This document shows, one piece after another, positions 1 through 64,000 of a stretch of 64,000 nt of DNA. Positions within the stretch are counted from its first letter, which is position 1. Each line of letters starts with the position of its first letter. The stretch is from contig JANXBZ010000010.1 of assembly GCA_025060475.1 (NCBI GenBank), positions 1-64,000 on the forward strand, in the 5' to 3' direction. The position numbers and the translations under genes were made by a program. Source of the DNA: Dictyoglomus sp. Lineage in GTDB: Bacteria; Dictyoglomota; Dictyoglomia; Dictyoglomales; Dictyoglomaceae. The notes beneath the pieces are model-generated. The model searched no databases. It had not been told where the DNA came from and saw only the letters and a list, made by a program, of their open reading frames with translations.

Positions 1-148
1 CTTTCCCTCTCTTCTTTCCTTTCTCCCCTTTTCTAAGGTGCATTCGCCTTACCTTTATCTCAGGCACGTTAATTCTACCATATCCCCCTCATGTTTTGCA
101 AGAGGGGATTTAATAATTCTAAAATTAAATTGAGACATATCCAAAAAC
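1..148 (-). other. Window edge: weak hairpin and possible start of a truncated minus-strand ORF
   Basis: This stretch follows the ligase gene on the minus strand. A 6-bp G/C-rich stem (85-90 with 102-107, 11-base loop) is visible but has no T-run on either strand, so it is at best a weak terminator. A second short stem with a 4-base loop lies at 34-51. Beyond it, the minus strand is open from a GTG at 67 or an ATG at 43 to the window edge. The ATG has an AAGG-type sequence a few bases upstream. The predicted residues become lysine, glycine and arginine rich, which may only reflect polypurine DNA. I cannot tell whether this is a real gene start. Confidence 0.2.
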
Positions 149-1891
149 TCACTTTTCTGAATTATCAGATATGCTCTCCCTTTTTTGTTGTTGAAACATT
201 TCAATAATTTCATCTACTGTTGTTGCTTGTTCAGGAGATTTATCTTCTCTTATAAATCCAATAACTCGAGGAAATCTTAATGCAAAACCTAACCTATCAT
301 CATCTTTGCCACAAGTATGAACAGGACTTTTTGTTATCTCATCCGCTTGAACTTCTATGACATATTTAGGATATACCCAAACGTCTGGAATTATTTGAGA
401 ATCCACATTAATAGGCTTATCATCTACTTTTATTTCATCTAATATTTCTCTAAATCTAAGCCACTCTTCTTCCGTAGGTCCAGTACCAATTTTTGCTATA
501 GTCTCATATTTATCTTTCTTAGGATTGTAAACGCCCACCAATAAAGCACCTATACCAAACCTAGCTCTCTGACCTCTTCCTTTAAAATAACCTAATATTA
601 TACAATCCACAGTATCAGTAAGCTGACTTTGATAAGATCTTTTAAGCTTTATCCAGTTAAAATTTCTTACTCCTGCTTGATAAGGAGCCTCTAATCTCTT
701 TGCTACAATACCTTCTAATCCTTCAGTTATAGATTCTTCAAAGAAAGCTTGAAGCTCCTTTGGAGAACTTGTAATAATATAATTTGTTACAACAATTGTT
801 TCCCCTGGAAGAATAATTTTTTCTAATCTTTCTCTTCTTCTAAGATAAGGAAGAGGAGTTAAATCCTCTCCATCAACATAAAGAAGATCAAAAACAAATA
901 ATTTTAAAGGAAAAAGATTCATCATTTTATCTATATCATACTTTCTTTTTCTTTGAACTGTAATTTGAAAAGGATAGAATTCATGAGTCTCAGGATTAAA
1001 AGAAATAGCTTCTCCCTCCAGTATTACATTTTCTCTAGAAACTTGATTAACTATTCCCTGAACTAGATCTGGAAACATATGGGTATTATCCTCAAGATTT
1101 CTCGAAAAAATTTTTACCTCTTTTCCTTTCTTATGAACTTGACATCTAAATCCATCAAATTTAGGTTCTACAATACATTTCCCTAATTTTTTAATTATCT
1201 CCTCTGGTGTAGACAATCTTTCAGCAAGAGCCATTCTAATAGGTCTTCCCACTTCTACTTTAATTCTTTTTAACGCCTCTATTCCCCCTTCCCAGAAAAT
1301 TTTAGCACAGTATCCTAAATCAGAAGTAATATTAAATGCTCTTTCTATATGTTCTCTTAAAGATTTATCTCCTTTTTTTACATATGATAAAGCATCCATT
1401 ATACTTGGCTCACCTATCCCAAGTCGTAATTTTCCAAGAACAATTCTAATTACATATTTTGCCCCTAAAGAGGTTAAGGAATTTATTAAATATGAAAGCC
1501 TATTAACTTTTGCCTCAATACTTCCTTCTCCACTTAGTAATGCTATGTCATATAAATTTTTAAAAACTTCTGAGACTTCCAAATCTTTTTCTCCTCTTGA
1601 AAGATGGAATACAACTTCTCCTAAATCTCCTATTTCCTTATATAATCTTTCAATTTCTATTAGATCTTTCATAAAAGCTAGAGAAATAGATCTTAGAGCC
1701 AATCTTTCAGAGATTCCAAATTCTAACTTTTCATAAGGAGGAGCAACTCTCCCATTAAGTAGATAAATAATCTTGTCAATCTCTTCAACTCGAGCTTTCT
1801 GGAAAAGTTCTGCTAGAATAATCATCATTTCATTTCTTTTAGTGGTGGTTTCTAATCTTTGAAAAAATATTGAAAGCTCATTGAAAAACAT
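149..1891 (-). CDS. lig: ATP-dependent DNA ligase (archaeal/eukaryal type)
   Basis: Seals nicks in duplex DNA through an enzyme-adenylate intermediate. The protein has the helical N-terminal DNA-binding domain (about residues 1-205), the nucleotidyltransferase core and a C-terminal OB-fold. Motif I is EPKFDG, with the adenylated lysine at about residue 244. Motif III-type FDLLYVDGE, motif IV EGIVAKR and motif V WIKLKRSY follow. The length (580 residues) fits the archaeal replicative ligase family rather than short bacterial LigD or LigB. A TTG three codons upstream overlaps the AGGAG ribosome site, so I choose the ATG at 1891, which lies 7 bases after that site. It stands alone, divergent from dapF. 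In bacteria such ligases usually accompany an NAD-dependent LigA; none lies in this window. Confidence 0.93.
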   Translation of the reverse strand: MFFNELSIFFQRLETTTKRNEMMIILAELFQKARVEEIDKIIYLLNGRVAPPYEKLEFGISERLALRSISLAFMKDLIEIERLYKEIGDLGEVVFHLSRGEKDLEVSEVFKNLYDIALLSGEGSIEAKVNRLSYLINSLTSLGAKYVIRIVLGKLRLGIGEPSIMDALSYVKKGDKSLREHIERAFNITSDLGYCAKIFWEGGIEALKRIKVEVGRPIRMALAERLSTPEEIIKKLGKCIVEPKFDGFRCQVHKKGKEVKIFSRNLEDNTHMFPDLVQGIVNQVSRENVILEGEAISFNPETHEFYPFQITVQRKRKYDIDKMMNLFPLKLFVFDLLYVDGEDLTPLPYLRRRERLEKIILPGETIVVTNYIITSSPKELQAFFEESITEGLEGIVAKRLEAPYQAGVRNFNWIKLKRSYQSQLTDTVDCIILGYFKGRGQRARFGIGALLVGVYNPKKDKYETIAKIGTGPTEEEWLRFREILDEIKVDDKPINVDSQIIPDVWVYPKYVIEVQADEITKSPVHTCGKDDDRLGFALRFPRVIGFIREDKSPEQATTVDEIIEMFQQQKRESISDNSEK

Positions 1892-2004
1892 GTTCAATCT
1901 CCTTTCTAAGGTTAAATCTCTAAACTTAATTTTAACATACTTTTTATATTCTAAGAATTTTAGTAAAATATGGATTTAAAAATCATATGTGAGGTGAAAA
2001 AATT

Positions 2005-2832
2005 ATGAGCAAATTTATTAAAAGCCATGGACTTGGAAACGATTATATAGTCTTTAATGAAGAGGACATTGATTTTCCTCTAAATACAAAAAATATCAAA
2101 AAAATCTGTGATAGGAATTATGGAATTGGCTCTGATGGAATTCTTATATTCAAAAAGATTTCTGATAATCAATTTAAAGTGAAAATATTTAATCCTGATG
2201 GTAGTGAGGCAGAAAAAAGTGGAAATGGTATAAGGATATTAGCAAAATTTTTATTTGAACATAAGTTTACATATCTTAAAGAATTTTTTATAGAAACTCT
2301 GGGAGGTCAAGTCAGAGTAAATTTAGAAACAGATAATAATAGAGTTAAAAATATAGAGGTAGAAATGGGTAAAGTAGAATTCTTTAATATAGATGAAGAA
2401 ATAGAAATATTAAACGATAAATTAAAGGTAGTCTCTCTAAGTATTGGTAACCCCCATTGTGTTTTTTTTGTAAAAGAAATAGATGAAGAATACATAAAAA
2501 AAGTAGGCCCTCTTATAGAAAATCATCCATCTTTTCCTCAAAGAACAAATGTTCAAATGGTCAAGATTATATCGCAAGACTCTATTGAGATTAGAATTTG
2601 GGAAAGAGGAGCAGGATATACACTAGCTTCTGGGAGTAGTTCCTGTGCTGCTGCATGTGCTTCATATAGAAAAGGATTTGTTGGTGAAAAAGTAAATGTA
2701 ATTATGCCAGGAGGTAAACTAGAAGTTATAATTAAACCTTCCTGGGAAGTTATCTTGAAAGGTCCTGCTCAAGAAATATTCATTGGAGAATTAAGCAAAG
2801 AATTTTTAGAAGATCTTAGATCTTTGAATTAA
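2005..2832 (+). CDS. dapF: Diaminopimelate epimerase homologue with Ser in place of both catalytic Cys
   Basis: Family role: interconverts LL- and meso-diaminopimelate for lysine and peptidoglycan synthesis in the cytosol, using two cysteines as acid and base. Fold signatures are clear: HGLGNDY at the start, NPDGSEAE, GNPHC and ERGAG. However, the first catalytic position reads EKSGNG (Ser72) where the family has QCGNG, and the second reads LASGSSS (Ser209) where the family has ACGTG. The glutamate of GAGE is also Tyr. Length (275) is normal and a GGTGA ribosome site precedes the ATG. The last 17 bases overlap the end of the convergent solute-binding protein gene. It could be a serine-using epimerase or racemase of another amino acid; family membership is sure, the reaction is not. 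Confidence 0.8.
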   Translation: MSKFIKSHGLGNDYIVFNEEDIDFPLNTKNIKKICDRNYGIGSDGILIFKKISDNQFKVKIFNPDGSEAEKSGNGIRILAKFLFEHKFTYLKEFFIETLGGQVRVNLETDNNRVKNIEVEMGKVEFFNIDEEIEILNDKLKVVSLSIGNPHCVFFVKEIDEEYIKKVGPLIENHPSFPQRTNVQMVKIISQDSIEIRIWERGAGYTLASGSSSCAAACASYRKGFVGEKVNVIMPGGKLEVIIKPSWEVILKGPAQEIFIGELSKEFLEDLRSLN

Positions 2833-4357
2833 TAAAAATATCATAAGAATTCCATAGAGGGCCAAAATACAAAGATGGTTTAAAATTTTTAACATTATCC
2901 TTTGCTAAATAAATTAAAGAAGGATTTAAAATAATTATTAGGGGTAAATTTTTTGTCCAAATTCTTTGGATATTATAAAAAATAAGTTTTTTCTCAGATA
3001 TGCTTTTTGCCCCAAGCAATTTGTTGAAAAGAGCATCTATTTCTCCTTCCCATGAATAAAAGGGCTTTCTTTGAAAAGGATACCAAAAGTGTTGAGCACC
3101 CCTTGACAAATAAATATCTCTATCTTTAATAGGATCAAAATTCCATTTATATTTTAACAACATGAATTCCCAATTAAAATTTTGAAATAATCTTAAGGAA
3201 ATAGAATTTTTTCTAGTAATATTAAGTTTTATTCCTATTTTTTCAAAATCCTCTTTTAGAATTTCTGCAATCTTTCTACTCTCTTCATTATCCTCAACAA
3301 GAAGATTAATTTCTAAACTATTTTTAAAGACATCCTCAAGAAATCCATCTCCATCTCTATCTTTAAATCCAAGATTTTCTAATATTTTTTTAGATTTTTC
3401 TAAGTCATAATCATATTTAAAAATATGTGGAGTATAGTAAGGGCTGATAGGATTAACAGGACTAAAAATTGAAGAAGCAAATCCAAAATAAACCTCTTTA
3501 CTTATCAACTCTCTATTTATAGCATGAGCAATTGCTCTTCTAAATCTTAAATCTTGAAACCATTTTATTTTATATTTAGGAATAGATGAAATTGGATTTT
3601 GATTTATTAATAAAATATCGCTTTCTAAGCTAGGACCTAAATTATAAACTTCATATTTCTTTTCAAGTTCTTTTATTTTCTCAAAATCTTTTGGCATCAA
3701 TTCAATAATGTCAAATTTTTCAGTTATCAAAGGTTTGAGATTAATAACTAACTCATTCAGATATGGAAGTCTATTTCCCTTTAGATCTTTTTTCCAATAA
3801 TAAGGATTTTTCTTAAAAAGTATTTCACCGTTAGAAGAATATTTTTCTAAAATAAAAGGGCCCGTTCCAAATACTATCTTTTTTTCAAGATACTTTTTAG
3901 AAAAATCTTTCGGAATTACCAAAGGAAGAGAATTATAGAGAGGATAAAAAGAATCTGGAAAAACTATCTTTATGGTTAGATCGTCAATTTTTTCTAATTG
4001 GAAATTACCTTTCTGATCAAAGGAGAAAAAAATATCCTCTATGGAAAGAAGTGTGCCATCTCCCCATTTTATATTATTCCTTAGATAAAAGATCCATTCT
4101 CTTCCATCCCTAGAAATTCTCCAGGCTTTTGCTAACTGGGGTTCTATTTTAAAAGTTACAGGATCTACATAAATTAGAGATTCAAAAAGAAGAGTATAGA
4201 TTTCTTTTGGATAAGATTTAGGGTCTAAAAGATCAAAGGAAGGAATATTTAAACCAACATATATTCTCCCACCAAATTGAGGTGATTGATTTTCTGAAAA
4301 ACTTATATTAAAAATGAAAAGAAATAAACTCAAGAATAAAATAAATTTCTTAATCAT
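2816..4357 (-). CDS. ABC transporter solute-binding protein, family 5 (peptide/oligosaccharide type), orphan
   Basis: Secreted binding protein of the DppA/OppA family, which delivers peptides, nickel or oligosaccharides to an ABC importer. Residues 1-21 are a hydrophobic signal peptide (MIKKFILFLSLFLF) without a lipobox cysteine. The mature part carries typical family features: LAKAWRISRDGREWIFYLR, FRRAIAHAINRELI and a DRDGDGF loop in domain II. At 513 residues it is complete. No permease or ATPase gene is adjacent, so it must work with a transporter encoded elsewhere or in another role. A consensus promoter ends 7 bases before the ATG and there is no ribosome-binding site, which suggests a leaderless message. 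The ligand cannot be inferred. Confidence 0.85.
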   Translation of the reverse strand: MIKKFILFLSLFLFIFNISFSENQSPQFGGRIYVGLNIPSFDLLDPKSYPKEIYTLLFESLIYVDPVTFKIEPQLAKAWRISRDGREWIFYLRNNIKWGDGTLLSIEDIFFSFDQKGNFQLEKIDDLTIKIVFPDSFYPLYNSLPLVIPKDFSKKYLEKKIVFGTGPFILEKYSSNGEILFKKNPYYWKKDLKGNRLPYLNELVINLKPLITEKFDIIELMPKDFEKIKELEKKYEVYNLGPSLESDILLINQNPISSIPKYKIKWFQDLRFRRAIAHAINRELISKEVYFGFASSIFSPVNPISPYYTPHIFKYDYDLEKSKKILENLGFKDRDGDGFLEDVFKNSLEINLLVEDNEESRKIAEILKEDFEKIGIKLNITRKNSISLRLFQNFNWEFMLLKYKWNFDPIKDRDIYLSRGAQHFWYPFQRKPFYSWEGEIDALFNKLLGAKSISEKKLIFYNIQRIWTKNLPLIIILNPSLIYLAKDNVKNFKPSLYFGPLWNSYDIFINSKI

Positions 4358-4364
4358 AAATCAG

Positions 4365-4394
4365 ATTATAGACTCAGGAAAAACACATTGTCAA
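4365..4394 (-). promoter_or_regulatory. Consensus promoter for a leaderless solute-binding protein mRNA
   Basis: On the minus strand a perfect -35 box TTGACA (4394-4389), an 18-bp spacer and a perfect -10 box TATAAT (4370-4365) are followed by 7 bases and then the ATG at 4357. Initiation about 7 bases past the -10 would start the mRNA at or one base before the ATG. No Shine-Dalgarno sequence precedes the ATG. The -35 box overlaps the TGA stop of the ferritin-like gene. Confidence 0.75.
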
Positions 4395-4870
4395 GAAAAA
4401 GCTTCTCTTAACGTAGTCAACTGAGAAAGATGAGATTTTTCTTGTTTTATTATCTCTCTTAACAAATTCTTATTATTAGACGAAACAAATTCAGAAATTT
4501 CGTAATAGAAAAGTATCGAATCTTTTTCTAAGGAAATAGCTAAATCTAGAGCAGATTTTTCATCAAAAAAGGTTTTTTCTTTTAATATTTTATCCCAATT
4601 AATAAAAATTTTTGAAGAAATCCATAAATGTAAGTATTTATTTGCCTCCTCATCGGGATAGGCAGACAAAAATTCTTCATTTTCTATACTTTTATATATT
4701 TCCTTAAAAGTCTCAGCGTGTCTTTTTTCTTCCATTGCTAAATAATTAAATACATTTTTAATACTTTCTTTAGAGGTTTTTTCAGAAAAAAGATTATAAA
4801 ACTTTTCACCTTCTTCTTCCATATGAATAGCCATCTCTAAAATATCCTTTGAAGAAAAAATCATTACCAT
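4391..4870 (-). CDS. Ferritin-like (rubrerythrin-type) di-iron protein without rubredoxin domain
   Basis: A 159-residue four-helix-bundle protein of the rubrerythrin/ferritin-like superfamily, probably cytosolic and involved in peroxide or iron handling in an anaerobe. Paired carboxylate and histidine motifs of a di-iron site appear twice: EEEGEKFYNLF with EEKRHAE in the first half, and EKDSILFYYE with EKSHLSQL in the second. There is no C-terminal rubredoxin-like Cys4 domain, so it is not a full rubrerythrin. AGGAGG lies 8 bases before the chosen ATG at 4870. It is divergent from cinA. The substrate is unknown; catalysis has not been shown for this subgroup as far as I recall. Confidence 0.8.
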   Translation of the reverse strand: MVMIFSSKDILEMAIHMEEEGEKFYNLFSEKTSKESIKNVFNYLAMEEKRHAETFKEIYKSIENEEFLSAYPDEEANKYLHLWISSKIFINWDKILKEKTFFDEKSALDLAISLEKDSILFYYEISEFVSSNNKNLLREIIKQEKSHLSQLTTLREAFS

Positions 4871-4943
4871 TTTTTCATCCTCCTAATTTTTGTTTATAAT
4901 TATAACAAAAACTCGTATAAAAAGAAAAAAAGGAGAAAAGTTT

Positions 4944-6179
4944 ATGATATGTGAAATCCTTAGTGTAGGAACAGAAATCTTACTGGGAGATATTCTAAAT
5001 ACTAACGCTCAATATCTGGCAAAAAAATTAGCAGAGTTAGGAATATTCGTTTACTATCAGACTGTGGTTGGTGATAACCCTATAAGATTAAAAAAAGCCT
5101 TTGAAATAGCCTTTGAAAGAAGTGATATGGTTATAGTCACAGGAGGTCTTGGACCTACCAAAGACGACATAACTAAAGAAGTTGCAAGTGAATTTTTTAA
5201 AGAAGAATTAATATTACATGAAGAAACTTTAAAAAAGCTCTATGAGTTTTTTAAAATTAGAAATCTTCCTTTAACAGAGGGAAATAAAAAGCAAGCTTAT
5301 ATTATAAAAGGAAGTACGATTATTCCTAATGATAACGGAACTGCTCCTGGTTTAATTTATGAGAAAAATAATAAAATTTTAATCTTACTTCCTGGCCCTC
5401 CTAAAGAAATGATCCCGATGTTTGAGAAATATGTATTGCAATATTTACAGAAGTTTAAAAATGAAATCTTAGTTTCAAAAATAATAAGACTATGTGGTAT
5501 TGGAGAAAGTCATATGGAAGAAAAGATTTTAGACCTTATTGAAAATCAAAGTAATCCTACCATTGCTCCTTATACAAAAGAAGGCGAGATAATTATAAGA
5601 ATAACTGCAAGGGCAAAGGATAAAAAAATTGCAGAAGATCTAATCTTTCCCATAGAAAATGAAATTAAGAAAAGGTTAGGAGAATACATTTATGGTGAAG
5701 GTGATACATCTTTAGAAGAGGTTGTAGGAAAATTGCTAATCGAAAGAAATCTCACAATATCTATAGCAGAGTCCTGTACAGGTGGATTGATAGTTTCTAA
5801 GCTAGTAAATTGTCCTGGAATATCAAAGGTATTATTGGAAGGAATAATAAGTTACAGCAATGATTCAAAAATTAAAAGATTAGGTGTTAAGCCTGAAACC
5901 ATTAGAAATTTTGGAGCAGTAAGTAAAGAGTGTGCTATAGAAATGGCCATAGGAGTTGCATTAAACTCTGGAGCAAAAATTGGATTATCGGTTACAGGTA
6001 TCGCAGGCCCAGAAGGAGAAACACCTGAAAAGCCTATAGGACTTGTGTATGTAGGATTATATCTAATGGGAGAAACAAAATTTAAAGAATTTAGGTTTTT
6101 TGGTAATAGAGAAAAAATTAGAAATTTAGCTACTATAAATGCATTAAATTGGTTAAGAAAAGAAATTCTCTATCAATAA
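4944..6179 (+). CDS. cinA: CinA-like protein: MoaB/MogA-like domain plus nicotinamide-nucleotide amidase
   Basis: The N-terminal half (about residues 1-170) is the competence-damage/MoaB-like domain, with SVGTEILLGD near the start and VTGGLGPTKDD; it is linked to ADP-ribose pyrophosphatase activity in CinA proteins. The C-terminal domain (from about residue 255) is the PncC-type NMN deamidase, with IAESCTGG, ISYSNDSK and TGIAGPEG motifs; it recycles nicotinamide mononucleotide. I chose the ATG at 4944 because an AGGAGA ribosome site lies 9 bases before it and CinA proteins begin close to this motif. An in-frame ATG 54 bases upstream falls in the AT-rich promoter region. Total 411 residues, typical for the family. 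A bidirectional hairpin follows the stop. Confidence 0.92.
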   Translation: MICEILSVGTEILLGDILNTNAQYLAKKLAELGIFVYYQTVVGDNPIRLKKAFEIAFERSDMVIVTGGLGPTKDDITKEVASEFFKEELILHEETLKKLYEFFKIRNLPLTEGNKKQAYIIKGSTIIPNDNGTAPGLIYEKNNKILILLPGPPKEMIPMFEKYVLQYLQKFKNEILVSKIIRLCGIGESHMEEKILDLIENQSNPTIAPYTKEGEIIIRITARAKDKKIAEDLIFPIENEIKKRLGEYIYGEGDTSLEEVVGKLLIERNLTISIAESCTGGLIVSKLVNCPGISKVLLEGIISYSNDSKIKRLGVKPETIRNFGAVSKECAIEMAIGVALNSGAKIGLSVTGIAGPEGETPEKPIGLVYVGLYLMGETKFKEFRFFGNREKIRNLATINALNWLRKEILYQ

Positions 6180-6180
6180 A

Positions 6181-6207
6181 AGAAGGAAGGCAAAATGCCT
6201 TCCTTCT
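6181..6207. terminator. Bidirectional hairpin between cinA and ferredoxin gene
   Basis: Perfect 11-bp stem (6181-6191 with 6197-6207) around a 5-base loop. On the minus strand it is followed by TTTTATT, a good intrinsic terminator for the ferredoxin gene. On the plus strand it directly follows the cinA stop but has no T-run, so cinA termination there is weaker. Confidence 0.85.
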
Positions 6208-6210
6208 GAA

Positions 6211-6396
6211 CTACATAGTAATTGCAGCTACAGGACAAGAGTCTATAGCATCCTGACAACATCCTGCAGATTCGCAATTCGCACCCTCAATTACTCTTGC
6301 TTTACCCTCATCATCAATCTCAAAAACATCAGGACAAAGTGAAGCACAAACTCCACATCCAATGCATAAATCCCTATCTATTTTTGGAATACTCAT
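6211..6396 (-). CDS. Monocluster [4Fe-4S] ferredoxin
   Basis: A 61-residue electron carrier. The cluster motif CIGCGVC (first three ligands) and the distal SCP (fourth ligand) match single-cluster ferredoxins such as that of Thermotoga. The extra Cys in ASLCP and the CESAGCC segment could form the disulfide that replaces a second cluster, with one cysteine more than usual. The ATG at 6396 is chosen because AGGAGG lies 6 bases upstream; an in-frame start seven codons earlier overlaps that site. In a fermentative anaerobe it would carry electrons between oxidoreductases and hydrogenase; partners are not encoded here. It is monocistronic and ends in a strong hairpin. Confidence 0.93.
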   Translation of the reverse strand: MSIPKIDRDLCIGCGVCASLCPDVFEIDDEGKARVIEGANCESAGCCQDAIDSCPVAAITM

Positions 6397-6594
6397 ATTA
6401 AGCCTCCTTTTGCCCAAAATTTTTTTAAAATAATAAAGAATTTTAGACTAAAAGTCAATTATAGATTTAAAATATTATTTATAAATCATAAACCTTAACT
6501 TACTCCTTTTTCTATTTCTTAAATTTTATGTTAGTCTCACTAAGAAACTTTTGTGATATACTTATAAAAAATACTTTATTTAGGAGGTTAATGT

Positions 6595-8850
6595 ATGGAA
6601 AGGGATATTAAAAAGCTAATCTCGCAGATGACCCTTGAAGAAAAAGCAAAACTTTGTTCTGGACTTGACGCATGGCATACAAAACCCATTGAAAGGCTTG
6701 GAATTCCATCTATAAGAATGTCCGATGGACCTCATGGATTAAGAAAGACAGAGGGATTATTTGCTGAAAGTATACCAGCTACTTGTTTTCCTACTGCTGT
6801 AACCCTTGCAGCATCTTGGGATAGGGAACTTATTGAAAAAGTTGGAAAAGCAATAGGAGAAGAATGTCAAGCAGAAAATGTACAGATTATTCTTGGACCT
6901 GGGGTAAATATTAAAAGATCACCTCTCTGTGGAAGAAATTTTGAATATTATTCAGAAGATCCTTTTTTATCCTCTGAGATGGCAAAACATTTTATAAAAG
7001 GAGTACAAAGTGAAGGAGTTGGAACATCAATAAAACATTTTGCTGCAAATAATCAGGAACATAGGAGACTTACAGTAGATGCAATTGTAGACGAGAGAAC
7101 ATTGAGAGAAATATATCTTGCAAGTTTTGAAAAAGCAATAAAAGAAGCACAACCTTGGACAGTTATGTGTTCATACAATAAAGTAAATGGGACTTATGCT
7201 TCCGAAAATGAGTTTCTTTTAACAAAAGTTTTAAGAGAAGACTGGGGATTTGAAGGATTTGTAGTATCGGACTGGGGAGCAGTAAATGATAGAGTACTTG
7301 GACTTTTAGCAGGTCTTGACCTACAAATGCCTTATGATGGAGGACATGGGGATAAGAAAATCATAGAAGCTGTAAGAAGTGGAAAACTCCCTGAGGAAGT
7401 TTTAGATAAAGCAGTAGAAAGGATATTAAGAATAGTATTTAAAGCTATTGAAAATAAGAAAGAAAATGCTACTTATGACAAAGAAGCCCATCATAAATTA
7501 GCAAGAGAAGTAGCAAGAGAATGCTTTGTATTACTTAAGAACGAAAACAACATCTTACCACTCAAAAAGGAAGGAACTATAGCCCTAATAGGAGCCTTCG
7601 CTAAAAATCCAAGATTTCAAGGAGGAGGAAGCTCTCATGTAAATCCAACAAAAGTAGATAACGCAGTGGAAGAAATCACAAAGATTGTAGAGGGAAAAGC
7701 AAATATTTTATATGCAGAAGGATATAAATTAGATACCGACGAGCCAGATGAAAAACTAATTGAAGAAGCAAAAGAGATAGCAAAAAAGGCAGAAGTTGTA
7801 ATAGTTTTTGCAGGACTTCCCGAAAGGTATGAATCAGAAGGATACGACAGACCCCATATGAAAATGCCAGAAAGTCATAACAGATTAATCGAAGAAGTTG
7901 CAATGGTAAATCCCAATTTAGTAGTAGTTTTGAGCAATGGATCACCCGTGGAAATGCCATGGGTAGAAAAACCAAAAGCAATTCTTGAAAGCTACTTAGG
8001 AGGACAAGCATGGGGAGGAGCAGTAGCGGATGTACTCTTTGGAGTAGTAAGTCCTTCGGGAAAACTTGCAGAAACTTTTCCAAAGAAATTAAGTGACAAC
8101 CCATCCTACTTGTTCTTTCCCGGAGAGGGAGACAGAGTAGAATACAGAGAGGGTATATTTGTAGGATATAGATATTACGATAAGAAAGAGATGGAAGTAC
8201 TCTTTCCCTTTGGATATGGACTTTCATATACAACCTTTGAATATTCAGACTTAAGATTAGATAAGAAAGAGATTACTGATAAAGAGGTATTAAAAGTAAA
8301 AGTTAAAGTAAAAAATACAGGAAAAGTAAAAGGTAAAGAAATAGTACAACTCTACGTAAGAGATGTGAAAAGTAGTGTTATAAGACCAGACAAGGAGTTA
8401 AAAGGCTTTACCAAAGTAGAACTTGAACCAGGAGAAGAAAAAGAAGTAGAGTTTGAACTGGATAAAAGAGCCTTTGCATATTACAACGTAGATATTAAAG
8501 ATTGGTATGTAGAAACAGGAGAATTTGAGATACTAATAGGAAAATCTTCAAGAGAAATAGTATTAAAAGATACAGTACTAGTAAAATCAACTGTTGAAAT
8601 TAGAAAGAAATATCATAGAAATTCTACGATTGGAGATATTATAGAAGACCCTTATGCAGAAGAGATTTTTAAACCTATATTCCAACAATTTATAGAGAGA
8701 AGTTCTCTTAAAAATGCTCCAGGAGATTTATATCAGATGTTTATAAATATGATGAAATATATGCCTTTAAGAAATCTCATATCCTTTGGTGGAGGACAAC
8801 TTAGTGAAGAAATGTTAGATGAGCTTATTAAGAAAGCAAATAGAGAATAA
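6595..8850 (+). CDS. bglX: Glycoside hydrolase family 3 beta-glucosidase
   Basis: Retaining exo-beta-glycosidase that releases terminal sugars, most likely glucose from cello-oligosaccharides. Three regions are visible: an N-terminal (beta/alpha)8 domain, an alpha/beta sandwich, and a C-terminal fibronectin type III-like domain (about residues 560-640). The nucleophile is Asp226 in VVSDWGA and the likely acid/base is Glu415 in [18 protein letters not shown] and [11 protein letters not shown] are family hallmarks. There is no signal peptide, so it is intracellular. The last 90 residues are a helical tail beyond the FnIII domain. An AGGAGG site precedes the ATG, and an extended -10 (TGATATACT, 6554-6562) lies 33 bases upstream. 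Monocistronic. Specificity for beta-xylosides is possible. Confidence 0.92.
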
Positions 8851-8851
8851 A

Positions 8852-8875
8852 AAAGGGGGGAAAATTCCCCCCTTT
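8852..8875. terminator. Bidirectional terminator between GH3 gene and lgt
   Basis: An 8-9 bp stem, mainly six G-C pairs, with a 6-base loop; A-run on one side and T-run on the other, so it can end transcripts from both directions. It overlaps the stop codon of lgt (8874-8876) and starts one or two bases after the GH3 stop. Confidence 0.9.
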
Positions 8876-9683
8876 ACCTTAACCTTTTTTCCATTGAAAT
8901 CTTAGATATCCACGGAATAAGAGGTTGGTTTCTTAATCTTCTATTATAAGCATATACTCCAAAAATGATAAGAATCAAAGAAACTATCTGAGAGCCTGTT
9001 AAATATAAGACATTTCTTGGATTATCTCTAAATATTTCAACTATAAAAAAGGCAAGAGAATAATAAATAAAAAATTTTGTTGCTACTTCCCCTTCAAAGG
9101 ATTTATGTTTTTTGATGTATAAAAGGTAGAGAAAAACTATAATAAAACCAAAGGTATAATAAAACTCTGTCGCATGTCTATATCCATAAATATTTGGAAA
9201 CTTTACACCCCAAAGAAGAGGAGTCTCATATCCATAACAACAACCATTCAGAAAACAGCCAATTCGTCCAATAGCAGAACCTATTGTTAAAGCAGGAGCA
9301 GAAATATCTAAAAACTTCCAATATGGAATTTTATACTTTCTAAGGTAAAGAAGAATAACTCCTAACGCAGTTAAAAATCCTCCAAAAAATATTAATCCGC
9401 CATCCCAAAGATAAAGTATAGAAATAGGCTTGCTTTGATAACTACTCCAATATTTTATTACATATACTATTCTTGCTCCTATTATGGAACTTATAATACT
9501 CCAAACAGAAAGATTTAAAACATGATCTGGATCAATGTTTTCTCTTTTAGCCCATCTTATAGCCAATAAAATACCAATAAGAAATCCAAGAGCAACAAAA
9601 GTCCCCCAAGAGTAGATAGTTATAGGACCAATTTTATATTTTAATATGTTAAACTGAGGAATTGTAAGAAGTTTAGGATACAT
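8874..9683 (-). CDS. lgt: Prolipoprotein diacylglyceryl transferase
   Basis: Membrane enzyme that transfers diacylglycerol from phosphatidylglycerol to the lipobox cysteine of prolipoproteins, the first step of lipoprotein maturation. Multiple membrane segments are evident. The Lgt signature GRIGCFLNGCCYG is present, as are YSWGTF near the N terminus and the essential-His region RHATEFYY. Length 269 is normal. It is the last gene of a long minus-strand run and lies 14 bases after lspA, which encodes the next enzyme of the same pathway. A strong hairpin closes the unit. Confidence 0.95.
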   Translation of the reverse strand: MYPKLLTIPQFNILKYKIGPITIYSWGTFVALGFLIGILLAIRWAKRENIDPDHVLNLSVWSIISSIIGARIVYVIKYWSSYQSKPISILYLWDGGLIFFGGFLTALGVILLYLRKYKIPYWKFLDISAPALTIGSAIGRIGCFLNGCCYGYETPLLWGVKFPNIYGYRHATEFYYTFGFIIVFLYLLYIKKHKSFEGEVATKFFIYYSLAFFIVEIFRDNPRNVLYLTGSQIVSLILIIFGVYAYNRRLRNQPLIPWISKISMEKRLR

Positions 9684-9697
9684 TTAACCTACCTCCT

Positions 9698-10111
9698 TCA
9701 TTTTTTTAACAAACTTAGAATTAAGAGAAAGGTACCTAAGGAAATAAAAGAATCCGCCAGATTAAAAACAGGAAATCTTCCTATAGATATAAAATCAATA
9801 ACATAACCATAAAATATTCTATCATACAAATTGCCTAATATACCTGCAAGAATAAAGACTATACTATATGGAAAAATTTTTCTTTTTAAAGAGCAAAAAA
9901 CAAGAAAAAAAGCAATTGTTATATTTAAAAATATTAAAATAAAATAAGGAACTTCAATACTCAGAGCCGCACCATAATTATGTAAGAGGTGAAGAGAAAA
10001 TAAGGAATTCTCAGGATAGGACCTATTTAAAATTAAAGTTCTTTCCACCACCTCCTTAGATATTCTATCCAACGCAAAAAGGAGAAGAATCAAAAAAATT
10101 TTATTTTTCAT
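9698..10111 (-). CDS. lspA: Lipoprotein signal peptidase (signal peptidase II)
   Basis: Aspartic membrane protease that removes signal peptides from diacylglyceryl prolipoproteins. The catalytic aspartates sit in the family motifs [16 protein letters not shown] and [11 protein letters not shown]. Four membrane segments are apparent. The ATG at 10111 shares an ATGA overlap with the stop of the GNAT gene, which argues for translational coupling and for a 137-residue product. An upstream in-frame TTG at 10141 overlaps the AGGAGG sequence itself and is rejected. That AGGAGG is 16 bases from the ATG, longer than usual. Confidence 0.94.
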
Positions 10112-10557
10112 AAATAATATAACAAAGCCTCCTCTCCACAATCAGGAAATTTAGGACACTTTGTACAATCAGTCCAAACTTTATAAGGCAGACTCTTTTT
10201 ATCAATTCTCTTAAATCCCAATTTTTCAAAATACTCAGGTATGTATGTCAAAGATAAAACTCTTTTTAGACCCAAAAATCTTGCTTCTTTCAGGCATACA
10301 TTTACTAGCTTCTCTCCCCATCTTTGTCCTCTATAATTTTCTTTGACAATTAAAGACCTTATCTCCCCTAAGTCCTCCCAAATAATATGAAGAGCACAAC
10401 ATCCAACAATTATACCATTAATGTCCAGTATATAAAAATCTCGAAGGTTTTCGTATAAATCACTAAGAGATCGAGGAAGGAGAAATCCCTTATCTGCAAA
10501 TTCATTTATTAATTTCTGAAGTTCTGGAACATCCCAAATTTTAGCTTTTCTAATCAT
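10108..10557 (-). CDS. GNAT acetyltransferase, short ArgA (N-acetylglutamate synthase)-like
   Basis: Single-domain Gcn5-related N-acetyltransferase of 149 residues. The acetyl-CoA loop is [11 protein letters not shown] and the strand EIRSLIV precedes it. The C-terminal [16 protein letters not shown] is a cysteine-bearing tail that I recall from the short bacterial ArgA-like proteins, which make N-acetylglutamate as the first step of arginine synthesis. No arginine genes are nearby; it lies between ftsY and lspA in a housekeeping run, starting 1 base after the ftsY stop. Family assignment is firm, the glutamate substrate is a recall-based inference. Confidence 0.75.
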
Positions 10558-10558
10558 T

Positions 10559-11446
10559 TCAATCTCCTATTAGAAAATTATTAATAAATTCTTCAGGATT
10601 AAAAACTTTTAAATCTTCTATAGATTCTCCTATGGTAACAAATTTTACAGGTAGAGAAAAATTTTTTACTAAATTAAATATTACTCCACCCTTTGCAGTA
10701 CCATCTAATTTCGTCAATATAAACCCAGTCAATTTTAAAGCACTATTAAAAATTTCTACTTGTCTAATCACATTTTGGCCTAAGGTTGCATCTATAACCA
10801 ATAGGTTTTCTCTTGGAGGGTACCCTAAGTTCTTTTCGACTATTCTTTCAATCTTTTTCAATTCTTCAATAAGATTTGTTTTTGTATGCATTCTTCCAGC
10901 AGTATCTATAAGAACAACATTTTTTCTTCTTGCCTTTGCAGATTCCAAAGTATTATAAACTACCGATGCAGGATCTGCTCCTTCTTTTTGAGCAATAACT
11001 TCTACCCCTGCTCTTTCCCCCCATATCTTTATCTGTTCTATAGCTCCTGCTCTAAAAGTATCACTTGCAGAAATTATAGGAAAATAACCTAAGCTCTTTA
11101 AATAAAAGGCCATTTTACCAATAGAACTTGTTTTACCCGTCCCGTTAACTCCTGAAAAAATAATAACATTTATAATCTCTAGATCTAAGTTAAGAGTATT
11201 ATCAAGTCCCGAAAAAAAGGAAAGAAAATATTCTCTAAGGAAAATTTTTACTTCTGAAGGCTGGGAAAACTTTTTATTTTTTATCTCTTTAATTATTTCA
11301 TTGGTAAGCTCTAATCCCAAATCTCCTTGAATTAGATGAGCTTCTAATTCCTCATAAAACTCTTCATCTAACCTTGAAATCCTAAATACTTGCTGTAATT
11401 TCCTTGCAAAATCTTGGAATTTCGTGAGACTTTTCCAAAAACTCAT
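10559..11446 (-). CDS. ftsY: Signal recognition particle receptor GTPase FtsY
   Basis: Docks SRP-ribosome complexes at the membrane. The N domain (about 1-85) is followed by the G domain with G1 GVNGTGKTSS, the DTFRAGAIEQ box, G3 DTAGR and G4 TKLDGTAKGG. At 295 residues it lacks the long acidic A domain, as is usual in many Gram-positive and thermophilic bacteria. Its ATG overlaps the smc stop by four bases (ATGA), so translation is probably coupled. An smc-ftsY pairing with rnc upstream is a widespread gene order. Confidence 0.96.
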   Translation of the reverse strand: MSFWKSLTKFQDFARKLQQVFRISRLDEEFYEELEAHLIQGDLGLELTNEIIKEIKNKKFSQPSEVKIFLREYFLSFFSGLDNTLNLDLEIINVIIFSGVNGTGKTSSIGKMAFYLKSLGYFPIISASDTFRAGAIEQIKIWGERAGVEVIAQKEGADPASVVYNTLESAKARRKNVVLIDTAGRMHTKTNLIEELKKIERIVEKNLGYPPRENLLVIDATLGQNVIRQVEIFNSALKLTGFILTKLDGTAKGGVIFNLVKNFSLPVKFVTIGESIEDLKVFNPEEFINNFLIGD

Positions 11447-14400
11447 TTTAAACTTACCTCTTTTTCCAGTTTATAGGCTATAATTTGAGAAGAGCCTTTT
11501 TCATTCATGGTTACCCCATATAAGACCTCTGAAAATTCTATTAAAGCAGGATTATGGCTTATTATTATAAATTGAATTTTTTCACTTAGATCTTTAATTT
11601 TTTTTCCTAATATCTCAGCATTATGATTATCCAAAGCAGAATCAACCTCATCCCAGAAACAAAAATTAACAGGTGCAATTTCTAAACCTGCCAAAAGTAA
11701 AGAAAGTGCAGAAATACTCTTTTCTCCTCCAGACAACATCAATAAACTTTTAAAATTTTTTCTATCCGAGGTAAGTTTTATTGATACTTCACTATCAAGA
11801 GGATTATCTAAGTTACTTAAAGACAAATCAAATTCTCCAAAAGGAAAGAATAGCTTCCAATTTTTATTAGAAATATATCTTAGTTTTTCATATGTATCTA
11901 AAAACTTTCTTTCTGCTTCTTTTCTTGTGTCTTTTATAATTTTTCTTAAAGAGAAAATAGAACCCTGAATATCCTCTAATTCCTCTGATAATTCCTTATA
12001 TTTTTTTTCCTCAATTGACAGTTTCTCTTTTGCTAAGAAATTTATAGGCCCTAAATCTTCTATTTCTTTTAAAATCTCTTTTTCTCTAATTTTTAATTTA
12101 TTTTCGGGAAGATTAATCTTTAAACATGGCTCTTTTTCAAATTTTTCAAAATACTCTCTTTCTAACTCATTTTTTCTTTTTATTAATTGCTTTAAGACTG
12201 TCTCCTCTACGATAATTTCTTCTCTTAACTCTTGCCATTTTTTCCTAAGGTCTTCTGCTTTTTCTTTTATACTTTTAATATCTTTTTCTTTGTCATTAAT
12301 ATTCTTTTTATATCTCTCTTCCTCCTCTTCTTCTTGAGTTCTCTTTTTTTCCAATGAAATCTTATCTTCTTCTAAATTTTTCAAATCCTTTTTAAGATTT
12401 TCTTCTAATACGTAGAACTCCTTCAATTTTTTCTCTAATATCTCTTTCCTTTCTTGAAGAAAACTTCTCTTTTTATTTATAAAAACATATTCTCCCATAA
12501 TTTCTTCAAATTTTTTCTTTTTTATTTTTAACTCCTCTTCTAAAACTGAAATTTCCTTCTCCAATTCATCTAAAACCTTTATAGATTCTTCTCCTTCTTT
12601 CAAAAAGCTCGTAATTTTCTCTATCTTCTGATTATATTCTTTTAAAAAATTCTGATTTTTCTCAACTTTCTCTTCGATTTTTCTTAAAAGAATACTTATC
12701 TTTTCTTTCTTTTTTGTTAACTCCTTTAAAGAACTCCTAAGAGCTACCAAATCCCCCTCTAAAAAGTTTATACTTTGATTCAACTGTTTTACTCTTTCCT
12801 CCTTCTCGAGTTTTAGTTTATTTATATGCAACATATCTTGAAGATTTAACCTTGTTCCACCACTTATAGCTCCATTTCCTGAAAAAACCTCTCCTTTTAT
12901 AGTAACCAATCTCCATCCTTTCTTTAAAAGATTCCTTCTTTTCAATGCAGACTCAAAATCTTCAAAAATTAAAACATTTCCTAAGATATTATAAATTAGC
13001 CCCTCATATTGTGATGAAAACTTTATCACGTTAAGAGCCCATATACCCTCTGGAATATTTAATTCTCCAATCTCTTTATGATAGAAATTAAGAGGTCTAA
13101 AAGTAGCCCACCCTAAATTTCTTGTTTTTAGATAATCTATTAATCTTTTTGCTGAATATTCATCTTTAACAATAACATCAAAAAGAGAATTTCCCAGTAC
13201 ATTATAAATTGCATTTAAATATTCTTTCTCCACTTGAATAACATCCGCTATTACTCCAAAAACCTCATTATCTTTTAAAGCCAAAATTTCTCTTACTCCT
13301 TTGGGATAAATATCTAATTGGCTTTCTTCCAAATCCTTTAATATTCTTCTTTCTCTTTGAAATTCAAAAGTTATTTCCTCTAAATACCTTTCCTTTGACT
13401 TAATTAATAACTCTTTCTCTCTTGTTTCCTTGAAGACTCTCTCAAGGTAGTTTCTCAAAAGATCCTTTTTTCTTTTTAAACTTTCCAGAGTTTTGTTAAT
13501 TTTATTAACAGTATCCTCAAAAAGTCTTAGCTCATTTTTTAATGCTTCTTCGCTCAAGAGAGAATATTCAGAAAAAGAAGATAATTTTTGTTCGTATTTT
13601 ATTTTCAATATTTCCTTTTCTCTTAATTCCTTTTCTTTAGTTCTTATTTCTTTTTCCCAATTAGATATCTCTTCTTGAAAATTATCATTCTTTAGAATTT
13701 TTAACTCCATTTCTATGTCCTTTAATTCCTTTTCAATTTCTTTAATTTCTTTCTGAATTCTTTGTCTTTCGTCATTAATATTAATAATCTTTTGACTAAC
13801 AATTTCAAACTTTATTTTAACTTCCATTAATGCAGACTTAATTCTTTCATATACTTTTTTGTTTTCTTCAATTTCTTTTTCCATATTTCTTATTCTATCT
13901 TCTACTTTTGATAGTTCATCATTGATGAAAGAGAAATTATTTTTCAATTCCTCCAATTTTTTTTCTTTTATAGATATTTCTTTATTATAATCTTCAAAAC
14001 TTTTCTTAATTCTTTGCCAATGATAAAAGTTTAAAGACTCCTTTATATTCTCTAATTCCTCTGATAAAGAAAGATAACGTTCTGCATTTTCTGCTTCTTT
14101 CCTTAAAACATTAAGGTTCTCTAAAATAGTCAATCTCCTATCCTCTAACTCTCTCCACTTAGCTTCTAGTATTTCTAATTTTAATTGAGTTTCCTTAACT
14201 TTTTCTTGATATCCTGCTATTCCTGCAACATCTTCTATATATTTTTTAAGATCATCTCTATTTAATACAAACGATTCTAACTCTCCCTGTCCTATAAAAA
14301 CAAAGTTATGTCTTCCCAAACCATAATTTGAAAGAAAAAGTTGGAGATCTTTTAATCTTAACGGTTTATCATTAAGAAAGTATTCACTCTCTCCGTCTCT

Positions 14401-14709
14401 TTCTAGTCTTCTTGAAATCACAACTTCTTGATAAAAATTCTCTCCATAAGGGATGGAAAATACTATAGATATTTGAGTATATTTAGATGGAGAAAGAAAC
14501 TTATTTCCTCCAAAAATCACCTCTTCAGATTTCTCTGCCCTTAAAAGTTTTATGCGTTGCTCTCCTAAAACCCATCTTACTGCATCTAATATATTACTTT
14601 TTCCTGAACCATTAGGACCTGTAATAACGATAAAATTACTATTAAAAGGAATTTTTTGTTTTTCAGAAAAAGATTTAAAATTCTGAATTTCTAATGCTTT
14701 AAGATACAT
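11443..14709 (-). CDS. smc: Chromosome segregation ATPase SMC
   Basis: Condensin subunit that loops and organises the nucleoid, normally with ScpA and ScpB (not in this window). The Walker A motif GPNGSGKSNILDAVRW is at about residue 32. Two long coiled coils (about 170-480 and 630-920) flank a hinge domain (about 490-620) containing the GNGAISGG segment. The C-terminal head has the signature LSGGEKSISALSLL and Walker B FWDEVDSALD. At 1088 residues it is slightly shorter than the usual 1180. The start overlaps the end of rnc by 11 bases and the stop overlaps ftsY by four. Confidence 0.96.
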   Translation of the reverse strand: MYLKALEIQNFKSFSEKQKIPFNSNFIVITGPNGSGKSNILDAVRWVLGEQRIKLLRAEKSEEVIFGGNKFLSPSKYTQISIVFSIPYGENFYQEVVISRRLERDGESEYFLNDKPLRLKDLQLFLSNYGLGRHNFVFIGQGELESFVLNRDDLKKYIEDVAGIAGYQEKVKETQLKLEILEAKWRELEDRRLTILENLNVLRKEAENAERYLSLSEELENIKESLNFYHWQRIKKSFEDYNKEISIKEKKLEELKNNFSFINDELSKVEDRIRNMEKEIEENKKVYERIKSALMEVKIKFEIVSQKIININDERQRIQKEIKEIEKELKDIEMELKILKNDNFQEEISNWEKEIRTKEKELREKEILKIKYEQKLSSFSEYSLLSEEALKNELRLFEDTVNKINKTLESLKRKKDLLRNYLERVFKETREKELLIKSKERYLEEITFEFQRERRILKDLEESQLDIYPKGVREILALKDNEVFGVIADVIQVEKEYLNAIYNVLGNSLFDVIVKDEYSAKRLIDYLKTRNLGWATFRPLNFYHKEIGELNIPEGIWALNVIKFSSQYEGLIYNILGNVLIFEDFESALKRRNLLKKGWRLVTIKGEVFSGNGAISGGTRLNLQDMLHINKLKLEKEERVKQLNQSINFLEGDLVALRSSLKELTKKKEKISILLRKIEEKVEKNQNFLKEYNQKIEKITSFLKEGEESIKVLDELEKEISVLEEELKIKKKKFEEIMGEYVFINKKRSFLQERKEILEKKLKEFYVLEENLKKDLKNLEEDKISLEKKRTQEEEEEERYKKNINDKEKDIKSIKEKAEDLRKKWQELREEIIVEETVLKQLIKRKNELEREYFEKFEKEPCLKINLPENKLKIREKEILKEIEDLGPINFLAKEKLSIEEKKYKELSEELEDIQGSIFSLRKIIKDTRKEAERKFLDTYEKLRYISNKNWKLFFPFGEFDLSLSNLDNPLDSEVSIKLTSDRKNFKSLLMLSGGEKSISALSLLLAGLEIAPVNFCFWDEVDSALDNHNAEILGKKIKDLSEKIQFIIISHNPALIEFSEVLYGVTMNEKGSSQIIAYKLEKEVSLK

Positions 14710-15406
14710 TTTCCTTTAATTTTTTAAAGGCTTTTTGAGCAGCTTGCATCTCTGCTTGTTTTTTGCTAGTTCCTTCTCCCTCAGATATTTTCTCATTATC
14801 TATCCATAATTCCACAAAAAATCGCTTTCTATGCTGTGGTCCCTCTTCTTTTACTAACTTATAGACAGGCTTTTTATCAATTAATAATAGCATTCTTCTT
14901 AAAAGAGTCTTCCAATCGACCTCATATTCAGCCTTATCTAGTTCCTCTTTATATATATTTGTCAAAAATTCTCTTACAAACTCAAATCCTTTATCTAAAA
15001 AAAGTGCACCTATATATGCCTCAAAAAGATCTGCTAAAATCGAATCTTTATCTCTTCCCTGCTGAAGTTCTTCTCCTTTTCCTAAAAGAATAAATTTGTT
15101 TAGACCTAATTTTCTTGCTTTTTCTGCCAAAGTTTCTTTCTTTACAAGATAATTTTTAATTTGAGATAAAACTCCCTCATTAGCATCTTTGTAGGTTTTA
15201 TATAGTATTTCACTTATGACTAGACCAATCACACTATCCCCTAGAAATTCTAATCTTTGATTACTTGCCCCAATAGAAGGATTTTCGTGATAATAAGAAG
15301 GGTGAATTAAAGCCTCTAATAATAAATAAGGATTTGAAAAAACAATTCCCGTAGCTCTCTCTAAGTCTTTCAATATCTCTTCTATATTATTTTTATAGCT
15401 TTTCAT
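14699..15406 (-). CDS. rnc: Ribonuclease III
   Basis: Double-strand-specific endoribonuclease for rRNA and mRNA processing. The catalytic domain carries the signature RLEFLGDSVIGLVISE with acidic metal ligands, and later DLFEAYIGALFLDKG. A C-terminal dsRNA-binding domain (about 160-228) ends with the GTSKKQAEMQAAQKAFKKL helix. Length 235 is normal. Its start overlaps the end of fabF by 14 bases and its end overlaps smc, so the block fabF-rnc-smc-ftsY is tightly coupled. Confidence 0.96.
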   Translation of the reverse strand: MKSYKNNIEEILKDLERATGIVFSNPYLLLEALIHPSYYHENPSIGASNQRLEFLGDSVIGLVISEILYKTYKDANEGVLSQIKNYLVKKETLAEKARKLGLNKFILLGKGEELQQGRDKDSILADLFEAYIGALFLDKGFEFVREFLTNIYKEELDKAEYEVDWKTLLRRMLLLIDKKPVYKLVKEEGPQHRKRFFVELWIDNEKISEGEGTSKKQAEMQAAQKAFKKLKENVS

Positions 15407-16643
15407 TTGAATATTTTTTAAAGACTAAAGACGCGTTTTGTCCACCAAAGCCAAAGGAATTTTTCAAGGCATATTTTATTTCTTTAATCCTTGCCTTATT
15501 AGGAACATAGTCAAGATCACACTCAGGATCTCTTTCCTCATAATTTATTGTAGGAGGAATTATTCCTTCGTAAATAGATAAAACTGTAGCAATACATTCT
15601 ACAGCACCCGCAGCTCCCAAAAGATGTCCAAAAATAGATTTATTAGAACTTATTGCCAATTTATAAGCGTGTTCTCCAAAAAGCTTTTTAATTGCCAAAG
15701 TTTCTATCTTATCATTTAACTTTGTAGAAGTTCCATGTGCATTAATATAGTCAATCATATCATAAGAAATTCCTGCATCTAGAATTGCTCTCTTCATAGA
15801 GAGCATGGCACCAAATCCCTCAGGATCAGGAGCAGTTATATGATATCCATCATCTGAAGCACCAAACCCAACAATTTCTGCATAAATTCTTGCACTTCTC
15901 TTTAAAGCATGCTCTAAACTTTCTAAAATTAAAATACCTGCACCTTCGGACATAACAAAACCATCTCTTCGTGCATCGAAAGGCTTACTTGCTTTCTCTG
16001 GAGGATCATTTTGAGTAGATAGGGCTTGTATTGCACAAAAACCTGCTAAACCCATGGGAGTTATACTGGCCTCTGCTCCCCCAACTATGGCACATTCTAC
16101 TTCTCCTTGAGCAATAAGTTTATATCCATACCCTATAGCATGAGAGCTTGCGGCACATGCAGTAACAGGTGCAAAATTGGGACCTTTAAATCCAAACTGT
16201 ATTGCAATATTTCCAGAAGCCATATTTATAATCATCATTGGAACTACAAAAGGACTAACTTTTTTAGGCCCCTTTTCAAAAAGAACTCTAAATTGAGCTT
16301 CTAAGGTTTCTAAACCTCCAATTCCTGAAGTAACGATTACTGCAGTGTTTTCTTTTTCCTCTTCAGTAGGTTCCCAACCAGAATCTTTTAAGGCCAATAA
16401 GGTTGCTGCTAAAGAAAATTGGCAAAATCTATCTAATCTTCTTGCTTCTCTTTTATCAATAAAATCTTCAGGGTTAAAATCCTTTACTTCTCCAGCAATT
16501 TTCGTAGGATAATCATCAGTGGGGAATTTTTCAATATAGCTTATACCTGATTTACCATTTTTTAAATTTTCCCAGAATTTCTCTTTACCTATACCAATAG
16601 GAGATATTACACCCACCCCAGTAACTACGACTCTCCTTTTCAT
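15393..16643 (-). CDS. fabF: Beta-ketoacyl-ACP synthase II
   Basis: Condensing enzyme of type II fatty-acid elongation (malonyl-ACP plus acyl-ACP). The catalytic cysteine lies in TACAASSHAIG, and the two active-site histidines in NAHGTST and FGHLLGAAGAVE. Thiolase fold, 416 residues, normal length. It follows acpP across a 79-base gap that contains a terminator-like hairpin, so its mRNA level may be lower than that of acpP. AGGGA-type ribosome site precedes the ATG. Confidence 0.96.
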   Translation of the reverse strand: MKRRVVVTGVGVISPIGIGKEKFWENLKNGKSGISYIEKFPTDDYPTKIAGEVKDFNPEDFIDKREARRLDRFCQFSLAATLLALKDSGWEPTEEEKENTAVIVTSGIGGLETLEAQFRVLFEKGPKKVSPFVVPMMIINMASGNIAIQFGFKGPNFAPVTACAASSHAIGYGYKLIAQGEVECAIVGGAEASITPMGLAGFCAIQALSTQNDPPEKASKPFDARRDGFVMSEGAGILILESLEHALKRSARIYAEIVGFGASDDGYHITAPDPEGFGAMLSMKRAILDAGISYDMIDYINAHGTSTKLNDKIETLAIKKLFGEHAYKLAISSNKSIFGHLLGAAGAVECIATVLSIYEGIIPPTINYEERDPECDLDYVPNKARIKEIKYALKNSFGFGGQNASLVFKKYSNEKL

Positions 16644-16666
16644 TCTTTCCCTCCTTATTAAATACT

Positions 16667-16709
16667 AAAAAGGGTACTGGAAAATAAAAATAAACCCAGT
16701 ACCCCTTTT
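16667..16709 (-). terminator. Internal terminator or attenuator between acpP and fabF
   Basis: Inverted repeat of 13 bp with a single bulged C (16667-16680 with 16696-16709) and a 15-base A/T-rich loop. On the minus strand the stem is followed by TTTTT. It lies inside the operon, downstream of acpP, so partial termination would yield more acpP mRNA than fabF-rnc-smc mRNA. It may also act as a 3' stabilising structure. Confidence 0.75.
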
Positions 16710-16722
16710 ATAATTAAATAAT

Positions 16723-16962
16723 TTATAATTTCTTTTCTACATATCTTACTACATCCCCTACAGTTTTAAACTTCTCAGTATCCTCATCGGGAACATCTAT
16801 TCCAAATTCTTCTTCTAAGGCCATAATCAACTCTACTGCATCTAAGGAATCAGCTCCAAGATCATCTGCTATAGAAGACTCCATAGTGATAAGATTCTCA
16901 TCAATTCTAAGCTGTTCTACAATAATTTTTTTAATTCTTTCGAAAATTGTAGCTTCGTCCAT
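16723..16962 (-). CDS. acpP: Acyl carrier protein
   Basis: Small acidic four-helix carrier of the growing acyl chain. The phosphopantetheine serine is in [10 protein letters not shown]. Length 79 is typical and the protein is rich in Glu and Asp, as expected. It lies between fabG and fabF, the classical order. A GGAGG ribosome site precedes the ATG. The strong hairpin downstream fits the need for far more ACP than enzyme. Confidence 0.97.
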
Positions 16963-17002
16963 TTAGATTCACCTCCTTCCCTAATTATATATTTTTAATA
17001 TT

Positions 17003-17743
17003 TTACATAGCCAAGCCTCCATCCACATTTATAACAGCTCCTGTTATATAACTTGCTTCATCCGATGCTAAAAATTTAACAACAGAAGCAACTTCTTCAG
17101 GTTTTCCAAATCTTTGCAAAGGAATTTGTTTTAAATAATTATCTTTTAACTCCTGAGGTAAATCTGCAGTCATTTCTGTCTCAATAAAACCAGGTGCAAC
17201 TACATTTACAGTTATTCCTCTCCCTGCTAATTCTCTTGCAACAGATTTTGTAAAGCCAATGATTCCTGCCTTTGCTGAAGAATAGTTTGCTTGTCCTATA
17301 TTACCTCTTTCTCCTACAATTGATGATATATTGATAATCCTACCGCTTCTCTGCCTTATCATAATTTTTGCCGCCTCTCGAGTACAGAGAAAAACACCTC
17401 TTAAATTTATTGCTAAAACTTTCTCCCAATCTTCCATTTTCATTCTTAAAAGCAAACTATCTTTTGTGATTCCAGCATTGTTGACCAAGATATCAAGACG
17501 CCCAAATCTTGTCAAGATATCTTCAAACATATTCTCCACATCATCTTCTTTACTAACATCTCCCTGATATAGATATACCTCTCCTCCTAATTCCAAAGCT
17601 TCTCTCATTGTCTTTTCCGCAGCTTCCTTATTATCCCTGAAATTTATTAAAACTTTTGCCTTCTCTCTTGCAAAAGCTAAAGATATAGCTTTACCAATTC
17701 CTCTACTTCCTCCCGTAACAAGCACCACTTTATCTCTAAACAT
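17003..17743 (-). CDS. fabG: 3-oxoacyl-ACP reductase
   Basis: NADPH-dependent short-chain dehydrogenase that reduces beta-ketoacyl-ACP. The cofactor loop is TGGSRGIGKAI, NNAG is present, the catalytic Ser is in INISSIVGE and the Tyr/Lys pair in YSSAKAG. Length 246 is typical. The ATG overlaps the fabD stop by one base (TAATG), indicating coupling. Confidence 0.96.
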   Translation of the reverse strand: MFRDKVVLVTGGSRGIGKAISLAFAREKAKVLINFRDNKEAAEKTMREALELGGEVYLYQGDVSKEDDVENMFEDILTRFGRLDILVNNAGITKDSLLLRMKMEDWEKVLAINLRGVFLCTREAAKIMIRQRSGRIINISSIVGERGNIGQANYSSAKAGIIGFTKSVARELAGRGITVNVVAPGFIETEMTADLPQELKDNYLKQIPLQRFGKPEEVASVVKFLASDEASYITGAVINVDGGLAM

Positions 17744-18648
17744 TATTCCCCTCCCTGAATTTTCTCAAAATCTTGAGGTTTCTCAATACCTAAAATTTTT
17801 ACTAATGGTAAAGTCTTCTTAATAAGGCCTTGTAAGACTTTTCCAGGCCCTACCTCTATAAATTCACAAACCCCAAGATTATTTAATTTAAATAAAACAT
17901 CAGTCCAAAAAACCGAAGATGTAAATTGCAATAACAATATTTCTTTTGCTTCTTTGCCTTTTTTTACTTCTTCTTTCGTAGTACTACTTATCACAGGAAT
18001 TTGAGGATCACAAAAGGAAATATCTTTTAAAAACTCATAAAATCTATCTTGAGCTTTCTTCATAAGAGGAGAATGGAAAGGACCACTAACGGCTAATGCT
18101 ACAATCTTCTTTACCTTGTCCTTCATTTTTTCTTGCCATTTATTAAAATCATTTGTGTCTCCTGTCAAAACCATTTGATCTAAGGAGTTATAATTTGCCA
18201 CCCAAAGATTTTCAAAATGTTTTAAACTTTCTAAGATTTCTTCTCTATCTCCTCCTATAACTGCCCACATTCCTCCAGAGACTTCTTTTGAAATTTCTTG
18301 CATTATTTTTCCTCTTTCATATACCAGAAGTAACCCTTTGGTAAAATCAAATATTCCTGCAGAATAGAAAGCAGAATACTCACCAAGACTATGTCCTGCA
18401 ACATAGTCTGGTTTGAAATTACGGTTTTTCAAAAAATAATCTAACATCGAACTTATAGAAAATATAGCAGGTTGAGAATATCGCGTTTCTTTTATTACAT
18501 CCTCAGGACCATTTTCATAAGCGTCAATGAGGTTTAAATCTAATTTTCGAATCTCAGAGATAAAAGAAAAAAATTCTTGAAAATCTAAAAAAGGGGAAAA
18601 CATCCCTAAAAATTGAGATCCTTGACCTGGAAACACAAAAGCTCTCAT
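17743..18648 (-). CDS. fabD: Malonyl-CoA:ACP transacylase
   Basis: Loads malonate onto ACP. The nucleophile serine is in GHSLGEYSA, the N-terminal FPGQGSQ motif is intact, and the catalytic His is in the SGPFHSPLM segment. Length 301 is normal. It begins one base after the fabH stop and overlaps fabG by one base. Confidence 0.96.
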   Translation of the reverse strand: MRAFVFPGQGSQFLGMFSPFLDFQEFFSFISEIRKLDLNLIDAYENGPEDVIKETRYSQPAIFSISSMLDYFLKNRNFKPDYVAGHSLGEYSAFYSAGIFDFTKGLLLVYERGKIMQEISKEVSGGMWAVIGGDREEILESLKHFENLWVANYNSLDQMVLTGDTNDFNKWQEKMKDKVKKIVALAVSGPFHSPLMKKAQDRFYEFLKDISFCDPQIPVISSTTKEEVKKGKEAKEILLLQFTSSVFWTDVLFKLNNLGVCEFIEVGPGKVLQGLIKKTLPLVKILGIEKPQDFEKIQGGE

Positions 18649-18649
18649 A

Positions 18650-19651
18650 TCAATCCCTCTTATTTCCTATATCCTTCCATCTCATAAGAGCAGTACCCCA
18701 CGAAAGTCCTGCTCCAAATCCAACGAAAGCTATCAAATCACCGTCTTTTATTTTTTTATTCATTAACAATTCCTCAAGGGTTAAGGGAATAGATGCTGTT
18801 GATGTGTTTCCATATTTGTCAAGAGTAATACCTACTTTCTCCATGGGTAGACCTAATCTCTCTGCGCCTGCTTGAATTATCCTAATATTTGCCTGATGAG
18901 GTATCAACCAATCTAAATCTTTTGGAGATAAATTTGCCTTACATAATGCTTCTTCGGTACTTTCTGCAATTACTCTTACAGAAAACTTAAAAACCTCTCT
19001 TCCATTCATTTTTATGTAATGAAGCCTCTTATCAACACTTTCATGAGTAGAGGGAATTCTTGAAATTCCTGCGGGAATTTCCAAAAGATGTGCTCCTTCC
19101 CCATCTAAATGCAAATTCCAAGAAATAAGCCCATATCCTTCTCCAACCTCTTGAAGAATAACTGCACCGGCAGCATCCCCAAATAATACACAAGTGTTTC
19201 TATCCTGCCAATCCACTAATCTTGAAATAGTCTCTGTTCCTACAATTAATACGGTTTTTATATCCCCACTTTCAATAAACTTAGCTCCAGTAATTAAAGA
19301 AGACACAAATCCTGTACATGCAGACAATAGATCAAAACCTCCTGCCCTTTTAGCACCAATTTTTTGTTGAATAATAGCACAAGTTGGAGGAAAGATCATA
19401 TCAGGTGATGAAGATGTAGTTATTATTAAATCAATATCATTAGGAGACATGTTTGCTCTCTTCAACGCTTTTAGAGATGCTTCTGCTCCTAAATCTGATG
19501 GGTTAACCCCATCTTCTGCAATATATCTTGTTTTTATTCCAGTTCTTGTGATAATCCATTCGTCAGAAGTATCTACCATCTTCTCCAAATCAAAATTTGT
19601 TAAAATTTTAGATGGAAGAGCAGTTCCAACACTAATAATCCCTACACCCAT
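18650..19651 (-). CDS. fabH: 3-oxoacyl-ACP synthase III
   Basis: Initiates fatty-acid synthesis by condensing an acyl-CoA primer with malonyl-ACP. The catalytic triad is visible: Cys in SACTGF, His in PHQANIRI and Asn in KYGNTSTAS. Glycine-rich GFGAGLSWG ends the protein. Length 333 is normal. It follows rpmF directly; in many bacteria plsX lies between these two genes, and it is missing here. Confidence 0.96.
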   Translation of the reverse strand: MGVGIISVGTALPSKILTNFDLEKMVDTSDEWIITRTGIKTRYIAEDGVNPSDLGAEASLKALKRANMSPNDIDLIITTSSSPDMIFPPTCAIIQQKIGAKRAGGFDLLSACTGFVSSLITGAKFIESGDIKTVLIVGTETISRLVDWQDRNTCVLFGDAAGAVILQEVGEGYGLISWNLHLDGEGAHLLEIPAGISRIPSTHESVDKRLHYIKMNGREVFKFSVRVIAESTEEALCKANLSPKDLDWLIPHQANIRIIQAGAERLGLPMEKVGITLDKYGNTSTASIPLTLEELLMNKKIKDGDLIAFVGFGAGLSWGTALMRWKDIGNKRD

Positions 19652-19673
19652 TACAAAATTCTCCTAAAGACTG

Positions 19674-19865
19674 TTAGCTTTCTTTCTTTTCCTTAATATT
19701 AATTACACTTCTTCCTTCATAGAAACCACAGAAGGGACAGACTCTATGAGGCAAAATAAACTTGTGACAATGTCCACACTCAACTAAACTTATTCCACTA
19801 ATCTTATATCTTACCCATCTTCTATCTCTTCTTGAGGTTGAAAGTTTCTTTTTAGGTAAGCCCAT
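19674..19865 (-). CDS. rpmF: Ribosomal protein bL32
   Basis: Small basic large-subunit protein (63 residues). N-terminal MGLPKKKLSTSRRDRRW is typical of bL32, and a zinc-ribbon follows: CGHC near residue 32 and CPFC near residue 45. The cysteine (zinc-binding) form is retained, not the zinc-free paralogue. It sits between the YceD-type gene and fabH, the standard arrangement. Confidence 0.96.
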   Translation of the reverse strand: MGLPKKKLSTSRRDRRWVRYKISGISLVECGHCHKFILPHRVCPFCGFYEGRSVINIKEKKES

Positions 19866-19871
19866 AGTTAC

Positions 19872-20408
19872 TTATTTCCCTCCCTTTTCTTTAAATAGAT
19901 TTTTTAATGGTTCCCATCGAGGATCTATTTTTAAATCTTTTGAACACTCACAAGGACCCAAATTCAAATCATGTCCACAAATAGGACATAAACCTTTACA
20001 GTCAGGATTACAAAGGGGCTTTATAGGTAAAGAAACACGTATATTATCTTCCACAAGGGGATCTAAAAAGAGAGTTTCCTTTTCTAAAACAAACTTAAAG
20101 TCTTCCTCTTTTAGTTCTATTTCTTCCGAGGGAGTAATATTTCTTAAAATTGGTAAATCCCAAAGATATATTTCTTCTACTTCTATATTCAATTTATAAG
20201 AAAACTTTTTTAAGCATCTACTACAAGGAAGTTCAATTGTCCCTTCTATCTTTCCTTTAACCAATACTTCTCTTCCTAAGTTTGTCAATAGTAAGTTTAC
20301 ATGAACTGGACTATCAAATTCTAATCCCTCATAATGAGGAGAAAGATTTTCCTCTATTAAAAGTTCCTTCCCCACTTGAGAGTGGAGATCTGCAAGAAAA
20401 ATATACAT
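19872..20408 (-). CDS. yceD: YceD/DUF177 family protein
   Basis: Conserved partner of rpmF, linked to 23S rRNA accumulation in bacteria and plants; the biochemical role is not settled. The family core VKGKIEGTIELPCSRCLKKF with CxxC is present. A second Cys cluster near the C terminus (CNPDCKGLCPICG, then CEC) suggests a bound metal. Length 178. It is 5 bases after ackA and 6 before rpmF, so co-transcription with L32 is likely. Confidence 0.9.
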   Translation of the reverse strand: MYIFLADLHSQVGKELLIEENLSPHYEGLEFDSPVHVNLLLTNLGREVLVKGKIEGTIELPCSRCLKKFSYKLNIEVEEIYLWDLPILRNITPSEEIELKEEDFKFVLEKETLFLDPLVEDNIRVSLPIKPLCNPDCKGLCPICGHDLNLGPCECSKDLKIDPRWEPLKNLFKEKGGK

Positions 20409-20412
20409 AATT

Positions 20413-21624
20413 TCACCTTCTTTGTATATTTAATTTATTGATTAATTTCACGGTCTCCCGGGCAATCATTAACTCTTCATTAGTTGGTATAATCCAAACT
20501 TGAACTTTAGAATCCTCAGTACTGATTTTTCTCTCCTCTCCCTTTACTTCATTTTTATCTATGTCTATTTTTATACCAAGATGCTCCATATTTTCACAGA
20601 CCATCCTTCTTATTATTGGTGACCTTTCTCCAACTCCAGCAGTAAAAACTAAAGCATCTAAACCCCCAAGAATAGCATAATAGGCACCTATGTATTTTTT
20701 AACTCTATAAGCAAATATTTGTAAGGCAAGTTTAGCTTTTGGATCTCCTTTTTCAGCACACTCTTCTACGTCTCTAAAATCATTACTTATACCAGAAATC
20801 CCTAAAATTCCACTTTTTTTATTAAGAATATTATCCATCTCCTTAGGAGATATTTTTTCTTTATCCATAATTATTAATGGGATTGCAGGATCAATATCTC
20901 CACATCTTGTACCCATTACAAGACCTTCTAATGGAGTATATCCCATACTTGTATCAATAGACTTTCCATTTTTGATAGCTGTTATACTAGCACCATTTCC
21001 TAAATGACACGTAATTATCTTTAAATCTTCCACTGGCCTTCCCATAAGTTCTGCAACTCTTCTTGATACATATAAGTGAGATGTCCCATGAAAACCATAT
21101 CTTCTTATCTTATACTTTTCATACCATTCATATGGAAGAGCGTATAAATAAGCCTCTCTTGGTATAGTTTGATGAAAAGAAGTATCAAAAACCAAAACTT
21201 GAGGAACATCTGGAAGTAAAGAAAGGCATGCATCAACACCCTGGATATGATAAGGATTATGTAAAGGCGCTAGATTTTCGCATTCTTTAAGTTTTTTATA
21301 TGTATCTTCATCCACTAATGTTGATTCAAAAAAAGTTTCTCCACCATGAACTACTCTATGACCTATGGCATCTATCTCTCTTAGCGATTCTAAAACTCCA
21401 TTCTCTTTATCAATTAATAAATTTAAAATTATCTCAATTGCTTTTTTATGATTAGGCAAATCTATATTTATAATTTTTTTATTATTATTAAATTGATGAA
21501 CTATTCTTGAATTTTCAAGACCTATTCTTTCTGCAAGCCCCTTTGCTAAAATATTTTCATTCTCCATATTCAAAACTTGATATTTTACCGAAGAACTACC
21601 ACAATTTAGTACAAGTATTTTCAT
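20413..21624 (-). CDS. ackA: Acetate kinase
   Basis: Converts acetyl phosphate and ADP to acetate and ATP, the main substrate-level ATP step of acetate fermentation. The signatures are VLNCGSSSVKY at the N terminus, the substrate-binding GHRVVHGGE and the phosphate-2 type FHGTSHLYVS. Length 403 is normal. No pta gene is adjacent. It heads the long run that continues into yceD, rpmF and fab genes, and a promoter lies 40-70 bases upstream. GGGAGG ribosome site. Confidence 0.96.
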   Translation of the reverse strand: MKILVLNCGSSSVKYQVLNMENENILAKGLAERIGLENSRIVHQFNNNKKIINIDLPNHKKAIEIILNLLIDKENGVLESLREIDAIGHRVVHGGETFFESTLVDEDTYKKLKECENLAPLHNPYHIQGVDACLSLLPDVPQVLVFDTSFHQTIPREAYLYALPYEWYEKYKIRRYGFHGTSHLYVSRRVAELMGRPVEDLKIITCHLGNGASITAIKNGKSIDTSMGYTPLEGLVMGTRCGDIDPAIPLIIMDKEKISPKEMDNILNKKSGILGISGISNDFRDVEECAEKGDPKAKLALQIFAYRVKKYIGAYYAILGGLDALVFTAGVGERSPIIRRMVCENMEHLGIKIDIDKNEVKGEERKISTEDSKVQVWIIPTNEELMIARETVKLINKLNIQRR

Positions 21625-21664
21625 TTCTTACCTCCCTTTCTTCATTGAAAAAATTCTTCAGGTA

Positions 21665-21693
21665 ATTATACAATGGGAAGTATTCTTAAACAA
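21665..21693 (-). promoter_or_regulatory. Promoter of the ackA-yceD-rpmF-fab-...-lgt run
   Basis: On the minus strand a -35-like TTGTTT (21693-21688), a 17-bp spacer and a perfect -10 TATAAT (21670-21665) lie 40 bases before the ackA ATG. No other clear promoter was found until acpP, so it may drive most of the run; internal promoters cannot be excluded. Confidence 0.6.
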
Positions 21694-21716
21694 GATTATT
21701 AAAATAAAGTTTACTC

Positions 21717-22361
21717 TTAAAATTTTCTTATATGTTCCACAGGAATATTATTTTTCCTAAAAAGTTCATTTATGGTTATTAAGTCTTCTGTTTGAAGTCG
21801 AAGAACCAAAAATCCATAATTACTATCTTCTTCAGAAGGAAAAGTTACTAAACTCAAAATATTTATCCCCTGCTCTGCCAACAGATTTACAATTCTTGCT
21901 ATCTCTCCAGGTGTATTTTTTATTCTCAAAGTATATCGAAGACCTCTTTCTTGGGGACTAAACATATCTATGAAAGCCTTAAAAATATCTGTTTCTGTTA
22001 TAATTCCAACTACCTCCTTTTTCTCCAAAACTGGTAGAGCACTTATCTTATTTTCTCTCATAATTACAGCTGCCTCTTCTATTGGAGCATCTGCATCTAT
22101 AGTTATAGGATTAGGAGTCATGGCATCTTTAACTTTAAGTTTCTCTAATAAATAATTAAGTTCAAAAATGCTCAAAGAAGTTGCTTGAGAAGGAGAAACC
22201 GATCTTAAATCTCTTTCTGTTACAATTCCTACAAGTTTATCTTTTTCCATAACTAAGAGTCTTCTTACTTGAAATCTTTGCATTATTTTCCATGCTTCTA
22301 GAATAGAAACATTAGGAGACACAAAAATAGGATTTTTTGTCATTCTCATTCTAACAAGCAT
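21717..22361 (-). CDS. CBS-pair and ACT domain protein (AcuB-like)
   Basis: A 214-residue cytosolic regulator-like protein. Two CBS motifs occupy about residues 1-135 (VSILEAWKIMQRFQVRRLLV and IEEAAVIMRENKISALPV), a module that binds adenine nucleotides. An ACT domain follows (YTLRIKNTPGEIARIVNLLAE), the usual fold for amino-acid sensing. It begins 5 bases after livF, its ribosome site lying within the livF end, so it is probably the last gene of the liv operon. A role in sensing nucleotides and branched-chain amino acids is inferred from context only. Confidence 0.85.
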   Translation of the reverse strand: MLVRMRMTKNPIFVSPNVSILEAWKIMQRFQVRRLLVMEKDKLVGIVTERDLRSVSPSQATSLSIFELNYLLEKLKVKDAMTPNPITIDADAPIEEAAVIMRENKISALPVLEKKEVVGIITETDIFKAFIDMFSPQERGLRYTLRIKNTPGEIARIVNLLAEQGINILSLVTFPSEEDSNYGFLVLRLQTEDLITINELFRKNNIPVEHIRKF

Positions 22362-22366
22362 AGTGG

Positions 22367-23071
22367 CTAACCTCCTAAATATGCCTTTCTAACTTCTTCA
22401 TTTTTTGCAATTTCTTTGGACGGACCATGCATTAAAATTTTACCTGTCTCTAATACATAGACTCTATGAGCAATAGAAAAAGCCATGTTTGCATTTTGCT
22501 CTACTAAGAGAAGAGTTTTTCCCTCTTCATTAATTCTCTTTAAAACTCTAAAAATCTCTTGAACCAACAAAGGTGCAAGTCCCATGGAGGGCTCATCTAA
22601 TAAAAGCAAACGGGCATCAGACATTAAAGCTCTGCCAATAGCAAGCATTTGTTGTTCTCCACCACTTAAAGTTCCTGCTAATTGCTTAAACCTTTCCTTT
22701 AATCTTGGAAACAAAGAGTAAACAAATTCGAGATTCTCTTTTATTTTATTTTTATCCTTACACAAATATGCTCCTAATTCTAAATTTTCCAAAACCGTAA
22801 GATTAGCAAATACTCTTCTTCCTTCAGGAACATGAGCAATCCCTAAAGCAGAAACCTTATGAGGAGGTAATTTCTTAAGATTAATCTCGTAAAAGAATAT
22901 ATCTCCTGAAGTAGGATTTACCAACCTAGAGATAGCCTTTAAAGTAGTTGTTTTTCCTGCACCATTGGCACCAATTAGAGCAACTATTTCTTTTTCTTTT
23001 ACCTCAAAATTTATTCCCTGAAGAGCTTTTATTCCCCCATAATAGACATGTAAATTATTAACTGATAACAC
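22367..23071 (-). CDS. livF: Branched-chain amino-acid-type ABC importer ATPase LivF
   Basis: Cytosolic ATPase of a HAAT-family importer. Walker A GANGAGKTT, Q-loop region, signature LSGGEQQMLAIGRALM and Walker B LLLLDEPSMGL are intact, with H-loop replaced by the LivF-typical LLVEQNANMA. Length 234. It overlaps livG by 14 bases and is followed closely by the CBS-ACT gene. Confidence 0.94.
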   Translation of the reverse strand: MLSVNNLHVYYGGIKALQGINFEVKEKEIVALIGANGAGKTTTLKAISRLVNPTSGDIFFYEINLKKLPPHKVSALGIAHVPEGRRVFANLTVLENLELGAYLCKDKNKIKENLEFVYSLFPRLKERFKQLAGTLSGGEQQMLAIGRALMSDARLLLLDEPSMGLAPLLVQEIFRVLKRINEEGKTLLLVEQNANMAFSIAHRVYVLETGKILMHGPSKEIAKNEEVRKAYLGG

Positions 23072-23837
23072 TTTCTTCCCCCCTACCTAAGTAGGCTTCT
23101 ATAACTCTTGGATTATTTCTTATCTCTTCTGGTTTTCCCTCAGCAATTTTCATTCCATAATCAAGAACAATAATTCTTTCACAAATTCCCATTACAACTT
23201 CCATATGATGTTCTATCAATATAATTGTAACGTTAAATTTATTTCTTATATAAGAAATAAGATTCATCAATTCTTTTGCCTCTTGAGGATTCATACCCGC
23301 TGCTGGTTCGTCTAAAAGTAGCAATGTAGGATTTGTTGCCATTGCTCTTGCTATTTCAAGTCTCCTTTGCTCACCGTAAGGTAGATTTTGAGCTATTTCA
23401 TTTCTTCTCTCATAAAGATGGAAAAATTCAAGTATCTCCTTTGCTTTTTCCTCTTGTATTCTTTCTTCTTCAAGAAATTTATTTTTTCTTAAAATGGCAT
23501 CAACAATTTTAGCATTATGAGTCTTATGCATAGCAATCCTTACATTGTCAATTACTGTTAGTTGCTTAAAAAGCCTAGGATTCTGGAAAGTTCTTGCTAT
23601 TCCCAATCTTGTTATTTGATAAGGTTTTAATCTTTCAATATTTCTCCCTTTAAAAATTATTTCGCCCCTTAATGGAGAATAAAAACCTGTAATCAAATTA
23701 AAAACAGTAGTTTTTCCCGCACCATTAGGCCCAATTATTCCCAAAATTTCTTTTTCTTCCACATAAAAATCTAAATTTGCGACAGCCATTAATCCTCCAA
23801 AAGCACAGGATAAATCATTTACTTCCAATATTTTCAT
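23058..23837 (-). CDS. livG: Branched-chain amino-acid-type ABC importer ATPase LivG
   Basis: Second ATPase of the importer. Walker A GPNGAGKTTVFN, signature-region LPYGEQRRLEIARAMA, Walker B LLLLDEPAAGMNP and LIEHHMEVV are the LivG forms. Length 259. It overlaps livM by 23 bases and livF by 14, typical of this operon. Confidence 0.94.
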   Translation of the reverse strand: MKILEVNDLSCAFGGLMAVANLDFYVEEKEILGIIGPNGAGKTTVFNLITGFYSPLRGEIIFKGRNIERLKPYQITRLGIARTFQNPRLFKQLTVIDNVRIAMHKTHNAKIVDAILRKNKFLEEERIQEEKAKEILEFFHLYERRNEIAQNLPYGEQRRLEIARAMATNPTLLLLDEPAAGMNPQEAKELMNLISYIRNKFNVTIILIEHHMEVVMGICERIIVLDYGMKIAEGKPEEIRNNPRVIEAYLGRGEESVIS

Positions 23838-24813
23838 TTTTATTCACCCTTGTATATATCTTTCTAAAAATTGAAAAAGAAAATTCTTTTCCCCCCATTA
23901 TTCCTTGGGGCCTTAAGAGCATTATTCCTATAAGTATAATAGAATATATTATTAGTCGAAGATAAGTAAAACCTCTTAATGCCTCGGGAAGTATTGTTAA
24001 CATAAAAGCACCTAAAATGGAACCTGTAATACTCCCCATTCCACCTAAGACTATCATCAAAAGTATCTCAACAGATCTAAAAAAAGTAAAACTGCTAGGA
24101 TGAAGCATCATTAGATAATGAGCAAATAATCCTCCTGCTATTCCCGCAAAAAATGCTCCAATTACAAAAGCTAAAACCTTATAGAATGTAGTATTTATAC
24201 CCATAGTTTCTGAAGCTATTTCATCCTCTCTTATGGAAATAATAGCTCTTCCATGAGAAGAATTAATAAGATTTCTAATTAACAATAAACAAATAATAAA
24301 CCAAAGAATTACCCACGAAAGATTAGTCCTTTGAGGGATTCCTGGAAAGCCTCTTGGTCCACCCACTACGTCCAGATTTAAAATAGCTACCCTTACTATC
24401 TCACTAAACCCTAAAGTTGCAATAGCAAGATAATCCCCTTTAAGTCTTAATGTAGGAATTCCTACGATAAGCCCTAAGATCGCAGAAATTAAACCTCCCA
24501 GAATAAGAAAAACAAAAAAGACAATTTCCTGAGCAACACTTAAAGGTAGAAAATTTAATAAAGATATAATTTTTTCTCCCTGATATACACTTAATGCAGA
24601 ACTAAAATATCCTCCAACTGCCATAAATCCTGCATGTCCGATAGAAAATTGCCCTGCAAATCCATTTATCAAATTTAAACTTAGTGCCAATATACTATTT
24701 ATACCCCAAAAAACTAAAAGCTGGTAAAAATAAGGATTTAAGCCTTTTGCTAAATTACCCAAATAAACTAAAATAATTACAATAATAAAAATTAAAATAT
24801 AATTTCTTCTCAT
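23815..24813 (-). CDS. livM: Branched-chain amino-acid-type ABC importer permease LivM
   Basis: Inner-membrane permease with about eight to ten hydrophobic segments. Family motifs include NLINGFAGQFSIGHAGFMAVG and the ATPase-contact segment LKGDYLAIATLGFSEI. The ATG at 24813 overlaps the livH stop as TGATG, so I prefer it to the GTG one codon upstream. Product 332 residues. Confidence 0.94.
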   Translation of the reverse strand: MRRNYILIFIIVIILVYLGNLAKGLNPYFYQLLVFWGINSILALSLNLINGFAGQFSIGHAGFMAVGGYFSSALSVYQGEKIISLLNFLPLSVAQEIVFFVFLILGGLISAILGLIVGIPTLRLKGDYLAIATLGFSEIVRVAILNLDVVGGPRGFPGIPQRTNLSWVILWFIICLLLIRNLINSSHGRAIISIREDEIASETMGINTTFYKVLAFVIGAFFAGIAGGLFAHYLMMLHPSSFTFFRSVEILLMIVLGGMGSITGSILGAFMLTILPEALRGFTYLRLIIYSIILIGIMLLRPQGIMGGKEFSFSIFRKIYTRVNKNENIGSK

Positions 24814-25691
24814 CACACCTTTTCCCTCATATATTTCCCTAAAATTCCTGAAGGTCTAATAAGGAGAATAAAAATAAGGATAATAAAAGCTACAGCATCT
24901 CTCACAGTAGAAGAAATAAAAGCAGAAACTAATACTTCTGCAATTCCCAATATAAATCCGCCTAACATAGCACCAGGAATTATCCCAATTCCTCCGAGAA
25001 CTGCAGCAACAAAGGCTTTCAATCCAGGCATTATTCCCATATATGGATCTATTTTATTAAAATATAAGCCTACTAATACACCTGCTGCAGCAGCCAAAGA
25101 AGATCCAATAGCAAAGGTTAGAGCAATAATTCTATCTATATCAATTCCCATCATCAATGCAGTTTCCTTATCATAGGAAACTGCTCTCATAGCTTTTCCT
25201 ACTTTTGTCTTAAGTACGATAAATTGAAGAAGAAACATAAGTATAATAGAAACCAAGATTATAATAATTTGTCGATTTGTTATAACAATATTACCTATAA
25301 AATAGATCTCTAAAGGAATTTTCTGAGGAAAAGGTCTTGGCGATGCTCCTAGCCACAAAACCATTAGATTTTCTAAAAGAAAAGATACACCTATAGCAGT
25401 AATTAGTAAAGAAATCCTTGGAGCTAATCTTAAAGGTCTATAAGCAAATCTTTCTATTATAATTCCTAAAACTGCTGCACCCCCCATAGCAAACAAAAGT
25501 CCCATTGGAAAGGAAAAATTCCAAAAACTTAGTGCAAAATATCCTAAAAAGGCTCCCATCATATAAATGTCTCCATGAGCAAAATTAATAAGACGTAATA
25601 TACCATATACCATGGTATATCCTAAAGCAATTAATGCATATATACTTCCTAAAGATATTCCATTTATTATTTGCTGAACTATGTTTTCCAT
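24813..25691 (-). CDS. livH: Branched-chain amino-acid-type ABC importer permease LivH
   Basis: Inner-membrane permease, 292 residues, with the family start GISLGSIYALIALGYTMVYG and the conserved LINFAHGDIYMMGAF. The cytosolic coupling region VGKAMRAVSYDKETALMMGI is present. It lies 83 bases after livK behind a strong terminator-like hairpin, so it is expected to be expressed below livK. Confidence 0.95.
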   Translation of the reverse strand: MENIVQQIINGISLGSIYALIALGYTMVYGILRLINFAHGDIYMMGAFLGYFALSFWNFSFPMGLLFAMGGAAVLGIIIERFAYRPLRLAPRISLLITAIGVSFLLENLMVLWLGASPRPFPQKIPLEIYFIGNIVITNRQIIIILVSIILMFLLQFIVLKTKVGKAMRAVSYDKETALMMGIDIDRIIALTFAIGSSLAAAAGVLVGLYFNKIDPYMGIMPGLKAFVAAVLGGIGIIPGAMLGGFILGIAEVLVSAFISSTVRDAVAFIILIFILLIRPSGILGKYMREKV

Positions 25692-25727
25692 AAGATCTTC
25701 CTTTCTAAAAACCTTAAAAATAATAAC

Positions 25728-25757
25728 AAAAAAAAGGGAGGGGGTAAACCCCCTCCG
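25728..25757 (-). terminator. Terminator hairpin between livK and livH
   Basis: Perfect 8-bp G/C-rich stem (25737-25744 with 25749-25756) with a 4-base TAAA loop, followed on the minus strand by nine Ts. It comes 18 bases after the livK stop and before livH, so most transcripts should end here; read-through would supply livHMGF. Confidence 0.9.
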
Positions 25758-25774
25758 AAAAATAGATAAAAATC

Positions 25775-26914
25775 TTATGGTCTAACTGTGGCTCTATAAA
25801 CTTGCTTTCCTCCCTTTATCTCAATAATAACTGCACTCTTTACTGGATTTCTATTTTGATCAAAATATATAGTACCTGTTACACCTCTAAATGGTTTATC
25901 CTTTGTAAAACTCATCAATGCATCCCTAATTTTTGATGGTTCAGCGCTTCGTGCTCTCTTAATAGCCTCAACAAGAAGCATAGCAGCATCATAAGAAAGA
26001 GCTGCCAAAGCATCGGGAGTTTCTCCAAACTTCTTCTTATAATCTCTTACAAAAGTCTGAACTTTTGAATCCTGTGATTCTGGACTATAATGATTACTAA
26101 AGTAACAACCCTCTGCAGCTTTTCCAGCTGTCTCTATAAGTTTTGGAGAATCCCAACCATCCCCACCACCAAAAGGAACAGTTATTCCTAACTCTCTTGC
26201 TTGAAGAAGAATAGGACCAATATCGGAATAATATCCAGGAAGATATACAAAATCAGGCTTTGCAGCCTTAATTTTTGTAAGCTGAGCTCTGAAATCAGAG
26301 TCTCCCTCAGAGTAAGATTCCTCAGCAACAATCTTTCCTCCTAATTTTGTATATGCTTCTTTATAGAACTGAGCAAGACCCTTGCTATAATCACTAGTAA
26401 CAGCAACTAACATAGCTGATGTTTTCAACTTCAAAGTTTTATATACAAAATTTGCCATAACTGTACCCTGGAAATCATCAATAAAACAAGCTCGGAAGAT
26501 ATAATCTCCAACCAAGGTTACTCTTGGGTTAGTAGAGGTAGGAGTAATCATAACTATTTTCGATGCTTGACAAATAGGAGCAAGGACTAGACTCATAGAA
26601 CTTGCAACTTCTCCTATAATTGCCACAACCTTGTCTCTTTCAATTAATTTTTTAGCAGCATTTGCAACCTCTTCTGCTTTATATTGGTCATCTTCTAAAA
26701 TTAACTCTATTTTACTTCCTAATACTCCTCCCTTTGCATTAACCTCTTCGAAAGCCATTTTAACTCCATTTGCAGAAGAAATACCAAAAGTTGCAATAGG
26801 TCCCGTTATAGGAAATATGGCACCAATTTTTATAGGAGCTGCTGCTTGGAGAGGAAAAATTAAAAGACTAAAAAGAATACTTAAGATTAGAAGGATTTTA
26901 AAAGACTTTTGCAT
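25775..26914 (-). CDS. livK: Branched-chain amino-acid-type solute-binding protein
   Basis: Secreted binding protein of the LivJ/LivK/HAAT family (periplasmic-binding fold type I). Residues 1-24 form a signal peptide (ILLILSILFSLLIFPLQAAA) without a lipobox. The mature start IKIGAIFPITGPIATFG and the later GEVASSMSLVLAP are family typical. Length 379. HAAT proteins also bind amides, urea and aromatic acids, so the ligand is uncertain. It has its own consensus promoter and a terminator-like structure in the leader. Confidence 0.92.
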   Translation of the reverse strand: MQKSFKILLILSILFSLLIFPLQAAAPIKIGAIFPITGPIATFGISSANGVKMAFEEVNAKGGVLGSKIELILEDDQYKAEEVANAAKKLIERDKVVAIIGEVASSMSLVLAPICQASKIVMITPTSTNPRVTLVGDYIFRACFIDDFQGTVMANFVYKTLKLKTSAMLVAVTSDYSKGLAQFYKEAYTKLGGKIVAEESYSEGDSDFRAQLTKIKAAKPDFVYLPGYYSDIGPILLQARELGITVPFGGGDGWDSPKLIETAGKAAEGCYFSNHYSPESQDSKVQTFVRDYKKKFGETPDALAALSYDAAMLLVEAIKRARSAEPSKIRDALMSFTKDKPFRGVTGTIYFDQNRNPVKSAVIIEIKGGKQVYRATVRP

Positions 26915-26940
26915 TATCTCACCTCCAGAATATTTTTAAT

Positions 26941-26974
26941 AAAAAAGGGATGTCTACCTCCGTAGAACATCCCT
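26941..26974 (-). terminator. Hairpin plus T-run in the livK leader (attenuator or upstream terminator)
   Basis: Stem of 11 bp with one bulged A (26947-26957 with 26962-26973) around a 4-base loop, followed on the minus strand by six Ts. It lies downstream of the livK promoter at 26991-27019 and 27 bases before the livK ATG. Transcripts from that promoter must pass it, so it could attenuate livK. It is also the first hairpin after the sugar isomerase gene and may end that operon. Confidence 0.7.
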
Positions 26975-26990
26975 GTTCTTATTGTCTTGA

Positions 26991-27019
26991 AGTATATATT
27001 TTAGATAAGAAGATGTCAA
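26991..27019 (-). promoter_or_regulatory. Consensus promoter of livK
   Basis: Minus strand: perfect -35 TTGACA (27019-27014), 17-bp spacer, -10 TATACT (26996-26991). It lies between the isomerase stop at 27044 and livK, giving a leader of about 70 bases. Confidence 0.8.
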
Positions 27020-27043
27020 GAATTTACATAAGTCATAGATAAA

Positions 27044-28528
27044 CTACTTTATAAAAGGGTTTTCATTACTATAAAATACGCTTTCAGGTAATGGGTAATA
27101 TATTTCCGCCACTCCTAATACTTTTAATATCTCATATATATATCTCCCAACGTGTTTAAAACCCACTGCAGTATGATGAGGAAATTTCTTCTCAAGAAGT
27201 ACATATCTGTAAAATCTTCCCATTTCCTTTATAGCAAAAACCCCTATACTTCCAAAGGATTTCGGATCAATATCAAGTACCTCTCCTTCCGCGATATATG
27301 AAATTAGTTTTGCATCAGGAGTAGCATGTAATCTAAATATTAAAATCTCCCCAGGTCTTATTCTTCCTTCAAGAGTACCTCTTGTTATATCTGGTTCTTT
27401 TTCAGGTTCCATTAGTCTATGCATAATTAGTTGGTATTTCATAGAATAATTTAATAGATAACATGATGGAGTATTACCACAATGAAATCCCATAAAAAGA
27501 TCTGTAAATTTATAATCCTTTATTTTATCCTTTGACTCTTTAATTAAATCGTAAGGAACAGTATTGTTAATATCTAACAATGTAACAGGTAATTCGCTTA
27601 CAGTATAGATAATATATTCACTTAATGCACCATATATATCTGATTCGCATGATACAGGTATCCCTCTTGTGGCTAATCTTGAATTCACATAGCAAGGAAC
27701 AAATCCAAAATATCTCTCAAAAGAAGGCCAACACTTATTTGCAAAAACTCCAAATTCTGATGCTCCTAAATTCTTTTCCATGAAATCTAATAAAGCAATT
27801 TCATATTGGGCTAATTTTTTTAATAAATCTGAATATCTATTACCTACTCCAAGCTCCTTTGCCATATCCTCTGCCACTTGAGATATTCTTGTATCATTTT
27901 CAGCCTTTTTAAATACATCATATAAATCTAGTTCACTATTCTCCATTATCGATATCCCGAGATCATAGAGAGGCTTTATAGGAGCATGCATAGTATTAAA
28001 ATCTTGGGGTCTTGGCCCGAAAGAAAATATCTTCAACTTTTTCAAGGCAATAATAGTTTTTGCTATAGGTATAAATTCTTTAATCATCTCTGCTATTTCT
28101 GAAGGTATTCCAACGGGATAATGAGGAATATAAACTTTCACATCTCTTAAACCTAAGTTGTAGCACAAACTAAGAAATCCACAATAAGCATCTCCTCTTC
28201 CGTTAAACAAATCCTCGCTTGTTTCCTCACCCGCTGCACAAACCATTACGGGTCCATCAAATTTTTGAGCAAGAAGAGAAGTAGGTCCTTCGGGGCCAAA
28301 ATTTCCAAGATAAATTACTAGTGCATTTATATCTTTTTCTTTTATTTCTTTTAAAGCCTTTAAAACATCTTCTTCATTTTCAATTATAGTTTCAATATTT
28401 ATAATGTTTAATCCCTTTTTAACACATTCCTCTACTACTTTGCCTTTTCTGTTTCGGGAAAGTTCAATAGGAAAACAGTCTCTACTTACTGCTACAATAC
28501 CCAATTTAACCTCAGGAAGATTTTTCAT
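27044..28528 (-). CDS. Sugar isomerase of the L-fucose/L-arabinose isomerase superfamily
   Basis: A 494-residue cytosolic protein related to fucose isomerase-type enzymes, which interconvert aldoses and ketoses with a divalent metal. FHCGNTPSCYL is the characteristic C-terminal family segment; acidic and histidine residues for metal binding (for example in CESDIYGALSEY) are present. I choose the ATG at 28528, 9 bases after a GGAGG site; the longer in-frame start lies inside the araD-like gene. With an arabinofuranosidase and an AraD-type protein in the same operon, L-arabinose isomerisation to L-ribulose is the most likely role. Sequence alone does not separate arabinose from fucose or related sugars, and no kinase gene is adjacent. 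Confidence 0.75.
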   Translation of the reverse strand: MKNLPEVKLGIVAVSRDCFPIELSRNRKGKVVEECVKKGLNIINIETIIENEEDVLKALKEIKEKDINALVIYLGNFGPEGPTSLLAQKFDGPVMVCAAGEETSEDLFNGRGDAYCGFLSLCYNLGLRDVKVYIPHYPVGIPSEIAEMIKEFIPIAKTIIALKKLKIFSFGPRPQDFNTMHAPIKPLYDLGISIMENSELDLYDVFKKAENDTRISQVAEDMAKELGVGNRYSDLLKKLAQYEIALLDFMEKNLGASEFGVFANKCWPSFERYFGFVPCYVNSRLATRGIPVSCESDIYGALSEYIIYTVSELPVTLLDINNTVPYDLIKESKDKIKDYKFTDLFMGFHCGNTPSCYLLNYSMKYQLIMHRLMEPEKEPDITRGTLEGRIRPGEILIFRLHATPDAKLISYIAEGEVLDIDPKSFGSIGVFAIKEMGRFYRYVLLEKKFPHHTAVGFKHVGRYIYEILKVLGVAEIYYPLPESVFYSNENPFIK

Positions 28529-28550
28529 CTTCTTATACCTCCATTCATAA

Positions 28551-29237
28551 TTATTGTCCGTATACTTCATGAAATCTTTCAAACCATTTCTTCACTTCTA
28601 AAGAAGACAGAGGCTCTGGATTTCCCATTGTTAAAGCGAAATAACAAGTTTTTGCTATCTCCTCTACAATAACCGCATATTTCAAGGCCTCAGAAGGTGT
28701 TTTCCCAAAAGTAAATACTCCATGATTTTTAAGTAAAACTACAGGAGTAAATTTTGAATGTTTTTTTACCCACTCAGGTCTATTTTCATCATTTATTACT
28801 TCAAGAAGAGCATTACCCACATCTTCCAATGGAACAGGAGAAGCATATCTTGCAACTTTTATCTCTTCTCCAAAGTAATCTGCATGAGAGGTAAGATATA
28901 TAGGAATCGGCTTTCCCAGAAGAGCAAAACTCGTAGCATAAGGAGAATGAGTATGAACTATACCACAGATGTCTTTTCTTTCTCTATATACCATTAAATG
29001 AGAAAGAGTATCTACTGAGGGTTTCAATTCTCCTTCTACAATATTTCCTTCAAGATCTACAACAACCATCTTTTCTGGTGAAAGATCCTCATATTTAACA
29101 CCACTTGGTTTTATAACTACAAGATTAGTTTTCAAATCTCTTCCACTTACATTTCCACTGGTTAAAACTACAAGATTATTCTTAGGAAGTTCCATATTCA
29201 TCTTATAAACTTCTTCTCTAAGCTCTCTTAAAAGCAT
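28551..29237 (-). CDS. araD: Class II aldolase/AraD family protein, probable L-ribulose-5-phosphate 4-epimerase
   Basis: A 228-residue zinc enzyme. The zinc histidines are in VHTHSPYAT and LKNHGVF, and SGNVSGRD near the N terminus binds the substrate phosphate in this family. AraD converts L-ribulose 5-phosphate to D-xylulose 5-phosphate; L-fuculose-phosphate aldolase is the close alternative. The ATG at 29237 is chosen because the upstream GTG is part of the GAGGTG ribosome site. It lies 21 bases after the arabinofuranosidase gene, which favours the arabinose assignment. Confidence 0.8.
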   Translation of the reverse strand: MLLRELREEVYKMNMELPKNNLVVLTSGNVSGRDLKTNLVVIKPSGVKYEDLSPEKMVVVDLEGNIVEGELKPSVDTLSHLMVYRERKDICGIVHTHSPYATSFALLGKPIPIYLTSHADYFGEEIKVARYASPVPLEDVGNALLEVINDENRPEWVKKHSKFTPVVLLKNHGVFTFGKTPSEALKYAVIVEEIAKTCYFALTMGNPEPLSSLEVKKWFERFHEVYGQ

Positions 29238-29258
29238 CTTTAAAATCACCTCAAAAAT

Positions 29259-30794
<1,536 letters not shown>

Positions 30795-30808
30795 TTAAAA
30801 TCCTCCTT

Positions 30809-30857
30809 TAGTATAGATTTTACTAAAATTTATACTATAATTTTAATTTTATTGCAA
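30809..30857 (-). promoter_or_regulatory. Promoter and 29-bp palindromic operator of the arabinofuranosidase operon
   Basis: Minus strand: -35 TTGCAA (30857-30852), 17-bp spacer, -10 TATAAA (30834-30829). A palindrome at 30809-30837, centred on 30823, pairs 13 of 14 positions (outer arm TAGTATA, inner arm ATTTTA, one mismatched pair). It covers the -10 box and the expected start of transcription and ends just before the AAAGGAGG ribosome site, the position of a blocking repressor. Confidence 0.75.
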
Positions 30858-30928
30858 GTGCCTTTTAAGAATTAAAATTTAAAATAGCAAAGAATAAAAT
30901 ATAAAGAATTTAAAAACTAAAAATAGGA

Positions 30929-31999
30929 TTATTCCTGCTCAATTTCACTGATTAATTCTTTTATAAGATTTTTAACAGAAACAATTTTATTCACTCTATA
31001 AGCATTAGCTCCTGCAAAAGCAAAGCCTGATTTTAACATTCCCTTTTTTGCATTAATTAAAGCTAATGCAATACAGTAAGGTGAATTTATATAATCACAA
31101 GTCTTTATACAATGAAAGACACACTTAAAAGGCTTTTTCTCTCCTCTTTCAACAGATTCTAAGAATTCATTTTTTATAGCTCTTCCTGGAAGTCCCACAG
31201 GACTCTTTATGACTATAATATCTTCCTTTTTTGCATCCAAATAAGCTTTTTTAAATCTAAAATCCCCATCGCATTCCTCAGTAGCAACAAATCTTGTTGC
31301 CATTTGTACACCAGCTGCTCCCATTTTTAAAAATTTAACTATATCCTTCCCATCAAATATTCCTCCTGCAGGAATAACTGGTATTTCTTTATCATATTTT
31401 TCCTCTAAAACTCTTATCTCCTTCAAAACTTCTTTGAATCTTTCCTCTAGTGTAATATTTGGATCATCTAATTCTTCTTTCTTGAATCCTAAATGCCCTC
31501 CTGCCAAAGGTCCTTCTACAACAAAAGCATCGGGAACATAATTAAATTTATCTATCCAGGTTTTTGCGATAATTCTTGCAGCCCTAACTGAAGAAACAAT
31601 AGGAACTAATTTTGTCCTACTTTCCTTTGTAAGATATTTAGGTAAATCCAAAGGTAAGCCTGCACCTGCAAAAATAATATCTACCTTCTCTTCTATAGAA
31701 GTTTTTACCATGTCTATAAAATTTGTTAAAGCAACCATAATATTCACACCAATTATTCCTTTTGTTTTTTCTCTTGCCTTTCTAATCTCTTTTCTTAATG
31801 CCCTGATATTTGCTTCTAAAAAATTATTTCCAAAATCATGTTCCAGCATACCAATACCTGCAGTAGCTATAACTCCAATTCCGCCTTCTTCCGCTACTGC
31901 AGATGCTAAACCTGAAAGGGAAATTCCTACAGCCATTCCTCCTTGGATTATAGGAATTCTTGCAACTAAGTCTCCAATTTTTAAACTTGGAATTTTCAT
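30929..31999 (-). CDS. Nitronate monooxygenase/FabK-like flavoprotein with Cys-rich C terminus
   Basis: FMN-dependent TIM-barrel protein of the 2-nitropropane dioxygenase family, 356 residues. PIIQGGMAVGISLSGLASAVAEEG is the N-terminal signature, EGPLAGGHLG holds the active-site His region, and PAGGIFDG plus GAAGVQMATRF bind FMN phosphate. The C-terminal stretch has four closely spaced cysteines (CVFHCIKTC, then YC), unlike classical nitronate monooxygenases. The window's fab cluster lacks an enoyl-ACP reductase, and FabK belongs to this family, so that role is possible, but the gene is distant from fab genes and pairs with a nitroreductase. Confidence 0.78.
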   Translation of the reverse strand: MKIPSLKIGDLVARIPIIQGGMAVGISLSGLASAVAEEGGIGVIATAGIGMLEHDFGNNFLEANIRALRKEIRKAREKTKGIIGVNIMVALTNFIDMVKTSIEEKVDIIFAGAGLPLDLPKYLTKESRTKLVPIVSSVRAARIIAKTWIDKFNYVPDAFVVEGPLAGGHLGFKKEELDDPNITLEERFKEVLKEIRVLEEKYDKEIPVIPAGGIFDGKDIVKFLKMGAAGVQMATRFVATEECDGDFRFKKAYLDAKKEDIIVIKSPVGLPGRAIKNEFLESVERGEKKPFKCVFHCIKTCDYINSPYCIALALINAKKGMLKSGFAFAGANAYRVNKIVSVKNLIKELISEIEQE

Positions 32000-32039
32000 A
32001 ACGTAAATCTCCTTAAAAAATTTTTTTTAAATTAATGGT

Positions 32040-32600
32040 TCATAGGGAAGTATATTTATTTAGGTAAAGAATTTTATCTAAACTAAGTCTCTGAGGTCTT
32101 GTCTTTTCTCTTTCTATTTGATCTTCGCTTAATAATGGATTAATTTTTTCTGTTTTTTTTCCAAAAACTAGTAAAGCAATAACAGTCATATCCTTTGGAA
32201 TATCAAGAATCTCTTTTACCTTTTCCTCATCATAACCTGCAATGGGATGGGCAACTAATCCTAGTTCTACTGCTCTTAAAATCATAAAACCTGTTGCTAT
32301 TCCTGTGTCAAATAAGGCATATTCTCTTTCTTTTATGATGCAGTCAAAATCCTTTTTAGTAAATATCACAACAATAAGTGAGGAATTTGTAGCCCACTTA
32401 TTTCCTGGAGACAAAGCAGTAAATAATTTCTCTAATATTTCCCTGTCATACACGAATATAAATCTCCAAGGTTGATTATTAAAACAAGAAGGGGAAAGAC
32501 CAGCTTTTTCTCCTAAATCCTGAATTAATTCTTCAGTAACCTCAATTGGTTCTATGGATCTATAAGCTCTTCTTTCATATATTGCATCTTTTACATTCAT
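32040..32600 (-). CDS. Nitroreductase family flavoprotein
   Basis: FMN-dependent NAD(P)H oxidoreductase fold, 186 residues. ERRAYRSIEP near the start and SPSCFNNQPWRFIFV are the phosphate and isoalloxazine contacts of the family. GLVAHPIAGYDEEKVKEIL is the C-terminal signature. Physiological substrate is unknown; quinones, flavins or nitro compounds are reduced by relatives. It is 40 bases upstream of the FabK-like gene on the same strand, so the two are probably co-transcribed. AGGAGG precedes the ATG. Confidence 0.85.
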   Translation of the reverse strand: MNVKDAIYERRAYRSIEPIEVTEELIQDLGEKAGLSPSCFNNQPWRFIFVYDREILEKLFTALSPGNKWATNSSLIVVIFTKKDFDCIIKEREYALFDTGIATGFMILRAVELGLVAHPIAGYDEEKVKEILDIPKDMTVIALLVFGKKTEKINPLLSEDQIEREKTRPQRLSLDKILYLNKYTSL

Positions 32601-32680
32601 TTTTTTCCTCCTTTATAAAAAAATTTCTTTTTTTTGTATTATATAATAGATCATGAAATTTTAATCATGGAGGTGTGTAA

Positions 32681-34039
32681 ATGGTAAAAATTGCAATTAT
32701 AGGTGCAGGAAGTGTTTCTTTTTCTTTAAAACTCATTCAAGATTTAAACTATTATAAAGATCTTTCAGGAAGCACGGTAAGCTTTATGGATATTGATGAG
32801 AAAAGGCTAAATCTTGTTTATAATTTAGCAGAAAAATACATGAAAGAAACTGGAACAAACTTAAAACTTGAAAAAACTACAGATAGAAAAAAAGCATTAG
32901 ATGGCGCAGATTTTGTCATAAATACAGTTAAAATTGGTGGTTATCATAACATGGAAAAAGAAAGGGAAATAGCAGAAAGTCTTGGATATTATCGAGGAAC
33001 AGATGACAAGGTTAGTGATTATTATGGAGGATTTTTTGCCTACGAACAACTGAGGTTTATAAGGGACCTGGCAAGAGATGTTGAAAAAATATGTCCTAAT
33101 GCCTGGTATATGCAAGTTTCAAACCCTGTATTTGAAGGTACTAATTTGGTACTGAGAGAAACTGGATTAAAAGTTGTAGGCTTTTGTCACGGTTATTTAG
33201 AACTTTTTCATATTATAAAAATGTTAAATCTTGATCCTAAAGATGTGGAAGAACAAGTAGCAGGATTTAACCATTGCATATTTCTTACAAAATTTAAATA
33301 TAAAGGTGAAAATGCTTATCCTCTTTTAGACAAATGGATAAAAGAAGAATTACCAAAACTCTGGAATTCTTATGATTATATGATTTCTCCCTGGGAATAT
33401 ACTCAATTTTCTCCTGCTAGTGTAGAAATGTACAAACTTTACGGTTTATTTCCTATTGGGGATACTCCAAGAAGTGTCTCTCCTTGGTGGTTTCATACTG
33501 ATTTAAATGAAAAGAAAAAATGGTTTCCCGCAGGAGGACCAGATTCAGAGATTGGATGGACAATGTATCTATATGGTTTAAAATTAAGATTCCAACAAAT
33601 GGAGAAATTAGCAAAAGATCCCAGCATTTCGATAACTCGGGAACTTCCTGTAGAGGAAAGTATGGAATCTATTGTACCTTTTGTAGATGCAATAGTAAAC
33701 AATCATAAAAGAAGGTTAGTTATAAACGTGCCTAATAATGGAGCAATAAAAGGTATTCCTGAGGATGTAATAGTAGAAATTCCTGTATATGTGGATAAAA
33801 ATGGAATTGAGAGAGAAAAAATAGAAAATATTCCTTCCCGTTTAATGCTTTATGTTCTAATTCCAAGATGGCTTAGAATGGAAAGAATATTACAAGCTTT
33901 TAGAGAAGAAGATAGAACAAGCCTTATTCTTATGATAATGGAGGATCATAGAACAAAAACTTTTGAGCAGGGAAAAAACTTAGTAGAAACTATTCTTTCT
34001 CAGCCTTGGAATGAGGATATGAATAAGCACTATAAATAA
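32681..34039 (+). CDS. Glycoside hydrolase family 4 (NAD- and metal-dependent), possible alpha-uronidase
   Basis: GH4 enzymes cleave glycosides by oxidation at C3 and elimination, using NAD and a divalent metal. The N-terminal Rossmann motif is IAIIGAGSVSFSL; MQVSNPV and GFCHGYLELFHI follow. The metal-binding Cys-His is in CHGY, and GFNHCIF supplies a second ligand. From recall, CHG-type motifs occur in alpha-glucuronidase and alpha-galacturonidase branches, whereas alpha-galactosidases have CHS; this favours a uronidase but does not prove it. Length 452 is normal. No signal peptide. A TATAAT (32642-32647) and a GGAGG site precede the ATG. Confidence 0.8.
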   Translation: MVKIAIIGAGSVSFSLKLIQDLNYYKDLSGSTVSFMDIDEKRLNLVYNLAEKYMKETGTNLKLEKTTDRKKALDGADFVINTVKIGGYHNMEKEREIAESLGYYRGTDDKVSDYYGGFFAYEQLRFIRDLARDVEKICPNAWYMQVSNPVFEGTNLVLRETGLKVVGFCHGYLELFHIIKMLNLDPKDVEEQVAGFNHCIFLTKFKYKGENAYPLLDKWIKEELPKLWNSYDYMISPWEYTQFSPASVEMYKLYGLFPIGDTPRSVSPWWFHTDLNEKKKWFPAGGPDSEIGWTMYLYGLKLRFQQMEKLAKDPSISITRELPVEESMESIVPFVDAIVNNHKRRLVINVPNNGAIKGIPEDVIVEIPVYVDKNGIEREKIENIPSRLMLYVLIPRWLRMERILQAFREEDRTSLILMIMEDHRTKTFEQGKNLVETILSQPWNEDMNKHYK

Positions 34040-34051
34040 TTCTATAGTATA

Positions 34052-34071
34052 GGGAGAGCACAAGCTCTCCC
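34052..34071 (+). terminator. Hairpin after the GH4 gene
   Basis: Perfect 8-bp stem (34052-34059 with 34064-34071) with a 4-base ACAA loop, 12 bases after the GH4 stop. The T-run is poor (CTTAAAT), so it may be a weak terminator or a processing structure before the phosphoesterase gene. Confidence 0.6.
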
Positions 34072-34084
34072 CTTAAATACTAAG

Positions 34085-34861
34085 ATGATAATTTATAAGA
34101 AAATAAATAAAATAAAAAGAATTTTACTCTCTTCTTTACTTATCTTTTTATTATCCTCTATCTCCTATCCCTTTACCTTTGCAGTTATCGGAGATAGAAC
34201 AGGAAGACCTATGAGAGGCGTATTTGAAAAAAATCTTTCAGAAATTCTAAAAACTGATGCAAAATTTATTATTCAACTTGGAGATATTTTAGAGAATAGT
34301 AGTGTAGAACAATATGAATTTATAAAGAATCTTCTTAAGAATATAAAGATTCCTATATACTTTGTTCCAGGAAACCATGATTTACTAGGAGACCCCGAGG
34401 GTAAGAAATTTCAAGAGTTTACGAGAAAACCTCTTTATTACTATTTTGATTATGAGAATGCAAGGTTTATTATTTTAAACAATTCCTCAGGAAGAATCGG
34501 AAAAGAACAAATGATATGGTTAATTGATGTTTTAGAAAATACTAAAACAAAATATAAGTTTGTTTTTATGCATCAACCAGTGATAGCTCCAAGCTTTTTC
34601 TTCATATTTCATAAAGCGGATCCTATAGAATCTATAAAACTTATGGAAATTTTTGAAAAATATCAAGTTGATTACGTTTTTTCAGGTCATATCCATATGT
34701 ATTATAGAAAAGAGATAAATGGGGTAATCTATATAATCTCAGGAATTGGTGGTTCAACTCCTTATGTATCTCCAGAAGTCGATGCTGGAAAACCCCATTT
34801 TATATTAATAAATGTATCTGAGAATGGAATAACAGATAATAGGATTATTATTGAAAAATAA
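34085..34861 (+). CDS. Exported calcineurin-like metallophosphoesterase
   Basis: A 258-residue protein with an N-terminal hydrophobic signal or anchor (about residues 12-30). The binuclear metal motifs are present in order: VIGDRTG (variant of the usual GDxH, with Arg in place of the linker to His), QLGDI, PGNHD, MHQP and SGHIHMYY. Phosphodiesterase or phosphomonoesterase activity outside the cytosol is likely, the substrate is unknown. No ribosome-binding site precedes the ATG, which lies 13 bases after a hairpin, so translation may be coupled or leaderless. The altered first motif is common in this subfamily and may reduce one metal site. Confidence 0.82.
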   Translation: MIIYKKINKIKRILLSSLLIFLLSSISYPFTFAVIGDRTGRPMRGVFEKNLSEILKTDAKFIIQLGDILENSSVEQYEFIKNLLKNIKIPIYFVPGNHDLLGDPEGKKFQEFTRKPLYYYFDYENARFIILNNSSGRIGKEQMIWLIDVLENTKTKYKFVFMHQPVIAPSFFFIFHKADPIESIKLMEIFEKYQVDYVFSGHIHMYYRKEINGVIYIISGIGGSTPYVSPEVDAGKPHFILINVSENGITDNRIIIEK

Positions 34862-34905
34862 GAGAAGAAAAAATCTTCTTCCCTTCAAATTTTTTTTATA
34901 AACTA

Positions 34906-35286
34906 TTAATCTTTCTCAGCCCATGCCATAGCGGTCATATAAGCTAAATTTGGCTGTCTTGTATCCAATCGGGAATGCTGAACAATAATTTTTACATCAC
35001 TTTCTACCTTTATTGCAAAGGGTATATCTCGCTCTAATCTAACTCCCAAAATTTCTTCTGATTTATCTAATCGGACATGCCAAGTTCTTTTAGGAAGAAC
35101 AATAATTTCCTTAGATTCTACGGGATCTTTATCTTCAAAATAAAAAGTAAATTTTACTTTTGCAGGTTTATTATTTACATTTAAAATGCATGTGGATTCA
35201 TGGCTAGGAAGATTAGGATCTCCTATAGAAGGAAGATATGCATCAGGAATAAACCAAAGTTTTGCACCAACTTCTTTATTTTCCAT
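34906..35286 (-). CDS. Sensory rhodopsin transducer (ASRT)-like beta-sandwich protein
   Basis: A 126-residue cytosolic protein resembling the soluble transducer of Anabaena sensory rhodopsin. Shared features I recall are the W-IPDAYLP start, SHESTCILNVNN, YFEDKDPV, RTWHVRLD and the near-terminal IIVQHSRLDTRQ. Homologues without any rhodopsin are known and have been proposed to bind carbohydrates or other small molecules. Here it stands between polysaccharide genes and a TetR operon, and no rhodopsin gene is visible. GGAGG precedes the ATG. The family call is recall-based but the motif series is distinctive; the function is open. Confidence 0.8.
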   Translation of the reverse strand: MENKEVGAKLWFIPDAYLPSIGDPNLPSHESTCILNVNNKPAKVKFTFYFEDKDPVESKEIIVLPKRTWHVRLDKSEEILGVRLERDIPFAIKVESDVKIIVQHSRLDTRQPNLAYMTAMAWAEKD

Positions 35287-35378
35287 AGGATTCTACCTCC
35301 TCCGAAAACAAGATAAAATATTTAGTCCTCTAATTCCTTTATTATAATTTTAACGTGGAAATTTCATTTTATTTATTG

Positions 35379-35404
35379 TATAATACATACTGACCAGTCG
35401 GTAT
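35379..35404 (+). promoter_or_regulatory. TetR promoter with palindromic operator
   Basis: A perfect -10 TATAAT (35379-35384) is followed after two bases by the palindrome ATACTGACCAGTCGGTAT (35387-35404), which pairs 14 of 16 positions outside the central two bases. GAC..GTC half-sites of this type are common TetR-family operators. It covers the expected transcription start, so it suits autorepression of the TetR-dehydrogenase operon. The -35 is weak (TGGAAA, 35356-35361, 17-bp spacer). Confidence 0.75.
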
Positions 35405-35419
35405 TTAGGAGGTAATTTT

Positions 35420-36007
35420 ATGAAAGAAATCTCTACTAAGGAAAAATTAATTATCGTAGGGGAAAACCTATTTTCAAAAAAAGGTTATGAAGGAACCAGT
35501 GTATCGGATATTTGTAAAGAGGCAGGATTCAGTAAAGGAGCATTCTTCTATTATTTTCCTACAAAGGAAGATTTTTTCCTAGAAATCCTTGATAGATGGT
35601 TACTACAACTTTCCCAAAGGTTGGAAAATTACAGATTAAATTCCCCTAAGATATTAGATGGAATCCTAAGAATGACAGAAATTTTTGAAGATGTTTTTCG
35701 AGAATCCAAAGAAAGATTGTATCTTTTTTTAGAATTTTTAAGAATTGGTATAAGAGATGAAAAAATCATAAAAAAGATTGGATTACAATTTAAAAAATTT
35801 AAAGATTATTTTTCTTTTGTCATAGAGGAAGGAATAAAAGAAGGAAGTTTTAAAGATATTGATTCCCATATGATAGCTAAATTATTGATTTCTTTTTCCT
35901 TAGGGACTATTTTTCAAGAAATATTTGACTCTTCAGAAAATTGGGAAAAATTCAGTTTAGAAGGAATTAAATTTATAATTTCAACTATTAAAAAGGAGGA
36001 AAAATAA
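35420..36007 (+). CDS. TetR family transcriptional regulator
   Basis: A 195-residue repressor. The N-terminal helix-turn-helix reads TSVSDICKEAGFSKGAFFYYF (split by the recognition turn), followed by PTKEDFFLEIL, and the rest is an all-helical ligand domain. The first gene of a unit with an SDR epimerase (2 bases downstream) and a zinc alcohol dehydrogenase. A palindrome overlaps its own promoter. The ligand is probably a metabolite of the two dehydrogenases, an inference from context. Confidence 0.92.
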   Translation: MKEISTKEKLIIVGENLFSKKGYEGTSVSDICKEAGFSKGAFFYYFPTKEDFFLEILDRWLLQLSQRLENYRLNSPKILDGILRMTEIFEDVFRESKERLYLFLEFLRIGIRDEKIIKKIGLQFKKFKDYFSFVIEEGIKEGSFKDIDSHMIAKLLISFSLGTIFQEIFDSSENWEKFSLEGIKFIISTIKKEEK

Positions 36008-36009
36008 GT

Positions 36010-37023
36010 ATGAGAGTTCTAATAACAGGAGCTTTTGGAAATATAGGATTAAGCACTATTGAGGAAGTTATAACTCAGGGAGATATTGTAAGATGTTTTG
36101 ACTTGAAAACCAAGAAAAACGAAAGTATCTTTAGGAACTTGAAAAGGAAATATAAAGATAGAATTGAAGTATATTGGGGAGATATAACAAAAGAAGATGA
36201 TATTAGAAAGGCATTAGAAAACCAAGACGTTGTCATCCATCTTGCCTTTATAATACCTAAACTTTCTTCTACAGGACTTGAATCTGAAAAAGTTCCAGAT
36301 ATTGCATATAAGATTAATGTTATAGGGACTAAAAATCTTGTTTCTATGATGGAAATTCTTCCAAAACCTAAAAAATTAATATTTACTTCTTCTGTTCATG
36401 TTTTTGGACTTACTCAACATCTTGAACCTCCAAGAAAATCTGATGATCCTGTAAATCCCCATGAACATTATTCGAGACATAAATTAGAATGTGAAAATAT
36501 TATTAAAAACTCAAATCTTACATGGAGTATATATAGACTTTCCGCATCTTTACCAATAAATTTAAAACTTGATATAGGAATGTTTGATGTTCCTCTAAAC
36601 AATAGAATGGAATATGTTCATACAAAAGATGTGGGATTTGCTATAGCAAAAGGAATAAAAAGTGATAAAATCTGGAAAAAGGTCCTTCTAATAGGTGGAG
36701 GACCAAGATGTCAGTATTATTACAAAGATATAGTGGAAAAAGTATTAAAAAGTATAGGTTTAGGTATGCTTCCCGAAGAAGCCTTCTCAGATAAGCCTTT
36801 TGCTACTGATTGGATGGATACAAGGGAAAGTGAAGAGATTTTACATTATCAAAGAAGAACTCTTGAAGACTACATTGAAGATGTAAAGAAAACGTTGGGA
36901 TATAAAATATTCTTTATAAGACTTTTTAGTCCCACAATAAGATATTTACTTTTGAAAAAATCGCCTTATTATAAAAAAAGATATATTCCTTTGAAGGTGC
37001 TTTTAGAAGGATATAGATTTTAA
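36010..37023 (+). CDS. NAD-dependent epimerase/dehydratase (extended SDR)
   Basis: A 337-residue Rossmann enzyme acting on nucleotide sugars or related ketones. The cofactor loop is ITGAFGNIG, the catalytic Ser is in FTSSVHVFG and the Tyr-Lys pair in YSRHK. Its C terminus is basic and unusually rich in Tyr and Lys. It begins 2 bases after the TetR stop, with its ribosome site (AAGGAGG) inside the TetR end, so the two are coupled. Substrate cannot be assigned. Confidence 0.85.
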   Translation: MRVLITGAFGNIGLSTIEEVITQGDIVRCFDLKTKKNESIFRNLKRKYKDRIEVYWGDITKEDDIRKALENQDVVIHLAFIIPKLSSTGLESEKVPDIAYKINVIGTKNLVSMMEILPKPKKLIFTSSVHVFGLTQHLEPPRKSDDPVNPHEHYSRHKLECENIIKNSNLTWSIYRLSASLPINLKLDIGMFDVPLNNRMEYVHTKDVGFAIAKGIKSDKIWKKVLLIGGGPRCQYYYKDIVEKVLKSIGLGMLPEEAFSDKPFATDWMDTRESEEILHYQRRTLEDYIEDVKKTLGYKIFFIRLFSPTIRYLLLKKSPYYKKRYIPLKVLLEGYRF

Positions 37024-37053
37024 ATAATTTTAAAAATTTGAGGAGGCTTTTCT

Positions 37054-38283
37054 ATGAAGGCTATTTATTTTGAAGAAAGTATACCAAGATATATTCTTAG
37101 TAAGATATTAGGAAATATAAATTCTTCCTTTTACTATAACATTTTTTCATGTATAAGATATGGAGATATTCCTGAACCAAAACTTCCAGGAAAAAAATGG
37201 GTAAAGATAAGAACATTAATGGGAGGAATATGTGGAAGCGACATAAATCTAATTCGCCTTCACGACAGTCCTTCTACTTCTTCCTATGCGTCTTTTCCTT
37301 TTGTCATAGGGCATGAGAATTTAGGAATAATTGTTGAAAAAGGAGAAGAAGTAGAAAATTTCAACATAGGAGATAGAGTAGTAGCTGATCCTGTTTTATC
37401 CTGCAACGCAAGAGATATTTATCCTCCTTGCGAATATTGCCAAAATTGGGAATTTAGCCAATGTAGAAACTTCACAAAGGGAAATATTGCTCCAGGTCTT
37501 ATTATTGGTTCCTGTAGAGATACTGGAGGAAGTTGGGGAGAATATTTTGTTGCCCACGAATTTCAGCTTTTTAAAGTTCCAGAAAACGTCAAAAATGAAA
37601 CAGCAGTACAGATTCAACCCTTTTGTGATGGGCTCCATGCTGTAATGAGAAATTATCCTAAAGATAGTGATACTGTTTTAATTATTGGTGCTGGAAGTAT
37701 AGGGATAAATGTAGTTTCTTCTCTCAGAGCCTTAGGAAGTAAAGCAAGAATAATTGTTTTAGCAAGATATAAATTTCAAGGAGAGCTAGCAAAACATTAT
37801 GGAGCTGATGAGGTTATATATACTAAAAATCTCGACACTTACTCCTTGTATAAAAAAGTAGCAGAATTAACCAATGGAGAAGTTTTAAAAACTCTTTTGG
37901 GAAAACCTAATTTTGTGGGGGGAGGAGATGTCGTTTTCGAATGTGTTGGAACTGATGACAGTGTGGATGATGCGCTAAGACTTACAAAAGCAGGAGGAAA
38001 ATTAGTTCTTGTAGGATTAATTGGAGAAACTAAAAAAGTAGATTGGACTCCTCTTTGGTTCAAAGAGTTGAAAGTCTCGGGAACAAATAGTAGTAGTGGC
38101 GAAATTTATAAAGGAGAAAGAAAAAGAGGATACGAAATTGCTTTGGAGTTTATGAAAAATGGTTTAGATTTATCTCCTCTTCTTACCCATACTTTTTCTC
38201 TAAAAGACTACAAAAAAGCTATAGAAATGAATTTTCAAAAAAGCAAATATGGATTAATAAAATCTGCTTTTATATTTGATTAA
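37054..38283 (+). CDS. Zinc-dependent medium-chain alcohol dehydrogenase
   Basis: A 409-residue MDR enzyme. The catalytic zinc motifs are GICGSDI and GHENLG; the structural lobe has cysteines in LSCN, PPCEYC and SQC. The cofactor fold reads IIGAGSIGINV. It is about 50 residues longer than usual, with extensions at the N terminus and around residues 285-295. Third gene of the TetR operon, 30 bases after the SDR gene with AGGAGG. Its end overlaps by 14 bases the convergent unknown gene. Substrate unknown; polyol or secondary alcohol oxidation is plausible. Confidence 0.85.
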   Translation: MKAIYFEESIPRYILSKILGNINSSFYYNIFSCIRYGDIPEPKLPGKKWVKIRTLMGGICGSDINLIRLHDSPSTSSYASFPFVIGHENLGIIVEKGEEVENFNIGDRVVADPVLSCNARDIYPPCEYCQNWEFSQCRNFTKGNIAPGLIIGSCRDTGGSWGEYFVAHEFQLFKVPENVKNETAVQIQPFCDGLHAVMRNYPKDSDTVLIIGAGSIGINVVSSLRALGSKARIIVLARYKFQGELAKHYGADEVIYTKNLDTYSLYKKVAELTNGEVLKTLLGKPNFVGGGDVVFECVGTDDSVDDALRLTKAGGKLVLVGLIGETKKVDWTPLWFKELKVSGTNSSSGEIYKGERKRGYEIALEFMKNGLDLSPLLTHTFSLKDYKKAIEMNFQKSKYGLIKSAFIFD

Positions 38284-39691
38284 CTTCAAATTTAAACTTT
38301 AATTTCCCTTCTTCTATAAATTTCACAAAATAATAAAAGGGATTTTCTAAAATTTCTTCTTCGTAAAAACAATAGATATTAGTACCATGATTAGGAACAG
38401 AAAAAACTGCTAATTTATATTCTGAGTTCTGTTGCTTTTTTTCTACAGCATAAAAAATTGCATATCTACTCATAGCATGCATTAAATCAACTCCACATCC
38501 TACAGGAGGATATTTCTCTAAATCTTGTGGGATCTCTAAAATTAAAGAAGAATCAAAATATTCTAATCCTCTATGAAGATGAATTATACCAATAATTGGC
38601 GGGATTTTAGAAGAAATTTCTTTAAAAGGTAATGTAAACTCTTCTGCCTCTACCGATGGTCCCTTTAAATCTATATTTTCTATTTTAAAAACTTCTACCT
38701 TTCCATTAGAAGTAGGAAAGATGGGAACTAAATCAGAAAAATTAAGGTTTGATTTATCCACATTATATTTTCCCGAAGCAGTTACAATAAATAAATCCAA
38801 AAAAGGTTCATATGCCATAAAAGCTCCTTCTGCCTGTCTTGAGTATGATAATATAGCAGAAATAAATCTTCCTAATCTTTCATCTCGCACAAGAGAATTT
38901 ATCCTTACAGGAGGAGAAAGAAGCTGTACTTCTCCTAAATACTTACCGAGGTTTATTACTGAGTTTACTACAGGAGAATTTACCCATCTTTCATGAGAAA
39001 TTACTATATCTTCTCTTCTTATATATCCACCTACCTCCTTACATGAGCCAAAAATTCTTAATCTTTTTCCTAATTCTTTTATATCTTTTAATATGGGACA
39101 GCCTCCTTCCATTGTAGAAAGAATAAAACCAAAGACTTGAAGCTCATTTTTTGAGAATTTATAGGGAATAATAATATTTTTAAAAGCGCCAATTTTAGCC
39201 ATGAGCATTCTAAAAAGAGATACTTTTCGATGATAAGGTAAGTTTAATATAAAATCATTTTCATCTCTAATAAATATAACATTTATAAAATTAGGATGAG
39301 GAGATGGGGATATTTTTAAAAGATCTCTTCCTACAGAAATTCCTAGGGGAGGATAAACTTCAGGAAGTTTTTCTCTTAAAGTTTGGTAGAATACTTCATC
39401 TTCATCATTTGAAGAAATTAAAATCTCTTTAGAAATTTCCCCTAATAATACAGGATTTAAAATAACTCCAAAGGGTATATCAAAACCATTTTTAAATTCT
39501 AAAGAGTTTTCCTTATAGATATAAACTTTACTTTCATATTCATGAAAATATTCAGAAAGAGTTAAATAAAATTCTTTAAAATAATTTTTTATATAGGATA
39601 TTTCATTTTCATCTACCCCTTTAGATATGATGTTAATTTCAGGATAAATAACAAGACTTGGTCTTCTATCCCACCAATTGTTTCTATTCAT
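38270..39691 (-). CDS. Unrecognised 473-residue protein
   Basis: I do not recognise this family. It is a soluble protein without signal peptide or membrane segment. Notable points are a conserved-looking C-terminal block with GIIHLHRGLEY, PPVGCGVDLMHAMSRY and VFSVPNHGTNIYCFYEEE, rich in His, Cys and Asp and so a possible metal or nucleotide site. The central part has MEGGCPILKDIKELGKRL and GGYIRREDIV. It follows the FecR-domain gene by 14 bases on the same strand and overlaps the end of the dehydrogenase gene on the other. Codon use looks like its neighbours. Translated length and low stop density make it certainly a real gene. Confidence 0.8.
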   Translation of the reverse strand: MNRNNWWDRRPSLVIYPEINIISKGVDENEISYIKNYFKEFYLTLSEYFHEYESKVYIYKENSLEFKNGFDIPFGVILNPVLLGEISKEILISSNDEDEVFYQTLREKLPEVYPPLGISVGRDLLKISPSPHPNFINVIFIRDENDFILNLPYHRKVSLFRMLMAKIGAFKNIIIPYKFSKNELQVFGFILSTMEGGCPILKDIKELGKRLRIFGSCKEVGGYIRREDIVISHERWVNSPVVNSVINLGKYLGEVQLLSPPVRINSLVRDERLGRFISAILSYSRQAEGAFMAYEPFLDLFIVTASGKYNVDKSNLNFSDLVPIFPTSNGKVEVFKIENIDLKGPSVEAEEFTLPFKEISSKIPPIIGIIHLHRGLEYFDSSLILEIPQDLEKYPPVGCGVDLMHAMSRYAIFYAVEKKQQNSEYKLAVFSVPNHGTNIYCFYEEEILENPFYYFVKFIEEGKLKFKFEVNQI

Positions 39692-39705
39692 CTTTTCTCC
39701 TCTCC

Positions 39706-40404
39706 CTATGTTTTTTCAATAATTGAAGGTTTAACTTCTAACTCTTTTTCAAGATTTTTTATAAAATTCCTTATTTTAAATCTTTCTTCCCTCTCTATCT
39801 TTCCATCAGAAGTTATAATTATTTGAGATCCTTCTGAGATTTCCCTAATCATAAAAGGAGATATAATTACAGATTTTACTCTTTCTTCTTCCTTTTTATA
39901 CTCTATCTTAGAAATCTTCAGAGATACTACTCCTTCTAATACACTAACAATAGTCCTTCCATCTTCCTTAACCTCAACTACCCAAGAAGTACCTCTTACT
40001 CCTGCTACTACTAAAGATGCTTGAACTTCTATTCTCTCCCCTATATTTAAGACTCTTTCTACTGATACCCATAATTTTCCTATTAACAATTTAAAAATAG
40101 AACATTCCTTTTCTTTGTCTTTTAGCAACTTCACGATATCTACCTGAGAATTAGGAAAAACTCTTAAGACTGATTTGTCCGAAAAAGTTAAAACTGCAAA
40201 GGAATTTTCTTTGACCCAAAGTCTATCTCCTTCATAGAGAGTCATACTAAGTTTTGCTGGAATAAAAGTCTCACCTTTTTCTCTTTTTACAAGTACATTT
40301 CCTTTTAGAGAAGTTATAACAGCATAACCTCTTGCCTGAGAATAAATAGGAAATATAAAAAAGAGAAAAAATAATATAATAAATAAAATTAAACTTCTTC
40401 TCAT
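39706..40404 (-). CDS. Exported FecR-domain protein
   Basis: A 232-residue protein with an N-terminal hydrophobic signal (LILFIILFFLFFIFPIYSQA). The FecR-type domain covers about residues 25-170: SLKGNVLVKREKGE, LYEGDRLWVKENSFAVLTF and the VAGVRGTSWVVEV strand. Such domains occur in envelope proteins and anti-sigma-like sensors; here there is no sigma factor nearby, so the role is probably structural or binding. AGGGAG ribosome site. Its promoter overlaps the promoter of the divergent PrsW-like gene. Confidence 0.85.
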   Translation of the reverse strand: MRRSLILFIILFFLFFIFPIYSQARGYAVITSLKGNVLVKREKGETFIPAKLSMTLYEGDRLWVKENSFAVLTFSDKSVLRVFPNSQVDIVKLLKDKEKECSIFKLLIGKLWVSVERVLNIGERIEVQASLVVAGVRGTSWVVEVKEDGRTIVSVLEGVVSLKISKIEYKKEEERVKSVIISPFMIREISEGSQIIITSDGKIEREERFKIRNFIKNLEKELEVKPSIIEKT

Positions 40405-40432
40405 TTTTACTCCCTAATTTTTTTTTAATATT

Positions 40433-40474
40433 ATTTTACACTATCCTGACAATTTCTCAAAGTTAATGTATAAT
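40433..40474. promoter_or_regulatory. Overlapping divergent promoters for FecR and PrsW-like genes
   Basis: Plus strand: -35 CTGACA (40446-40451), 17-bp spacer, -10 TATAAT (40469-40474), only 10 bases before the PrsW ATG at 40485. Minus strand: -35 TTGAGA (40460-40455), 16-bp spacer, -10 TAAAAT (40438-40433). The two promoters overlap in their -35 and spacer regions, so RNA polymerase may not bind both at once. Confidence 0.7.
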
Positions 40475-40484
40475 TCAGAATAAT

Positions 40485-41132
40485 ATGATGTCTCTTTTAG
40501 TATTAGCTATAGCGCCAGGAATAGCGTTAGCATGGTATGTTTATAATAAAGATAGGTTGGAGAGAGAACCTTTAAGACTCCTTATCTTATCTTTCACTCT
40601 TGGGGTATTAGTAGTTTTTCCAGCAGGATTAATTGAGTTAATAATTGAATTTTTGACAATATTTAACAAAAAGAATTTAATTTCTCTTGCCTTGTATTGT
40701 TTTTTTGGGATAGGGTTAATAGAAGAAGGGGCAAAGTTTTTAGTAATATATAAATATATATATCCCCGAGAAGAATTTAATACTCCCTTTGATGGAATAG
40801 TATACTCCAGTATGGTGGGCTTGGGTTTTGCTACTATCGAAAATATAGGATATGTAATAATGGGAGGAATAGAAACTGCAATCTTTAGAGCCCTTTTAGC
40901 TGTTCCTGCCCATTTTCTTTTTTCGCTAATAATGGGATACTCCTTAGGATTAGCAAAATTCACTTATAATTTTCCAACGCACATTTTAAATGCTCTGCTG
41001 TATCCCTCAATTATTCATGCACTCTATGATTTTCTTATCCTTTCACAGATATGGTGGCTTACCATTCTTATAATACCCTTAGTATATATTCTTCTCAGAA
41101 AATACTGGAAACAAAGCAAAAAGCTATTATAA
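40485..41132 (+). CDS. PrsW-like glutamic-type intramembrane protease
   Basis: A 215-residue protein with about six to seven membrane segments. The family motifs are present in order: PGIALAWYVYNKDRLEREP, GLIEEGAKF (the EExxK catalytic glutamates), FDGIVYSSMVGLGFATIENI, PAHFLFSLIMG and IIHALYDF. PrsW cleaves anti-sigma factors in Bacillus; substrates in other bacteria are unknown. No ribosome site precedes the ATG and the promoter predicts a 5' end about 3-4 bases upstream, so it is likely leaderless. The HAD gene follows 11 bases downstream. Confidence 0.88.
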   Translation: MMSLLVLAIAPGIALAWYVYNKDRLEREPLRLLILSFTLGVLVVFPAGLIELIIEFLTIFNKKNLISLALYCFFGIGLIEEGAKFLVIYKYIYPREEFNTPFDGIVYSSMVGLGFATIENIGYVIMGGIETAIFRALLAVPAHFLFSLIMGYSLGLAKFTYNFPTHILNALLYPSIIHALYDFLILSQIWWLTILIIPLVYILLRKYWKQSKKLL

Positions 41133-41143
41133 GGAGGCGGGAG

Positions 41144-41857
41144 ATGATAAAAAGCATCTGGTTTGATCTTGATGGAACCCTTCTTTACAATGATATAGAA
41201 ACTTTTTCTAAAGAATATTTTAAACTTTTATCTCAAAAAATTTCCTATTTAGAAAGGGAAGAATCTTTTTTAGAAAAACTTCAAAGAGCAATTTATAAGA
41301 TGATGCAAAATAGAGGACCTAAAACCAATGAACAAGTTTTTTGGGATTCTCTTCTTCCTTTAACAAATTTAAAAAAAGAGGTACTTTATGAATTTTTTAA
41401 TAGTTTTTATAAAGAGGATTTTCCGAAATTAAAAATCTTTACAAAACCTCATCCTTATGCCAGAAAAGTAATAGAATTAGCCTTTAATTTAGGATTGAAG
41501 GTTGTTATTGCTACAAATGCTGTCTTTCCTTTAATCGCAATTAAAGAAAGACTCTCATGGGCTGGAATAGATGATTTTCCTTATTTTCTGATAACTTCTA
41601 TGGAAATCATGCATTCTTGTAAGCCCTTTTTAGAATATTATAAAGAGATATTAGAAATTGTAGATGAAGAGCCTGAGAATTGTATAATGGTAGGAAATGA
41701 TATTGAAGAAGATATGGTGGCAAGAAAAATCTTAGTAAATACTTATCTTGTTAATGGAAAATTTTCAAGATCTGATCTTATAAATAAAGAAGCTCCAGAT
41801 TTTATAGGTCCCTTAGAGGAATTGTTAAATCTTCTACCCTTACTATCCAAAAGATAA
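41144..41857 (+). CDS. HAD-superfamily hydrolase
   Basis: A 237-residue phosphatase-like protein. Motif I FDLDGTLL carries the nucleophile Asp, motif II is IATNAV, the lysine is in HSCKPFLEYY and motif III MVGNDIEEDM holds the metal aspartates. An AAGGAGG site stands 6 bases before the ATG at 41144; an earlier in-frame start would lie inside the PrsW gene and is rejected. Substrate unknown. Confidence 0.88.
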   Translation: MIKSIWFDLDGTLLYNDIETFSKEYFKLLSQKISYLEREESFLEKLQRAIYKMMQNRGPKTNEQVFWDSLLPLTNLKKEVLYEFFNSFYKEDFPKLKIFTKPHPYARKVIELAFNLGLKVVIATNAVFPLIAIKERLSWAGIDDFPYFLITSMEIMHSCKPFLEYYKEILEIVDEEPENCIMVGNDIEEDMVARKILVNTYLVNGKFSRSDLINKEAPDFIGPLEELLNLLPLLSKR

Positions 41858-41902
41858 ATTATAGTTTATAATTAGATTAAACTTCTTTGTGGAGGTGATA
41901 CG

Positions 41903-42118
41903 GTGGCAAATAAAATTTTAATTATTATCATTGGATTAGCATGTTTTGTTTTAGGAATTTGGGGAATAGTCTCGTGGTGGAGCTATTTTATTAAAGCACT
42001 TATGGCAGCAGTTCCAGCTTTTTTAATTTTATTAGGAGTTATTTTAATAATCTTTGGATACTCAGAGTTAAAAAGCTTATTAGAAGAAAGAAAGGAAAAA
42101 AAGGAAGAAACAACTTAG
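41903..42118 (+). CDS. Small two-segment membrane protein
   Basis: A 71-residue protein of two hydrophobic helices (about 4-24 and 30-50) with a charged, lysine- and glutamate-rich tail. It starts with GTG, 7 bases after a strong GGAGG site. A terminator follows closely. I recognise no family; a small membrane protein with a cytosolic acidic/basic tail may be a structural or regulatory subunit. It is 45 bases after the HAD gene and probably shares its transcript. Confidence 0.7.
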   Translation: MANKILIIIIGLACFVLGIWGIVSWWSYFIKALMAAVPAFLILLGVILIIFGYSELKSLLEERKEKKEETT

Positions 42119-42126
42119 AATTTTGT

Positions 42127-42150
42127 GGGGGAGATTTCTCTCCCCCTTTT
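42127..42150 (+). terminator. Rho-independent terminator
   Basis: Perfect 8-bp stem (42127-42134 with 42139-42146), 4-base loop, followed by TTTTATTTATT. It ends the PrsW-HAD-small membrane protein unit, just before the convergent FMN protein gene. Confidence 0.9.
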
Positions 42151-42152
42151 AT

Positions 42153-43724
42153 TTATTCAAACAATATTTTCATACTCTCTTCATGATCTAAATCCATTAC
42201 ATAAGGAATTCCAGTAACCTTTGCAGCTTCCTCTGTTAAAGCTACTAAATCATCCCTTGAGATATATTCTAATTTAAACTTTCTTGCTCCAGCCATAAAT
42301 TGTTTCAACCCCACAGCCAATCTATCAAAATATCCATAAACTCCTAAAGCAGAAGGAGGGATCTTTTTCCATTCTTCATTTCCATATATTTTCTTAATCT
42401 CTGCAACAGCTGTAAAAATCTCTTCTATATCGTTTCCATAGTTTTTATAATCAGCAGGAATTTTTCCTGTTTTTATCATTTCTCCAATAGTTTTCCCTAC
42501 CATTGCAGCAGTAAGAGTTGCTCTTCCCATAGCCACCAATTTTACATATGGTGCTCCTAAAGCTAAACCTTTGAATATATGGTCTTCCATAGTAAACCCA
42601 CCTGCTATCGCTATATTAGGTACATATTTACCTTTTTCTGCAAGAAGTTTTGCATATTTATAGGCTAAAGACTCTAGATAAACAGTAGGAATTCCCCATT
42701 CATTCATCATTCTCCATGGACTCATTCCTGTCCCGCCACCTGCTCCATCAATTATTAAAAGATCTATTTTACCTTCTGATGCAGCTCTTAATGCCAATGC
42801 TAAATCCTTTGGTCTATAAGCTCCTGTTTTAAGAGAAATATATTTTGCTCCAGCTTTTCTCAGCTCTTCAACTCTTTTTAAAAACCCCTCAATGGATGCC
42901 ATTCCAAGACGGGAATGTCTCTCAAACTCTTTAATTCCACCTTTTTTAGCTATATCTTGAATTACAGGATCATCAGGATCAGGATGAACAATATATCCTC
43001 TATCTTTTAATTGCTTTGCTCTTTCCAAAGAAGGAACCTTAATTTCTCCTCCAATATCCTTTGCTCCTTGTCCCCATTTGATCTCAACAAATTGAATTCC
43101 TAATTTTTCAATTACATATTCCAAGGTACCCAATCTACTATCTTCCACATTTTCTTGAACAATTATTCCTCCATATCCATCTCTCTGCCATTCTTTAAAT
43201 AATCTTACTCTTCTTTCCATTTCAGGGGATTTTACAATTTTTCCATTTTTAAATTCCGCTTGAGGATCTACACCACATACATTTTCACCAATACCTACCA
43301 TAGTTCCAAAAATAGCAGATCCCACAGCAACTCCTTCCCAGTTATCTCTTGCAATAAAGGTCGAACCTAACCCTGTTGTAAACCAGGGAGCTCTCAGTTT
43401 TATATCTCCAATTTTTGTTTCAATATCTACTGCTGGAAAAGTTGCTTTATCTGGATCAGGCTCTACTCCCAGAGCTCCAACACAAGTTCCATTAATGTTT
43501 AAGTGAGAGAAATCCACAGGATAATCCTTTTGAGAGCCCGAAGTTACCTTTCCAAAAGGTTGAGGATAAATAAACTCCCTTCCTCTTATTGCAGATTTTG
43601 CAATTTCACAATAACCAATACATCCATCTAGACAAGTGACACACATTCCACTAAAAGGAGAGTAATCTTTTAGACGAAGTCTTGTGTTGGTAGCTTCCGA
43701 GAAATTAGGTTTTGAAAAGGACAT
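42153..43724 (-). CDS. FMN-binding glutamate synthase-like protein with N-terminal Cys cluster
   Basis: The core (about residues 110-470) is the FMN/2-oxoglutarate barrel of the glutamate synthase large subunit, with IVQENVEDSRLG, EIKWGQGAKDIGGE, PHPD-type loop and LIIDGAGGGTGMSPW. Near the N terminus CVTCLDGCIGYC suggests an iron-sulfur cluster. The amidotransferase domain of classical GltB and the C-terminal glutamate synthase domain are absent, so it resembles the stand-alone FMN proteins of archaea and thermophiles. Ammonia- or ferredoxin-linked glutamate formation is possible but unproved. Monocistronic, 523 residues, GGAGG-type site before the ATG. Confidence 0.85.
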   Translation of the reverse strand: MSFSKPNFSEATNTRLRLKDYSPFSGMCVTCLDGCIGYCEIAKSAIRGREFIYPQPFGKVTSGSQKDYPVDFSHLNINGTCVGALGVEPDPDKATFPAVDIETKIGDIKLRAPWFTTGLGSTFIARDNWEGVAVGSAIFGTMVGIGENVCGVDPQAEFKNGKIVKSPEMERRVRLFKEWQRDGYGGIIVQENVEDSRLGTLEYVIEKLGIQFVEIKWGQGAKDIGGEIKVPSLERAKQLKDRGYIVHPDPDDPVIQDIAKKGGIKEFERHSRLGMASIEGFLKRVEELRKAGAKYISLKTGAYRPKDLALALRAASEGKIDLLIIDGAGGGTGMSPWRMMNEWGIPTVYLESLAYKYAKLLAEKGKYVPNIAIAGGFTMEDHIFKGLALGAPYVKLVAMGRATLTAAMVGKTIGEMIKTGKIPADYKNYGNDIEEIFTAVAEIKKIYGNEEWKKIPPSALGVYGYFDRLAVGLKQFMAGARKFKLEYISRDDLVALTEEAAKVTGIPYVMDLDHEESMKILFE

Positions 43725-43834
43725 TCACAACCACCTCCATGAGAAATATTTAGACTCAATTTTAGATAAAACTAAATTTAAAGTCAATAGGTAATTGATT
43801 GCCGTAGATATATCATAGATATTTTAAAAATAAT

Positions 43835-43864
43835 TTGACAAAGAGAGAATAGACTAAATAAAAT
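43835..43864 (+). promoter_or_regulatory. Promoter of a leaderless patatin-like gene
   Basis: Perfect -35 TTGACA (43835-43840), 18-bp spacer, -10 TAAAAT (43859-43864). Six bases then lead to the ATG at 43871, so the expected start of transcription falls on the A of the ATG. No ribosome-binding site is present. Confidence 0.75.
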
Positions 43865-43870
43865 ATCTTC

Positions 43871-44800
43871 ATGAGGAAAATAAAAATTGGCTTAGTATTG
43901 GGAAGTGGTGGAGCAAAAGGACTTTCTCATATAGGTGTTCTTAAGATATTAGAAAGGGAAAATATAAAAATTGACTGTATTTCAGGAAGTAGTATTGGGG
44001 CCATAATTGGAGGCTTTTATGCAAAAGGTTATTCTTCAAAAGATTTAGAAGATATAGCTTTAAGTATATCTAAAAAAGATATTTATGAATTCATAGATTT
44101 TTCTCCATCCCTTCAGGGAATTATTAAAGGAGATAAAATTTTAAATTTTTTAAGAAATTTCTTAGGAGATATTGAATTCTCTCAATTAAAAGTTCCATTC
44201 TTAGCTGTAGCTGTCGATTTAATAACAGGAGAAAAAATAGTATTTACTAAAGGAAAAGTAATTTCTGCAATAAGAGGAAGTATTTCTATCCCTGTTATAT
44301 TTCAGCCTTATCCTTTTGATAATAAACTCTTAATAGATGGCGGAGTATTATCCCCCCTACCCGTAGAAGAATTAAAAGAATTTCAAAAACCTGATATAAT
44401 AATAGGAATAAACCTACAAAGTCCTCCTAACTGGAGTCCAAAAGGGAGAAATATTTTCCAAGAGATTCCTATGGAACCAAAAGGTTTTTCAGAAAAAGTG
44501 ATCTACAAAATAACTCAAACAGAAATATTTAAAGAAATACAAAAAAGAGTAAATCCATTATTTAATCCCTCTTTACTAGAGGTATTAATGCAAACAATTA
44601 ACATAATGAATTGGGAAATAGCATTGAGAAATATTAAATTAGCAGATATAGTAATAAATCCTAGAGTAGAAAACTATAGAACCTTTGATTTTGACAAAGG
44701 AAAAGAATTAATAAAAATTGGAGAATCTTCAGCAGAAAAAGAACTTCCCAAAATAAAGGAACTTATAAAGAAAAAATCAAAAAGATTTCTATGGTTTTAA
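43871..44800 (+). CDS. Patatin-like phospholipase/esterase
   Basis: A 309-residue lipid acyl hydrolase of the RssA/patatin family. The oxyanion loop LGSGGAKGLSHIG, the nucleophile serine in SGSSIGAIIGG and the Asp of DGGVLSPLP form the Ser-Asp dyad. No signal peptide, so it is cytosolic or membrane-peripheral. Likely substrates are phospholipids or acyl esters. The C terminus overlaps the convergent nitroreductase by 4 bases. Promoter geometry suggests a leaderless mRNA. Confidence 0.9.
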   Translation: MRKIKIGLVLGSGGAKGLSHIGVLKILERENIKIDCISGSSIGAIIGGFYAKGYSSKDLEDIALSISKKDIYEFIDFSPSLQGIIKGDKILNFLRNFLGDIEFSQLKVPFLAVAVDLITGEKIVFTKGKVISAIRGSISIPVIFQPYPFDNKLLIDGGVLSPLPVEELKEFQKPDIIIGINLQSPPNWSPKGRNIFQEIPMEPKGFSEKVIYKITQTEIFKEIQKRVNPLFNPSLLEVLMQTINIMNWEIALRNIKLADIVINPRVENYRTFDFDKGKELIKIGESSAEKELPKIKELIKKKSKRFLWF

Positions 44801-45303
44801 TAAAATTTTACAATTTCTTCTAAAGACAACCTTGGTCTTGGTTCTGGCTCTTCCGCTGGATATCCCAAGGTCATAAGCTCAACAATTACCGCTTCTTTCG
44901 GAAGTCCTAAAACTTCCTTTGCTTTTTCTTGATCAAAGGATCCTATCCAGCAGGTTCCAAGCCCTTCTTCCACTGCTTGAAGATGGATATGGGTTAATGC
45001 AATACTGACATCCACAATATGAGCAGGAATACCACATCTCATTATCCTACTTGTATCTAAAACATAGCCTGCAATTATAACTGGAGCGGAAAGCATAAAA
45101 GGTTGATGGGGTGCACAAGCATTTACTAATTTTTCTATCATTTCCTTACTTGTTACAACTGCAAACCTGCAGGGTTGTCTATTAGCAGCAGAAGGAGCCA
45201 ATCTTGCAGCTTCAAGAATTTTTAACAATTTTTCTTTTTCCACTTCCTTTGGAAGATACTTTCTTATAGCCCTTCTTTTTTGAATAGCAGTAAAAACATC
45301 CAT
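44797..45303 (-). CDS. Nitroreductase family flavoprotein
   Basis: A 168-residue FMN oxidoreductase with RRAIRKY, RLAPSAANRQPCRFAVV and EEGLGTCWIGSFDQEKAKEVL; the last block is the family C-terminal signature. It is distinct from the nitroreductase at 32.0-32.6 kb. It starts 1 base before the htpX stop region on the same strand, so it belongs to the downstream end of the lemA-htpX run. Substrate unknown. Confidence 0.86.
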   Translation of the reverse strand: MDVFTAIQKRRAIRKYLPKEVEKEKLLKILEAARLAPSAANRQPCRFAVVTSKEMIEKLVNACAPHQPFMLSAPVIIAGYVLDTSRIMRCGIPAHIVDVSIALTHIHLQAVEEGLGTCWIGSFDQEKAKEVLGLPKEAVIVELMTLGYPAEEPEPRPRLSLEEIVKFY

Positions 45304-45304
45304 C

Positions 45305-46243
45305 TTATCTTCCCTCCTTCTCTAAAAGCTTCCATCTATCTCCCATCATTCTTAATCTTCTTATCCTTTCTTCCACTGGAGGATGGGTTGATAAAAGATT
45401 TTCTCCCCAAGATTTATCCAAGGGATTTACTATATACAAAGGTGCAGTCATTGAATTTGCTCTTTTTACTGGTAAAGGATCCTTTGCTATCTTCTCAAGA
45501 GCAGATGCCAATCCTTCTGGATATCGAGTAAGCATTGCAGAACCAGCATCTGCCATATATTCTCTTTGACGAGAAAGAGCAAATCTTAAAAGGGTTGCTA
45601 AAATTGGCGATAAAATTGCAATTAATAAGGCTATCAAACCGATAATATCCCCACTTTTTCTATCCTTTTTATCTCTTTTTCCACCCCAATATAAGGATCT
45701 TTTTAGAGCATCTCCTAAAATTACTATCATTCCTACCATAACAGCAGAGATAGTCTGAAGCCTTACGTCATAATGTTTAATATGAGAAATCTCATGGGCA
45801 ATTACCCCTTCCAATTCTAATCTGTCTAATTTTTCTAAAAGTCCTGTGGTTACTGCAATGGCACTATTTTGAGGATCTCTTCCTGTAGCAAAAGCATTGG
45901 GAGAAGGATCATCAATTACATAAATTTTGGGTACAGGAATCCCTCCTGCAATACTTAGCCCCTCTACAACATTTATTAAGTAAGGGTATTCTTCCTTTGT
46001 AGGCTCACGAGCACCACTAATATTAAGAATTATCTTGTCACTATTATAATAAGCATAAAAATTAGTAAAAAAAACTGCTAAAAAGGCAATAGGCACAGAA
46101 ATCCAACCAAATTCAAACCAATAACCTATAGCATACACTACAATAAATAAAAGTAATGAAATTGAAAAAACAATTAGCCATGTTTTTTTCTTATTAGAAT
46201 CAATTGCATCATAGAAGGTTAAAGGTTTGAGAGATTTTTTCAT
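45305..46243 (-). CDS. htpX: HtpX-like M48 membrane metalloprotease
   Basis: Zinc endopeptidase of the membrane, thought to degrade damaged membrane proteins. The zinc motif is AHEISHIKH with the downstream Glu in REYMADAG. Two N-terminal and two internal membrane segments are evident. Length 312 is typical. It overlaps lemA by 4 bases, a widely conserved pairing. Confidence 0.93.
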   Translation of the reverse strand: MKKSLKPLTFYDAIDSNKKKTWLIVFSISLLLFIVVYAIGYWFEFGWISVPIAFLAVFFTNFYAYYNSDKIILNISGAREPTKEEYPYLINVVEGLSIAGGIPVPKIYVIDDPSPNAFATGRDPQNSAIAVTTGLLEKLDRLELEGVIAHEISHIKHYDVRLQTISAVMVGMIVILGDALKRSLYWGGKRDKKDRKSGDIIGLIALLIAILSPILATLLRFALSRQREYMADAGSAMLTRYPEGLASALEKIAKDPLPVKRANSMTAPLYIVNPLDKSWGENLLSTHPPVEERIRRLRMMGDRWKLLEKEGR

Positions 46244-46794
46244 CCTGTAAAGCTTACTCTTACAGGTTCTCTTTCTACTGCTTCCTTCACTTCAAAGTAT
46301 TCCTTAGGTTTAAAATTAAACATATTAGCAACTATATTATTGGGAAATACTTCTAAAGCTTGATTATAGATCATTACTGAATCGTTATAGAATTGTCTTG
46401 CATAAGCAATTTTTGATTCTGTTCCTGAAAGCTCTTCCTGAAGCATAAGAAAGTTTTGATTTGCTTTTAATTCCGGATAATTCTCTGCAATAGCAAAAAG
46501 GGTTTTTAAAGCTCCTGTAAGACCCTCATTAGCCTCTGCAGCTTCTCCTGGAGTTTTTGCTCCTAACATTTGAGCTCTATATTGAGCAATCTTATCAAAA
46601 AGCTCCTTCTCATGACTTGCATAGCCTTTAACAGTCTCCACCAAATTGGGAATTAGATCATACCTTCTTTTTAATTGCACATCTATTTGTGCCCAAGCGT
46701 TTTCTACCCTATTTCTTAAAACTATAAGACGATTATAAATAGATATAAAAAGGATTAAAAGAAAACCTATTATACCTAATATTATCCATCCCAT
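46240..46794 (-). CDS. lemA: LemA family protein
   Basis: A 184-residue protein with one N-terminal membrane anchor and an extended helical, periplasm- or cell-surface-facing body. NRLIVLRNRVENAWAQIDVQLKRRYDLIPNLVETVKGYA is in the family (too long to quote as a single motif here; key residues are W-QIDVQLKRR and DLIPNLV). The C terminus has FNFKPKEYFE. Function is not established. Stop/start overlap with htpX indicates coupling. Confidence 0.9.
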   Translation of the reverse strand: MGWIILGIIGFLLILFISIYNRLIVLRNRVENAWAQIDVQLKRRYDLIPNLVETVKGYASHEKELFDKIAQYRAQMLGAKTPGEAAEANEGLTGALKTLFAIAENYPELKANQNFLMLQEELSGTESKIAYARQFYNDSVMIYNQALEVFPNNIVANMFNFKPKEYFEVKEAVEREPVRVSFTG

Positions 46795-46827
46795 TTTTTT
46801 CCTCCTAAAAGTTTTAGATTGATTATA

Positions 46828-48075
46828 TCATAAAACTTCCCAACTTTTCAGATATCGTTCCTGCTCTTCGGTCAGTGAATCCCAAGATATTCCCATACTT
46901 CTTAGCTTTCTTTCTGCTACTTCTCTCTCAATCTCTTTAGGCACATCCAAAACAGATTTTTGAAGATTTCTACCCTCCTTACTAAGCCAAAGCATAACTA
47001 AATATTGAACTGAGAAAGATAAATCCATAATTTCCACAGGATGCCCATCCCCTCCTGCAAGATTTAGAAGTCTTCCTTCTGCAATTACATATATTTTTCT
47101 TCCATTGGGAAGAAGGTATTCTGTTATATTTTCTCTAACTTCTCTTTTATCCTTTGCAATCTTTTCCAATCCCCTCATATCTATTTCTACGTTGAAATGT
47201 CCTGCATTTCCTAAAATTGCCCCATCTTTCATAGAAAGAAAATGTTCCTCTCTTATTACCTTACAATTTCCTGTAGCAGTAATAAAAACATCTCCTAATT
47301 TGACTGCAGAATCCATAGGCATAACTTCAAAACCTTCCATGATTGCTTCTAAAGCCTTTATAGGATCCACCTCTGTAATAATAACCCTTGCTTTCATCCC
47401 TTGAAGTTTTTGAGCCAAGCCCCTTCCTACCCAACCAAAGCCTGAGATTACAAAAACCTTTCCTGCCACTAAAAGATTTGTATTCCTCATAAAGGATGCT
47501 AATGCTGATTCTCCTGTTCCATATCTATTATCAAATAAAAATTTCACTTTTGCGTTATTTACTGCGATAACAGGAAAGGGAAGACCTTTATCTTCTAACA
47601 ATGCTTTAGCTCTTATAACTCCTGTAGTAGTTTCCTCTCCAACTCCTAATAATTTTTCTTTTAATTGAGAAAATTCTTTTAAAAGAGTCGTGGTAAGATC
47701 AAAACCGTCATCTATTAAAAGATCAGGATTAAATCTTAAAACCTCTCTAAGATTTTCTTTGTATTCCTCTTCTGTTTCTCCTCTCCACGCAAATACTTCT
47801 ACACCTTTTTTTACCAAACTTGCTACTACATCATCCTGAGTAGATAAAGGGTTACTTCCACAGCAAACTACCTCTGCTCCGCTGTTTTTAAGGGCTAATG
47901 CTAAACAAGCAGTTTTTGCTTCTAAATGAATACACATTCCAATAGTTTTACCCAAAAAAGGTTTTGTATCTTTGTATTCTTTTTCTAAAGAATTTAAAAC
48001 AGGCATATGAAGTTTTGCCCAATAAATCTTTCTTTCACCACTTTCCCATAAATTAGGATTCTTTATTTTACTCAT
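46828..48075 (-). CDS. ahcY: Adenosylhomocysteinase
   Basis: NAD-dependent hydrolase that splits S-adenosylhomocysteine to adenosine and homocysteine, clearing the methylation by-product. The NAD loop is GFGWVGRGLAQKL, substrate-binding DDGFDLT and EETTTGV are present, and the C-terminal LDVPKEIEREVAERKL is typical. At 415 residues it is the short form. It is 28 bases after the HTH gene in the reverse gyrase run. Confidence 0.94.
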   Translation of the reverse strand: MSKIKNPNLWESGERKIYWAKLHMPVLNSLEKEYKDTKPFLGKTIGMCIHLEAKTACLALALKNSGAEVVCCGSNPLSTQDDVVASLVKKGVEVFAWRGETEEEYKENLREVLRFNPDLLIDDGFDLTTTLLKEFSQLKEKLLGVGEETTTGVIRAKALLEDKGLPFPVIAVNNAKVKFLFDNRYGTGESALASFMRNTNLLVAGKVFVISGFGWVGRGLAQKLQGMKARVIITEVDPIKALEAIMEGFEVMPMDSAVKLGDVFITATGNCKVIREEHFLSMKDGAILGNAGHFNVEIDMRGLEKIAKDKREVRENITEYLLPNGRKIYVIAEGRLLNLAGGDGHPVEIMDLSFSVQYLVMLWLSKEGRNLQKSVLDVPKEIEREVAERKLRSMGISWDSLTEEQERYLKSWEVL

Positions 48076-48103
48076 CTTTTTAACCTCAAATTTAAAGAAA
48101 TAT

Positions 48104-48514
48104 TTATAATTTTTTTATAATCTCATCTAATTTTTCCCTAAGCTCTAAAAGCTCTCTTTTTAAAGCTTCTCTTTTCGAAACCTCGAAAATTAGTAAATCT
48201 ATATTAATTTCTCCTGACTTTAATTTCTCAAAAGTTTCATTAACTAATTTACCAGCTTTAGACGCTCCTTTAATATGTTCTCTTATTGTAGCTTCTGTTC
48301 TACCAAGTTCCTCCGCTATTTCAGAAATAGTCATTCCAGCCTTTGATCTTGCAAGAGCACCTGCTGCTACAGCAAGACTATCTACCCATGTTAATCTCTC
48401 AGTAGAATTCCTTACTTCTTCCATTACCTCTTCTCTAAAAAGAGTTGCAACTAAAAGAGAAATTTCAAGTTTATGAATTTCTTCTCTACTTATAGGATTA
48501 AAACTAAGTTGCAT
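48104..48514 (-). CDS. HTH protein associated with a KaiC-like ATPase
   Basis: A 136-residue protein. A helix-turn-helix reads MTISEIAEELGRTEATIREH (about residues 60-80), preceded by a helical VDSLAVAAGALARSKAG segment and followed by a long coiled C-terminal helix (ALKRELLELREKLDEIIKKL). It starts 3 bases after the KaiC-like gene, so the two should be co-expressed. I recall similar small regulators annotated as KaiC-associated in archaea and thermophilic bacteria, but their DNA targets are unknown. Confidence 0.75.
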   Translation of the reverse strand: MQLSFNPISREEIHKLEISLLVATLFREEVMEEVRNSTERLTWVDSLAVAAGALARSKAGMTISEIAEELGRTEATIREHIKGASKAGKLVNETFEKLKSGEINIDLLIFEVSKREALKRELLELREKLDEIIKKL

Positions 48515-48517
48515 TTC

Positions 48518-49243
48518 TTATCCCCCTTCCTTTAAGTCATTAATATGGACTACTATTCCCTTGTTAGTAATATCAAATGGATGTCTCTTCATAGAATGAG
48601 AAGTTCCTCTCATCTTCCAAACCACAAGACTTCTCTTTAAAATTCCATCCATCTCATCTAAATCAAGCCTTATTATTCCGTCAACACCATGCTCCACACC
48701 AGGTCCTCCAAATCCTTTCTCTGTAACTGATACTTGACTTACAAATAAAGAAGTACATCCAAGCCCAGCTAATACCTTTTTAAGTTGAAAAATAACACTT
48801 CTTGCTACAAAAGGTTTTGAAATATAAAGGGATGTAACTGAGTCAATAACAACTCTCTTTATTTGATTTTCTTTAATAGCTCTTCTTAGAATATCTGCCA
48901 ACTCTCTGTCATCGGTTATATCTTTTACAATGTATCCCTCATGTTCTACACTACTTCCTATCCCTCCTGTAAAAGCATCTATAATTACAAAATTTCCATT
49001 CTTTTCATAAGAAGAAATATCCCATCCAAATTGTTCCATATTTTTCCTAATCTGAACTGGGTGTTCCTCGAGAGCGACATAAGCTCCATTTTCTCCTATA
49101 AGAAGACCATTCCATAAAAACTGCTGACAAAATATTGTTTTTCCTGTTCCTGGACCTCCAGAAAGAAGAACTATATTTCTCTCAGGAATTCCACCATGAA
49201 GAATTTCATCCATTCCGGGAATACCAGTTTTAACCTTTTTCAT
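48518..49243 (-). CDS. KaiC-like RecA-superfamily ATPase
   Basis: Single KaiC domain of 241 residues. Walker A is [15 protein letters not shown], Walker B-like [10 protein letters not shown], and [17 protein letters not shown] is the family start. Only one domain is present, unlike the two-domain clock protein KaiC. There is no KaiA or KaiB nearby. Single-domain KaiC-like proteins occur widely in archaea as regulators or motility factors. Here it sits between reverse gyrase and a small HTH protein. Confidence 0.9.
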
Positions 49244-49266
49244 AATTTTATCCCCCCTCTTTTAAA

Positions 49267-52200
49267 TTAACTACTCATCAAATCCTGAAGTTCTTGGTAT
49301 AAAGTTCTTAAGACTTCTTGATGATCTCTTTCTCCATTTTCTACTATTTCCATAAGATGTTCTAATTCTCTTGTAGTTTCTTCTACTATGTAATCTTTAT
49401 ATTTTTGTTTTAGGAAATTATAGACCTTTTTTCCAAGGGGAGTTGCTCTTAACCTTTTATAAGAATCCTCAATAATATAACCTCTCTTAAATAGAATTTC
49501 AATAATTCTTGCATATGTTGAAGGTCTTCCAATTTCTTTTTTTCTCATTTCTTCTATAATAGTAGCTTGAGTAAATAAAGGAACCGTATGTTTTTTATAA
49601 ATTTTTTTGTCAGTTATTTTGTATATTGCATCTTTAAAGGGAGAATATAGAGATAAAGGACTAAAAGAAAGCCACCCTTCCTCTTTAACAGAAATAGGTA
49701 TATCTACTTCTATTTCTCTATTGTTAATCTTCATAACTACTTTTTGTTTTGTTACAATAGGATTCCTCATTTGGCTTACCATAAATCTATTAAATATGAG
49801 AGAATAAATCTTTAAATGTTTGTTAGTAATTTCTTGGGCTATTCTCTCACTAACAAAATCACTAAGTTCCTTAGAATCTATAGGTTTTACTGGCCTTATA
49901 GCTTCATGAGCCCCCTCCTCCCCCCATCCCCTACCAACGAAAAGTTCTTTTTTACCTAATTTGTCAAGATAAGTTTTTGCTACATTCTGTCCTGTTAATG
50001 AGATCCTTGTAGAATCTGTTCGATGATAAGTTATAAGTCCATGTTCAAAGAGAAATTGTAAAATTTCCATAGTTTCCTGAACCCCAATACCAAATCTACG
50101 AGAAGCTTCAGACAATATGGATGAAGTATTAAAAGGAGGAAGAGAAGTTAATTCTTCATCACTATAACCTAAAATCTTTATATATACAGAATTATCTTCT
50201 ATTTCTCCTTCTACCTCTAAATTATAACCATTTTCAAATTTCAGATTAGTAAAAATCTTTTCACTTTTTAGATACTCTTTCTCTCTTTCAACAATCCATC
50301 CTAAAACAGTACTTTGAACTCTTCCTGCAGAAAGATTTATGGATCTAAAATTCTTCTGCAATTTCAAACTTAATTCAAACCCAACCCACCTATCTTCAAT
50401 CCTTCTTACAATTTGAGATTTTACAAGATTCTCTGAAATATATCTTTTGTTTTTCTTAGCATACTCAAAACCATGTCTTGTTATTTCGTGCATCTCTATT
50501 CTCCTTACATTATTGTTTACAGGAAGAACATATTGAAATACATCCCATGAGATCTTTTCTCCTTCTACATCAGGATCTGTAGCAATTAAAACCTCATCAA
50601 CTTCCAAAGCAATCTCTCGGAGTTTTTTTAATATCTCCTTCTTATCATCTATTTCCTTTGACTCACATTTTGGACAATTTTCATAATTCTCAGTGAATTG
50701 ATGTCCACATTTTTCACATCTTTTTATAGAGTTATATACAGGAATAAAATTACCGTTATTAATTTCTACTCCATGAACTCCATTTCTAGTTTCCAAATCA
50801 TACACATGTCCCTTAGTAGCAGTTATAAGCAATATTCCCTCAGAAGTAATTGATTCATGAACTAAAAGTTTTCCATATCTTCTAGTAGATGCCTTTTCTA
50901 AGAATTTTGAGATAGTATCCGCTTTAGTAGGAGATTCTACAATCATTAAAGTAGATTTTGAATCCCTTACTAGATATCCCTGATCTTCTCTTCTGCTATT
51001 TTCTACTTCTACTATAAGAGAATTCCAATTTACTTCATCTTCTTTTAACCAGTCTTCCTCTGTAAGAAACATAAGTCGAGATCTCAAGGATTCAAAAATA
51101 ATGTCATCTTCCTCAAAAAGAATAGAAACTCCCTTTGTTAAATTCGATCCTAAAATTCTTGAAGTCCTACCTGAAGCCTGAATATAAGTATAAACATCAG
51201 GAAAAATTATATTATTATTATGAATCCTAACATTGGAAAAGGACTGCTGGATAATTTCTATCCATTTTTCATCGTTAATGTGATTTTTTGCGATTTCTCT
51301 TAATTTTTCTACTTCAATTTTCGAAATATTACTGAGAAAATATTTCATTTTCTGGTTATTTTCAAAATATTCCTTTAATACTCTTTCTAAAATAAAGCGA
51401 GGAGCCTTCGAAATCTCTAAAGGATACTGAAAAGAAGGAACACCCCAAAAAATAGCGTATTTAATTCTTAGTGGAAGATCTATACCTCTTACAAGCTTTC
51501 CATAGTATGAATATATACCACATAAAATCCTAAGATCTCCCCTTTTAAATCTTTCAAAACTTTCTTCAAAATTTTCCCATGTCTTTCCTATTTCAATACC
51601 CTTCTCCTCTAAAAATTTTGTTATTTCAATTCCGTCCTCTTCTTTTTCCACAAAAAGTATTATTCCCTCTTTTAATGTACTTATTATATTGAAGAGCTTC
51701 TCTTTACTTTTCTCCCTTATCCTTATGTTTGTAATATTTCTTACACTAAAAACAAATCTCCCAATATCAAAACCTAGAAGCTCTCTAAAAAGAAGAGGTT
51801 TTAATCCACGAGGTCTCGCAGTAGCAGAAGATACTATTAAAATTCCATGATTCCTTGTATGATTTTCAATTTCTCTTATTTTCCCTCTTTTTAAATTGTT
51901 AAGGGTATTATTTATTACCTCTTGAGGAATTCCAATCATTTCTAATAAAATATCTATATTTTTAGAGGATTTTAGAACTGCATCCACATCGTCCACAAAC
52001 ACTAAAGAAAAAAACTTTTTTGAAAGCTCTTCTCTCCTTCTTGAAAGAAATTGAGAAGACATGATTAATATATCAAAATTATCCTCGTCAAAATCCTTTT
52101 CAAATTTATCTCTTTCTTCTTTTTTCATCGATGATTGAAAAGAAAGAATCCTAACATTTTCTAATGGTTCTTTTAAAGCCAATTCCCTTAATCTCTCTTT

Positions 52201-52611
52201 TGCCTGATTCACGAGAGAAACAGTAGGAAAAACAAGAGCAACCTTCTTACCTTCTTTTGCAAGCCATAAAGAAGCTATAAGCCCAAAAGTTGTTTTTCCT
52301 ACTCCTGTAGGAGCAATCATAGTAAAACTCTTAGAAAGGAGAAATCTTCTAGCCCAAAATCTCTGATAACCTATTAAGGGTTTGCCAAGTTTTTCTTTAA
52401 AAAATTTCTCGAAATTTTCAAGTTTAGAATAAAAAGAAGAATAATATAAAAAATCTTTTAAAGAATTATTTTCTTCTAAACTTTTGTAAATGTCTTCAGA
52501 ATTTTCATCAGGAAGACAAATATTACAGGGAAGTCCCCTTTCATTTCTATAATCAGTATTTATTCCTCCACAGTTAATACATGAATGATGATACTTTGCT
52601 CCTACAGCCAA
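49267..52611 (-). CDS. rgy: Reverse gyrase
   Basis: Introduces positive supercoils into DNA; found almost only in organisms growing above about 60 degrees C. The N-terminal half is a helicase-like module with a zinc finger (CINCGG with CNIC), Walker A APTGVGKTTFG and VFVDDVDAVL. The C-terminal half is a type IA topoisomerase: MIVESPTKADTISKFLEK, a second zinc finger CEKCGHQF..CPKC, toprim ATDPDVEGEKI, and the catalytic Tyr (about residue 862) in TYHRTDSTR. All 1114 residues are intact. Start is TTG at 52611, 9 bases after GAGGAGG. No promoter was seen between it and hsp20, only a terminator, so read-through may express it. Confidence 0.96.
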   Translation of the reverse strand: MAVGAKYHHSCINCGGINTDYRNERGLPCNICLPDENSEDIYKSLEENNSLKDFLYYSSFYSKLENFEKFFKEKLGKPLIGYQRFWARRFLLSKSFTMIAPTGVGKTTFGLIASLWLAKEGKKVALVFPTVSLVNQAKERLRELALKEPLENVRILSFQSSMKKEERDKFEKDFDEDNFDILIMSSQFLSRRREELSKKFFSLVFVDDVDAVLKSSKNIDILLEMIGIPQEVINNTLNNLKRGKIREIENHTRNHGILIVSSATARPRGLKPLLFRELLGFDIGRFVFSVRNITNIRIREKSKEKLFNIISTLKEGIILFVEKEEDGIEITKFLEEKGIEIGKTWENFEESFERFKRGDLRILCGIYSYYGKLVRGIDLPLRIKYAIFWGVPSFQYPLEISKAPRFILERVLKEYFENNQKMKYFLSNISKIEVEKLREIAKNHINDEKWIEIIQQSFSNVRIHNNNIIFPDVYTYIQASGRTSRILGSNLTKGVSILFEEDDIIFESLRSRLMFLTEEDWLKEDEVNWNSLIVEVENSRREDQGYLVRDSKSTLMIVESPTKADTISKFLEKASTRRYGKLLVHESITSEGILLITATKGHVYDLETRNGVHGVEINNGNFIPVYNSIKRCEKCGHQFTENYENCPKCESKEIDDKKEILKKLREIALEVDEVLIATDPDVEGEKISWDVFQYVLPVNNNVRRIEMHEITRHGFEYAKKNKRYISENLVKSQIVRRIEDRWVGFELSLKLQKNFRSINLSAGRVQSTVLGWIVEREKEYLKSEKIFTNLKFENGYNLEVEGEIEDNSVYIKILGYSDEELTSLPPFNTSSILSEASRRFGIGVQETMEILQFLFEHGLITYHRTDSTRISLTGQNVAKTYLDKLGKKELFVGRGWGEEGAHEAIRPVKPIDSKELSDFVSERIAQEITNKHLKIYSLIFNRFMVSQMRNPIVTKQKVVMKINNREIEVDIPISVKEEGWLSFSPLSLYSPFKDAIYKITDKKIYKKHTVPLFTQATIIEEMRKKEIGRPSTYARIIEILFKRGYIIEDSYKRLRATPLGKKVYNFLKQKYKDYIVEETTRELEHLMEIVENGERDHQEVLRTLYQELQDLMSS

Positions 52612-52631
52612 GATTCCTTTCCTCCTCTAAA

Positions 52632-52657
52632 TAAAAATGGGGGGATTTTCTCCCCCC
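52632..52657 (-). terminator. Terminator between hsp20 and reverse gyrase
   Basis: 7-bp stem of six G-C pairs and one A-T (52639-52645 with 52651-52657), 5-base loop, followed on the minus strand by ATTTTTATTT. It lies in the 54-base gap downstream of hsp20 and upstream of the rgy TTG, so rgy expression from the hsp20 promoter would need read-through. Confidence 0.88.
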
Positions 52658-52665
52658 AAATTTTA

Positions 52666-53124
52666 TTATTTTTCTTCTCTTATCTTTATCTTTATTCCTT
52701 CTACTTTTTCTGGTTTCGCCTTTGGAAGAGTAAGAGTTAAAACTCCATTCTTATATACAGCCTCGGCCTTATCTGGTATTATGGGTTTTGGTAGATCTAT
52801 TCTTCTATATATTCTTCCATATCTTCTTTCTCTTCTATATACATTCTCTCCTTTGATTTCTTCCTCCTCTTTTGTTTCTCCTTGAAGTATTACTTGGTCT
52901 TCGGTTACACTAATATCCACATCTTCTGGCTTAAATCCAGGAAGCTCTGCTTTAAGCACTAAATTTTCTGGAGTTTCGTAAAGATCAATAGCAGGAGTAA
53001 AAGCTGTAGGTCTTTCTTCAAAACGTTCTAAGGAAGTAAATTCAGAGAATAATCTATCGATTTCTCTTTCTAATCTTCTGAGTTCTGCAAAGGGATCCCA
53101 ATATCTTCTTAACATTTTACCCAC
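52666..53124 (-). CDS. hsp20: Small heat-shock protein Hsp20
   Basis: ATP-independent chaperone that holds unfolding proteins in large oligomers. The alpha-crystallin domain covers about residues 45-140, with VLKAELPGFKPEDVDISV, GETKEEEE and the closing ADKAEAVYKNGVLTLTLPK; the C-terminal IxI-type motif is IKIKI. Length 152. AAGGAGG precedes the ATG. A promoter with -10 TATAAT and a tandem AT-rich repeat in the leader lie upstream. Confidence 0.94.
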   Translation of the reverse strand: MGKMLRRYWDPFAELRRLEREIDRLFSEFTSLERFEERPTAFTPAIDLYETPENLVLKAELPGFKPEDVDISVTEDQVILQGETKEEEEIKGENVYRRERRYGRIYRRIDLPKPIIPDKAEAVYKNGVLTLTLPKAKPEKVEGIKIKIREEK

Positions 53125-53134
53125 CTCCTTAACG

Positions 53135-53167
53135 TTTTTTCTATATATATATTTTTTCTATATATAT
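53135..53167 (-). repeat. Tandem direct repeat in the hsp20 leader
   Basis: A 16-base unit (six Ts, a C, then a TA run on the plus strand) occurs at 53135-53150 and again at 53152-53167, separated by one base. It lies between the -10 box and the ribosome site. Whether it forms an RNA structure or is only low-complexity sequence cannot be judged from one copy pair. Confidence 0.6.
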
Positions 53168-53193
53168 TATACCATAACATGTCAAGGGGTCAA
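53166..53193 (-). promoter_or_regulatory. hsp20 promoter
   Basis: Minus strand: -35 TTGACC (53193-53188), 16-bp spacer, perfect -10 TATAAT (53171-53166). A second TTGACA lies eight bases before the -10 at 53185-53180. No CIRCE inverted repeat was found, so HrcA control is not visible. The leader downstream holds the tandem repeat at 53135-53167. Confidence 0.65.
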
Positions 53194-53247
53194 TACTTTT
53201 TATATAATTAAAATTTGTCTGAAAAAGATAGCTAGAGGAGTAAAATC

Positions 53248-54978
53248 ATGGAAAGATTAAGAAAATACATTAAAAATAACTTACAGTTTTTTATTATCGC
53301 TACTCTATCTGCAATTCTATCTCTTTCTTTAGATATGTTTAATCCAAGAATTATTAGAGAAATAATTGATAAGGTAATTCTTGGAAATAAATTAGATTTA
53401 CTCCCAAAACTTTTATCCTATTTAGTTTTTATAACTGTATCTAGGATAATTTTAGGTTATTCTAAAGAATACTTCATGGATCTAGGTGGCTCAAAACTTG
53501 CCTATGAATTAAGAAAAGATCTTTTTGATCATCTCCAAAGTTTACCTTTTTCCTTTTTTGATAAAACAAACACAGGAGAACTTATGTCGAGAATCAAGGA
53601 AGATATTGAAAACATATGGTTTACCTTTGGTTTTGGACTAGTATTTTTCATAGAACAGGTCTTCTACTTTATAATAGCAACTATTATCCTTATATCAATT
53701 AATTGGAAATTAACTTTAATTATTCTTTCTCTCATGCCTATTGTAGGATATATTGCTTATAATCTTGAAAAAGAAAACGACAATGTATACGGTGAAATTT
53801 CAGATCAAGGGGTAAAATTAAACACCACTGCTCAGGAAGATATAGCAGGAATCAGAGTTGTTAAATCCTTTGGAAGAGAAAAATATGAAATGGATAAATT
53901 TTTTGAAGAGAATAGAAAAAATTATGAATTAAATATAAAGCAAGCCAAAATATTTGCAAAATATTTTCCGTGGATGGACTTTTTTACAAACATTTCCACT
54001 GCTCTTGCGATAACCTTAGGGGGACTACTAGTAATTGGAGATCGGATGTCCATAGGCACTTTAGTCGCCTTTTCAGGATATGTCTCTATGATTGTTTGGC
54101 CTGTAAGGCTTGGAGGATGGCTAGTAAATATGCTTGCTCAATGTAGTGCATCTTTAAAGAAAATAGAAAAACTGTTTAGAGAAAAACCTGAAAAAATCTA
54201 TATGGAAAGTCCTATTGAGATCAAAGAAATTAAGGGAGAAATAACTTTCAAAAATGTGTCCTTTAAGTACAAAAATAACTATGTTTTGAGAAATATAAGC
54301 TTTCATATAAATCCAGGAGAAACTTTGGGAATCATGGGGCTTACAGGAGCAGGAAAAACAACCCTTGTTAATTTACTAGGAAGATTTTACGAACCTTGGG
54401 AGGGAGAAATACTAATAGATGGAGTAGATATTAAAAAAATAAATTTAAGAATTTTAAGAGAAAACTTATCTTATGTTCCTCAAGACGTTTTTCTTTTTTC
54501 GGATACTATAAAAGAAAATCTTAAATTAGGAAGGAATGTAAAAGAAGAAAAAATAGTGCAGGTTTTAAAGGACACAAGAGCATATAATTTTGTAAGAAAT
54601 CTACCCGAATATTTAGACACCATAGTAGGAGAAAGAGGATTAGGACTTTCGGGTGGACAAAAACAGAGATTAACAATTGCAAGAGCCTTAATAAAACCAG
54701 CTAAAATACTCATATTAGATGATGCTACTTCTTCCTTAGATATGGAAACAGAACTTTATGTACAAAAAGCTTTAGAAAAATACGAAGGAATAACAAAAAT
54801 AATCATTACTCATAGAGTTTCTGCAGTTAAAAATGCAAAGGAAATAATAATTCTTGAAAAAGGAGAAATAGTTGAAAGAGGAACTCATGAGGAGTTATTA
54901 AGAAAAAAAGGAAGATATTATGAAATATATCAAGAGCAATATGGGAAATATATATTTATGGAGGAGGAATTAATTTAA
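53248..54978 (+). CDS. Heterodimeric ABC exporter, subunit with degenerate catalytic site
   Basis: A 576-residue half-transporter: six membrane helices (about 1-310) then a nucleotide-binding domain. Walker A GLTGAGKTTL (about residue 364), signature LSGGQKQRL and H-loop ITHRVS are normal, but Walker B ends in LDDATSS, with Asp where the catalytic Glu is expected. Paired with the next gene it matches the TM287-like half of the Thermotoga TM287/288 exporter. Such pumps move drugs or lipids outward; the substrate here is unknown. It ends one base before the next ATG. Confidence 0.9.
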   Translation: MERLRKYIKNNLQFFIIATLSAILSLSLDMFNPRIIREIIDKVILGNKLDLLPKLLSYLVFITVSRIILGYSKEYFMDLGGSKLAYELRKDLFDHLQSLPFSFFDKTNTGELMSRIKEDIENIWFTFGFGLVFFIEQVFYFIIATIILISINWKLTLIILSLMPIVGYIAYNLEKENDNVYGEISDQGVKLNTTAQEDIAGIRVVKSFGREKYEMDKFFEENRKNYELNIKQAKIFAKYFPWMDFFTNISTALAITLGGLLVIGDRMSIGTLVAFSGYVSMIVWPVRLGGWLVNMLAQCSASLKKIEKLFREKPEKIYMESPIEIKEIKGEITFKNVSFKYKNNYVLRNISFHINPGETLGIMGLTGAGKTTLVNLLGRFYEPWEGEILIDGVDIKKINLRILRENLSYVPQDVFLFSDTIKENLKLGRNVKEEKIVQVLKDTRAYNFVRNLPEYLDTIVGERGLGLSGGQKQRLTIARALIKPAKILILDDATSSLDMETELYVQKALEKYEGITKIIITHRVSAVKNAKEIIILEKGEIVERGTHEELLRKKGRYYEIYQEQYGKYIFMEEELI

Positions 54979-56775
54979 ATGCCATATAGTTTAAAAGAAG
55001 ACGAAAAATTAGAAGAAAAAGTAAGTCTTGAGATATTAAAAAGACTATTTAAATATCTAAAACCCTTTAAAAAAGAAATATTTATAGCTTTTTTCTTAAT
55101 ATTCTTAGTAATGATAGTAGATCTTGCAAATCCGTATTTCATGAAACTTGCTATAGATGAATATATCAAAAACAAAGACTCAAAAAGATTAATATTAGTG
55201 GGAGTAATAATTTTAATACTAAACTTAATCTCTGCTTTCTCCTCAAAAAAGAGAACAGAAAGAATAGCAAAAATAACCCACGCTGTACTTTTAAATATAA
55301 GACAAGATTTATATAATCATATTCAAAAACTTTCCTTCAGTTTTTTTGACGAAAGACCTGTTGGAAAAATCTTAGCAAGAGTTATAGGAGATGTAAATTC
55401 TCTTACCAATTTCTTTAATATGAGTATAACAAACTTAATTCCTGATACTGCAGTCATTATTGCTACTTCTTTTATTATGTTCTATCTTAATCCAAAACTA
55501 GCTTTAATAGGCTTAAGTACACTACCCTTTTTAATAATAACTCTTTTTTATATCCAAGTTGTAAGTAGAAAAAGATGGCAGGTAGTAAGGAAGAAAAACT
55601 CAACTCTTAATGCCTTTACTCATGAAAATTTTTCAGGAATAAAGGTAGTTAAATACTTTACTGCTGAGAAATACAGAAAAAATTTATTTTCCGAATTAGC
55701 ATGGGATGTCAGATCTGCTTTTGTAAAGGCTGTAAGAATAAATGATATGTTTTGGCCCATGGTAGAGTTTTCTTGGGGTATTGGTACTGTTATTACCTTT
55801 TATTTTGGCATAAAAATGATAAATACAGGGGATATTACTGTGGGACTTCTTATTGCTTTTACTAACTATATATCCATGTTTTGGAGACCTATCATGAACC
55901 TAAGTAATTTCTATAACAGTTTAATCATTGGTATGGCAAGCGCAGAAAGAATATTTGAAATTATGGATATTAGTCCTAATATTTTTGAAGATAAAAATGC
56001 CATAGATTTAAATATAAAAGGAGAGGTTGAATTTAGAAACGTATCCTTTTCTTATGATGGAAGAAAAAAAGTTCTAGACAACATAAGTTTTAAAGTAAAA
56101 CCAGGAGAGAAAATTGCCTTAGTAGGACACACAGGAGCTGGGAAAACTACTATTGTAAATTTAATATGTAGATTTTATGATCCTCAAGAAGGAGAAATTT
56201 TAATTGATGGGGTTAATATAAAAAAGATAAAACTAAAAAGTTTAAGAGAACAGATTGCAGTAATGTTTCAAGACACTTTTCTATTTTCAGGAAGTGTTTT
56301 AGATAATATTAGATATGGAAATCTTTCTGCCGATTTTAACCAAGTAATGGAAACAGCTAAAAAAGTATATGCTCATGATTTTATCATTTCTTTAGAAAAA
56401 GGGTATGAAACCAATGTACAAGAAAGAGGAACAAGACTCTCCATAGGCCAAAGACAACTTATTTCTCTAGCAAGAACTTTAATTGCAAATCCAAAGATTT
56501 TAATTCTCGATGAAGCAACTGCAAGTATAGATACCCACACAGAAAGACTTCTTCAGAAAGGGATAGAAAGATTATTAGAGGGAAGAACAGCTTTTATTAT
56601 CGCCCATAGACTTTCCACAATACAAAATGTAGACAGAATATTTGTTGTAGAAGATGGAAAAATTGTGGAAATAGGAACCCACGAAGAACTCATGAAAAAG
56701 AAGGGAATTTATTATGAAATGTTTACATCCCAATTCAAATATTGGGAAGAAAAGGAGAAAGAAATCGTCTCTTGA
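54979..56775 (+). CDS. Heterodimeric ABC exporter, subunit with degenerate signature
   Basis: The partner half-transporter, 598 residues, with six membrane helices and a nucleotide-binding domain. Walker A GHTGAGKTTI, Walker B LDEATASID (catalytic Glu intact) and IAHRLST are standard, but the signature reads LSIGQ in place of LSGGQ. Thus one composite ATP site pairs a normal Walker B with a normal partner signature, and the other is degenerate on both sides. It abuts the upstream gene without a gap. Its own C-terminal end lies 1 base from the convergent DinB-type gene. Confidence 0.9.
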   Translation: MPYSLKEDEKLEEKVSLEILKRLFKYLKPFKKEIFIAFFLIFLVMIVDLANPYFMKLAIDEYIKNKDSKRLILVGVIILILNLISAFSSKKRTERIAKITHAVLLNIRQDLYNHIQKLSFSFFDERPVGKILARVIGDVNSLTNFFNMSITNLIPDTAVIIATSFIMFYLNPKLALIGLSTLPFLIITLFYIQVVSRKRWQVVRKKNSTLNAFTHENFSGIKVVKYFTAEKYRKNLFSELAWDVRSAFVKAVRINDMFWPMVEFSWGIGTVITFYFGIKMINTGDITVGLLIAFTNYISMFWRPIMNLSNFYNSLIIGMASAERIFEIMDISPNIFEDKNAIDLNIKGEVEFRNVSFSYDGRKKVLDNISFKVKPGEKIALVGHTGAGKTTIVNLICRFYDPQEGEILIDGVNIKKIKLKSLREQIAVMFQDTFLFSGSVLDNIRYGNLSADFNQVMETAKKVYAHDFIISLEKGYETNVQERGTRLSIGQRQLISLARTLIANPKILILDEATASIDTHTERLLQKGIERLLEGRTAFIIAHRLSTIQNVDRIFVVEDGKIVEIGTHEELMKKKGIYYEMFTSQFKYWEEKEKEIVS

Positions 56776-56776
56776 C

Positions 56777-57241
56777 CTATACCTCAACCCCCATAAGTTG
56801 TAAGAGTATTACTATTTGACCTACATGATAACAATCATGGCTAATAATACCATAAAGATTCTCCTCCAATGTACCATATTCCCCAAAAGGTTTTTCTAAG
56901 TCCTCATCATTTCTATACTTAAGAAGATCAATTAATTTTTTGTGAGAGCTTTTTAATTTTTCTATAGTATTTTTCCATTCCTCTTCAGAAGGATTCTCAG
57001 GAGTTCTAAAGTCCTCCTCAGATGGCTCTCTTCCCTCTAAAAGACTTATTACGTATTCCTTTCCAGAGATTAAATGATTTACAATTTCCCAGATAGAGTT
57101 TACCTTTTCCTCCTTCCATATTGCTTCCTTTACAGAAACCTTTTCGAGAATATCTAAAACTGAATGAGACCAAAGACCTGCATTTTTTTGAAAAGCTTTA
57201 TCTATATAATTAATAAGATTTTCTAATCTTGATTTATTCAT
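56777..57241 (-). CDS. DinB-family putative metal-dependent protein
   Basis: A 154-residue helical-bundle protein of the DinB/YfiT superfamily. The triad of metal histidines is suggested by NHLISG (about residue 53), HSV near residue 22 and SHDCYHVGQI (about residue 135). Relatives act as thiol transferases or unknown metalloenzymes. A GGGGG ribosome site lies upstream. It is convergent with the ABC exporter gene and divergent from the HD-GYP gene. Confidence 0.82.
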   Translation of the reverse strand: MNKSRLENLINYIDKAFQKNAGLWSHSVLDILEKVSVKEAIWKEEKVNSIWEIVNHLISGKEYVISLLEGREPSEEDFRTPENPSEEEWKNTIEKLKSSHKKLIDLLKYRNDEDLEKPFGEYGTLEENLYGIISHDCYHVGQIVILLQLMGVEV

Positions 57242-57306
57242 AAAAAACCCCCTTTTTTAATTTATCTCTTTTCTTTTTGGATTTATTGTAGCATAATTTA
57301 AATACT

Positions 57307-58731
57307 ATGTCATATATTGAATTACTTCTTAAGATTAAAAATGAATTAGACAAAGAAGAAGATTTTAAGGAGAGTATAGAAAGAATTAATATTCTCTTAA
57401 GGGAAAACTTAGGAATTTCCATAAAATTAGAAGTCTTAGAAAATCCTATTTGTCCTAAAGAAGATATTTCAGATAGAAATTTCTATACTGTTATTCAAAC
57501 CATTTATTCATCATTTATATTTAATGCAATAAATAAAAATAAAGCCTTAGATAAGGAAGACATTGCGTTTATTAAAATTCTAGCCCTATTTATTAAAGAA
57601 CAAATAGAAAAAAATGAAAGAAAAACATTAAGAGATTTTACCTTTTCTTTGCTTTCTAAAAGAAATATCAATGAGCTCTTTGAAGAAATTTTAAAAGAAT
57701 TAGAAAAGATTGTGCCTTATACCTCTGCGAGTATAGGGATCCTAGAAAAAGATACTCTTCAGTATCTTTGTTTTCGTGGATTTGAGAAGTACAGTGCAGA
57801 TAAATTTATGAAATCCTTTAAAATGGAAAGAAAAAAATTTCATACTCTTGATACTGTTTTAAAAACAAAAAATCCTCTTCTTATCGAAAATACAGAAGAT
57901 TATCCTTTTTGGCTTCATATTCCCGAAACTTCTTGGATAAAATCTTTTCTTATGATTCCTATAATTTATAAAGATGAAATTACAGGTATCATCAGTTTTG
58001 ATAGTGATAAAGCTTATACCTTTTCTAAAGAAGATATAGAAAAAGTAAATTCTATAATTCCAATTCTTGCTCTTTCCTTTGAAAATGTAAAACTTTATGA
58101 ATCTCTTAAAAAGGAATTGGAAGAAAAAATTATAATCGGAAAGAAACTTCAATCTTCTCTCTATCAGGTAATAAAGGTAGCATCAGATCTTGTCGAGACA
58201 AAAGACCCCTATACCGCTGGACATCAAAAAGAAGTAGCAAGAATCTCCATTATCATAGGAAGAGAAATGGGTTTATCTCAAGAAAGACTAAGATTTATTG
58301 CCATATGTGCTCTTCTTCATGATCTAGGAAAAATTGCCATTCCTTCGGAAATATTAAACAAACCATCCATCTTGAATCCCCTTGAAAGAGCTCTTGTAAA
58401 CACTCATCCTGAAATAGGATATAATATTCTTAAAAAGATAGATATCTTAGGAGAAGTAGCACCTGTGGTATATCAGCATCATGAAAGATGGGATGGTTCA
58501 GGATATCCTTTAAATTTAAAGAATAACGAGATTCTTCTTGAGGCAAGAATAATTGCGGTAGCAGATGTAGCTGAAGCCATGACTTCCCACAGACCTTACC
58601 GCCCTGCCCTACCCTTTGAGTTTGTATTAAAAGAATTATCAGAGAAAAAAGGAATACTTTATGATCCCTTAGTGGTAGATGCCTTTTTAGAGGCATATAG
58701 AAAAGGAAAGATAAAACCTAAAAGGTTATAA
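57307..58731 (+). CDS. GAF-HD-GYP protein, probable cyclic-di-GMP phosphodiesterase
   Basis: A 474-residue cytosolic protein. A GAF-like sensory domain lies at about 110-270 and the HD-GYP domain at about 280-465. HD-GYP hallmarks are intact: TAGHQKEVA, LLHDLGKIAIP, HPEIGYNILKKI, HHERWDGSGYP and IIAVADVAEAMTSHRPYR. HD-GYP domains hydrolyse cyclic dinucleotides with a bi- or trinuclear metal site. The first 100 residues are not recognised. There is no ribosome site and a CATAAT box lies 9 bases before the ATG, so it may be leaderless. LacI gene follows 30 bases downstream. Confidence 0.9.
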   Translation: MSYIELLLKIKNELDKEEDFKESIERINILLRENLGISIKLEVLENPICPKEDISDRNFYTVIQTIYSSFIFNAINKNKALDKEDIAFIKILALFIKEQIEKNERKTLRDFTFSLLSKRNINELFEEILKELEKIVPYTSASIGILEKDTLQYLCFRGFEKYSADKFMKSFKMERKKFHTLDTVLKTKNPLLIENTEDYPFWLHIPETSWIKSFLMIPIIYKDEITGIISFDSDKAYTFSKEDIEKVNSIIPILALSFENVKLYESLKKELEEKIIIGKKLQSSLYQVIKVASDLVETKDPYTAGHQKEVARISIIIGREMGLSQERLRFIAICALLHDLGKIAIPSEILNKPSILNPLERALVNTHPEIGYNILKKIDILGEVAPVVYQHHERWDGSGYPLNLKNNEILLEARIIAVADVAEAMTSHRPYRPALPFEFVLKELSEKKGILYDPLVVDAFLEAYRKGKIKPKRL

Positions 58732-58761
58732 TAATATATAATATTCTTGGGGAGAGATTTT

Positions 58762-59796
58762 ATGAAGAAAAAAAAGATGATCACAATAAAGGATATAGCA
58801 CGAGAAGCAAAGGTAAGTCCAACTACTGTATCAAATGTAATCCATAAAAATTACCAGCATGTATCCCTAGAAACAGCAAAGAGAATAGAGAAAATAATAA
58901 AAGAAAAAGGATACATTCCCAATATGCTTGCAAGATCCTTAGTAAAAAGACACTCTAAAATCATCGGAGTTATAAATTGTCTTATTCCCACAGAAAGAGG
59001 AAGTTTTGTCCAAGATCCTTTTCATACAGTTTTTATTGGAGGAGTAGAAAAGGAACTAAGTAAAAGAGGATATTTTATCATGCTAAGGACTGTAAATGAA
59101 AAAGAAGAATTAAATACTCTTCTTAAAAATTGGAATTTAGCTGGAGTAATTATTACAGGAATTTTTGAAGACGAATTCTATCAGGTATTAAAAACTTCTG
59201 AAATTCCTGTAGTTTTGATTGATAGTTATGTTTTTGATAACTCATTTTTAAAGGTTGGTTTAGAAGATTTTAAAGGGGGATATTTAGCAACTAAATATTT
59301 AATAGAAAAAGGGCATAAAAATATTTTATTTGTATCTCCAAAAATAAAACCAAAGGGAGTATTGGAAGAAAGGTTAAAGGGATATAAAAAAGCCTTAGAA
59401 GAGGCAGGTATATCCTTTAAAGATAAAAATATTTATGAACATGGAACAAGAATTGATGAATGTATTGCTTTAGGAAAGAAAATAAGTAATAGAGATGATA
59501 TAACCGCTATTTTTGTAACCGCTGATATTATGGCTGCAGGAATTATGAGTGGTTTAATAGAAAAGGGAGTAAAAATTCCCGATGATATTTCCATTATAGG
59601 TTTTGACGATTTAGAGATAGGTCTTATTACCAATCCAAGATTAACCACTATACATCAGGATGTTGAAAGGAAAGGAATAATAGCAGCTCAAATGATTGTA
59701 GAACAGATTGAAGGACAAAAAATAAAAAAAAGGGAAGTTATATTACCCGTTTATATAGTTGAGAGAGAAAGTGTGAAAGATTTAAATAAATTTTGA
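58762..59796 (+). CDS. LacI-family transcriptional regulator
   Basis: A 344-residue repressor. The helix-turn-helix and hinge helix are TIKDIAREAKVSPTTVSNV and PNMLARSLV; the rest is a sugar-binding fold ending in TNPRLTTIHQD. The ATG at 58762 follows a GGGGAGA site; an in-frame TTG 15 bases upstream overlaps that site. It is upstream of, and on the same strand as, a sugar ABC transporter operon, with two LacI-type palindromes in the gap. It probably represses that operon until a sugar binds. Confidence 0.93.
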   Translation: MKKKKMITIKDIAREAKVSPTTVSNVIHKNYQHVSLETAKRIEKIIKEKGYIPNMLARSLVKRHSKIIGVINCLIPTERGSFVQDPFHTVFIGGVEKELSKRGYFIMLRTVNEKEELNTLLKNWNLAGVIITGIFEDEFYQVLKTSEIPVVLIDSYVFDNSFLKVGLEDFKGGYLATKYLIEKGHKNILFVSPKIKPKGVLEERLKGYKKALEEAGISFKDKNIYEHGTRIDECIALGKKISNRDDITAIFVTADIMAAGIMSGLIEKGVKIPDDISIIGFDDLEIGLITNPRLTTIHQDVERKGIIAAQMIVEQIEGQKIKKREVILPVYIVERESVKDLNKF

Positions 59797-59908
59797 GAAA
59801 AAGAGAAAAAATTAAAGTAAAATGATAAAAAAGATCAATATTTTGGATAAAATTATAAATTTTTCACTTTGTATATAATAATAAAAGTATTAAAATTTTT
59901 TTAGAACG

Positions 59909-59982
59909 TTTAACGTTAAAGTTAAAAGGAAAAAAATTGAGAAAGGGGGTATTTATAATTAAGAAATAGTTTAACGTTAAAC
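59909..59982. promoter_or_regulatory. Two LacI-type operators between the LacI gene and the sugar ABC operon
   Basis: Site 1 at 59909-59920 is the perfect 12-bp palindrome TTTAACGTTAAA. Site 2 at 59969-59982 is the perfect 14-bp palindrome GTTTAACGTTAAAC. Both have the central CG typical of LacI-family operators. Their centres are 61 bp apart, close to six helical turns, so looping by one tetramer or cooperative dimers is possible. A TATAAT lies at 59874-59879 just upstream of site 1; its -35 is poor. Confidence 0.85.
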
Positions 59983-60026
59983 CTTAAGAATCTCTTATCC
60001 TATTTTGCATAAGGAGGCGTATTAGA

Positions 60027-60542
60027 ATGAAAAAATATTTTTTAATTGTTTCCTTAATATTAGTTTCATTAATCACCTTTTCACTAAGTTCTGATGATTT
60101 TGTCGTAGCAACAAAATTTTCGGGACCAAACGAGGAAGGATATTGGGGACCATACGGACCTGCCTTCACTCTCAAAGACAATGTATTAATTTTTGATTCA
60201 AGCATTCCCAATGCATGGATGACTTTAAATTTTAAAGATGATTTCATGGAACCAGAGGATTATAGATATGTAGTAATCACTATGAGAGCAGATGATCCTG
60301 AGGATGCCCAAAATATTTTAATGACCTTTGGAGATATTAAAAAACCTATAAAAGATTGGAAGATAAAGCTAAAGACTGAATTTACTACTTATATATTAGA
60401 TTTATTTGAATTCGGTCTTACTAAATGGGGTGATGGAACAAAAGCAGAACCTGATTTTGCATTAAATAAAGCAACTGCAAAAAAAGCAAAACTTTTTGTA
60501 CAAAGCATTATTCTCACTAACGATAAAGAAACTTTTGAATAA
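60027..60542 (+). CDS. Secreted 171-residue protein with CBM-like jelly-roll features
   Basis: N-terminal signal peptide (YFLIVSLILVSLITFSLS) with likely cleavage before SDD. The mature part of about 150 residues has beta-strand patterns resembling carbohydrate-binding jelly-rolls (YRYVVITMRADD, IKLKTEFTTYILDL) and several exposed aromatics (YWGPYGPA, WMTLNF). I recognise no family for certain. It is the first gene after the LacI operators, 33 bases before the binding protein, so a cell-surface sugar-binding role is likely. GGAGG precedes the ATG. Confidence 0.7.
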   Translation: MKKYFLIVSLILVSLITFSLSSDDFVVATKFSGPNEEGYWGPYGPAFTLKDNVLIFDSSIPNAWMTLNFKDDFMEPEDYRYVVITMRADDPEDAQNILMTFGDIKKPIKDWKIKLKTEFTTYILDLFEFGLTKWGDGTKAEPDFALNKATAKKAKLFVQSIILTNDKETFE

Positions 60543-60574
60543 ATCAAATTAAAAATTTTTTGGGGAGGTGGATC

Positions 60575-61957
60575 ATGTTTAAAAAATTATTCTTATTACT
60601 TCTTCTTACAACTCTTTTCTTTTTAGTAAGCAGTAATATTTTAGTTGCTCAACAAAAAATAGTTTTAAGACTTGGGATGTGGCCTGAGCCTACTTTAAAA
60701 GGTGATGTAGAAATGTTTGAAAGATGGAAGAAAGAATTTGAAAAGAAATATCCTAATGTGCAAGTAGTTCCAGCAACTTATAAATACTCTCCCGATACTT
60801 TTGTTCCTTTAGCTGAATCTGGAAATTTACCTACTATTTTTGAAACATGGTTTACAGAGCCTCAAAAATTGATTGCAGGAGGATTTGTAAAAGATATAAC
60901 TAATGAACTTCGAAAAAAAGGCTGGGATAAATTAATGAACCCATCAGTAAAAAATATTTTATCTAAGGATGGAAGAATTTATGGAGTTCCAAGAGATGCT
61001 TATGCCCTTGGAATGTATTTAAATCTTGATCTTTTCCAAAAAGCTGGATTAATGAATCCTGATGGAACTCCTAATTATCCAAGAACATGGTCAGAACTCG
61101 CAAAATTTGCAAAAATTATAAAGGATAAAACAGGAAAAGCAGGTCTTTGTTTATTAGCAAAGGATAATGCAGGAGGATGGCATTTCACTCAAATTGCTTG
61201 GAATTTTGGAGCAAAATTAGAAGTGCAAAGAGATGGAAAATGGTATGCCAATCTAAATTCAAAGGAAGTAATTTCCGCTATGAATTTTGTAAGGGATCTT
61301 AAGTGGAAATACAATGTACTAACCGACGATCCTACTAGTGAAGATTGGGGATCTGGCTTTGAAGCTATTGCTACAGGAAGATCCGCTATGTATCTTGGTG
61401 CTCAAGATGCGGTAAACCAACCCACTCAAGTTTATGGATTACCATTAGATAAATTAGCAATAGTTCCTGTACCTGCAGGTCCTAAGGGGCATTATTCTTT
61501 AATGGGAGGAACTCCATACATGTTTAGCGCTAAGGCATCTTCTGAAGAAATAATGGCAGCACTTAATTTTCTTGAGATTATGGGTAAAGCCCCTGTAGTT
61601 ACCCCAGAATCTTTAGCAGGTATGAAAGCGGATGCGGAGAATAGGATAAGAAATGGGGTTCCTGTAATTCCTTCCTTCCCAGCATGGATAGAACCTAATT
61701 GGTTGAAAGCTCAAGAAGATATTGTAAATAGATACAGAAATGTAAATATGGCTCTATATAATGATTATTATAATTGGATTAAGAAAAGGGGAGTTTTAAG
61801 ACCAGAAGAGCCTCATTTGACCCAAGATATGTATGCAGAACTTACAAAGGTACTTCAGGCAGTATTAACCAATAAGAATGCAGATATAGTTAAATTATTG
61901 GATACTGCTAATAAAAATCTCCAAAGTCTTTTAGATACATATATAAATAAGAAATAG
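60575..61957 (+). CDS. Sugar ABC transporter solute-binding protein (family 1)
   Basis: A 460-residue extracellular binding protein for sugars or oligosaccharides. The signal peptide covers about residues 1-23 with no lipobox. The mature protein has MWPEPTLKGDVEMFERWKKEFEKKYPN (key: family-1 start), GRIYGVPRDAYALGMYLN and the ligand-cleft TGRSAMYLGAQDAV. ATG at 60575 follows GGGGAGG; an earlier TTG overlaps that site. Two permease genes follow, no ATPase gene, so a shared MsmK-type ATPase elsewhere is likely. A hairpin separates it from the permeases. Confidence 0.92.
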   Translation: MFKKLFLLLLLTTLFFLVSSNILVAQQKIVLRLGMWPEPTLKGDVEMFERWKKEFEKKYPNVQVVPATYKYSPDTFVPLAESGNLPTIFETWFTEPQKLIAGGFVKDITNELRKKGWDKLMNPSVKNILSKDGRIYGVPRDAYALGMYLNLDLFQKAGLMNPDGTPNYPRTWSELAKFAKIIKDKTGKAGLCLLAKDNAGGWHFTQIAWNFGAKLEVQRDGKWYANLNSKEVISAMNFVRDLKWKYNVLTDDPTSEDWGSGFEAIATGRSAMYLGAQDAVNQPTQVYGLPLDKLAIVPVPAGPKGHYSLMGGTPYMFSAKASSEEIMAALNFLEIMGKAPVVTPESLAGMKADAENRIRNGVPVIPSFPAWIEPNWLKAQEDIVNRYRNVNMALYNDYYNWIKKRGVLRPEEPHLTQDMYAELTKVLQAVLTNKNADIVKLLDTANKNLQSLLDTYINKK

Positions 61958-61963
61958 ATATTA

Positions 61964-62001
61964 GGAAAAGCCAGGGTGCTTCTTTGGTACCCTGGCTTTC
62001 C
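61964..62001 (+). terminator. Hairpin between the sugar-binding protein and permease genes
   Basis: Stem of 11 to 13 bp with one bulged A (61964-61977 with 61989-62001) and an 11-base loop. The following sequence (TTCTTAGG) is only weakly T-rich, so partial termination or 3' stabilisation of the binding-protein mRNA is likely rather than full stop. Confidence 0.75.
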
Positions 62002-62018
62002 TTCTTAGGAGGTCTGAA

Positions 62019-62891
62019 ATGTTTAGAAAATATAGAAAAGATATATCAGGATGGCTAATCATGCTTCCTGGTATCATTCTTTTTAGTTTCTATATTTGGG
62101 AACCTCTATTAGCAAGTATTGTTATGTCCTTTTACTCTGCAAAGGGGATAAGATTGGAAAGATTTGTAGGTTTACAGAATTATATAGCAGTCCTAAATCA
62201 TCCTGACTTTAAATCTGCCTTTTCTAATACTTTTTCTTATACTTTTTGGTCTTTGATTATAGGATTTTTAGTTCCTATAATTCTTGCAATTATTCTTAAT
62301 GAAATTATTCATTTTAAAGGATTTTTCAGAATTTCTATATATCTTCCCAATGTGATTCCTGGACTTGCTGTAACTATTATGTGGCTTTTCATATACAGAG
62401 CAGGAAGAACAGGACTTTTAAATATAATCCTTGGAAACTTTGGTTTTCCTCCTCAGGCTTGGCTCACCAAATCCCATTTAGTTATTCCTTTAATTGTTCT
62501 TTTCATGACATGGAGATCAGCAGGAGCAACAACTTTAATTTATCTTGCAGGATTACAAGGTATAGATCAAGAGCTCTATGAAGCGGCAACTATAGATGGT
62601 GCTAATATATGGGCAAGATTAAAATATATTACTCTACCTCAAATATATAATTTAGCAAGAACTCTATTAATACTTCAAATAATTTTTGTTTTTCAAGTAC
62701 TCTATGAGCCCTTAGTTCTCACTAATGGTGGCCCCAATAATGCTTCTATTTCTCTCATGCTTCTTGTATATAAATATGCCTTCGAAAAATTTGATTATCC
62801 AAAGGCAGTTTCTGTTTCTGTAATAATTGCATTAGTTTTGATCATATTGACAGGTTTATATAACAAATTAGTAAAGGAAAATGAAATGTAA
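62019..62891 (+). CDS. Sugar ABC transporter permease, MalF type
   Basis: Inner-membrane permease, 290 residues, with about six helices. The coupling EAA loop is EAATIDGANIWARLKYITLPQI (key EAA...G..........P), and MLPGIILFSFYIWEPLL is the N-terminal family segment. Forms the channel with the next gene's product. GAGG ribosome site directly after the upstream hairpin. Confidence 0.93.
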   Translation: MFRKYRKDISGWLIMLPGIILFSFYIWEPLLASIVMSFYSAKGIRLERFVGLQNYIAVLNHPDFKSAFSNTFSYTFWSLIIGFLVPIILAIILNEIIHFKGFFRISIYLPNVIPGLAVTIMWLFIYRAGRTGLLNIILGNFGFPPQAWLTKSHLVIPLIVLFMTWRSAGATTLIYLAGLQGIDQELYEAATIDGANIWARLKYITLPQIYNLARTLLILQIIFVFQVLYEPLVLTNGGPNNASISLMLLVYKYAFEKFDYPKAVSVSVIIALVLIILTGLYNKLVKENEM

Positions 62892-62904
62892 TGGGGGTTT
62901 TATA

Positions 62905-63777
62905 ATGTTTAGATCTTTTACAAAGGATAGTGGATTAATAAGAACCTTTGATTTAAAAAAGCCATCTATAAGAATAATATATATAATTCTTTTAATAATC
63001 TCTCTATTTATAGTTTTTATTGCCTTAGCTCCTATAATTTGGACTATCTTATCAGGATTTAAGTCATTAAGTGAGTTTGTAAATGAACCTAAACTTCTTC
63101 CAAGTTCCTATAATATAGGAAAATTTATTGAGACATGGAAGACATTAGAATTTACTAGATTCTATATTAATTCTTTCATAGTAGTTATTGGAAGTATATT
63201 TTTTGCTGTTATAGGAAATGGACTTTTAGGTTATGCCCTTTCTAAAATAAGACCAAGAGGATCTAAATTTATATACTTTCTAATCCTTTGGAGTCTAATG
63301 ATTCCAGCTACTACGAGCATTGTACCTCTTTTTCTTAATATAGTAAAATTGAAGCTTCAAGGTTCTTTTCTTCCCCTATGGATGTCTGCAGGTGCCAATG
63401 CTTTCTTTGTTATCTTATATAAAAACTTTTTCGATTCTATACCTCAATCTGTTATAGAAGCAGCAAGAATTGATGGATGTAATGAATGGTCTATTTTTTT
63501 CAAAATTGTATTTCCTTTAAGTTATTCCATTAATACTGTTGTCACTATTTTTACTATCAATGCTTCTTGGTCTGATTTTCTTCTTCCCTATCTCTTACTA
63601 AATAACACGGGAAAGGAAACAGTAATGGTTAGATTGTTTTTATTTAGAAATAGTGTTGCTACAGATGTGGATATTATAAGAGCTGTTACCTTCTCAATAA
63701 TTCCCCCAATTATTCTCTTTGCCTTTTTCCAAAAATATATGAGAGAAGGAATCTCAAATATAGGAGTAAAAGGATGA
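62905..63777 (+). CDS. Sugar ABC transporter permease, MalG type
   Basis: Second permease, 290 residues from the ATG at 62905, six helices. The EAA loop is EAARIDGCNEWSIFFKIVFPLS in content (key EAARIDG). The ATG at 62881 would overlap the malF-type stop; the one at 62905 follows GGGGG and fits family length better. Length 290 versus typical 280. The next gene, a secreted protein, begins 22 bases after. Confidence 0.9.
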   Translation: MFRSFTKDSGLIRTFDLKKPSIRIIYIILLIISLFIVFIALAPIIWTILSGFKSLSEFVNEPKLLPSSYNIGKFIETWKTLEFTRFYINSFIVVIGSIFFAVIGNGLLGYALSKIRPRGSKFIYFLILWSLMIPATTSIVPLFLNIVKLKLQGSFLPLWMSAGANAFFVILYKNFFDSIPQSVIEAARIDGCNEWSIFFKIVFPLSYSINTVVTIFTINASWSDFLLPYLLLNNTGKETVMVRLFLFRNSVATDVDIIRAVTFSIIPPIILFAFFQKYMREGISNIGVKG

Positions 63778-63799
63778 TTTTTTTAGGGAGGTGCTTTTT

Positions 63800-64000
63800 A
63801 TGATAAAAAGGATTAAAATTATTTCCTTTTTTATTTTTCTATTACTTTTGCTTGGCACAAATTTTGCTCAAAATTTAGAAAAAGCCTCCGATGCAAAACT
63901 TATTATTTATGAAGCCCCAAAAACTATGAAGCCAGCTCAAGGAATTAAAGTGAAAGTTGGAGGACATGAAGTTTTTGTTTACGATATTCCTGTAAATCCT
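63800..64000 (+). CDS. Secreted protein, truncated at the window edge
   Basis: 67 codons are open from the ATG at 63800 to the last base. A GGGAGG site lies 8 bases before the ATG. Residues 1-23 are a signal peptide (IISFFIFLLLLLGTNFA), then a mature start QNLEKASDAKLIIYEAP and a predicted beta-strand IKVKVGGHEVFVYDIPVN. Position after a sugar ABC transporter suggests a secreted or surface glycan-related protein; too little is present to assign a family. Confidence 0.8.
   Translation, partial: MIKRIKIISFFIFLLLLLGTNFAQNLEKASDAKLIIYEAPKTMKPAQGIKVKVGGHEVFVYDIPVNP

Follow-up and report, generated by a model that had tools for sequence, protein, structure and literature searches.

A conserved DapF subfamily with serine at both catalytic-cysteine positions

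The DapF protein encoded in the window, the whole 64,000-nucleotide stretch of Dictyoglomus sp. DNA that was analyzed, belongs to a genuine DapF subfamily that is conserved and probably functional and that lacks the thiol pair. We consider it likely that the protein is a working diaminopimelate (DAP) epimerase without that pair, with Ser72 and Ser209 as the best candidates for the two bases. Two-base racemization by a thiolate/thiol pair is modeled on DapF, both cysteines of which are treated as essential. In the open-licence literature, we found no described natural Ser/Ser DapF, no assayed Ser/Ser DapF, and no Ser/Ser two-base epimerase; the proteins of this class are named DapF in databases by homology.

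Gene, motifs, and predicted fold

Alignment with 29 relatives confirmed the original prediction that serine occupies both catalytic-cysteine columns, within the motifs NPDGSEAEKSGNG (Ser72) and WERGAGYTLASGSSS (Ser209), and the protein thus stands outside the classical thiol DapF enzymes, which have cysteine at both positions (Table 1). A sequencing error was rejected as the source of the serines because five other Dictyoglomaceae genomes encode DapF proteins of 66 to 82% identity with the identical Ser/Ser/Tyr residues. All six family members found, Dictyoglomus turgidum and Dictyoglomus thermophilum included, are Ser/Ser. The tyrosine stands where a glutamate of the sequence GAGE had been expected; that residue change is real, but the weight given to it was mistaken. 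Glutamate is present there in 57 of 86 sampled Cys/Cys DapFs, the others having Ala, Arg, Ile, Pro, Leu, or further residues, and the change was rejected as a functional sign since Cys/Cys enzymes vary at this position. The GAGE glutamate is thus not a conserved catalytic residue. The glutamate that binds substrate lies in WERG (E200), and the window protein retains it.

The DapF fold is also predicted to be intact; the original prediction had noted intact fold motifs. The window protein matched PF01678 (3.2e-55; 185.8 bits, cut-off 34.7) and TIGR00652, the NCBIfam DapF equivalog (242.9 bits, cut-off 114.65), and its AlphaFold model (mean pLDDT 97.5) has the two-domain fold, with a predicted helix N terminus at each of the two catalytic residues. 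The best PDB match of the model was 9mro, the closed, aziDAP-bound Anabaena DapF (TM 0.89, 2.1 Å), with other DapFs next. The solved DapF-family structures that we saw included the engineered Cys-to-Ser mutants 2q9h, 2q9j, 9cr1, and 9cr6 and no natural Ser/Ser DapF. PF01678 was the sole Pfam match, with none to PhzF; the CntK model NF033599 did not match either, and the CntK cysteine pair is also absent. The protein is not a member of the proline racemase superfamily by sequence, the likeness being structural alone (TM about 0.8 at 12 to 15% identity).

The genes neighboring dapF encode an ATP-dependent DNA ligase, a family 5 solute-binding protein, a rubrerythrin-like protein, and CinA, and are uninformative on its function. 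The ligase (window positions 152 to 1897, minus strand) has a domain layout of the archaeal/eukaryotic type, here in a bacterium.

Table 1. Window coordinates of the Ser/Ser dapF gene and its features
Feature	Positions	Strand	Basis
dapF-type gene, Ser/Ser diaminopimelate epimerase, 275 aa, ATG start	2005..2832	+	ORF, PF01678, TIGR00652
Probable ribosome-binding site GAGGTG, 8 bases 5' of the ATG	1991..1996	+	Sequence
Ser72 (AGT), first catalytic-cysteine position, directly N-terminal to helix 73-85	2218..2220	+	Alignment, model
Ser209 (TCT), second catalytic-cysteine position, directly N-terminal to helix 210-222	2629..2631	+	Alignment, model
Tyr205 (TAT), after GAG (GAGY); position varies in Cys/Cys enzymes too	2617..2619	+	Alignment
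Lys71, class signature: Lys in 70/87 and Arg in 5/87 Ser/Ser; Met in 72/86 Cys/Cys	2215..2217	+	
Ile78, class signature: Ile/Val in 58/58 Ser/Ser clade rows; Cys in 71/73 Cys/Cys rows	2236..2238	+	
Gln184, class signature: Gln in 82/87 Ser/Ser; Glu in 67/86 Cys/Cys	2554..2556	+	
Ser212, class signature: Ser in 77/87 Ser/Ser; Gly in 86/86 Cys/Cys; Anabaena Gly227	2638..2640	+	
Glu200-Arg201, distal DAP-binding pair (Anabaena Glu215-Arg216), invariant in Ser/Ser and Cys/Cys	2602..2607	+	
Asn63 (Anabaena Asn66), distal DAP contact, invariant	2191..2193	+	
Asn149 (Anabaena Asn164), distal carboxylate contact, invariant in Ser/Ser	2449..2451	+	
Asn182 (Anabaena Asn197), distal carboxylate contact, invariant in Ser/Ser	2548..2550	+	
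Cys35, sole Cys column conserved through the Ser/Ser class (84/84 with a letter there); common in Cys/Cys too	2107..2109	+	

Distribution of the Ser/Ser class

The original prediction mentioned similar proteins with EKSGNG and LASGSSS motifs elsewhere, and such a subfamily indeed exists, as a deep clade larger than was guessed. Scanning with a DNA pattern of the second motif, its serine encoded by TCN, gave at least 116 stretches; among the matches listed, 112 were typed, 68 of them as Ser/Ser and 42 as Cys/Ser. The Ser/Ser rows among these listed matches come from about 20 phyla, including Verrucomicrobiota, Bacteroidota, Chloroflexota, Gemmatimonadota, Aquificota, Nitrospirota, Latescibacterota, and Actinomycetota. 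Many of the rows are metagenome bins, and single phylum placements from bins may be contaminants.

A tree of 154 rows was made with the catalytic columns removed, by a quick search with SH-aLRT support only; it is unrooted and does not give the direction of change. One deep clade of 59 rows (SH-aLRT 98) holds 58 Ser/Ser sequences and one long-branched Cys/Cys sequence, with the Dictyoglomaceae inside it. Two other Ser/Ser rows (L077 and L078) fall within the Cys/Cys side of the tree, which points to a probable second origin of the pair. The Cys/Ser combination has separate origins, in Rhodobacterales and in other groups. The Ser/Ser DapF is an old, widespread version of the protein, not a local oddity of one heat-loving bacterium, and adaptation to a thermophilic or anaerobic life is not supported as its cause, because many lineages of the clade, Opitutaceae and Bacteroidota among them, are mesophilic.

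The Cys/Ser DapFs of Rhodobacterales (L054, L056, L057, L062, L065, L067 to L069, L087, and others) form a large class (CGNATR ... ASG) in which the second catalytic cysteine alone is lost, and the gene was single copy in all three Rhodobacterales genomes checked. The reverse single replacement, with the first cysteine lost and the second kept, occurs in two rare Ser/Cys DapFs (L028 and L278). Contamination or transfer is possible for the Ser/Ser DapF of Ewingella americana E4 (L157), which groups with Chloroflexi, and for that of Clostridium sp. LS (L149), which groups with Bacteroidota/Aquificota. Blautia and its relatives (L070, L079, L085, L130, and L164) have a Ser/Ser DapF with isoleucine at position 71, present as a second copy beside another DapF in both of the genomes checked; in L070, the gene lies near prfB and a homoserine dehydrogenase gene.

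Pathway context and the Opitutaceae

DapL makes LL-DAP, while LysA and DNPR-type MurE consume meso-DAP. The window's genome has dapA and dapB, both DapL and LysA over their cut-offs, and a MurE with the DNPR motif; an epimerase is therefore needed, and the window DapF is the only candidate known. A search for a second, cysteine-bearing dapF, suggested along with the original prediction, found none in this 99.6%-complete genome, in which the window DapF is the only DAP epimerase. A bypass to meso-DAP through Ddh was rejected, the matches to that enzyme in the window's genome being weak, partial, and below the cut-off. With DapL, LysA, and a DAP-type MurE present and Ddh and a second DapF absent, the window protein has the profile of a sole supplier of meso-DAP. 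D. turgidum is apparently capable of making all 20 amino acids (PMC5167688).

Named records led to 25 Ser/Ser genomes, of which 20 lack any other DapF; the remaining five encode another DapF as well, the Ser/Ser protein being a second copy. Gene order in some genomes also links the class to lysine synthesis: Tangfeifania has its Ser/Ser dapF between lysA and a divergent DapL gene (lysA-dapF-dapL), and one bacterial bin has it in a lysC-dapB-dapA-dapF run. A different setting is that of Pseudomonas sp. LP_7_YM (L095:227-3145), where a Ser/Ser DapF paralogue follows genes for a capreomycidine-synthase/GntC-like PLP enzyme and an argC-like protein. That genome has other DapFs, and the paralogue is probably a specialized-metabolite racemase.

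A family sample was assembled around one Opitutaceae bin and its sequences were typed, one of them a fragment with the first motif only. By reciprocal searches, 47 of these genomes have a Ser/Ser DapF, 8 have a Cys/Cys DapF, 6 have neither, and none has both. The hypergeometric probability of zero overlap is about 1e-6 if the genomes are taken as independent, which relatives are not. The eight Cys/Cys genomes (L341 to L348) carry a distant DapF (YERGVEDETLACGT) in place of the Ser/Ser DapF of their relatives. The pattern looks like displacement of one DapF form by the other, and such displacement would imply equivalent function. Opitutus terrae PB90-1 has a Ser/Ser DapF only; DAP was detected in its whole-cell hydrolysates at a low level, together with ornithine, its stereochemistry not being determined (PMC5303756). 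From the pathway, copy number, displacement, and gene clusters, we strongly infer that the Ser/Ser class has DAP epimerase activity; the low DAP level of O. terrae and the five genomes with a second-copy Ser/Ser protein count against it.

Active site, mechanism, and alternatives

The Anabaena DapF study (PMC12039745) gives the contacts to DAP as Asn13, Asn66, Asn164, Asn197, Glu215, and Arg216. The corresponding N12, N63, N149, N182, E200, and R201 show little or no variation across 87 Ser/Ser rows, and all of the DAP-contacting residues checked are present in the window protein. Relative to Cys/Cys enzymes, the Ser/Ser clade has the coupled changes Met71Lys, Cys78Ile, Glu184Gln, and Gly212Ser. 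Position 78 is a third near-invariant cysteine in the Cys/Cys enzymes and isoleucine in the Ser/Ser clade. Gly212 is equivalent to Anabaena Gly227, the backbone NH of which contacts the catalytic sulfur (PMC12039745). With another catalytic atom, the support needed at this spot would differ, and Gly212Ser may be such an altered support.

In the mechanism that we propose, the Ser/Ser DapF would take LL-DAP from DapL and invert one α-carbon; the resulting meso-DAP would go into lysine through LysA and into peptidoglycan through MurE. Another acid/base pair, which the original prediction had put forward, is the likely consequence of the cysteine loss. Ser72 and Ser209, at helix N termini in the two-domain cleft, would replace the cysteines as the two-base pair, one serine abstracting the α-proton as an alkoxide or strongly hydrogen-bonded hydroxyl and the other donating a proton to the opposite face. 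Lys71 beside Ser72, the loss of Glu184, and Ser212 would make the active site more positive and richer in hydrogen bonds, which may help a serine to act as a base. Counting against this pair, the acidity of serine is far below that of cysteine, and the double-hydroxyl pair known in this fold (Ser/Thr) dehydrates rather than epimerizes, which by analogy would speak against epimerization by Ser/Ser. In a related Cys/Cys racemase, each Cys-to-Ser change left less than 0.1% activity (PMC8225329), and the same is reported there for M. tuberculosis DapF. Such engineered variants keep a thiol-built scaffold, whereas the natural class alters several positions together.

It is possible, though unlikely, that the protein is a DAP epimerase in which other residues (e.g., Lys71, Cys35, water, or His151) move the proton and the serines only position things. 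Lys71 adjoins Ser72 as a class signature, and Cys35 is the one cysteine kept in every Ser/Ser row with a letter there, no other cysteine column being fully conserved in the class. However, Lys71 is isoleucine in 7 of 87 Ser/Ser rows and is missing from the second Ser/Ser origin, so it is not strictly required, and His151 is conserved in Ser/Ser and Cys/Cys enzymes alike. Cys35 was considered unlikely as a replacement base, being common in Cys/Cys enzymes too; it is present in the well-studied Anabaena enzyme, where it is not known to have a catalytic role. The serines themselves stand at two helix N termini facing the α-carbon in the DapF fold.

Far less probable is a racemase or epimerase recruited for another substrate after the cysteine loss, an option that the original prediction had raised. 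The same fold hosts enzymes for histidine, hydroxyproline, and O-ureidoserine (PMC12039745), and the genes adjoining the Pseudomonas paralogue fit such a role. Yet the residues that recognize the amino and carboxylate groups at the distal end of DAP do not vary, the window protein has no CntK or PhzF family match, and where meso-DAP is required the Ser/Ser protein is usually the only DapF, with LysA and usually DapL and MurE present; the dap/lys clusters of some genomes and the swap with Cys/Cys DapF in Opitutaceae also argue against it. We give equally little credence to a catalytically dead or scaffold protein beside an unrecognized enzyme that makes meso-DAP. Engineered Cys-to-Ser replacement nearly abolishes activity in classical members (PMC8225329), but dead proteins would drift, and this diverse clade keeps both serines together with the ligand residues. 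Nor would it be sensible for a Cys/Cys DapF to take the place of a dead protein in Opitutaceae, and Ddh is absent from the window's genome.

The preferred reading, a serine-based DAP epimerase, can be set beside known enzymes. With the classical Cys/Cys DapFs (Anabaena 9mro, Haemophilus influenzae 1gqz, and Arabidopsis thaliana 3ejx), the window protein shares the fold, the DAP-binding residues, the genome role, and TIGR00652; it differs in having Ser/Ser for Cys/Cys and Lys71, Ile78, Gln184, and Ser212 for Met, Cys, Glu, and Gly. The 4-hydroxyproline 2-epimerase B9JQV3, a proline racemase superfamily member of like fold, has a natural serine for one cysteine and works (PMC4113996, eLife 03275), so one serine can serve in this fold. 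Unlike the window protein, B9JQV3 keeps one cysteine and acts on another substrate, and identity to its superfamily is low, as given above. The trans-3-hydroxyproline dehydratase B9K4G4 (Ser/Thr; eLife 03275) is, like the window protein, thiol free at both catalytic positions, but it carries out dehydration and not two-base inversion. The histidine racemases CntK and HisR have the same fold and are likewise cofactor independent, but use Cys/Cys.

The two-thiol textbook rule thus probably has a large exception, and natural Ser/Ser DapFs in genomes with no other DapF make the contribution of the thiol directly testable with wild-type enzymes. Annotation is affected, because the PROSITE signature, as quoted in PMC8225329, demands cysteine. 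The class also bears on inhibitor design, since aziridine-DAP alkylates cysteine (PMC12039745), and on redox regulation. The DapF of C. glutamicum is inactivated by a disulfide between its two cysteines (PMC5296763), and immunity to such a disulfide is, speculatively, a possible advantage of the serines. On balance, we lean toward the view that the class carries out the same essential reaction by a different chemistry, insensitive to disulfide inactivation and thiol-directed inhibitors, that arose at least twice.
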